A stretch of 32,397 bases of DNA from Pseudobdellovibrionaceae bacterium (GTDB taxonomy: Bacteria; Bdellovibrionota; Bdellovibrionia; Bdellovibrionales; Bdellovibrionaceae). Under the pieces are notes generated by a model. It was not told where the DNA came from. It made no database searches and worked only from the letters and a program-made list of their open reading frames with translations. The stretch covers positions 1 through 32,397 of the forward strand of contig JANWYU010000188.1 of assembly GCA_025055135.1 (NCBI GenBank). Reading direction: 5' to 3'. The translations under genes and the position numbers were made by a program. Positions within the stretch are counted from its first letter, which is position 1, and each line of letters starts with the position of its first letter. Positions 1 to 32,397 of the stretch are shown piece by piece.

Positions 1-745
1 CTTTATTAACACACGTATTCGAGCTATAGCCTGGCACACTAGATTCACAATTCACAACAACATAAGCACCTTGTGAGTAACATTTTGTTTCAGGAAGGCA
101 ACTATTTGTTGCCGAATCATAAACGCCTCCTACACCGGCACATAAATCTGCGGAGGATAGTGCCACCTGACACTCCCTAATAACGCCTCCCCCATCCACA
201 TATACGGGAAGAACAAAATTCTGAGGGCTTAAGGGTACCATTCGCCCTTCATCCCAATACTCAAGCTCCAACCTGACATTGACATAAGATAAAAATAAGT
301 TTTGTCCGTTCACTGTTATCGGCATTTGATTGGGTAAAGCATTATTGGTAGACAGAGTTAAATTCCTCACCACCACACGAGCAGCGTCAGGAGTACCCGA
401 CACAATAGTTCCCGACTGGACTGTTGTTAAGCCCCGTAAGTTGTTCACACGCAGTGTTAGCGGAGCCTCGGTATTAGGCGGGGGAAGAGTAACATTTTCC
501 AGAGCCCTTCGACAATCTCCCCCTCGCAAATTTAAAAATTGGGTTAACTCGTGAACAAAAAGATAAGCCTCACTCTGGGAAGAAACAATATTTTGTGAAC
601 GGAACGCTGTGGTAAAAATCCCTGCTGATATCACAGACAAAATTGCTACTATAACCAAGGAAACTAATACCTCAATTAATGTTACCCCTTGGGCTGAAAT
701 CCTACCTTCGAATCTTAATAACCTAAAAAATTGATTGAATAACAA
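1..745 (-). CDS. Type IV prepilin-like protein (partial, C-terminus off window)
   Basis: The reading frame is open from the left edge to a stop just after map. The N-terminus carries a type IV prepilin signature: basic leader, then G|VTLIEVLVSLVIVAILSV, in which a prepilin peptidase would cut after Gly and Glu is at +5, followed by a hydrophobic helix. The rest looks like an exported globular domain, with several cysteines near the visible C-terminal end that could form disulfides. It lies about 90 bp downstream of map on the same strand, so it may be the first of a set of minor pilins or pseudopilins continuing outside the window. There is no ATG; a TTG at 745 gives a leader of about 20 residues, but no clear ribosome site supports it and a TTG at 826 is also in frame. 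Whether it serves type IV pili, type II secretion or competence cannot be told. Confidence 0.75.
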   Translation of the reverse strand, partial: MLFNQFFRLLRFEGRISAQGVTLIEVLVSLVIVAILSVISAGIFTTAFRSQNIVSSQSEAYLFVHELTQFLNLRGGDCRRALENVTLPPPNTEAPLTLRVNNLRGLTTVQSGTIVSGTPDAARVVVRNLTLSTNNALPNQMPITVNGQNLFLSYVNVRLELEYWDEGRMVPLSPQNFVLPVYVDGGGVIRECQVALSSADLCAGVGGVYDSATNSCLPETKCYSQGAYVVVNCESSVPGYSSNTCVNK

Positions 746-835
746 TTGAAATCTGAATGGCCTAATGCAACACCCCCAATCGGTTTCTATTAACCTTATT
801 TTTTGATACTTGGTCTCATTAATCAAGGTTCAGCA

Positions 836-1609
836 TTATGGAATGGTCAGAATCTCATATCCCGTATCCGTGATCAAAACGGTATGCTCAAATTGGGCAG
901 ACAATTTTCCATCACGGGTGCGATACCATTTTATAGAGGAATTGGGAATGAGAAACTCCACCACCTCATCAGATCCTTGATTAATCATTGGTTCCACAGT
1001 AATGCATCGCCACGGTAACAACATAGGGCCTCGACCTCTTTTCCCATGACTGGGAACAAACGGCTCCTCATGGAAACGCCTTCCAATACCGTGGCCACCT
1101 ATCTCCTTTACCGTTGTAAATCCATGCCGAGTAACAAATTGGTTAATTTCAAAGCCAATATCTCCTGTGGTGGCCCCGGGACGTACCACCTCAATCCCTC
1201 GATCTCTCGCCAAACGCGCCACCTCTACAAAATGCGCCACCTCAGGTGTTACCTCACCAACTAAAAACGTAGCTGAGGTATCGCCATAAAATCCATCTTT
1301 CTTAGGGGTAACATCAATATTCACAATATCTCCTGAGCGTAATCGGTACTCATCCGGAACTCCATGACAAACCACATCGTTTACGGAGGTGCAAATCGAT
1401 TTGGGGTAACCATGATACCCTAAGGGCGCTGGCTCTGCACCATGACTGAGGGTGTAATCGTAAACAATTTGATCTAGCTCGAGCAAACTCACTCCCACTT
1501 TTACATATGAGGCAACATGTTCAAGAGTACGCGCCGCCAGTCGGCACACCTCGCGCATTTTTTTTATTTCATCTGGATTTAAAGGTGGGGGTAAGGTTTC
1601 TTTAGCCAT
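836..1609 (-). CDS. map: Methionine aminopeptidase type I
   Basis: This cytosolic dinuclear metallopeptidase removes the initiator Met from new proteins. It has 257 residues, normal for type I. Metal ligands are visible at D99 (NIDV), D110 (GFYGD), H173 (GGHGIG), E206 (TVEP) and E241 (QFEHT), with the accessory histidines H82 (VCHGVPD) and H180. There is no N-terminal SH3 or zinc-finger extension. The ATG is preceded by GAAGGG only about 2-3 bases away, which is tight. It lies about 50 bp after the CDF exporter gene on the same strand and probably shares its transcript. Family assignment is firm. Confidence 0.96.
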   Translation of the reverse strand: MAKETLPPPLNPDEIKKMREVCRLAARTLEHVASYVKVGVSLLELDQIVYDYTLSHGAEPAPLGYHGYPKSICTSVNDVVCHGVPDEYRLRSGDIVNIDVTPKKDGFYGDTSATFLVGEVTPEVAHFVEVARLARDRGIEVVRPGATTGDIGFEINQFVTRHGFTTVKEIGGHGIGRRFHEEPFVPSHGKRGRGPMLLPWRCITVEPMINQGSDEVVEFLIPNSSIKWYRTRDGKLSAQFEHTVLITDTGYEILTIP

Positions 1610-1662
1610 TGCCCTTCATTATTTTAATTAATCCCCTAAAAGCACAACACTTTTTTATCCCT

Positions 1663-2598
1663 TCAACCAACATGATGAGGATCGCGACATATTTCCTCTT
1701 CATGCTCTAGTTCCATAGTCAATTCACTGACCTTCCAATGAGCCCACAACCGATCTTTTAATCGTTGTTTCAATTTAGCACAAAACTCCAGGGAACAATT
1801 TTTTTCCACCACCACATGCATGGTTAAAATGTTCCTCTCCCCATCCAAGGACCATCCATGAATATGATGTACCCCTTTTACCCCCGGTACCGCCAGAATA
1901 TCACGAGTCATGTCCTCCAGTGGCAACGTATCAGGCCATGTTTGCATAAAAATGGCAAAAATTTTCTTTAAGTAACCAACCATACGCCAAAAAATCCATA
2001 GGGCCAGAAGACAGGCCAACATAGGATCGATCCAATAAAATTGAGTATGATAAATCACTCCTCCGCCCAGTAACACTACCAACCAACCCACCAAATCCTC
2101 TAACATGTGATATTTTAAAACCCTTTCGTTAAGACTGCTTCCACGACTGAGCTTAATAAAGCTATATCCATTTACAACTAAGCCTAATCCAGCAAATACC
2201 ATCATAATTTCGCTTCGGATCGTCTCAGGATCAAGTAGCCGTCCGATCCCATTAAAGAAAATAAACACAGAACTCACACTAATCACCAGCCCACTAATGA
2301 GGGCGCTTAAAAGAGAAAAACGACGGAACCCATAAGTATGTACCGGTGTAGCCCTGTTGATGGATAATTTCTGCAACCATAACCCCAATCCCAAGCTCAA
2401 TGCATCCCCAAAGTCATGAAGGGCATCAGACATTAGGGATAAGCTGTTACTATAAAGCGCTCCAAGCAGTTCAACCAATGCAAAGGACAAATTGAGCCAA
2501 AATGCCTGTCGTATCGATGATTCAGGGCCCGACGAAAATGCATCTCTTCCTTTTTCGTTGGCCGCGTGATGGTGATGAAAACAAAAATGTTCCGCCAA
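1663..2598 (-). CDS. Cation diffusion facilitator family exporter (probable Zn2+)
   Basis: Inner-membrane metal/proton antiporter of the CDF family. The 311 residues contain about six hydrophobic segments and a cytoplasmic C-terminal domain from about residue 205. The transport site is complete: H61-x3-D65 in the second membrane segment (HDFGD) and H164-x3-D168 in the fifth (HMLED). A His/Asp tetrad of this type is associated with zinc preference in ZitB-like and ZnT-like members. The N-terminus has a short His cluster (residues 8-11) and a Cys, possibly a metal-gathering tail. The start is TTG, supported by AAAGGGA seven bases upstream; there is no nearby ATG. It is inserted directly after ftsI where peptidoglycan genes are usually found. 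The metal specificity is inferred. Confidence 0.92.
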   Translation of the reverse strand: MAEHFCFHHHHAANEKGRDAFSSGPESSIRQAFWLNLSFALVELLGALYSNSLSLMSDALHDFGDALSLGLGLWLQKLSINRATPVHTYGFRRFSLLSALISGLVISVSSVFIFFNGIGRLLDPETIRSEIMMVFAGLGLVVNGYSFIKLSRGSSLNERVLKYHMLEDLVGWLVVLLGGGVIYHTQFYWIDPMLACLLALWIFWRMVGYLKKIFAIFMQTWPDTLPLEDMTRDILAVPGVKGVHHIHGWSLDGERNILTMHVVVEKNCSLEFCAKLKQRLKDRLWAHWKVSELTMELEHEEEICRDPHHVG

Positions 2599-2645
2599 TT
2601 TTTGTTCCCTTTCTATAAATTACCGCAACAGTACTCAAGTATCCT

Positions 2646-4598
2646 TCACTCTACTAGCACTTCTATGCCCTCAAGGCCAGAAGCAGAATATAAGCTTCTC
2701 TGGTATCGAATCTCAGATACACGATCCCCCTGTCCCCGAATTTTAATAGGAACTTGATAGGTTCTTAAATAATCCATCACAAAATCGATATTTTTTCCAT
2801 ATAAAGTAGTGGGGTCCAAAGGCTTAGAGGGAAGAACAGCGGAAGGTAACTTGGTTTCGGATTTTCCCCCCTCTTTCTCCTGTAACGAAGCCATTACCAA
2901 AGATTCAATTTCTTCCGGATGGCTAGGGGCAATGGCCTCTTTACGTGCCCAATACGCCCCCAAGCGGGAAAACAAAGGGGCTACCGATTGGGAGGCATAT
3001 CGATCCTTTCGTGGGCTATCTAAACCAACTAAAAGTAAAAACCGCGGTCGATCTGCCGGAAAAAAGCCAATAAAACTCGTTAAATACTGATCTTTTTTGT
3101 AACCCTTTTCTTGTTCCCCTGCTTTTTGAGCCGTCCCTGTTTTTCCAGCCACCTGATAACCCACGATACGCGCCTTTTCTCCTGTTCCGCCAGCGCTAAC
3201 CACATCCATTAAAAATTCCTTCATTAATTTCAGGGTTCGTTGAGAAAAAATCCTATTTTCGCTCTTGAAATCAACAGGGGCTTCCCAGTCCCACTCGCTA
3301 GAAAGATCATTGTGTACGCCTTTTATCAATAGGGGTGGACGCCAAACTCCGTCTGTGGCTAATGCGGCCCAAGCCGTAATCAACTGCAGCGGAGTTATGG
3401 CCATTCCCTGACCAAAGGAAATGTTACTAATTAAATGCTTATTCCATGGAGGATTCGGAATAAGACCTCGAGACTCGCCTGGTAACCCTAAACCAACCTT
3501 CTGATGAAATCCCATTTGCTCCAAACCCTGTCTTAATAGCTGCTCTCCCATCAAGATTCCGATTTTAGCCATTCCAATATTGGAACTTTTCATCAAAATG
3601 CGTCGCAAATCCATCCGCGGTTCTTTTGGATCAAAATGTACATCTCGAATCACCCGATCAGCCACCTTAAATTTGCCCCCCTCTAAATCAGCTACGAACG
3701 CCTCATCCACCACCTTATTTTCTAATGCCCATGCCATTATCAGAGGCTTCAATACCGAACCAAATTCATAAACATGATTAATCAAAGGGTTTTTCAAAGG
3801 CAAAGAAACAAGCGAAGGCATTGATTTTTCCACAAAAGCCATAGCACGTATTTCGTGGCTATTAAGATCCAAACCTATGGCAAATGCAGAATCCGCTTTT
3901 TGTTGGGTAACAGAAAATTGTAACTGTTTTTCAAAGAAAAGCTGTAAGTCAAGATCAATAGTCAAATGTACTTTGCGGTCGATTAAGGACTCTCGTATAA
4001 AATCATCGGCAAAGGACAACCAACGGCCTCGGGCATCGCGCAATACCCTAATCGATTTGGGACGCAAATCTAATTGTCGATCAATCCAAAGCTCGAGTCC
4101 CGATAAACCTTGACCATCCACTCCCACACCACCAAGTAACGGCCGAAGAGCCGTCCCCACCGGGTATATCCGACGATACTCTGTAATAAAACCAAACCCA
4201 TTGGGTAACCCAATTTTTTCTATTTTCTTTTTCGATTCTTCATCGAGAAATCTCATTAACCATAAAAAGCGGCTACGATGATTCTTTATTTTTTTGCGCA
4301 TTCGACCCATGTTCCAACCCATCAATGAACTAATTTTGCGAAACTGTTGAGAACTGAGGTCAGCAAGTTGGGGATCAACAAACAGAGAGTAACTCTCTAC
4401 CGAAAACACCAATTCCTTTCCGGCACGATCGATTACTGTTGGCCTGCGCGGCTGAATGCGCATCTGAACGGAAAACTGTTTGTCAATCCAGGATTGCAGT
4501 TCGGGGCCTGGGAAAACCTTCAAATAAAACGATCGTACAATAATCGCACCAAAAAAAAGAACAAACACAATAAAAATAACTTGCAGTCGTCCTCTCAT
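2646..4598 (-). CDS. ftsI: Division-specific peptidoglycan transpeptidase with C-terminal PASTA-like domain
   Basis: Class B penicillin-binding protein that crosslinks septal peptidoglycan. Residues 7-21 form the membrane anchor, followed by a dimerisation domain with RRPTVIDRAG (51-60). The transpeptidase domain has all three catalytic motifs: S281-V-L-K284, S338-S-N340 and K486-T-G488. Residues about 600-650 resemble one PASTA repeat (GKNIDFVMDYL, then an RGQG turn), a C-terminal addition seen in FtsI/SpoVD proteins of several phyla but not in E. coli FtsI. The ATG overlaps the ftsL stop in an ATGA, so the two are translationally coupled. Total length is 650 residues. The ftsI rather than mrdA identity rests on the rsmH-ftsL context. 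Confidence 0.94.
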   Translation of the reverse strand: MRGRLQVIFIVFVLFFGAIIVRSFYLKVFPGPELQSWIDKQFSVQMRIQPRRPTVIDRAGKELVFSVESYSLFVDPQLADLSSQQFRKISSLMGWNMGRMRKKIKNHRSRFLWLMRFLDEESKKKIEKIGLPNGFGFITEYRRIYPVGTALRPLLGGVGVDGQGLSGLELWIDRQLDLRPKSIRVLRDARGRWLSFADDFIRESLIDRKVHLTIDLDLQLFFEKQLQFSVTQQKADSAFAIGLDLNSHEIRAMAFVEKSMPSLVSLPLKNPLINHVYEFGSVLKPLIMAWALENKVVDEAFVADLEGGKFKVADRVIRDVHFDPKEPRMDLRRILMKSSNIGMAKIGILMGEQLLRQGLEQMGFHQKVGLGLPGESRGLIPNPPWNKHLISNISFGQGMAITPLQLITAWAALATDGVWRPPLLIKGVHNDLSSEWDWEAPVDFKSENRIFSQRTLKLMKEFLMDVVSAGGTGEKARIVGYQVAGKTGTAQKAGEQEKGYKKDQYLTSFIGFFPADRPRFLLLVGLDSPRKDRYASQSVAPLFSRLGAYWARKEAIAPSHPEEIESLVMASLQEKEGGKSETKLPSAVLPSKPLDPTTLYGKNIDFVMDYLRTYQVPIKIRGQGDRVSEIRYQRSLYSASGLEGIEVLVE

Positions 4599-4891
4599 CT
4601 CTTTCCTATTGCTTCGGCCTGATCCTTAGATGAAGGATGTGCTTCTGGCATGACTATAATGCGGGACAAAATGGTTTCCGTCGATACCAAGTGAGACGTT
4701 TTAAGAAGATCTTCCTCCTGTCTATAGGCTAATTCCATCTTTTGCAGCTCAAGCTGTCTTTTTTCCTTTTGAAGGGCTGCCAAATTAATCAGTTTCGTGT
4801 TTAATAGGTATATCTGATACCGTTGATATAGCTCTAATGAGGTTACTAATAACAAAGTAACGAATGTTACTAGAACATAATGCCATTTCAA
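4595..4891 (-). CDS. ftsL: Cell division protein FtsL
   Basis: Small bitopic divisome protein that would work with FtsB/FtsQ to recruit and activate FtsW-FtsI. The 98 residues show a short cytoplasmic start, one membrane helix (about residues 5-18) and a periplasmic stretch rich in Glu, Gln, Lys and Leu (about 30-65) with coiled-coil character. FtsL sequences diverge strongly, so the call rests on size, topology and its place between rsmH and ftsI. The start is TTG with AAAGGAG six bases upstream, a strong ribosome site. It overlaps ftsI by four bases (ATGA). Confidence 0.85.
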   Translation of the reverse strand: MKWHYVLVTFVTLLLVTSLELYQRYQIYLLNTKLINLAALQKEKRQLELQKMELAYRQEEDLLKTSHLVSTETILSRIIVMPEAHPSSKDQAEAIGKR

Positions 4892-4903
4892 TTTGAGCTC
4901 CTT

Positions 4904-5854
4904 TTAAGAAAATCGTTCAAAAACCCGCAACTTGGCAGAGCGTGCCCTAGGATTTTGGACCACCTCCTGCTCGGTGGGCTCAATAACTTTTTTAAATAAG
5001 GGCTTACCCAGTGTTGCTAAATCTTGTTTAAACATCCACTTTACTATCCTATCCTCTAGGGAGTGAAAGGTCAGCACAGCCAAACGACCCTTTGGCTTAA
5101 GTCCTGCAACCAGTTTGGGTAACCCTTCTTTTAAATGATTTAATTCTTGATTCACCTCGATTCGTAATGCTTGAAAATAAAGTGTAGCGGGATGACGCCC
5201 CTTTTGACGCCAACCCTCCACTTTCTCTATGATTTCCGCCAGCTGCCTGGTTGAGCGAAAGGGCGACTTGCGCCGCTCATGAATAATGGCACGAACCACC
5301 TTATACGGTGCACGTATCTCACCAAATGTTTGAAATAGTGTAATCAATTCTTTTTCGCCCCAATAGTTCACAATATCCGCAGCAGTAGTTGACACGGTCT
5401 GATCCATCCTCATGTCTAACGGACCATCATAATAAAAGCTAAAACCACGGGATGGATCATCCAACTGAGGTGAACTCACCCCCAAATCCATAAGAATAAA
5501 ATCAAAGTAACCCAATTCATCCACTGAAAATTGTGAGAAATTCCCATGAACCGAAATGACTTTTTGATTTGCCACCAAATCCCGGTAGCTCTGATTAGCA
5601 AAGGCAATGGCCGCAGCATCCTGATCCATGGCTACCGCCTGAGCCAAGAACTGGCCAAACCGTTCCCAAATATACTGAAAATGCCCGCCCCTGCCGAAGG
5701 TAGCATCCAAGTAACGGCTACCAGATTGAGACAAAACGGGCTCAGCCACACGCCCCACCTCACTCAACATCACGGGAATGTGGGTCCCCTTAGGATTGGT
5801 AACTTGGACTTTCGTCATAGTCTTGGATTTTGGGCTATTTATACCTTGGGTCAA
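4904..5854 (-). CDS. rsmH: 16S rRNA (cytosine-1402-N4)-methyltransferase
   Basis: SAM-dependent enzyme (MraW) that N4-methylates C1402 in the ribosomal P site. Conserved parts visible: HIPVMLSEV near the N-terminus, the SAM motif DATFGRGGH, the block MDLGVSSPQLDDPSRGFSF with DMRMD after it, and HSLEDRIVKWMF near the C-terminus. The protein ends normally about 30 residues later. I chose the TTG at 5854 because AAAGGGA lies seven bases upstream, like the TTG starts of ftsL and the CDF gene. An ATG at 5818 gives a more typical N-terminus but has no ribosome site. It heads the ftsL-ftsI transcript. There is no mraZ upstream; a divergent zinc-ribbon gene begins about 30 bp away instead. Confidence 0.96.
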   Translation of the reverse strand: MTQGINSPKSKTMTKVQVTNPKGTHIPVMLSEVGRVAEPVLSQSGSRYLDATFGRGGHFQYIWERFGQFLAQAVAMDQDAAAIAFANQSYRDLVANQKVISVHGNFSQFSVDELGYFDFILMDLGVSSPQLDDPSRGFSFYYDGPLDMRMDQTVSTTAADIVNYWGEKELITLFQTFGEIRAPYKVVRAIIHERRKSPFRSTRQLAEIIEKVEGWRQKGRHPATLYFQALRIEVNQELNHLKEGLPKLVAGLKPKGRLAVLTFHSLEDRIVKWMFKQDLATLGKPLFKKVIEPTEQEVVQNPRARSAKLRVFERFS

Positions 5855-5883
5855 GAACAATTCCCTTTTAAAATGTAGGCAAG

Positions 5884-6963
5884 ATGTTGATAAAATGCCC
5901 TAAATGTGGGTTTGATCAGCCACAGGACGAATATTGCGCCCGATGTGGGGTTCATATCCCAAGCTTTCAGAGTCAACAAAACCAAAGTGCATCGGCATCA
6001 TCTCTTACGAGTCGTTGGCAGTTCTGGCTCGTACTCTTTGCATTGTTCATTTCTGTTACCGTAGTGGCAACCCATTTTTTAAAAAAGCGGGAAATTGAAA
6101 AAAGAAAGGCCTCCTTACAAAGAGGAATTCCCCTGAGTGCTCAGATCAGTCAAAAAAGAGATACCGAGCACTTGGCACAAAGTTCTCAAGCCTCCCCATC
6201 TCCTTTGATGAAAACGTCAGAAAACTTAGAACCGAGTTCGCCCTCTCAAACGTCAATACATGCTGCTGCCGAGACCAATTTGCCCTCCCGTCCTAAAACA
6301 CCATCCCATCCAAAAATGGAAAGTAGCCCGAAAATAGAAGAGGCCAACCGCCAACAAGCCGCTATGGCCACAGAAGATAAAAAAAGGCCCAATACTCTGG
6401 GTTCATCACCAAACCAAAATCAAACTTTAAAATTAACCTCCGGACTCATTCCCAACACAGCTACCCAACACCTTTTAGAGCAGGCTTCCCGATATCAATT
6501 ACCGGTTATCGAGACTGATTCCATGACGCAAATTACGTTGAATCCTCAGTTAAAAAAATTGGTTCAACCACTGACCACTTCCTGGCTTCCGCTAAAAACC
6601 ATCGATCTTGAGGCTAGCTCACTTGCCTATCAGTGGCTTGAAGGTGTAGAGGGAAGTGAAGAGGGATTTTATTTTGCCCTTAGTGGTCAAACCGATATTT
6701 CTCCGCCCCGTTTGGACCTTCAGCTATTTATTCAACCCAAACTATCCGATGAAAAGGGAGAACTCATTCACTTTCCTAACGCAGAGATGGAACATCTGAA
6801 TGACAAAAATATCGTGGGTTATATTGTTATCTATCAGATCCCTCGTCACGTCCGTTTTTCCAACTCCATAGCAAAACAGAAATTTTTCCATTTCTTGCAA
6901 GACCCTCAGTTTTTGCGCTCGCAATCACAATTTGCAATTTATGTGGAATTTGCTAGTCGTTAA
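5884..6963 (+). CDS. Zinc-ribbon membrane protein of unknown function
   Basis: I do not recognise a specific family. Residues 5-21 form a rubredoxin-like zinc ribbon (C5-x2-C8 and C18-x2-C21) on the cytoplasmic side, followed by one hydrophobic helix at about 47-67. A Ser/Pro/Gln/Lys-rich linker covers about 70-180, and a folded domain of about 170 residues (about 185-359) would lie in the periplasm. The order zinc ribbon, membrane helix, flexible linker, extracytoplasmic domain suggests a sensor or tether, but no catalytic motif is visible. It is divergent from rsmH, with promoters necessarily packed into or overlapping the start regions. It is followed at once by the uracil phosphoribosyltransferase gene, so co-transcription is likely. 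Confidence 0.8.
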   Translation: MLIKCPKCGFDQPQDEYCARCGVHIPSFQSQQNQSASASSLTSRWQFWLVLFALFISVTVVATHFLKKREIEKRKASLQRGIPLSAQISQKRDTEHLAQSSQASPSPLMKTSENLEPSSPSQTSIHAAAETNLPSRPKTPSHPKMESSPKIEEANRQQAAMATEDKKRPNTLGSSPNQNQTLKLTSGLIPNTATQHLLEQASRYQLPVIETDSMTQITLNPQLKKLVQPLTTSWLPLKTIDLEASSLAYQWLEGVEGSEEGFYFALSGQTDISPPRLDLQLFIQPKLSDEKGELIHFPNAEMEHLNDKNIVGYIVIYQIPRHVRFSNSIAKQKFFHFLQDPQFLRSQSQFAIYVEFASR

Positions 6964-6967
6964 GTTC

Positions 6968-7747
6968 ATGTGGTTGGAACATCGATATGGACCTCAGGTA
7001 GCAATTTGTAATTCCCCTTTGGCTCATTCCTGGTTATCAGAGCTTTGCTCCCAAGAATGTCGGCAACCACGCCTCAACCAATTAATGCATCTATTATACA
7101 CCCACTTGTTATCAATGGTAATTGAGCAAGAGTTTCCCGTGGTTACCATTAAGCAGCAAACCCGAATGGCCTCGCAACATCCCAATCATGCACAGATCAC
7201 TACTCAAGTCATCCGTCACCACACTCGTGCTATTACAGTTAATTTAGCCCGTGCAGGGACCTTTCCCTCTCATATCTGTTACGAGCTATTAAACCAAACC
7301 CTAGATCCCTCTCTGGTGAGACAGGATCATATTTTTGCGGCCCGCACAGCAAATGCACAACATCAAGTCACTGGTACCGATTTGGGAGCCCATAAAATTG
7401 GTGGGGATAAAGAAGGCGCTATTGTTATTTTCCCCGATCCTATGGGAGCCACGGGCCACACCCTGCAAGCAGCGTTGGATCATTACCTAAATCACATTGA
7501 AGGAACAGCCCTCAAGTTTATTGCCGCCCATCTGATTGTTACCCCAGAATACCTGAAGCGCATCACAGTGACTTATCCACAGGTCAAAATTTACGCCTAT
7601 CGTGTTGATCGCGGGTTATCTCATCCTTCCATACTTGCCAAAACTCCAGGTGAGGATTGGGAACAAGAGAAGGGCCTAAACGACTATGGTTACATTGTTC
7701 CTGGGGCTGGGGGACTGGGTGAATTGCTGAATAATTCACCCATTTAA
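6968..7747 (+). CDS. upp: Uracil phosphoribosyltransferase (divergent)
   Basis: Converts uracil plus PRPP to UMP in the cytosol. The PRPP-binding motif is DPMGATGHT (D147-T155), compared with DPMLATGGS in typical Upp. The C-terminal uracil-binding region GLNDYGYIVPG (about 226-236) is well conserved. It differs from standard Upp (about 208 residues) in being about 259 residues long, with an insertion of about 25 residues between YRVDRGL and GLNDYG. The usual PGxGDxGD ending is replaced by PGAGGLGE, so the first Asp is a Gly. The start is uncertain: ATG at 6968 follows the previous stop, while a TTG at 6932 would overlap the zinc-ribbon gene; neither has a strong ribosome site. It forms a salvage pair with hpt just downstream. 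Confidence 0.85.
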   Translation: MWLEHRYGPQVAICNSPLAHSWLSELCSQECRQPRLNQLMHLLYTHLLSMVIEQEFPVVTIKQQTRMASQHPNHAQITTQVIRHHTRAITVNLARAGTFPSHICYELLNQTLDPSLVRQDHIFAARTANAQHQVTGTDLGAHKIGGDKEGAIVIFPDPMGATGHTLQAALDHYLNHIEGTALKFIAAHLIVTPEYLKRITVTYPQVKIYAYRVDRGLSHPSILAKTPGEDWEQEKGLNDYGYIVPGAGGLGELLNNSPI

Positions 7748-7796
7748 ATGATCTCTGAAGATTGACGAAATGCCATTATAAGGCTACGGTAAAAAA

Positions 7797-8345
7797 ATGG
7801 CTCAAATCGCTAATCTTCCATTACGTTTGTCCCCCTATTTGTCAGCTGAAAAAATCCAATCTCGGGTGAAGGAATTGGCCCGAGAAATTAGCCCACACTT
7901 CTTTCCCTCCTCGGAGCCTCTTATAGCAGTATGTGTTTTAAAAGGTAGCTTCATGTTTTACTCTGATTTAATTCGCGAATTAGATGGTAACATAGAATGC
8001 GAATTTCTAGCCGTATCATCCTATTCGGGAATGACCAGCTCCGGTGAAGTGAAGGTTACCTTAGATCTCAACCGGGCCATTGAAGGGAAAAACGTGTTAC
8101 TGGTGGAAGATATTGTAGATACTGGGCTTACCATGAACTTCCTTATACAATGGCTGAAAAGTCGAAAACCGAAAAATTTAAAGACGGTAGCCTTACTGTT
8201 AAAGCCGGACGCTCTGAAAACCAAATGTGATCTTGATTTTGTAGGCTTTAAGATTCCCAACGATTTTGTCGTAGGCTACGGTTTGGATTATCAGGGTTAC
8301 TATCGCAATCTGCCCTACATTGCTCAAGTACAAAGCTTTAATTAA
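7797..8345 (+). CDS. hpt: Hypoxanthine-guanine phosphoribosyltransferase
   Basis: Salvages hypoxanthine and/or guanine to IMP or GMP using PRPP. The 182 residues match bacterial Hpt closely. Visible motifs are the pyrophosphate loop LKGS (48-51), the flexible loop SSYSGMTSSGEV (74-85), the PRPP motif VEDIVDTGLT (103-112) with the probable catalytic base D108, K136 near the purine site, and the C-terminal VGYGLDYQGYYRNLPYIA. It lies about 50 bp after upp on the same strand. In this window it could take up hypoxanthine produced by the MtaD/PNP pair at 16-18 kb. Confidence 0.96.
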   Translation: MAQIANLPLRLSPYLSAEKIQSRVKELAREISPHFFPSSEPLIAVCVLKGSFMFYSDLIRELDGNIECEFLAVSSYSGMTSSGEVKVTLDLNRAIEGKNVLLVEDIVDTGLTMNFLIQWLKSRKPKNLKTVALLLKPDALKTKCDLDFVGFKIPNDFVVGYGLDYQGYYRNLPYIAQVQSFN

Positions 8346-8380
8346 AAGAATTTCCCCCAAAAGATTGTTGAGTCATTGAA

Positions 8381-8420
8381 GGTGAGGGGGGGCAAAACCC
8401 ACCCCCTTATATTCCTCACC
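8381..8420. terminator. Inverted repeat between convergent genes, possible bidirectional terminator
   Basis: GGTGAGG at 8381-8387 pairs with CCTCACC at 8414-8420, and an inner GGGGG (8388-8392) can pair with CCCCC (8402-8406). It lies between the 3' ends of hpt (+) and the lipoprotein gene (-) and touches the latter's stop codon. Neither strand has a clear run of T after the stem, so intrinsic termination is uncertain. Confidence 0.35.
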
Positions 8421-9529
8421 TACTGACACTGCATGAGTAAATTCATGATGGACTGCACTTGAGACGTAATATCAACGGAACTACCTTGCTGACAGTTCCA
8501 ACCCTCCGCCTGATTCGCACTGGCAATACCATATTGAGCCCTTTGAGAGCTTTGATAATTAATCGTACTGAAACTCTCCGAAATTGCTGCTGCATAGCCT
8601 TCATAGGTACTATTGGGACCCGTATTCATATTTATATCCCATCCCTGGGGCGAAGTTAAAGTTCCCGAAAGACCTCCTCCGCCCGCCCCTTGACCTAAAG
8701 CGAAGTTGGCATAATTACTACCCAGGACTTCAAAAGACAGTCGCCCAAAAGAATCTGAACTCGCTTTTTCCGCGAAGGCAGCATCAATACGATTTGAGTG
8801 TTGGGTCATTTTAAAATAGTATGTGGGGTTGGACATTCCTGCATTCAGAGAATGATCAGTAATACGGCGAATGACAATGCTTTTAGAGCCCTGCCATCCG
8901 TTATTAAACACTCCAGAAACAGTCATCTTTTGTAATATCTTTAGGTTACTACCCACAAAATTATCAGCGTCATAGGTAAAATCAATGGTAATAGAAGAAG
9001 TTCCTGTGTTATAAGAACCTATAATATTCCCATAGTTTAAATTGGCTGACGGGCTACCACCACACATTTTGATGTTAAAAATCCCTAGGGTATTATTAAC
9101 AACCTGAGCACTTACCAGAATTTTCTCGTTTGAACCAACGACAAAATAATAATTATTGCCATCGGGAGTTAATACTCCTTGATTGATCATCACCCCAATG
9201 CGACATAAAACCTTGTCCGCATTTTTGGCTACAGAAAAAAACCATTTTCCAGTATCACAACCACTATTCATTGGTGCGCTAGTAACTCCATTGCAGGTGC
9301 CACCCATATGCAAAAATGTGTGAGTGGCGGCCGAAGGCTGTACTAATGCCGAAGGAAATAGATTGGCATTATTGTTAACATTTCCTCCCAAATAAGGGAT
9401 GGCAATATTGGAGCCGCTTCCCTCACTACTTTTATTACTACAGCCTAAAAAAACTAACCCTGGCAGAATTACAGTGCTCACCAATGAGAAACGAACAAAC
9501 TTCTTTAATGAATGGAATGGAATATACAT
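8420..9529 (-). CDS. Putative lipoprotein of unknown function
   Basis: I do not recognise a family. The N-terminus is a lipoprotein signal: basic residues, a hydrophobic core and lipobox FLGC, with C30 as the likely lipidated Cys. A low-complexity Ser/Gly/Asn stretch follows (31-60), typical of a tether. The mature 340 residues are Asn-, Ser- and Gly-rich with beta-type alternation and several further cysteines, including pairs near 79/91 and near the C-terminus, consistent with a disulfide-bonded surface or periplasmic protein. The start has AGGGGG four bases upstream of ATG. The gene follows a beta-barrel protein gene by 44 bp, separated by a terminator-like hairpin, so the two may be only partly co-expressed. 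Confidence 0.8.
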   Translation of the reverse strand: MYIPFHSLKKFVRFSLVSTVILPGLVFLGCSNKSSEGSGSNIAIPYLGGNVNNNANLFPSALVQPSAATHTFLHMGGTCNGVTSAPMNSGCDTGKWFFSVAKNADKVLCRIGVMINQGVLTPDGNNYYFVVGSNEKILVSAQVVNNTLGIFNIKMCGGSPSANLNYGNIIGSYNTGTSSITIDFTYDADNFVGSNLKILQKMTVSGVFNNGWQGSKSIVIRRITDHSLNAGMSNPTYYFKMTQHSNRIDAAFAEKASSDSFGRLSFEVLGSNYANFALGQGAGGGGLSGTLTSPQGWDINMNTGPNSTYEGYAAAISESFSTINYQSSQRAQYGIASANQAEGWNCQQGSSVDITSQVQSIMNLLMQCQ

Positions 9530-9555
9530 AGTACCCCCTATATCAATAAAAATAT

Positions 9556-9577
9556 TTAACTTTCGTCACAAAGTTAA
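9556..9577 (-). terminator. AT-rich hairpin followed by T-rich tract
   Basis: TTAACTTT at 9556-9563 and AAAGTTAA at 9570-9577 form a perfect eight-pair stem with a six-base loop. Read on the minus strand, the hairpin begins at the stop codon of the beta-barrel gene and is followed by ATATTTTTATT. The stem is AT-rich, so termination may be partial and may separate expression of the two exported-protein genes. Confidence 0.45.
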
Positions 9578-10131
9578 AAAACAACTCCCAATAGTAAGGC
9601 AGGATGATACTCTTGAGAAATTTTATTGGTAGCGTTGGATGTGCTACTGCCAATTGCAATTTTATTATAGGAAAGCGTTCGAAAACTCACTTGTAAGCCA
9701 CCAAAAAATGAAGAAGAAACAAACCAACGATATCCGACATCAAAGCCAAACCCTGAACCATCTTGCAACTTGGTAACGGACGAAATCTCGTAAGTAGAGA
9801 CAGGAAAATAGTTGAAATCAAAAAACCAATTTACCGATCGGTATCCAAGTGATACTCCATACGAAATACGAGGTCTACTGTTACCAATCTCATTAATAAA
9901 GTGATCATAAACTAAACCAACAAAATATGATCCTCCGTTATAGCCTAACTTAATTTGATAATCCGATAAGTAAGATTCAACGTTACCCAAGTTATTTCCC
10001 TCAGTTTTCTGTGACCAAGAATAATAACTTAAATGCCCTTCGAACTTGGACCAACCTTCTTGGGCATAACCAAACATAATCACAAGAACAACCAAATATG
10101 CTACTAGTGAATATCGTATCATGGTGCTCAT
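9574..10131 (-). CDS. Small outer-membrane beta-barrel protein
   Basis: The function is unknown. An N-terminal signal peptide (hydrophobic residues about 8-22, probable cut after GYA) is followed by about 160 residues of alternating polar and aromatic positions, with repeated Tyr/Phe/Trp-rich strands such as SYFVGLVYDHF and VNWFFDFNYF. The C-terminal residue is Phe after GVV, which fits the Bam recognition signal of outer-membrane barrels. The length suggests about eight strands, in the OmpX/OmpW size range. ATG has the strong site AGGAGG a few bases upstream. It is divergent from the subtilisin-like protease gene across about 180 bp. Confidence 0.8.
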   Translation of the reverse strand: MSTMIRYSLVAYLVVLVIMFGYAQEGWSKFEGHLSYYSWSQKTEGNNLGNVESYLSDYQIKLGYNGGSYFVGLVYDHFINEIGNSRPRISYGVSLGYRSVNWFFDFNYFPVSTYEISSVTKLQDGSGFGFDVGYRWFVSSSFFGGLQVSFRTLSYNKIAIGSSTSNATNKISQEYHPALLLGVVF

Positions 10132-10188
10132 ACCTCCTCCTTTTGTTCCTAATTATCAAAGAACCCCACTTAATCTCAAACTATAATT

Positions 10189-10218
10189 TTGTTACTAGAT
10201 AATCGTTAAAACTATAGT
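10189..10218 (+). promoter_or_regulatory. Candidate sigma-70 promoter for the protease gene
   Basis: TTGTTA (10189-10194), an 18-base spacer and TATAGT (10213-10218) lie in the divergent intergenic region about 95 bp before the protease ATG. Both boxes are partial matches to the sigma-70 consensus. Confidence 0.35.
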
Positions 10219-10311
10219 CTAGCTTGCTAGCAAAAAGCCCTCTATGTTACCGTAAAGATCACATCAATGGTCCATTAACTTTCCTCAAACTTGATCGATA
10301 CCAAGTATGTA

Positions 10312-11679
10312 ATGAGTCCTCACAAGACAAAATATCGTTTGGGTTACCTAATTATTGTTTGTTGTATCCTTTTAGTCTCGGGAGCCATCGTTTTTCGGTT
10401 TCCCAATCGTGGTTCTGATCAAAATAACCCCCTTGCCTCGCAGCGTAGTGTGGCAAAAATTACTTTAGAAAAAGAGCATCCCAATAAGAGCCAGCTTCAT
10501 TCTCGCCATCTAGAACTAGGTATTATTACCGGTAGAACGGACAAATTGGATCGTGAAGAATCAGTGATTATGAACGATCCTGCATTAAAGCAAGCCTGGG
10601 GAATCGAAAAGGCAAATGCTTTAAAGGCATGGAGAATTACCCAAGGGTCGGAAAAATTAGTGGTGGCTGTAATCGACACCGGATGTGATCTCAAGCATGA
10701 GGATTTAGCTGATAATTACTGGACGAATCCAGGTGAAATTCGAGACGGAAAAGATAATGACGGTAACGGATTTGTCGATGACATCCATGGCTGGAATTTT
10801 GTCAGCAATAATAATGATTTAACGGATAACCACGGTCATGGCACCCATGTGGCTGGGATTATCGGAGCCATCGCCAACAACGGCAAAGGTTTGGCAGGAG
10901 TCTCACCCAAAGTTCGCCTTATGTGTTTAAAGTACTATGACCCTAAGAATCCAAGTGATCATCTTAAAAACACCATAAAAGCCATCCAGTACGCCATAAA
11001 AATGAAGGCCCATATTATCAACTATTCCGGTGGCGGAATCGAACCCTCCGCCGAAGAACAGTCCATTATTGAAGCGGCTCAAAATCAGGGAATATTATTT
11101 GTGGCGGCAGCTGGTAATGAGCGCTCTAACTCTGATATCCACAAATATTATCCGGCTGACTACGGGTTAGAAAACATCATATCGGTAACAGCAATTGATC
11201 CTTCAAATTCTATTTTGCCCTCCTCCAATTATGGAACTCAAACTGTCGATCTGGCAGCCCCAGGACATAACATTCTTTCCACCCTACCAGGATCCACCTA
11301 TGGCTTCATGACCGGAACGTCCCAAGCCACTGCTTTTGTTTCAGGAGCAGCAGTACTGGTATGGTCACGCCATCCTCATTTTGCTTATCATGAGGTGAAA
11401 CGCTACATTTTACAAACAGGCACCATGGATGAAAACCTTTTAAAGAAAACGCGCACAGCACGAGTTTTGAATTTATTGAAGGCTTTAACTATGATGGACA
11501 ACACTTTAACATTAACCGGACTTTCTGGCCCTTCTACCCAACCCATATCCTCCGACAATCCTTTTTCCGTTGATTCCCAAAATCCTTTTAAACCATTTAT
11601 TGAGCTCAATATTTTCAGCAAAAAACTTCAAGAAAAATCAATCCAATCAAGAGAAGCCTCGCAGCCTACTAATCAATAA
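10312..11679 (+). CDS. Membrane-anchored or secreted subtilisin-like serine protease (S8)
   Basis: Exported endopeptidase of peptidase family S8. Residues 10-28 form a hydrophobic signal or anchor. The catalytic triad is D122 (VIDTG), H176 (HGHGTHVAG) and S337 (GTSQATA), with oxyanion N269 (AAAGNE). A DGKDNDGNGFVDD segment (145-157) after the Asp motif looks like a Ca-binding insertion common in S8 proteases. After the protease domain (to about residue 385) comes a Ser/Pro/Asn-rich tail of about 70 residues with no recognised domain. About 80 residues between anchor and catalytic core may be a short propeptide. Starts possible: ATG at 10312 or TTG at 10291; neither has a strong ribosome site. 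It is monocistronic by position. Confidence 0.92.
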   Translation: MSPHKTKYRLGYLIIVCCILLVSGAIVFRFPNRGSDQNNPLASQRSVAKITLEKEHPNKSQLHSRHLELGIITGRTDKLDREESVIMNDPALKQAWGIEKANALKAWRITQGSEKLVVAVIDTGCDLKHEDLADNYWTNPGEIRDGKDNDGNGFVDDIHGWNFVSNNNDLTDNHGHGTHVAGIIGAIANNGKGLAGVSPKVRLMCLKYYDPKNPSDHLKNTIKAIQYAIKMKAHIINYSGGGIEPSAEEQSIIEAAQNQGILFVAAAGNERSNSDIHKYYPADYGLENIISVTAIDPSNSILPSSNYGTQTVDLAAPGHNILSTLPGSTYGFMTGTSQATAFVSGAAVLVWSRHPHFAYHEVKRYILQTGTMDENLLKKTRTARVLNLLKALTMMDNTLTLTGLSGPSTQPISSDNPFSVDSQNPFKPFIELNIFSKKLQEKSIQSREASQPTNQ

Positions 11680-11691
11680 ATGCCTCCCCAA

Positions 11692-11719
11692 TTGAATGTT
11701 CCCAATCTTCTGTGATACT
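11692..11719 (+). promoter_or_regulatory. Weak candidate promoter for the Mla-type operon
   Basis: TTGAAT (11692-11697), a 16-base spacer and GATACT (11714-11719) lie 24 bp before the ATPase gene. The match is modest and the assignment tentative. Confidence 0.22.
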
Positions 11720-11742
11720 TAAATTTTGTAAGATACCTAACT

Positions 11743-12504
11743 ATGAACAATCAAAAACAAACAAATCCATCGCCCTCTCCCATCATCTCCTTTCTCCAGG
11801 TTCGGAAATCCTTTGGTAACAATGTTGTTCTGAAAAATGTTACCTTAGATATCTATCCTGGAGAAATTATTTTTATCATTGGACGTTCCGGATCCGGTAA
11901 ATCAGTTTTATTGAAACACCTGGTTGGCCTGATTCGGCCTGATAGTGGGGATATTTTTTTTAAAGCACAGAACTTGTCCCATCTAAAGGAGAATGAATTC
12001 TTTCCCATTCGCCAGAAAGTGGGTCTTATCTTCCAACAACCGGCCCTTTTTGATTCTTTAACCGTTTACGAAAATGTGGCCTTTGGGTTGCAACGCTTGC
12101 AAAAACGCTCAGGCAAAGAACTAGAGGACCAAATTAATAAGGTCTTAGCCACCTTGGCCATTAGCGACCTTAAAAACCGCAAACCCAACACGCTCTCCTT
12201 CGGACAGCAAAAGAGAGTAGCAATAGCACGCACCATCGCCTTAAACCCTGAGGTGCTCCTTTTTGACGAACCCACCACGGGTCTTGATCCAGTGGCTACC
12301 ACGGTAGTAAATGGTTTAATCGCCTCCTTATCGCGAAAAATGAAAACCACCTCCGTTGTGGTCTCACATGATATGCACTCAGCCTTCACTATTGCTGATC
12401 GGATTGTAATACTACACGAAGGTGAAGTCCTCGTGGGAGGAACACCCGCTGAGATAAAACAGTGTTCTCATCCCCTAGTGCAAGAATTCATTAAAGAGGT
12501 TTAG
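11743..12504 (+). CDS. mlaF: Lipid ABC transporter ATP-binding subunit, MlaF-like
   Basis: Cytosolic ATPase of a Mla/MCE-type phospholipid transporter. Motifs: Walker A GRSGSGKS (47-54), Q-loop Q98 (FQQP), Walker B LLFDEP with E176, and H-loop H209 (SHD). The signature motif is LSFGQQKR (151-158) in place of the usual LSGGM-KR of MlaF, so the first Gly after Ser is Phe. The family call comes from overall sequence and from the permease and MCE genes directly after it; the first permease starts immediately after this stop codon. It would power lipid movement between the inner membrane and periplasmic carriers; direction is not determined. Confidence 0.92.
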   Translation: MNNQKQTNPSPSPIISFLQVRKSFGNNVVLKNVTLDIYPGEIIFIIGRSGSGKSVLLKHLVGLIRPDSGDIFFKAQNLSHLKENEFFPIRQKVGLIFQQPALFDSLTVYENVAFGLQRLQKRSGKELEDQINKVLATLAISDLKNRKPNTLSFGQQKRVAIARTIALNPEVLLFDEPTTGLDPVATTVVNGLIASLSRKMKTTSVVVSHDMHSAFTIADRIVILHEGEVLVGGTPAEIKQCSHPLVQEFIKEV

Positions 12505-13302
12505 ATGTCTACAAGGTTTTACAATGACGATAACCCTTCTAAAATATTGCTCATGCTAGCTAATTTAGGAAGTGCAGTAATTTTTTTACTCAAAATTCTA
12601 GCGCATTTGGGTAACTTAAAATTACACCAAGAAGATATCTTCCATCAAATTTGGAAAATAACATTACACAGCCTAGGTATCATTGCTTTGTCTGGCTTTT
12701 TTGTTGGTAGTATTATGGCCATTCAATTTTCCCTTCAATTAAAGGAATTTGCTGCCCTTTCTCTGCTGGGAGGCCTTGCTACCAGTGGCACCATTCGAGA
12801 GCTTGGCCCACTACTAATTGCTTTTATGCTCTCAGGTAGAGTAGGGGCTTACACCACAAGTGAATTGGGAACAATGAAGGTAACAGACCAAATTGATGCC
12901 ATTCGCTGTTTGGGAGCTGATCCCATAAAAGAAATTATTTTCCCTCGCTTTATTGGAATTATATGTGCTAGCTTTTTTCTCCTTATTTTTGGTGTTTTTA
13001 CTTCAATCTTCGGTGGAATGACAGCAGCTGCACTTCTTTTGCAATTAAGCCCTCAAGAATATTTAAGGGAAATACCCCGATTCTTGAATTTATACTCCAT
13101 TTTACTAAGTCTATTTAAAGTCTTTGTTTTTTCCTTCTGTTTAGCCTGGATTTCCACTTATATTGGCTATCATACGGAGGGGGGAGCCCTGGGCGTTGGC
13201 AAAAACGTAGTGAAAACCGCCGCCTTAAGTCTATCGGTTATTGTTTTTGCCGACTGGGTAACTAGTTTAGTATCGGAAAGTATTCAACTTCTTTTTAGTT
13301 AA
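12505..13302 (+). CDS. mlaE: MlaE-family permease, first copy
   Basis: Integral inner-membrane subunit of the lipid ABC transporter. It has 265 residues with an amphipathic N-terminal region, then about five hydrophobic segments. The family core is clear at about 98-137: RELGPLLIAFMLSGRVGA, then SELGTMKVTDQIDAIRCLG, very close to the MlaE consensus. The ATG follows the ATPase stop with no gap. A second, clearly different MlaE-family gene follows two bases later, so the working transporter could be a heterodimer of permeases. Confidence 0.92.
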   Translation: MSTRFYNDDNPSKILLMLANLGSAVIFLLKILAHLGNLKLHQEDIFHQIWKITLHSLGIIALSGFFVGSIMAIQFSLQLKEFAALSLLGGLATSGTIRELGPLLIAFMLSGRVGAYTTSELGTMKVTDQIDAIRCLGADPIKEIIFPRFIGIICASFFLLIFGVFTSIFGGMTAAALLLQLSPQEYLREIPRFLNLYSILLSLFKVFVFSFCLAWISTYIGYHTEGGALGVGKNVVKTAALSLSVIVFADWVTSLVSESIQLLFS

Positions 13303-13304
13303 AT

Positions 13305-14048
13305 ATGATGTGGCAACCCTTCTTTACTTTTTTTTCGTTTGCTAAAGATTGTATCGCCGATATTTTTCGCCCTCCCTTTCGCACCAACCTCTTATTTAAA
13401 GAAATGGAGTTAATCACCTATCAAAGTCTCCCTATTGTTACCCTATGTCTGTCATTTGCCGCTACTGTTACCATCTTAGAAAGTTCGTTCCACATGAAAA
13501 TGGTTATCGGCGATGATGCTTTGGTTCCCGGTTTTGCTGCCGTTTTAATTCTAAGAGAAATAGGAGCCATAGTAACAGCTCTTTTGATCGTAGCTCGTGC
13601 CGGGGCGGCCATGACTGCGGAAATTGCTCTAAAATTAATCACCGAGCAAATTGATGCTTTAAAAATGATAGGGATCAGACCCTATCAGTTCTTAGTAGCG
13701 CCCAAAATTGTAGCCTCTAGCCTTGGGGTAGCTATGTTAAGTATGCTTGTAAGCATTGTGGCCCTTGTTGTTTGCGGAGTAGCCTCCCACATCTACTTGG
13801 ACCTATCCCCTGGACTGTTTTTGGCTGCGTTCCATCGGTTTGCCAATTTTAATGATTTGTTTGTTTCTGGATTTAAGGGATTTATTTTCGGCTTTACCAT
13901 CCCCCTTATTTGCTGTTTCTTTGGATTTCAATGCAGGGGTGGTGCTGAACACGTGGGAAAGATGACCACTCGAGGAGTCGTGATGAGCTCCATTGTCATT
14001 ATCATTTTAGATTTCTTATTAAGCGCCCTCATAAGCCACTTGTTTTAA
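13305..14048 (+). CDS. MlaE-family permease, second divergent copy
   Basis: A second permease of the same family as its upstream neighbour. It has 247 residues and about five hydrophobic segments. The core at about 84-120 reads REIGAIVTALLIVARAGAAM, then AEIALKLITEQIDALKMIG. It keeps the E-x-G and TEQIDAL features but has ALK where the first copy and typical MlaE have GTM. The two permeases share the fold but little sequence elsewhere. Start ATG at 13305 follows the first permease stop by two bases, so tight co-translation is expected. It most likely pairs with the first copy around a shared ATPase; an alternative is two homodimeric versions. Confidence 0.88.
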   Translation: MMWQPFFTFFSFAKDCIADIFRPPFRTNLLFKEMELITYQSLPIVTLCLSFAATVTILESSFHMKMVIGDDALVPGFAAVLILREIGAIVTALLIVARAGAAMTAEIALKLITEQIDALKMIGIRPYQFLVAPKIVASSLGVAMLSMLVSIVALVVCGVASHIYLDLSPGLFLAAFHRFANFNDLFVSGFKGFIFGFTIPLICCFFGFQCRGGAEHVGKMTTRGVVMSSIVIIILDFLLSALISHLF

Positions 14049-14104
14049 TTGGGATTTTACATCTAAAATCAGTAACACAACAAACGTAGGAAGACGAGAA
14101 GCAT

Positions 14105-14887
14105 ATGAAGGCTGAAAGTAAGGTGGGAATCCTATTTGTGGCTACAGTTTTGGCAATAATTGCTTTTGCCATTGCCGTGGGAGTGGTAAACCCCTTTTCT
14201 AATCGATCAGAGCTCCATGTAATGTACAATTATGCTGGAGGACTCGATAAAGGATCGCCGGTGCGGGTAATGGGAATCAAAGTGGGAAGGGTGAAAGAAA
14301 TAACTTTTGCTCCAAACTATCGCCACAATCCCACAGGGGAGGAAGTAAAACTAAAGGTAACAATTGAAGTGGACAAAGCGGCCATGGACACAATTAGAGA
14401 AGACTCCCAGTTTTTCATAAACATGGCAGGGGTCATTGGTGAAAAATATCTGGAAATTACCCCGGGATCGCTAGAGCGGAAACCGCTACCTCCAAACTCT
14501 TATGTACGGGGGGAAGATCCTCCCCGAATCGACCAATTAATCTCTCAAGGCTATGGATTAGCTGGCAAACTTATTGAACTTGTTAATAAAAACGAAAATA
14601 GTGTAAATCAAATTTTTAAACAAATTGATACCTTGTTAAAAAATATAAATAAAACTTTGGCTCATCTCGACAAAATGAGTGAACCAAACGATATTCAACG
14701 TATTATTAAAAATACTGCACAGGTTACTGAAGATTTAAAATTTATTACCCAACAAATACGCTCCGAGAAAAGTCAGGAATCATTTAAGTTAATTCATAAA
14801 TTATTATTTCGCCTTGAAGATGTTGACGGAAAGGCTATTAAAAAGTTTTTTCAAGAGGAAGGGATTAAGGCCCGAATCTTTAATTAA
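14105..14887 (+). CDS. mlaD: MCE-domain substrate-binding protein, MlaD-like
   Basis: Periplasmic lipid-binding subunit anchored in the inner membrane. Residues 8-27 are the membrane helix. The MCE domain covers about 38-118 with the hallmark YAGGLDKGSPVRVMGIKVG (45-63) and GVIGEKYLEITPG (about 109-121). A long helical C-terminal part (about 155-260) would extend into the periplasm; in E. coli MlaD the equivalent helices form the hexamer pore. It has one MCE domain only. About 55 bp separate it from the second permease. No MlaC, MlaB or MlaA homologue is in the window. Confidence 0.93.
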   Translation: MKAESKVGILFVATVLAIIAFAIAVGVVNPFSNRSELHVMYNYAGGLDKGSPVRVMGIKVGRVKEITFAPNYRHNPTGEEVKLKVTIEVDKAAMDTIREDSQFFINMAGVIGEKYLEITPGSLERKPLPPNSYVRGEDPPRIDQLISQGYGLAGKLIELVNKNENSVNQIFKQIDTLLKNINKTLAHLDKMSEPNDIQRIIKNTAQVTEDLKFITQQIRSEKSQESFKLIHKLLFRLEDVDGKAIKKFFQEEGIKARIFN

Positions 14888-14910
14888 ATTTAGTTGATGA
14901 TCCACCAAAA

Positions 14911-15543
14911 ATGGAATTAATAAAAACCCTAAATCTTGGCTTGATTGACTATCTTGAGTGTTTAAATCTGCAATTACAGTTAGTTAGGGAAATTCACCAA
15001 ACTCAAGAACCCGGTTACCTAATTATTTGTTCCCATCCACCTGTGGTTACCAAGGGTCTTAAAACCTCTTCTGAAGATATCTTCGACTGGCACGGTAACA
15101 TAGTAGAAACCCGGCGGGGAGGAAGGGCTACCTATCATGGGCCCTCTCAAATTATTGCTTACCCAATCCTCAATCTGCAGTACCCTCACACCAAACAACC
15201 CCGCAAAGATGTGACCTGGCTGATCCGTTCCCTGGAACAAGCTACTATAAACACCCTACAAGAGTGGGGATTGAAGGCCCATGGGAAGACTGAAAAAGAG
15301 AATACAGGGGTTTGGGTTGGAGAAAAAAAAATTGCATCCATTGGAATTGCTGTTAGTCATTGGATTAGTTACCACGGCTTGGCATTAAACGTGTGGTCCG
15401 ATTCCCAAGCCTTTCATGGCATTAAACCATGCGGTTACCCACCATCCATTATGACCTCTCTGGAAGAAATTCTAGGGAAAAAACCAGAGAAAACGCTGAT
15501 TGAGTCCCAACTAATTAATCATCTACAACAATTACTTTTTTGA
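14911..15543 (+). CDS. lipB: Octanoyl-[acyl-carrier-protein]:protein N-octanoyltransferase
   Basis: Transfers octanoate from ACP to lipoyl domains, the first step of lipoate assembly. The 210 residues show RGGRATYHGP (69-78), the catalytic Lys K140 in EKKIASIG and the catalytic Cys C174 in IKPCGY. The His-Gly-Pro is followed by SQ where GQ is usual, a mild change. It lies 23 bp after mlaD on the same strand, so it may be read from the Mla transcript although its role is unrelated. LipA is not in the window. Confidence 0.95.
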   Translation: MELIKTLNLGLIDYLECLNLQLQLVREIHQTQEPGYLIICSHPPVVTKGLKTSSEDIFDWHGNIVETRRGGRATYHGPSQIIAYPILNLQYPHTKQPRKDVTWLIRSLEQATINTLQEWGLKAHGKTEKENTGVWVGEKKIASIGIAVSHWISYHGLALNVWSDSQAFHGIKPCGYPPSIMTSLEEILGKKPEKTLIESQLINHLQQLLF

Positions 15544-15581
15544 TTTCTTGTTTGATATTGGGCTTTCTTCGCTAGAGATTT

Positions 15582-16136
15582 CTAATTCTTTTTTTTTAAT
15601 AACAATCGCACCTTTTCTTCGATTACTCCAAGCGGCCTAGCTATGGAGGAAAATCGATTCACAACCTGACCATTCTGATCAATCAAAAATTTCTCAAAGT
15701 TCCACGCGATTTCATTCATAATGAGCCCCTTTTTTTCCTGAATTAAAAACGCGAAAAAGGGATGTTTATTGCCCCCACGAACTTTTGTTTTTTCCATCAT
15801 TGGAAATGTTACTTTATAATTAGTGCAAGCAAAATTTTTGATATCCTCTGCCTTTTCAAATTCTTGTTTAAAATCATCTGAGGGGAACGCTAAAATGACA
15901 AACCCCTGATCTTTATATTTTTGATAAAGTTTTTCCAAATCTCCCAACTGAGGAGTAAATCCACACTTGGAGGCGGTGTTTACCACTAAAACCACCTTCC
16001 CTTTAAGATCCGAGGTTCGAAAAATGGCCCCTTCCAAAGTCTTAAACTCGAAATCATAAAATGAGCTTTGTCCTACAGAACCAGCAGCCTCCAATCGATC
16101 AATCATCAGCAGTGAAATCAGTAATTTTTTAAACAT
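15582..16136 (-). CDS. Glutathione peroxidase-family thiol peroxidase, possibly exported
   Basis: Reduces peroxides using a Cys-based mechanism, probably with thioredoxin or an equivalent as donor. The family is shown by NTASKCGFTPQ with peroxidatic C58, FPMM with an upstream second Cys C104 as possible resolving residue, and AWNFEKFLID with W145 and N146. The usual catalytic Gln in NQF is Asp here (SDDF, residues 86-89). The N-terminus has a short hydrophobic run (residues 4-12) and AAG near 17-19, which could be a weak signal peptide. ATG has GGGGG four bases upstream. It follows mtaD by about 20 bp on the same strand. Confidence 0.9.
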   Translation of the reverse strand: MFKKLLISLLMIDRLEAAGSVGQSSFYDFEFKTLEGAIFRTSDLKGKVVLVVNTASKCGFTPQLGDLEKLYQKYKDQGFVILAFPSDDFKQEFEKAEDIKNFACTNYKVTFPMMEKTKVRGGNKHPFFAFLIQEKKGLIMNEIAWNFEKFLIDQNGQVVNRFSSIARPLGVIEEKVRLLLKKKN

Positions 16137-16159
16137 ATTTCCCCCCTATTGCCGAACCC

Positions 16160-17494
16160 CTATTTTTGATCTTTTAAAAAGGTAACCATTTGTTTCCTTA
16201 GTTTTTGCGCCTTTACCCTCACTGCATCATACCCTTTAGGTATAATTTTTTTGTCATGCATAAGAACGCGGCCACGAACTATTGTGGTATCAACTTCAAG
16301 GCCTTGGGTAGCATAAACTAAATGACTGACCGGATCCGATATAGGTACCAGATGAGGAAATCGTGTGTCCACTACTATCAAGTCAGCTGAATATCCCTCA
16401 CTAATTTGCCCAGTAACATGTTCTAAACCCAACGCTTTGGCTCCTCCTCGAGTAGCGGCCCACAGCGCATCCCAAGCAGTAAACTGGCTAATATCTTTAG
16501 CAAACACCTTTTGTCCTTTGGCCGATAAATCTAAAGCTCCAAATAAAGACAAATCATTGTTGCTCGCGGCCCCATCAGTACCCAAAGCCACATTAATTTG
16601 GTAACGCAAATACTCACCGATTGGTGCAATCCCTGATCCTAATTTGAAATTACTGTCAGGATTATGAACTACATGACAACCCTTCTTGGCTAAAGTAGCC
16701 CGATCCTCCTCTTGAGTATGAACTACATGGGCACAAATCGTACGGGGGTTGAGAAGGCCGATTTCGTCTAAGAATTGTACTGGACTTTTATTATATTTGG
16801 CCTTTATCTCTTGCACCTCCTGAGCCGTTTCCGAAAGATGAATCTGCACCAGGCAATTGGTGCGCTTTTGGACCGCCGCCACTGCATTCAATAGGTTTAA
16901 ATCACAAGAGTAAGGAGCATGGGGCGCCAGAGACACCGATAAGAAGGGATGATTACGGTAGACAGTGAATAACGTTTCAAATTTTTGAAAAAGACGAGCG
17001 TTATCAACTTCGGGCGCTTCAGGCGAAGGAAAGCTAATCAAAGGTTGCCCGAAAGTTCCTCTTAGTCCCATTTCTTCCCATACCTTAAGCCCCACTTCTG
17101 GATAAAAGTACATGTCCGCCACACAAGTGGTACCAAAGCGAATGCACTCAAACGCCGCTAGACGGGTACCTAATTCCACAAAACTTTGGGTAACAAAGTG
17201 TTTTTCTAATGGGAAAATTTTATCGAATAACCAGGATTGCAAGTTAAGGTCATCCTCCAAGCCACGAAATAAAACCATAGCCAGATGGGTATGAGCATTA
17301 ATCAATCCGGGCAACACGATGTGATGAGTAAAGTCAAAAAACTTTCGACACTTTAATTTGTCACGAGAATGAAATGGTTTGACTGCAACTATCAATCCAT
17401 CCTTTATTCCCACAAAATAGTTCTCCAAATACAGTCCCTTCTCTGACATGGGAACTAGGTAACCTGCCTTAATTCCAACGTTATAGGTAACCAC
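16160..17494 (-). CDS. mtaD: 5-methylthioadenosine/S-adenosylhomocysteine deaminase
   Basis: Amidohydrolase-superfamily metalloenzyme that deaminates methylthioadenosine or S-adenosylhomocysteine to the inosine forms. The 444 residues fit the family. Metal ligands are H68 and H70 (NAHTH), H219 (QIHLSE, with E222) and D307 (GTDGAA). Flanking family motifs are APHAPYSC (200-207) and NPDSNFKLGSG (288-298). It starts with GTG, with AGGAG seven bases upstream. It lies 13 bp after the purine nucleoside phosphorylase gene, which points to methylthioadenosine breakdown, though related guanine or chlorohydrolase-type amidohydrolases share these motifs. Confidence 0.88.
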   Translation of the reverse strand: MVTYNVGIKAGYLVPMSEKGLYLENYFVGIKDGLIVAVKPFHSRDKLKCRKFFDFTHHIVLPGLINAHTHLAMVLFRGLEDDLNLQSWLFDKIFPLEKHFVTQSFVELGTRLAAFECIRFGTTCVADMYFYPEVGLKVWEEMGLRGTFGQPLISFPSPEAPEVDNARLFQKFETLFTVYRNHPFLSVSLAPHAPYSCDLNLLNAVAAVQKRTNCLVQIHLSETAQEVQEIKAKYNKSPVQFLDEIGLLNPRTICAHVVHTQEEDRATLAKKGCHVVHNPDSNFKLGSGIAPIGEYLRYQINVALGTDGAASNNDLSLFGALDLSAKGQKVFAKDISQFTAWDALWAATRGGAKALGLEHVTGQISEGYSADLIVVDTRFPHLVPISDPVSHLVYATQGLEVDTTIVRGRVLMHDKKIIPKGYDAVRVKAQKLRKQMVTFLKDQK

Positions 17495-17507
17495 TCTAAA
17501 ACTCCTG

Positions 17508-18371
17508 TTAAACAGTTAAACGAGGGATTGCTTTGAAGATACCTTCAACAATTTTACTAGCGGACTGTCGACTGGTATGCACAATCTGTTCATGATCGAG
17601 CGCTCCTCCATTACCTAATCCAGCCGCCAAGTTGCTAATTAACGAAAGTGCCACAACACGACATCCGGCATGTTTCAATGCAATGACCTCCCATACGGTA
17701 GACATACCGACTGCTCCCATCCCCCACGATGCAAAAAGTCTAACCTCAGCGTGAGTTTCAAAACTAGGACCAAGAATGCCCAAGTAAACTCCTTCGGTAA
17801 CATTCATATTCAATGCTTCAAATTCCTTTTTTAAAATATTTCCCCACTCAAAATGATAACAATTACCCATATCTGGAAAACGCGGTCCCAAATCATATCC
17901 ATCAGGATGTTTCGGATTTTCACCAACTAATGGGTTCTGTCCGGTTAAATTCACATGATCCCGAATAATCATAACCCCACCGGGTTTTTGCAGATGGGGC
18001 ATCAGACCTCCAGCAGCATTGGTTAAAATATAGTTTTTGACCCCCAAATAGCACGACAATAATACAGGCCCTATCGCCTCTTGCGCCGAATGTCCCTCAT
18101 ATCCATGCAACCGCCCTAATTGCACTAACACAAACCGATTCAAGGATTGATTCCTCACAAGTTGAAATGCTCCTTTGTGATCGCTCACAGTCGAAGCCTT
18201 TAATCCCGGAACATCGGTAAACGGTAAAACTCCTTTTTTCTCCCATCCTCCAGGTAACTCCTTTAAAGCCTCGCCAAAGCCTGAACCCAAAACGACATGA
18301 AAGTCGATCATTGAGCATCTCTCTTGGTCTAAAAACTGCCGAAACGCCTTTAGTGATTGTTGAGTCAACAT
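17508..18371 (-). CDS. Purine nucleoside phosphorylase (trimeric PNP/MTAP family)
   Basis: Splits purine nucleosides with phosphate to give a free base and ribose-1-phosphate. Motifs: GSGFG phosphate loop (29-33), RLHGYEGHS (87-95), TNAAGG (117-122), FETHAEVR with E195, and SLISNLAAG with N237. Asn at this last position is typical of 6-oxopurine enzymes (inosine, guanosine), whereas the adenine-type MTA phosphorylases have Asp. The start was moved to ATG at 18371 because AAAGGAG lies six bases upstream; the longer frame has no such support. It leads the phosphorylase-mtaD-peroxidase operon. A methylthioinosine phosphorylase role is possible from the neighbour. Confidence 0.92.
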   Translation of the reverse strand: MLTQQSLKAFRQFLDQERCSMIDFHVVLGSGFGEALKELPGGWEKKGVLPFTDVPGLKASTVSDHKGAFQLVRNQSLNRFVLVQLGRLHGYEGHSAQEAIGPVLLSCYLGVKNYILTNAAGGLMPHLQKPGGVMIIRDHVNLTGQNPLVGENPKHPDGYDLGPRFPDMGNCYHFEWGNILKKEFEALNMNVTEGVYLGILGPSFETHAEVRLFASWGMGAVGMSTVWEVIALKHAGCRVVALSLISNLAAGLGNGGALDHEQIVHTSRQSASKIVEGIFKAIPRLTV

Positions 18372-18401
18372 AGGTTTCTCCTTTAATTTCACCTTCTCTT
18401 T

Positions 18402-18431
18402 CTTATAGCGCCCTACCAATCCATAACTCAA
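18402..18431 (-). promoter_or_regulatory. Candidate sigma-70 promoter for the phosphorylase-mtaD operon
   Basis: On the minus strand TTGAGT, an 18-base spacer and TATAAG end about 30 bp before the chosen ATG, with the ribosome site in between. The match is four of six and five of six to consensus, and it lies in the longest gap of the window. Confidence 0.45.
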
Positions 18432-18663
18432 ACTAAAAAATCAAGTATAAACTGCCTGCAGAGCTATTGATTTGAAGCACCACCCATCGTTTTTTTAAGA
18501 TTTGCGGATTGAACAGAAAAATGATCAATATCAACACACAAAACCCATTTCGCGGACTGCAGCAATTTTGGCTCGATCGATGCAGAGAATTGGGTTACTG
18601 ATTGCAAAAATGCAAAATGAGATACGCGCCGCGAACCCCTGTGCCCACTCTCCGATAAAAAAA

Positions 18664-19563
18664 TTATTCCTGTTTTGGGCGAGGAGCAGTGATCTTATTC
18701 ACAAAATCCTGATAAACGTTACCCGATGAAGGAGCGTCTCCAAATATCCGTTCTAACTTGCGATAGCGGGTTCCATCCTCTTTTTGTTCTTTTTGTCGTA
18801 CCTCTATGGTTAAAAAGCCATTAGGCCGAGGATCACCCTCTTGATAATTAGGTTTGGGAATAACCTTGATAGAGCCAGTAACATCCACACTGGAGTGAGC
18901 AAGACCAGCCTGTATCCGATTCACCAACACCTGCAAACGTTCAATGGCTACTTGTCGCGCCAATTGAGGATCAGAATCCGCCACTGATTCATGAAAGAGG
19001 TGGCTTTCCACATGTAATCGTGCATCTCGCAACCCCATAGTAATTGCTTTCAACTTCTCCGTGTTTTGAATAAACTTGGGAGCAATGCGGGAGGTTCCCT
19101 TTTCAAATAAATGAATATCCAAAATCACTAGTTTTATCCCATCCTCCATTACATCAATGAATTGAGAAGATTCCACAACCTCCAGCAATTGATCATTCAA
19201 ATACTCGCGCACAATAGCTTCCGAACCAAAATCAAGTATGTTGGGATGACGATCCATGGGGCGAATAAATGATGCAATAGCCTCTAGCGGCGAATTGATA
19301 AAATCTAAAAAAAGTTTCTCAAGGGTGAGTAACGCACCAAAATTGTTATAGTTATATTCGATAATGGAAGGGGTATTAAAATACTCTGCAATATTTTTTT
19401 TGGTCTCATTACTCTGACCCAACAACCACATAACCATAAAAAAGGCCATCATAGCGGTCATAAAGTCAGCTAAAGCGACCTTCCAAGCCCCACCATGGTG
19501 ACCTGCATTGATATAGGTCTTTTTTATAACAATAGTCGCTTTTCCTTTTTTTTCTGCTGCCAT
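18664..19563 (-). CDS. motB: Flagellar motor stator protein MotB (divergent C-terminal domain)
   Basis: Inner-membrane stator subunit carrying the ion-binding Asp. Residues 24-47 read GGAWKVALADFMTAMMAFFMVMWL in two parts: a conserved GAWKVALADF and a conserved MMAFFMVMW, with the proton-binding D33. The periplasmic part is in the OmpA-like position, but the expected peptidoglycan-binding residues (GHTD, and LSxxRA) are not recognisable. The nearest match is ESHLFHES (about 188-195), followed by RQVAIERL. The protein is 299 residues, close to E. coli MotB. ATG at 19563 was preferred over a GTG nine bases earlier. It follows motA by 17 bp. Confidence 0.9.
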   Translation of the reverse strand: MAAEKKGKATIVIKKTYINAGHHGGAWKVALADFMTAMMAFFMVMWLLGQSNETKKNIAEYFNTPSIIEYNYNNFGALLTLEKLFLDFINSPLEAIASFIRPMDRHPNILDFGSEAIVREYLNDQLLEVVESSQFIDVMEDGIKLVILDIHLFEKGTSRIAPKFIQNTEKLKAITMGLRDARLHVESHLFHESVADSDPQLARQVAIERLQVLVNRIQAGLAHSSVDVTGSIKVIPKPNYQEGDPRPNGFLTIEVRQKEQKEDGTRYRKLERIFGDAPSSGNVYQDFVNKITAPRPKQE

Positions 19564-19580
19564 AGTGATCACTTAATAGA

Positions 19581-20447
19581 CTATGCTGCCTTTTTAATAT
19601 CCTTGGTGGCCTTATCTACTTCATCAAAACTTGGTCTTTCCTCAGGCTGAATCTGGCGCCGAGCATATTCAACACAAACAATAGGAGGATTATTTCGCGC
19701 TAAGGCTACCAGTGCCGCTTTAATCACCGCCAAGTAACGCCCCTCTGCCTCAATATCGTTACCCATCTTAGTAGCGATAGGGCCCACAATACCGTAAGCG
19801 CCGAACACACCTAACATAGTTCCCACTAAGGCGCTCGCCACTAATTTACCAATGGTTTCAGCTCCCGCTGTTAAATAGTCCATCGTTTTGATAATCCCCA
19901 AAACCGCGGCCACAATTCCCAGTCCCGGAAATCCATCAGCCACAACCTGAACCGCGTGCTGAGCCGCATGCTCTTCGGCATGAATTGATTTAAGATCTGT
20001 ATCCAAAAGATCATCTAAATCATACGAGGATAAGTCCGTGGCCAACATGGTTTTCATGGTATCACATAAATAATCCACCGCGTGGTGGTTGGCCATAAAA
20101 CTGGGATAGGCTTTAAAAATATCGGATTGCTCAGGATTCTCAATATGCTTTTCAACAGCCTGTGGCCCGTCTTTGCGAAAAACAGTAAACAATTGAAAAA
20201 GTAACTGTAACAATTCAATGTATTGCTGCTTGGTTGGACCCTTTGCCGTAAGAGCCTTAATCCCCATTCGAATCCCTGCCTTAATTGTCTTCATGGGGTT
20301 GGCTATTAAGTATCCACCAAAAGCGGCACCGCCAATAATCATCAGTTCCAAAGGGGCAGCTTTAATAATAATGGACATCTTCCCACCCGCTAAGAGGAAC
20401 CCACCAAACACCATGGCAAAAACGACTAAAATACCTACAAAACCCAT
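19581..20447 (-). CDS. motA: Flagellar motor stator protein MotA
   Basis: Four-helix inner-membrane stator subunit that couples ion flow to torque. The 288 residues have the charged loop residues R91 and E99 (E. coli R90 and E98) and the prolines P174 (DGFPGLG) and P223 (VGPIA) needed for torque generation. The C-terminal ARNNPPIVCVEYARR is standard. The longer frame starting at 20504 is rejected because ATG at 20447 has GAGAGG upstream and matches the family start, and a candidate sigma-28 promoter sits within the extension. It is co-transcribed with motB. Many bacteria of this type carry more than one motAB set. Confidence 0.95.
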   Translation of the reverse strand: MGFVGILVVFAMVFGGFLLAGGKMSIIIKAAPLELMIIGGAAFGGYLIANPMKTIKAGIRMGIKALTAKGPTKQQYIELLQLLFQLFTVFRKDGPQAVEKHIENPEQSDIFKAYPSFMANHHAVDYLCDTMKTMLATDLSSYDLDDLLDTDLKSIHAEEHAAQHAVQVVADGFPGLGIVAAVLGIIKTMDYLTAGAETIGKLVASALVGTMLGVFGAYGIVGPIATKMGNDIEAEGRYLAVIKAALVALARNNPPIVCVEYARRQIQPEERPSFDEVDKATKDIKKAA

Positions 20448-20488
20448 AGTAACCTCTCTTGGGCAGAAATGTTTCCACCTCATCCCGT

Positions 20489-20515
20489 CATTCGGCGGCT
20501 TCACAAAATTCTTAA
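20489..20515 (-). promoter_or_regulatory. Candidate sigma-28 (FliA) promoter for motAB
   Basis: On the minus strand TTAAGAAT, an exactly 11-base spacer and GCCGAATG lie about 42 bp before the motA ATG. The consensus is TAAAGTTT-N11-GCCGATAA: the -10 half keeps GCCGA and the -35 half matches five of eight. Spacing, position and target gene all fit. Confidence 0.5.
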
Positions 20516-20613
20516 CTCACATCATTAAAGCAAGACTTAGGTTAAGGAAGCACTCCATGGACTTTGGTCTGATCTCATCAACTTGATAATCAAGATAAAA
20601 ATAAGATCTCAAT

Positions 20614-21258
20614 TCATGTTCCGGGAGAAAACAGCTTGCTACATTCCACAGCATAATTGGGAACTAGCTCTTTCCAAGTCACTTGCTTCACTACCTCTCG
20701 CTGCCGATGATAATATTTGCGTAATTCAATAACATGGGGCAATCGTGGCTCAAAACGATGTCCCATCTTCAAGATTGTGTCCTGCAACCGATAAAATTCT
20801 ATCCCATCCCCTTTTAACATAATTGATTGGGAACTACCTTCTAGTTTCTTAATCAAGTCGGTAACAGAAAGTAAATCATAAAAGCCGGTCCGAAACTGAA
20901 CGAATAATGACTGACGATGAGCATTGACTACAATCCATTCATTTTCCCTTACTTGGGCTTCTATGGCATTAAACGAAGATAAAGGAACAATAGGAATCTT
21001 AGTAACAAAAGACCACGCTCGAACAAAACTTACCGCAACCCTTAAACCGGTAAAGGATCCCGGTCCAGTATCAACAACGATTAAACTTGGGTTCCTTACT
21101 GGAGGGTTCGATTTTTTCTGTAACGTTATATAAGCTCGAACTATAAAATCAGCGTGCTCTTTAGGTTCACTTGATTCTAAAAAAAGAAAGTCTTTGGAGA
21201 GGGGATCCTCTACTCCCACCGAAGCCTTGGCCGATGATGTGGAAATATATAGAATCAC
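20614..21258 (-). CDS. tsaB: tRNA threonylcarbamoyladenosine biosynthesis protein TsaB
   Basis: Partner of TsaD in making t6A37 of ANN-decoding tRNAs. It has the ASKHA-type fold start ILYISTSS (2-9), the hallmark GPGSFTGLRVAVSFVRAW (about 66-83) and a late PNYA (about 200). The 214 residues are normal for the family. It begins with GTG two bases after the rseP stop, so translation is probably coupled. TsaD, TsaE and TsaC are not in the window. Confidence 0.93.
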   Translation of the reverse strand: MILYISTSSAKASVGVEDPLSKDFLFLESSEPKEHADFIVRAYITLQKKSNPPVRNPSLIVVDTGPGSFTGLRVAVSFVRAWSFVTKIPIVPLSSFNAIEAQVRENEWIVVNAHRQSLFVQFRTGFYDLLSVTDLIKKLEGSSQSIMLKGDGIEFYRLQDTILKMGHRFEPRLPHVIELRKYYHRQREVVKQVTWKELVPNYAVECSKLFSPGT

Positions 21259-21260
21259 CT

Positions 21261-22937
21261 CTAAAATCCAAATAATCGCGAAAAATCATTAAAAAGAGCA
21301 AAGCTCATCAGAGCCAAAAGCAAAACTAGCCCCACTTGTTGGGCAATTTCCATCTTGCGCATAGATATTGGCGCCCCGCGAATCGCCTCTAAGGTATAAA
21401 AGAGCAAGTGCCCACCATCTAAAACAGGTATTGGTAACAAATTAAGCACAAACAAATTAATGGAAATGATGGCCATCATGTTGAAAAAATGATACCAACC
21501 CATTTTAAAAGACTGACTGGCTACCTGCCCAATTGAAATGACCCCACCAATAGTCTTAGGAGAAATTTTATTTTGAATTAACCGCACAAAACTCATCACT
21601 GTCATGAGTGATACTTCATAACTTCTGACTATTGCTCGAAGAACACTTTCTCCGAATGAGTAATCTACTCGAGTAAAGCTTGGTTCCACGAAATCAATTA
21701 AAGGCAAAATCCCCACGGTTTTGCGCTTTTCAGCCTTGCCCTGTGGAGTCAGCAATTCGGTTTCCTGAGGCTGTATTTTAAAAGTAAATTGTTGGGCATC
21801 ATCACGCTCTACAACAAACTGTAAAGGCTCGCTGTAATTGTGGTTTTTAACTAAATTTAATACGTCCTCCCATTTGGAAACATTGTGTCCGTTGATCTCA
21901 ATAATTTTATCATAAGGTTTCAAGCCCGCTGCTTCAGCAGGAGAATCCTTAACCACCGAATAAATATAAACAAGGGGTTTTTCAATTCCAAATGAGTTCA
22001 AAGAAGGCATTATGTCCGGCAGCTTTATATTTAATGTTACCTTTTCTTGAGCAGCCTCTGAATGACCCTCTGATCCGCCCTGCTGTCGAAGAATTTCAAC
22101 TGTTACTTCTGCTCCCTGCAAAGCAACTAATTTAGGTTCTAGATCCCGGAAAAACTTTATGGGCTGATCATTAATGGCTACCACTCGATCTCCCGTACGA
22201 AATCCCATTTGATAGGCCAACGTTTTCCCAGTAACCCCTATCACCGGACTCCACGAATCTAATGAAACTCCCTCAATAGCACCGATTTCTGACCGCAACT
22301 GGAGCGGATTGGGATTAGGAACAAGGCGAGGAACCGCTTTAACAACTATGGGTTGCTCAAAACCCAATCGGGTTACCTGAAAACGTACTTCCTGGTTCAC
22401 TTTGTGAGTCAGTACTTCTTGCACCTCATCCCAAGAACGCACCTGCTGATCATCGACAGCCACAATGAGATCACCAGAACGGAAACCCACTTCATAAGCG
22501 TAGCTTTGGGACTCAATATCCCCCAACTCTGCCCCACGCCGTACTTCACCACTCCATGCTAAAAAGAAAAACACCACTCCAGCAAACAAGAGATTCATAA
22601 TGGGACCAGCTAGTACAATAGCGATCCTCTGCCCCACAGGCTTGTGCAAAAAAGATACTTTTCTTTCTGAGGCAGGTACTTCTTTTCCTACCTCATCCCC
22701 AAACATTTTTACATAGCCCCCCAACGGAATCAGAGAAATCGCGTATTCCGTATCTCCCCATTTCTTTTTAAAAATCTTCTTGCCAAAACCCAAACTAAAA
22801 ACCTCCACCTTCACGCCACACCAACGGGCAACCAGAAAATGGCCCAATTCATGTACAAAAATTAAAACCCCCAACAAAATAATAAAGGGAATAATTGATG
22901 AAAGACCCATTTCAAAATAATTTAATAAGCTGTCCAT
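21261..22937 (-). CDS. rseP: Site-2 protease RseP-like, with three PDZ domains
   Basis: Intramembrane zinc metalloprotease that would cut membrane proteins such as anti-sigma factors. The zinc site is HELGH (H29, E30, H33) in the first helix and D507 in LPIPVLDGGH. Between the two catalytic membrane regions lie three PDZ-like repeats at about 136-205, 228-305 and 322-400, each with a G-F/L-x-x-GD or PYDKI core followed by IxGxxV-type strands. E. coli RseP has two and is about 450 residues; this protein is 558. The start at ATG 22937 is the family-like one; a TTG at 22967 is also in frame. It is the likely third gene of an RHS protein, small protein, rseP, tsaB run. Confidence 0.92.
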   Translation of the reverse strand: MDSLLNYFEMGLSSIIPFIILLGVLIFVHELGHFLVARWCGVKVEVFSLGFGKKIFKKKWGDTEYAISLIPLGGYVKMFGDEVGKEVPASERKVSFLHKPVGQRIAIVLAGPIMNLLFAGVVFFFLAWSGEVRRGAELGDIESQSYAYEVGFRSGDLIVAVDDQQVRSWDEVQEVLTHKVNQEVRFQVTRLGFEQPIVVKAVPRLVPNPNPLQLRSEIGAIEGVSLDSWSPVIGVTGKTLAYQMGFRTGDRVVAINDQPIKFFRDLEPKLVALQGAEVTVEILRQQGGSEGHSEAAQEKVTLNIKLPDIMPSLNSFGIEKPLVYIYSVVKDSPAEAAGLKPYDKIIEINGHNVSKWEDVLNLVKNHNYSEPLQFVVERDDAQQFTFKIQPQETELLTPQGKAEKRKTVGILPLIDFVEPSFTRVDYSFGESVLRAIVRSYEVSLMTVMSFVRLIQNKISPKTIGGVISIGQVASQSFKMGWYHFFNMMAIISINLFVLNLLPIPVLDGGHLLFYTLEAIRGAPISMRKMEIAQQVGLVLLLALMSFALFNDFSRLFGF

Positions 22938-23014
22938 GACGCTCAATTTGCCGATTTTTTTATACAAAGTCTAGGATTTTGATAGGAATCCCGCCCCCTT
23001 CGCCTTTTGACAAA

Positions 23015-23299
23015 TTAGCGCGATCCCTCTTGATTCGCACCTGAGGAAGAATGGTCCGAATCTGCTGCCGGAGCCTTAGTGCGGTCAAACAAATTGCCCT
23101 GCCAGCCATAACAATCAGCACACAATGGTTTGGACTCCATAACGTATTTAACCCCTTCATATCGATCATACTGGCAAAGATTTTCCATGTAAGCATTGTA
23201 TTGACCACATTGATTTACATCATTGGGATCTGAACCCGCAGCCGCTGTTTCCGCCAATACGCCAAAATGCATGGATAGAAGCAAACTGAAGATCAACAT
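23015..23299 (-). CDS. Small secreted cysteine-containing protein of unknown function
   Basis: I do not recognise this 94-residue protein. A signal peptide (hydrophobic 1-15, cut likely near residue 16-21) is followed by a mature part with four cysteines, C31, C42, C60 and C63 (the last two as CxxC), and a Ser/Asp/Gln-rich hydrophilic tail. Two disulfides or a metal site are possible. ATG has AAAGGAGC a few bases upstream, a strong ribosome site that supports it over the overlapping frame at 22960-23208. It starts 15 bases after the stop of the RHS-repeat gene, so the two are probably expressed together and may work together. Confidence 0.7.
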   Translation of the reverse strand: MLIFSLLLSMHFGVLAETAAAGSDPNDVNQCGQYNAYMENLCQYDRYEGVKYVMESKPLCADCYGWQGNLFDRTKAPAADSDHSSSGANQEGSR

Positions 23300-23314
23300 A
23301 AGCGCTCCTTTGTG

Positions 23315-24829
23315 TTAATTATAAATCTCCGCAGTAGCAGGGGCTATGATATCCATTAAATTGTTAAATGTAGAAACAATTTGGCTAATTACGGTAACAT
23401 CCTGATCCTTGCCAAAGTGGTCAATTTCTCCGTTGGGCTTATAATGAACAACGACCCTACCCACCTTAGGTCTTTCTAAAATTTTGGGCTTCGAGAAACG
23501 CTCATCATACTCAATTCTAACTTCTTTTTTTGTATGATCGCGCACCGAAATGATTCGACCCTTTTCGTCATGATCTAAAAAAACCACGCGACCATCTGAC
23601 TCCTCGGCCCTAACTAAATTTAATTTTTTATCATAATAAAAATGCGTTACTTTCGACATCCGCACCTTTCCGGAAGAATCAAGATATCGAGTCTCAACCT
23701 TGGCAACCTTGTTATGATCCTTGTGGTATTCATAGACCAACTCTATCCCCATAGAGGTTTTTTTAATAATTTGCCCAAGCTTATTATATTCAAACTTTTG
23801 TACATCCCCATTACGTTTTATAACCACTGGACGATTAAAAACTTCGTGGTATTCAATATCAATCGTTTGATTATTTACCGTTGACATAACCCTACTTAAA
23901 AACAGTTCCCCACTACCCTGGCGGCGTCGGAACCAAAATTCATGTTTGGCTTCGCTCACCACCTGATTTTTACACTTTTTTACAACATTGGCCCAATAAT
24001 GAAGTTCTCGATCTTTTTGAGGAAAATCATACTTATAGTATTCAGTGCATCCCTCCCGATCATGAAACGCGGTTACCCAGTCGTTCTGATCATCGTAATC
24101 CAATTTTATTGTTGATTTATCGGGATAGGTTACCTTGATGAGATTATGAAAATTATTATACTCAAAGAGATACGTGTTCCCCCAAGCATTTTTCACTTTG
24201 GATAAATCCACCAAATTTTTATACTCGTATTCAACTTTTTGATTATTGGGTCCCACGATTGATCTTACTTTACCAGTACTTGGATAGTAAGAAAAAGAAA
24301 GCCGCCTACCCAAATTATCCACAACAAATTTTAATTTATTTTCTTGATACTCAAACTTAAGATAATTTCCATTTTTATCGTAGATATTGAGTAACTTACC
24401 CGCCAGATCAAATTTCATGGAGCTACCATCTGGTAACTGACGCACCAAATTTTCTTTAGTAACCGTTAAAATATCATTATGATTAAAGCGAGACCGATAA
24501 CTGGCTCCCTCTTTGCGATGCTTACCATTTTCTAACTGGAATGGGGTTTCCTGTCCTGCTCCACATTCAATAATTTTAATTAAATCACTTTGACCAATCA
24601 CAGCCTGAGTTTCGAAATTAGAACACCAACCAAATCCAAAAATACCTTCATAAAGCGATCGACTATTATAGGTGCGCAGAACCTTAAGATCATAGCCCGA
24701 TCCGCCCACGTCCATATCGATCCACGTATTGGAATAGTTAGCATTTTTCATATCAACAATGGCAAACGTTCTGATGGAGAAGATAGAAAAGATTACAAAG
24801 ATGATGATAAAAATAAACTTAGCTCTCAT
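23315..24829 (-). CDS. Secreted RHS/YD-repeat protein, compact, without toxin domain
   Basis: Exported protein with a signal peptide (hydrophobic about 5-22). Residues about 35-75 resemble the domain that opens many RHS proteins: a conjugated GSGYDLKVLRTYNSRS followed by GIFGFGWCSNFE. After it come degenerate YD repeats, for example YDKNGNYLKFEY, YNNFHNLIKVTY, YNKLGQIIKK and HDEKGRIISV, to about residue 470. RHS proteins usually exceed 1000 residues, form a closed beta-shell and end in a variable toxin; this one has 504 and no visible core-ending motif or toxin, so it may form an open partial shell. It follows the Tad operon by 55 bp on the same strand and precedes a small secreted protein gene. 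Confidence 0.88.
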   Translation of the reverse strand: MRAKFIFIIIFVIFSIFSIRTFAIVDMKNANYSNTWIDMDVGGSGYDLKVLRTYNSRSLYEGIFGFGWCSNFETQAVIGQSDLIKIIECGAGQETPFQLENGKHRKEGASYRSRFNHNDILTVTKENLVRQLPDGSSMKFDLAGKLLNIYDKNGNYLKFEYQENKLKFVVDNLGRRLSFSYYPSTGKVRSIVGPNNQKVEYEYKNLVDLSKVKNAWGNTYLFEYNNFHNLIKVTYPDKSTIKLDYDDQNDWVTAFHDREGCTEYYKYDFPQKDRELHYWANVVKKCKNQVVSEAKHEFWFRRRQGSGELFLSRVMSTVNNQTIDIEYHEVFNRPVVIKRNGDVQKFEYNKLGQIIKKTSMGIELVYEYHKDHNKVAKVETRYLDSSGKVRMSKVTHFYYDKKLNLVRAEESDGRVVFLDHDEKGRIISVRDHTKKEVRIEYDERFSKPKILERPKVGRVVVHYKPNGEIDHFGKDQDVTVISQIVSTFNNLMDIIAPATAEIYN

Positions 24830-24884
24830 AGCCCCACATCCTTGTTTGTCTTGTGATTTCGTATTTCAATCTTATTTTCTTATG

Positions 24885-25772
24885 TTAAACCCTGATTGTC
24901 ACAATTTTTTTGATAACAAGACCCCCTACAATAATGAGACCAAATATCATGATTAAAATGATCAACCCTAAAGTCGAGGTAAATAACGGTTTTACATACC
25001 CAAAATCAAGAAAATAAAACATCATCAGAATAAAAAGTGGTGTGGCAGAAACAATGAAACCTTGCGTTCTTCCTTGCATCGTCATTGCCTGAATTTTTTG
25101 TTCTACTTTTTGCCTTTCCCGAATTACGGTAACAATAGTCGAAAATGTTTCAGCCAGATTACCGCCTGTTTCTTTTAAAATGTTAATGCTTAAAACGAAC
25201 ATCTGCACATCAGGAAGAGGAATCCTCTCGCCCAAATCCGTTAACGCCTCCTCTAATGTTCGGCCCAGACGGTTTTGCGACAAAACATAGTTAAACTCCT
25301 GGGCGATAGGATTGGGTAAATTATCAACAACTCTTTCTAGAGCTTGTGTTACCGATAGTCCCGCCTTGATTCCATTGGCCATAATGGTTAACCCATCCAC
25401 CATTTGATTAGTAAATAAGCGACAGCGCTTTTGATATAGACTATTAAAATACCAATAGGGAACCTGACTCACAAACCACCAAGAGCCTAACATAAGAACC
25501 ACTCCCAAAATAAAATTCGGCCAAACTAAGAAAAACAAAATAAGCGGTGGACCCAAATTAGCCGCCAACAGCACCCGGTCCAACGTACGATCATCAATGG
25601 GGGTAAACATATAGTCCATAAGTTTCTTGATCTCATCTCTTTTTTGAAATGCTCTTTTAAAAAATTTTTCCTCTAAGCGAGGATATAAATTATAGGCTGC
25701 TACAAAAACTGAGAGGAAAACAGCTGGATAAGAGAACCACGGACTCGATAAAAATGATTGAACGGGATTCAT
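24885..25772 (-). CDS. tadB: Tad pilus assembly membrane protein TadB (T2SSF family)
   Basis: Inner-membrane platform protein of the Flp/Tad machine, contacted by the CpaF ATPase. It has 295 residues. Hydrophobic segments lie near the N-terminus, at about 68-108 and as a C-terminal pair (about 238-292). The cytoplasmic T2SSF domain (about 120-235) has GIKAGLSVTQALERV and the ILKETGGNLAETF motif. ATG has GGGAG nine bases upstream. The usual partner TadC is not found after it; the next gene is the RHS protein. It could therefore act alone, or with a TadC encoded elsewhere. Confidence 0.92.
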   Translation of the reverse strand: MNPVQSFLSSPWFSYPAVFLSVFVAAYNLYPRLEEKFFKRAFQKRDEIKKLMDYMFTPIDDRTLDRVLLAANLGPPLILFFLVWPNFILGVVLMLGSWWFVSQVPYWYFNSLYQKRCRLFTNQMVDGLTIMANGIKAGLSVTQALERVVDNLPNPIAQEFNYVLSQNRLGRTLEEALTDLGERIPLPDVQMFVLSINILKETGGNLAETFSTIVTVIRERQKVEQKIQAMTMQGRTQGFIVSATPLFILMMFYFLDFGYVKPLFTSTLGLIILIMIFGLIIVGGLVIKKIVTIRV

Positions 25773-25777
25773 GACTA

Positions 25778-28033
25778 TTAACTCCCTGTTAACTTGATTT
25801 TGGGCATCACTGGTGTTTGAATTTTTTGCGCAGGTTTCGCTTCGCCCGACCCACCTGCTGCCGAGGAAGGATTGGCATTAACGTTACCTCCTTCATTAGA
25901 GAAAATGTCCCGCGGAACAATAACTCCTTTTTGCTCCAATTTTTCAATAAAAGTCGGAATCATTCCCATAGCCTGAAATTGTCCCACAATCCGACGATTT
26001 TTATCATATCCTGTTTCCTTAAAGCGAAAGATCTCTTGCATTGAAACAACATCACCCTGCATCCCCACTACTTCCGTGATGGAAACAACCTTTCTTGAAC
26101 CATCCGACAATCTGGAAATTTGCACAATTAAGTTTACAGCACTGGCAATCTGCTCGCGAATTGCACGAACCGGCAAATCCATTCCCGACATCAAACATAA
26201 TGTCTCCAAACGGGCAATACATTCTCTTGGGCTATTGGCATGAGTGGTAGTCATTGAACCATCATGACCGGTATTCATCGCCTGCAACATATCCAGGGCG
26301 GCACCATCCCGAGTTTCCCCAACAATAATACGATCAGGTCGCATCCGTAAGGCATTGCGAATTAAGTCTCGAATGGTAACAGCACCCGTGCCCTCCATAT
26401 TAGGGGGGCGTGTTTCTAACCGAACCACATGCTCTTGCTGTAACTGAAGTTCGGCCGCATCTTCTACAGTAACAATTCTTTCGTGACTAGGAATGAAAGA
26501 GGAAAGCATGTTGAGCAGACTCGTTTTACCAGATCCAGTTCCTCCTGAAATAATTATATTTAATCCATTTTCCACGCATATTTTAAGAAAATCGATCATG
26601 GGCTTAGTCAAAGATCCGTACTGAATATACTGTTCCGCAGTTATTCCGCCCTTACGGAACTTTCGTATGGTCAAAGCAGGCCCATCAATGGCGAGTGGCT
26701 CAATGATTGCATTCACCCGACTACCGTCTTTGAGTCGGGCATCAACCATTGGCGTTTTTTCATCAATCCGCCTACCAAGCGGTGTTACTATTCGCTCAAT
26801 CACGTTTCGCAAATGGGCGTTTGAAGTAAAAGTAACGGGGCTTAATTGGATTTTCCCCCCTTTTTCGATGAAAATTTTGTTATAACCATTGACCATGATT
26901 TCTGTTACCGAAGGATCGGCAAGCAAGTCCTCTAAGGGGCCAAGGCCTAGTGCCTCTTCCAACACCTCTTTAATCAATCGAGATCGTTCGTCACGACTGA
27001 TCCCAGGCGCCTCCCGATCAACAATTTGAGTAATTTGAGCAGTGGTCTTATCGCGCAACTGTTTTTCCTTTTCAGGATCCCCCTGAGTATCGGCAACCCC
27101 CTTTTTTAAATCCATAGCCTTAATAAGCTCATTGTGTATGCGCATCTTTAAAATATTTCTCGGATCAGATTCCGCTGTGACTCCTCGAAACATATGCTGC
27201 AGAGAAGAGCGATCCTCACCCCCGGTGTCGGACTTGGCCTGCGGTTTAATTTGAATTGATGATTTGTTACTCTGTTTTAATTTTAAAAGTAACCCACCAT
27301 TTAATTTCCGAACGATGTCAAAGTATCCAGAAGTTACCATTGACTGCGGCTTCAATTGAGCGGCAGGGATTCCAGATGCCAAAGCCTGTTGATGCATTCC
27401 ATCGTCAAGAGCAATGACTCCCAACACATTGACTTTAAAGCTTTGCGCTAATGTTTGCGGATTAATTCCTCCCTGATAAAAACGGTTTATGATTAAATGA
27501 AACATTTCAAGCGGAAATGTTAGTCGCAAGAGATCTTGAATCAATCGCTGGGTTTGATTTAAAACCAAAAGATCGGGAGTGGCAACAACCATTCCCGCCG
27601 TACTTTCCTTCAAAATAGAAAGTTGCAATTCCTGCAGCTCACTTCCAAGGTCTACCACAATAATTGGGTAACAAGTAGATAGAAATTCTAATGGCTTAAG
27701 TATCTGAGATCCGGTAACCTTCAGATTTTCCTCTGGTCCTCGCACTGCTCCAATAAAATGAACCCCTGATTTATGCTGAGTAACCAACTGACCTAAATTG
27801 GAAGGGCTAAAACTACCCGAAAAAGAAACAACTTCAGCAAGTGTCTTTAATGGCTTGGTACCAAGTAACACATTAATGTCGCCAGCAGACTTTTGATCGG
27901 CATCCAAAATTAGAGCCGGCTTCTTTAATTCCATGGCAAAAGCCCAGGCCAAGTTAACCGCAAAATGACTTTTTCCTACTCCGCCTTTTCCCCCTAACAC
28001 ACTAATTATATGACACTGACTGGAAATTGCCAT
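25778..28033 (-). CDS. Fused CpaE/TadZ (ParA-like) and CpaF/TadA pilus ATPase
   Basis: One 751-residue protein joins two proteins that are usually separate. Residues 1-255 are a MinD/ParA-like ATPase: deviant Walker [10 protein letters not shown] (14-22), D44/D46 and a second Asp D128 (VVDLG), as in TadZ/CpaE, which places the pilus at a cell site. After a linker (about 256-330), residues 331-700 are a secretion ATPase of the CpaF class: Walker A GGTGSGKT (497-504), Asp box VEDAAE (523-528), Walker B RIIVGET with E573 and His box with H598. A Gly/Ala/Ser-rich tail closes it. No stop or frameshift is seen at the junction. GGTGAG upstream, part of a 15-bp duplication, is the ribosome site. Confidence 0.94.
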
Positions 28034-28063
28034 AAGCTACTCACCAAAAAGCTACTCACCAAT
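28034..28063 (-). repeat. 15-bp tandem duplication at the cpaC / CpaE-CpaF junction
   Basis: On the minus strand TTGGTGAGTAGCTT occurs twice with a 15-base period. The first copy supplies the last codons and TAG stop of cpaC; the second supplies the GGTGAG ribosome site before the fusion-gene ATG. Confidence 0.85.
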
Positions 28064-29632
28064 TTTAAAGCGTTGCTTAATTTTTTCTGTTCCCTGACTA
28101 GCCGAGGCTTTAATCAAAGGCGTTACAAACATAACAAACTGACTTTGATCCCGATTAAAGGTGCGATCAGCATGTAAACTAATAATGGCATTGCGCCCTT
28201 GGGGCATATTTTTATTATAACCAGAAGATGAGCTGTTGTTAATAAGACCTGCAAATGCGGCACTTTGACCATTACGCACAGTTATCTCTGTTTTCACTTC
28301 ATTTTCTGTAAAATTCGCGTTGGCCAAGGCAGAATCCACTTTGGTTTGGATTTTCAAATTAATTAAGTCAGACCGCTCTCCGGCAATCTCAGCAAACACT
28401 GATAAATTAAATCCCACGTTGCGGAAGGTTTGTTGAACCGCTCCCCCTTGCTGAATGATGGCTGAATCAGGAACGCGAACTGTGGAACTCATTTTTCCTT
28501 CACTAGCATTTTTCAAAATAATGGAGCCTGATTTTAACACCCGGGCATAGCCATGGGTTTTCCCCCAATTCAATTTGGGTAACAAGTTGTCGATGACCCC
28601 TGTAATGGTAGTTTCCGATCCTTCATTGGTCCCCGTACTCGACCGAAATGTAATTGCGGAATTATCTTGCAATCCCGGCATAAAGGAAAATAAAAAACCC
28701 TTTTTATAATCCTTCACCATCTCAACAAAATGCACCACAATTTGGATAATTTTGGGGGGCGGTGGTGGTGGATCGGGAGGCGGCGGACGCACTTGAATTA
28801 AATTCACAATACCTTCAAGAGCAATTTGCGGAGCTTTTTTCAACACTTGATCTTGCTCTGATTTATCAGTTGTAATTTCTGGAAAATAAATCCTTGCAAT
28901 TTTTTCTATGTTATCCCTTTCCTCTTTAGAATTCACAAATCCCTGAAGAAAAATGGCTCGATTAATGGCCTTAACCTCCACCTCAGGGTTATTAATTTCT
29001 CGCGCAATTAGCTCAGCCACCTTTTTTAGAGCATGTGGAGCTACTGTTACCAAAGATATCACCTGATCGGGATAGTTACTAATAACATTGTATATTCTTC
29101 CAATTTCTTTCGGAACAATGACCTGGCCATCCAGAACAATCTTATTATTAAGAATCTTAATTTGAATGCCATCGATATCGGCCAACAGGCTTTGGATTTC
29201 GCGATATACCTGATCCAATTTACTTCGATTAACATCTAATCGATATTCTATCAAAATACGTCCCTTTAAATCGGTAACAGTAAGAACCCCCTGACCCTCT
29301 TTCAATGGATTAAACCGAATGGAATTTATCTTTTTCAAATAAACGGCATTCGCTACATTTTTGTAATCCCCCTTGAAATGCACAACGGCAGGAAGTTCAA
29401 TAGGTAACTCTTCGTCATGAAGCGCAGAAACTGTTAAATTCAAAAATCTTCGCTTATAGGGTACACGCTTTTTATCTTGTATCTCATCTTCTTGAATCAC
29501 CTCTGCAGTTTTACTGCGAACCACCATAGTATTGGGCAATTTTTGATCTACATTCTTCACCAACTCCTCCGCCCCCAAAAAACGAGGTATGAGAAGTAGC
29601 AAAACCACTGGCCAAATGATTGTTTTTGTCAT
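28052..29632 (-). CDS. cpaC: Tad/Flp pilus secretin, CpaC/RcpA-like
   Basis: Outer-membrane channel subunit of the Tad machine. It has a signal peptide (1-21), an N-terminal pilus-type beta domain (about 60-135), a BON-like region (about 140-275), a proline run (283-293) and the C-terminal secretin domain (about 294-510) ending in MFVTPLIK. The secretin core contains GQSAAFAGL, but the usual VPxLGxIPxLGxLF segment is replaced by an unrelated Asn/Gly/Arg-rich stretch (about 467-495). The ATG overlaps the cpaB stop in ATGA. Ends at a TAG inside the 15-bp tandem repeat. Family call is supported by domain order and operon. Confidence 0.9.
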   Translation of the reverse strand: MTKTIIWPVVLLLLIPRFLGAEELVKNVDQKLPNTMVVRSKTAEVIQEDEIQDKKRVPYKRRFLNLTVSALHDEELPIELPAVVHFKGDYKNVANAVYLKKINSIRFNPLKEGQGVLTVTDLKGRILIEYRLDVNRSKLDQVYREIQSLLADIDGIQIKILNNKIVLDGQVIVPKEIGRIYNVISNYPDQVISLVTVAPHALKKVAELIAREINNPEVEVKAINRAIFLQGFVNSKEERDNIEKIARIYFPEITTDKSEQDQVLKKAPQIALEGIVNLIQVRPPPPDPPPPPPKIIQIVVHFVEMVKDYKKGFLFSFMPGLQDNSAITFRSSTGTNEGSETTITGVIDNLLPKLNWGKTHGYARVLKSGSIILKNASEGKMSSTVRVPDSAIIQQGGAVQQTFRNVGFNLSVFAEIAGERSDLINLKIQTKVDSALANANFTENEVKTEITVRNGQSAAFAGLINNSSSSGYNKNMPQGRNAIISLHADRTFNRDQSQFVMFVTPLIKASASQGTEKIKQRFKIGE

Positions 29633-30540
29633 CGTCCTGAGCTTCCTCGATACTGAGGCGGAATGGTAACAGCAGGAGCCGTCGACGGCATTCCTGGTGC
29701 GCCTGGAGCTGCTACTCCAGGTGCCGCTGATGCTCCTGGATTCGCCGAACCAGTGATAATTCCTCCGTAACTGAAGGCAATCCCTTCTGCCGATGATGAA
29801 GGCATACGAGGAACCAATGATTTGTCACTAGGATTTCTTAAAGTAAAAAATATGTTACCTGGGCTGGTAGATAGTATGTAAACGAGATCTTGCGCCTCTT
29901 TGGGGCTAACCTCAATGGTTATTGAGGTATACTTGGTGTCGCCAACCAAATTGGTTTGCATAACACTCTTTGAATTTGGGTCATATTCAATCACGCGTGG
30001 TAAATTATTCACCACATTTGACCCAGTTGCCAAAACCGCAACATCAGACAACATGGTTATTACATCTCGTTTGGCCTGGATCCCCTTGCCGGAGTCAATA
30101 GCTACAATAATATCCACCCGATCGCCGGGTCGAATCAGCTTGGCTACCCCCCGAGTCTCGTCCACTGGGATGGTTAATGCCCGTTTAGTAGGTGACACCT
30201 GCAACGAAATTCCGGTATCTGCTCCTGGTTGCAGTAATTTATTAAATAAAATTTGTTCTCCCTTCTGAATTGGAGTGGCAGCAACTTGTCCAATAATCAA
30301 ATCTGGCTTATTGACTGCCCCTGGTTGCACAAAAATTTTTGGAATTTCAACCATGTCCAAAAGATCATCTTCAATGGTTTGCAGCTCCAGAATGTTTTTT
30401 TTGGCAACAACAACAGTTACCCGGTCTCCCAATTCTCGCTCGACCTCCGCCTTACGCTCTTGTGAGTAGCTGAACATCAAGAACGCTGCAACCAACCCAG
30501 CAATGAGGGCCACTAAAAAATTTTTACCATCCTGATTCAT
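29629..30540 (-). CDS. cpaB: Flp pilus assembly protein CpaB/RcpC
   Basis: Periplasmic component anchored in the inner membrane by residues about 8-24. A SAF-type domain follows (about 41-110: VVVAKKNIL, then VQPGAV), and the CpaB/RcpC-specific region begins RALTIPVDETRGVAKLIRPG (about 117-136), continuing with RVDIIV. The C-terminal 40 residues are Gly/Ala/Pro-rich and probably disordered. It has 303 residues and precedes cpaC with a four-base overlap. The role in guiding pilin or the secretin is from the family. Confidence 0.93.
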   Translation of the reverse strand: MNQDGKNFLVALIAGLVAAFLMFSYSQERKAEVERELGDRVTVVVAKKNILELQTIEDDLLDMVEIPKIFVQPGAVNKPDLIIGQVAATPIQKGEQILFNKLLQPGADTGISLQVSPTKRALTIPVDETRGVAKLIRPGDRVDIIVAIDSGKGIQAKRDVITMLSDVAVLATGSNVVNNLPRVIEYDPNSKSVMQTNLVGDTKYTSITIEVSPKEAQDLVYILSTSPGNIFFTLRNPSDKSLVPRMPSSSAEGIAFSYGGIITGSANPGASAAPGVAAPGAPGMPSTAPAVTIPPQYRGSSGR

Positions 30541-30555
30541 GAATACCTTCCGTGG

Positions 30556-31104
30556 TTACCGTGAGCAACGACTATTCAAGCAAATTCCATAACCCGTTTT
30601 TAGCCAAACAGTAGGAATTGCTTCTTCAGTATACACATCTTTGGCCTTTCCTGGATCTTTTATTTGATAAACTCGACTATGGTCATTACGATTATCGTTT
30701 CTTTCTAGACCGGTCTTCAGATCTGTAAATTTGATAGGCCGCTGAGTAGCATAAAATCTCTCAACCGAGCCTGCTCCCTCCTCAATAACCACATGAAAGC
30801 GATATCCTATTTCATTAAAGTGAATGGAAGGATCCGATGTCACCTCATCTCTCAATCTATTTAAGTTACTACGATTACGAAACGTTTCAAACGCGTAATT
30901 CCGGGCCGCAATTGAGTTAAGAATTCCAGAATGAATAACTCCAAAAAATCCGAGAGTAAAATTGATCAACAGGGCAAAACTTAATAAAACTGGCGCAATT
31001 TCAACACTAGAAATCCCCCCCATCTTTCTTCGAATCAATGCTCTAACTAGAGAAGGTTTTCCATTCTCTGTGGGCACCAGCTGAGGGGTCCTTTTAACAT
31101 CCAT
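30556..31104 (-). CDS. TadE-like pseudopilin
   Basis: The first about 25 residues are hydrophilic and basic, followed by RKMGGISSVEIAPVLLSFAL, which resembles the TadE signature of Gly before an Ser/Ala-x-Val-Glu and a membrane helix (about 35-58). A periplasmic domain of about 120 residues follows with two cysteines near the end. The start at ATG 31104 has AGGAG six bases upstream; the ATG at 31110 would abut the ribosome site. It overlaps the preceding gene by about 11 bp. Likely a minor pilin cut by a prepilin peptidase, but the peptidase gene is not in the window. Confidence 0.75.
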   Translation of the reverse strand: MDVKRTPQLVPTENGKPSLVRALIRRKMGGISSVEIAPVLLSFALLINFTLGFFGVIHSGILNSIAARNYAFETFRNRSNLNRLRDEVTSDPSIHFNEIGYRFHVVIEEGAGSVERFYATQRPIKFTDLKTGLERNDNRNDHSRVYQIKDPGKAKDVYTEEAIPTVWLKTGYGICLNSRCSR

Positions 31105-31822
31105 TATCATCTCCTAAAAAGCCAAATTGTTGAGAGTTCCCAATGGGAAATTCAGGATCGGAAAGAACTCCCCTCCAAAGATTTCGATTGGATGCCCTTT
31201 CCTGAAAGAAGTTCAAACATTCTCTTTGGCTTGGTTCACGAATCATAAATGCATTAATGTAGGTGGTGGGCGGGTCTTCAGATTCTTCCGATTGTGTACT
31301 ACCCAAACTGGGCAAATTGATTTTTAACACATTAAACGCAAGCCTTATACTAACCCCGCCAAATTTGCCACGCACCTGGGAGTCAGAATTGCCAAACTCC
31401 TGATTAAAATCGGAAATGCTACTTGATCCACTGTTACCCTGTCGAACTAAAATCCTTTGAGGCTCTTCAATACGGAACCATGAGTTCTTAAAAATTCTAC
31501 CAATTGGTCCTTCCTGATTTAATAGAGAACGGTATTTATCAACCGCCACCTCCATTTGACGTTGAGCAGACTGATTGCCCGCCAAGTGGGCTCTAGAAAT
31601 ACTGTAAGCTACATACTGGGTAACCTCTACAACAAATAAGGAATAGGCAAGAGCGAACAACACAACGCTCATGCCACCGAATATAACCAAACTAAAAATA
31701 AAATCGGTAAGCACGACCCCTGAATATGTTACTGGGGCTTTAATGAAAGTACGCGTTCCACCGACTCGGGATGCAGTTGAGGTATCTGTTGAGTAAAGCC
31801 GCAAGGTTGCCACACTCCGCAT
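31094..31822 (-). CDS. TadE/TadF-like membrane protein, start uncertain
   Basis: A single strong membrane segment (about 37-65) begins TYSGVVLTDFIFSLVIFGGM, similar in layout to TadE/TadF-type proteins with Asp in place of the conserved Glu. An exported domain of about 170 residues follows. As annotated it overlaps the Flp-like gene by 94 bp. If that overlap is not real, a GTG at 31714 would start it just before the membrane segment, but its spacing to an upstream AGGGG is only two bases. Specific function not recognised; position in the Tad operon supports a pilus role. Confidence 0.68.
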   Translation of the reverse strand: MRSVATLRLYSTDTSTASRVGGTRTFIKAPVTYSGVVLTDFIFSLVIFGGMSVVLFALAYSLFVVEVTQYVAYSISRAHLAGNQSAQRQMEVAVDKYRSLLNQEGPIGRIFKNSWFRIEEPQRILVRQGNSGSSSISDFNQEFGNSDSQVRGKFGGVSIRLAFNVLKINLPSLGSTQSEESEDPPTTYINAFMIREPSQRECLNFFQERASNRNLWRGVLSDPEFPIGNSQQFGFLGDDNGC

Positions 31823-31974
31823 TGTATCATTCCATTAAGCCGTTCCCAAGGCTGGAGGGTAAAATTTTGAACAAAACGCGACCTAAGTAAATACTCTCGC
31901 ACCAGAGAACTCATTGCCAAAACCACCACAAGTAACAACACGTACTCCACCACGCCCTGGCCTGATTGCGCCAT
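31729..31974 (-). CDS. Flp-type prepilin-like protein
   Basis: A short leader MAQSG is followed by QGVVEYVLLLVVVLAM, which matches the class III signal of Flp pilins, in which the peptidase cuts after Gly and Glu is at +5 with a hydrophobic helix after it. ATG at 31974 has GAGG six bases upstream. A longer start at ATG 32082 also has GGAG at good spacing and would give a 117-residue protein with a leader of about 40 residues. The mature part (about 76 residues) has two Cys. It may be the main pilin or a minor one. Confidence 0.68.
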   Translation of the reverse strand: MAQSGQGVVEYVLLLVVVLAMSSLVREYLLRSRFVQNFTLQPWERLNGMIQCGVWQPCGFTQQIPQLHPESVERVLSLKPQ

Positions 31975-32117
31975 CAAAGACCTCTTCAATGGCAGCCTTT
32001 GGGCCATGGGCTTATTTGGTGGGCACTTTACAGTATGGTGAATATGACTAGGAACGTACTCCTGATATCCCCCCTTTAACATTTCTGCATCTCCAACCTA
32101 CGAATAGCCTCCACCTG

Positions 32118-32315
32118 TTACTTTACATCCCAATTTAATGGCCGCTGCGGCATATCCTGAAACCCCTTACCTGTTGTGAGATGTTTTTCAACTCTTGCCC
32201 CCAATCGGGGCCCCCCCTCTTTAAAAGCCTGGTAAGGAGCAAAAAATACAAATTTCATCAACAGAACGACAAAGGCAGTAAGAAGTAAAACGTACTCAAC
32301 AACCATCTCAAGCAA
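32118..32315 (-). CDS. Small Flp-like membrane protein with degenerate leader
   Basis: The frame of 65 residues begins LEMVVEYVLLLTAFVVLLM, recalling the VVEYVLLL of the next gene, then a short hydrophilic tail. No Gly precedes the VVEY, so normal prepilin cleavage is doubtful. The start is TTG at 32315 or ATG at 32306; an in-frame TAG lies just upstream, so the protein cannot extend further. It lies at the head of the Tad genes seen here. It may be a second pilin-like subunit, or a decayed copy. Confidence 0.5.
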   Translation of the reverse strand: MLEMVVEYVLLLTAFVVLLMKFVFFAPYQAFKEGGPRLGARVEKHLTTGKGFQDMPQRPLNWDVK

Positions 32316-32397
32316 CCAAAAATAAAATTGCTAAACAAAAAAACTAATTAGTATTTAGCCACCTCGTATTTACTCCCCTTTAAATTCAGTGATCCCA

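What the first reader, a model, noticed from the sequence alone, without database searches (positions are those of the whole stretch)
23015..24829. RHS-repeat protein and small secreted cysteine protein attached to the Tad operon
The compact 504-residue secreted YD-repeat protein has no toxin end and is followed 15 bp later by a 94-residue secreted protein with four Cys. They begin 55 bp after tadB, in the place where tadC is expected. An exported shell plus a small partner or cargo delivered or displayed through the pilus machinery is a possible new system; this is inference.
Basis: partly seen in the sequence, partly recalled or inferred. Interest (0 to 1): 0.6.

Follow-up and report, generated by a model that had tools for sequence, protein, structure and literature searches.

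The report
Bdellovibrio hit locus beside Tad pilus
The two genes are the window organism's version of the known 'hit' (host-interaction) locus, which in the bacterial predator Bdellovibrio sets pilus behaviour and the choice between hunting prey and growing alone; checking it also showed that a supposed non-coding RNA of that locus almost certainly encodes another small secreted protein.

Summary
In detail: tadB, 55 bp, a 504-aa secreted RHS/YD-repeat protein, 15 bp, then a 94-aa secreted protein with four Cys. It is not a new system. It is the Bdellovibrio hit locus: the RHS protein is the Bd0109 orthologue (44% identical to the HD100 protein, same slot after tadB) and the small protein is the positional, very divergent counterpart of Bd0108, the lifestyle-switch protein. 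All 39 order/family relatives examined keep RHS downstream of tadB, as do 17-18 of 19 sampled loci elsewhere in the phylum; 37 of 43 relatives have a small secreted ORF right behind it. Published work on HD100 shows co-transcription with tad genes, direct Bd0108-Bd0109 binding, and pilus and growth-mode phenotypes. The window version differs in details: Bd0109 lacks a roughly 53-aa segment kept by other relatives (its nearest relative shares the loss), and the small protein has two extra Cys and is not recognised by the NCBIfam Bd0108 model. By-product: the locus's published 261-nt 'non-coding RNA' covers a conserved 66-codon secreted-protein ORF under purifying selection; both published RT-PCR primers lie inside it. 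In the window's organism this gene sits elsewhere, beside alaS.

The parts
23315..24829 (-). Bd0109 orthologue: secreted RHS/YD-repeat protein, 504 aa, four invariant Cys (69, 89, 261, 286), conserved C-terminal helix; lacks a ~53-aa segment near residue 101
23015..23299 (-). Bd0108 counterpart: 94-aa putative secreted protein with DPN motif (residues 24-26), CxxC (60-63), LFxxT..P segment, Ser/Gly-rich tail ending in R, and two extra Cys (31, 42)
   Evidence: homology rests on position and motifs, sequence signal weak
24885..25772 (-). TadB (T2SSF domain), 295 aa, directly upstream
25778..28033 (-). fused CpaE-like/CpaF (TadZ-TadA) ATPase, 751 aa
28052..29632 (-). CpaC/RcpA secretin
29629..30540 (-). 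CpaB/RcpC
30556..31110 (-). TadE/F-like pilus protein (184 aa), assigned by position and synteny
31094..31822 (-). TadE/F-like pilus protein (242 aa), assigned by position and synteny
31729..32082 (-). small pilin-like protein (117 aa; sub-threshold Flp1_like match, Pfam E 0.02)
21261..22967 (-). RseP-like M50 protease with PDZ domains, follows directly; takes the place where most relatives carry the second small secreted ORF

Best explanation
It is the hit (host-interaction) locus of a Bdellovibrio relative. The last two genes of the Tad (type IVb pilus) operon encode a periplasmic RHS-fold scaffold (Bd0109) and a disordered secreted partner (Bd0108). Most likely mechanism: the half-size RHS shell sits in the periplasm next to the pilus machinery. 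The disordered partner binds it weakly through its N-terminal half, with the CxxC disulfide holding a short helix-prone core. The ratio and state of this fuzzy complex set pilus extrusion and retraction, and pilus state feeds back on the decision between prey-dependent and prey-independent growth. Shown by others in HD100: binding, co-transcription, pilus and growth phenotypes. Shown here: orthology and synteny of the RHS gene, and order-wide recurrence of the small secreted gene. Inferred: that the pair does the same job in this organism.
For: Bd0109-type RHS gene in 40/40 genomes of the family/order and 106/114 of the phylum, downstream of tadB in 39/39 order loci and 17-18 of 19 others; a single copy in the window's genome. 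Small secreted ORF 1-130 bp behind it in 38/44 loci including the window, C-x(1-5)-C in 30/38, chance 3% and 0.6%. G105 has the length and coordinates expected of HD100: bd0108 at 96873-97178, 101 aa, C56xxC59, D24..Q101 as published (PMC4267844). Window Bd0109 is 44% identical to it. DPN motif in 17/38 small proteins against 1.05 expected, CxxC in 20 against 1.7. NCBIfam hit_Bd0108 matches 11 of 31 aligned members. Operon, interaction and phenotypes: PMC3818213, PMC4267844.
Against: The window's small protein is not hit by NCBIfam hit_Bd0108 and scores only slightly above its own shuffles against the family profile (2 of 1000 as high). It has four Cys instead of two and no basic n-region. Its Bd0109 lacks a segment of unknown role. 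Nothing shows that this organism is a predator.
Confidence: 0.9

Rival explanations
1. New exported shell-and-guest system: the RHS protein is a cocoon that carries the small Cys protein and delivers or displays it through the Tad machinery.
For: RHS fold shared with cargo-enclosing Rhs and Tc cores; small secreted partner adjacent in nearly all loci.
Against: About 500 aa against about 1000 in closed Rhs cores; no autoproteolysis motif; AF2 of the read-through chain shows no ordered guest; HD100 partner stays disordered and binds at 45 uM, about 3:1 (PMC4267844); deletion phenotypes are in piliation and growth mode (PMC3818213).
Confidence: 0.06
2. Rhs polymorphic toxin with a small downstream immunity protein.
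For: General Rhs layout with a small gene downstream.
Against: The C-terminus is highly conserved across the order, not hypervariable; no toxin domain above cut-off in Pfam or NCBIfam; the partner is itself secreted; the gene is core and, in the window's genome, single-copy.
Confidence: 0.01
3. RHS is the Bd0109 orthologue but the 94-aa protein is an unrelated secreted gene that took Bd0108's slot.
For: Weak sequence similarity, four Cys, no NCBIfam hit.
Against: Same 15-bp spacing, DPN, CxxC, L(F)xxT..P and Ser/Gly tail ending in R shared with relatives; nearest relative G011 is intermediate (30% identity, CVDC, KLFDKTNP).
Confidence: 0.1

Closest known systems
hit locus bd0108-bd0109 of Bdellovibrio bacteriovorus HD100 (PMC3818213, PMC4267844)
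   Same: Gene order, strand, 15-bp spacing, Tad operon context, RHS protein with the same invariant Cys and C-terminal end, small secreted CxxC partner.
   Different: Window Bd0109 lacks ~53 aa; partner has four Cys and is very divergent; the second small secreted gene is not at the locus; rseP follows directly.
T6SS Rhs effector cores and TcB-TcC toxin shells
   Same: RHS/YD-repeat beta-shell fold (best PDB matches 8qjd, 7q97, 8qja).
   Different: Half the length, Sec-type N-terminus, no toxin domain, no autoproteolysis motif, conserved C-terminus.
Small secreted gene arrays beside Bd0109/Bd0103 homologues in wastewater Bdellovibrionales bins (PMC10469934)
   Same: Two or three short secreted genes near the Bd0109 homologue were already noted there.
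   Different: That work used BLAST hits at E up to 10; no link to the published sRNA, no coding test and no motif was given in the passages read.

Membership tests
Bdellovibrio hit locus (Bd0108/Bd0109) | RHS/YD-repeat secreted protein orthologous to Bd0109, about 550 aa | tested here: met
   44% identity to the HD100 protein; 504 aa because of a ~53-aa deletion shared with G011
Bdellovibrio hit locus (Bd0108/Bd0109) | Located directly after tadB at the end of the Tad operon | tested here: met
Bdellovibrio hit locus (Bd0108/Bd0109) | Small secreted CxxC protein immediately downstream | tested here: met
   (CADC at 60-63)
Bdellovibrio hit locus (Bd0108/Bd0109) | Small protein matches the curated Bd0108 equivalog (NCBIfam NF053838) | tested here: not met
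   HD100 Bd0108 matches at 1.9e-29; 11 of 31 relatives match; the window does not. The 94-aa protein is therefore called a positional counterpart, not a Bd0108 equivalog
Bdellovibrio hit locus (Bd0108/Bd0109) | Intrinsic disorder of the small protein | tested here: inconclusive
   pLDDT below 50 throughout the small protein in the read-through model; the alignment for that part was thin
Bdellovibrio hit locus (Bd0108/Bd0109) | Bd0108-Bd0109 binding, and effect on pili and growth mode | not testable with these tools
   needs purified proteins and mutants
Rhs polymorphic toxin | Hypervariable C-terminal toxin domain after a conserved cleavage motif | tested here: not met

The most novel reading that the evidence does not exclude
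The hit locus encodes not one but two small secreted Cys proteins of related design (Bd0108: CxxC...L(F)xxTNP; second ORF: single C...(L)FxxTNP, Ser/Lys/Gly tail), and the 'regulatory sRNA' reported for the locus is the mRNA of the second. Since that RNA rises in every bd0108 mutant tested, the second protein may be a compensating or opposing ligand of Bd0109. In the window's clade it has been moved away from the locus, next to alaS, while the Bd0109 insert was lost.
Probability: 0.4. Interest if true: 0.7.

Novelty: new member of a known kind. Interest (0 to 1): 0.42.

Why it matters
It turns an 'unknown RHS plus peptide' into a member of the best-known lifestyle switch of bacterial predators, and shows that Bd0109 is a core gene of the Tad locus across the whole phylum rather than a Bdellovibrio peculiarity. 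The reinterpretation of the locus's sRNA as a secreted-protein mRNA makes a long-open question (how hit mutations signal host independence) directly testable with one tagged gene.

Tried and rejected
BLAST of the 94-aa protein in 40 genomes: no significant hit outside its own genome, only a 0.4 hit at the right place in G011; replaced by a positional search. Rfam on the window and 8 relatives: nothing, so no known RNA family or c-di-GMP riboswitch at the locus; the highly expressed riboswitch merRNA lies elsewhere in HD100 (PMC3627812). Toxin/immunity reading: rejected. Guest-in-shell by AF2 of the read-through chain (the two genes are in the same frame): the small protein stays disordered. 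A first impression that only the window lacked the ~53-aa segment was an alignment artefact: G011 lacks it too and merely has a longer upstream start. A family profile alone does not prove Bd0108 homology for the window protein.

Full report
OBSERVATION. The reading of the sequence is accurate. On the minus strand: tadB ends at 24885, 55 bp follow, then a 504-aa ORF (24829-23315), 15 bp, then a 94-aa ORF (23299-23015) with an AAAGGAG site before its ATG. The long protein has RHS_repeat and DUF6531 matches, the small one has no match in Pfam or NCBIfam. No terminator-like site separates them from tadB and promoter-like sites are at shuffle level. A TadC-like gene is elsewhere in the genome, on contig C99; in the relatives examined the place after tadB is held by the RHS gene.

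IDENTITY OF THE RHS GENE. A protein search of 39 relatives from the same family and order found a homologue in every one, about 550 aa and 24-50% identical. In all 39 the order is flp/TadE/TadF-CpaB-CpaC-CpaE/F-TadB-RHS as far as the contig reaches and the genes are detectable; the RHS gene directly follows tadB except in L057, where 1.9 kb intervene. A profile search of the phylum found it in 106 of 114 genomes. In 17 of 19 sampled loci outside the order it follows tadB, in one more it follows the CpaF gene directly with no tadB detected (L127), and in one (L136) no Tad gene was found nearby. Named relatives are Bdellovibrio. In Bdellovibrio bacteriovorus this gene is bd0109 of the hit locus (PMC3818213). 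Genome G105, unnamed in the tool, has one contig of 3,782,950 bases, which I recall as the length of the HD100 genome, and carries the published landmarks of HD100 at the published coordinates (below), so I treat it as HD100. Its Bd0109 is 44% identical to the window protein.

IDENTITY OF THE SMALL GENE. The window protein has no significant BLAST relatives, but position finds them: 38 of 44 loci, window included, have an ORF of 60-160 codons with a hydrophobic N-terminus starting within 130 bp of the RHS stop; shuffled DNA gives 3.2%. In 30 of 38 a C-x(1-5)-C follows, with 0.6% in shuffles; CxxC occurs in 20 and DPN in 17 (1.7 and 1.05 expected from composition). In G105 the ORF is 101 aa with C56, C59, D24 and Q101, exactly as published for Bd0108. 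The window protein shares SDPND, CADC, NLFDRTKAP and a Ser/Gly tail ending in R with G011 (CVDC, KLFDKTNP...GAR) and others. Its sequence score against the family profile is weak (2 of 1000 shuffles as high) and NCBIfam's hit_Bd0108 does not match it although it matches 11 of 31 relatives. I therefore call it the positional counterpart of Bd0108, not a proven equivalog. Two or three short secreted genes near Bd0109 homologues were noted before in wastewater Bdellovibrionales (PMC10469934), so order-wide occurrence is extended here rather than discovered.

WHAT IT DOES. In HD100, bd0108 and bd0109 are co-transcribed with tad genes, the two proteins bind, bd0109 could not be deleted, and bd0108 deletion or its 42-bp deletion changes piliation and allows prey-independent growth (PMC3818213). 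Bd0108 is intrinsically disordered with a CxxC disulfide and binds Bd0109 at 45 uM, about 3:1, through residues 24-66, staying disordered (PMC4267844). Here, AF2 gives a confident all-beta RHS fold for the window protein (pLDDT 88.6) with a C-terminal helix, matching Rhs cores of T6SS effectors, teneurins and Tc toxin shells, with roughly half the length of the Rhs cores. The C-terminus is among the best conserved parts and four Cys are invariant in 41 sequences, which speaks against a polymorphic toxin. When the two genes, which are in the same frame, are read through as one chain and folded with 15 paired rows, the small protein stays below pLDDT 50. This agrees with a disordered partner and gives no support for a folded guest inside a shell; it is weak negative evidence because the alignment of that part is thin. 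I commit to the pilus-regulator model; that the window's pair does the same in its own host is inference from orthology.

HOW THE WINDOW VERSION DIFFERS. Its Bd0109 lacks about 53 residues near position 101, which 39 of the 40 other aligned sequences have (48-55 aa); the nearest relative, G011, lacks them too, so it looks like a clade feature and not an assembly error. The small protein has two additional Cys. RseP follows at once, so there is no room for the second small gene described next.

BY-PRODUCT: THE HIT LOCUS sRNA. In 28 of 44 loci a second ORF of 45-117 codons, usually with a signal-like N-terminus, one Cys and often a C...(L/M)FxxTNP motif, starts 360-860 bp after the RHS stop. In G105 it is 66 codons at 96483-96683 (-). 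Capeness et al. reported a 261-nt 'small non-coding RNA' at 96455-96716, higher in all bd0108 mutants (PMC3818213). The ORF lies entirely within it, and both published RT-PCR primers match exactly at 96555-96574 and 96633-96652, inside the ORF. Between G105 and G006 the ORF shows 15 synonymous and 3 non-synonymous changes (dN/dS 0.04), and between L041 and L042 17 and 6 (0.09); with about 78% of sites non-synonymous the chance is 6e-8 and 2e-7. It is intact in all ten Bdellovibrio-genus loci. So it is very probably a protein gene. Profile comparison with the Bd0108 family aligns 18 columns around the Cys and the T-P motif (probability 93%, pairwise E 4e-7), suggestive of kinship but short. In the window's genome the gene exists on contig C95 (E 1.5e-5; 72 aa) and in G011 on contig C49 (70 aa), in both near the alanyl-tRNA synthetase gene. 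I found no report of this ORF in the papers searched, which cover open-licence papers only.

VERDICT. Observation confirmed; interpretation right about pairing and Tad linkage, wrong about novelty and unsupported on cargo. New member of a known kind, with a clade-specific deletion and a relocated accessory gene.

Noticed in passing
L118:4484-4684 (-) (G105 = probable HD100, 96483-96683); window genome L116:1444-1662 (-) / G000:C95: Conserved small secreted single-Cys ORF lies wholly inside the hit-locus 'non-coding sRNA' of PMC3818213; both RT-PCR primers fall within it and dN/dS is 0.04-0.09. In the window's clade it sits beside alaS instead.
   Followed up: yes
window 25778-28033 (-): CpaE-like (ParA/MinD-type) and CpaF (T2SSE) ATPases are fused in one 751-aa protein; a similar length (about 720-760 aa) is seen in the relatives.
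   Followed up: partly
L085:5829-7541 (-) (G002 second copy): A paralogous Bd0109-like RHS protein with no Tad gene detected around it, again followed within 12 bp by an 85-aa secreted CxxC protein (CRDC): a second hit-like pair detached from the pilus operon.
   Followed up: partly
window 23315-24829, near codons for residues 101/102: About 53 residues present at this point in 39 other relatives are missing in the window and in G011 only; the role of the segment is unknown.
   Followed up: partly
G000 (window genome): Small genome (1.99 Mb in 231 contigs, 92% complete) compared with 2.4-4.3 Mb in its family; lifestyle unknown.
   Followed up: no
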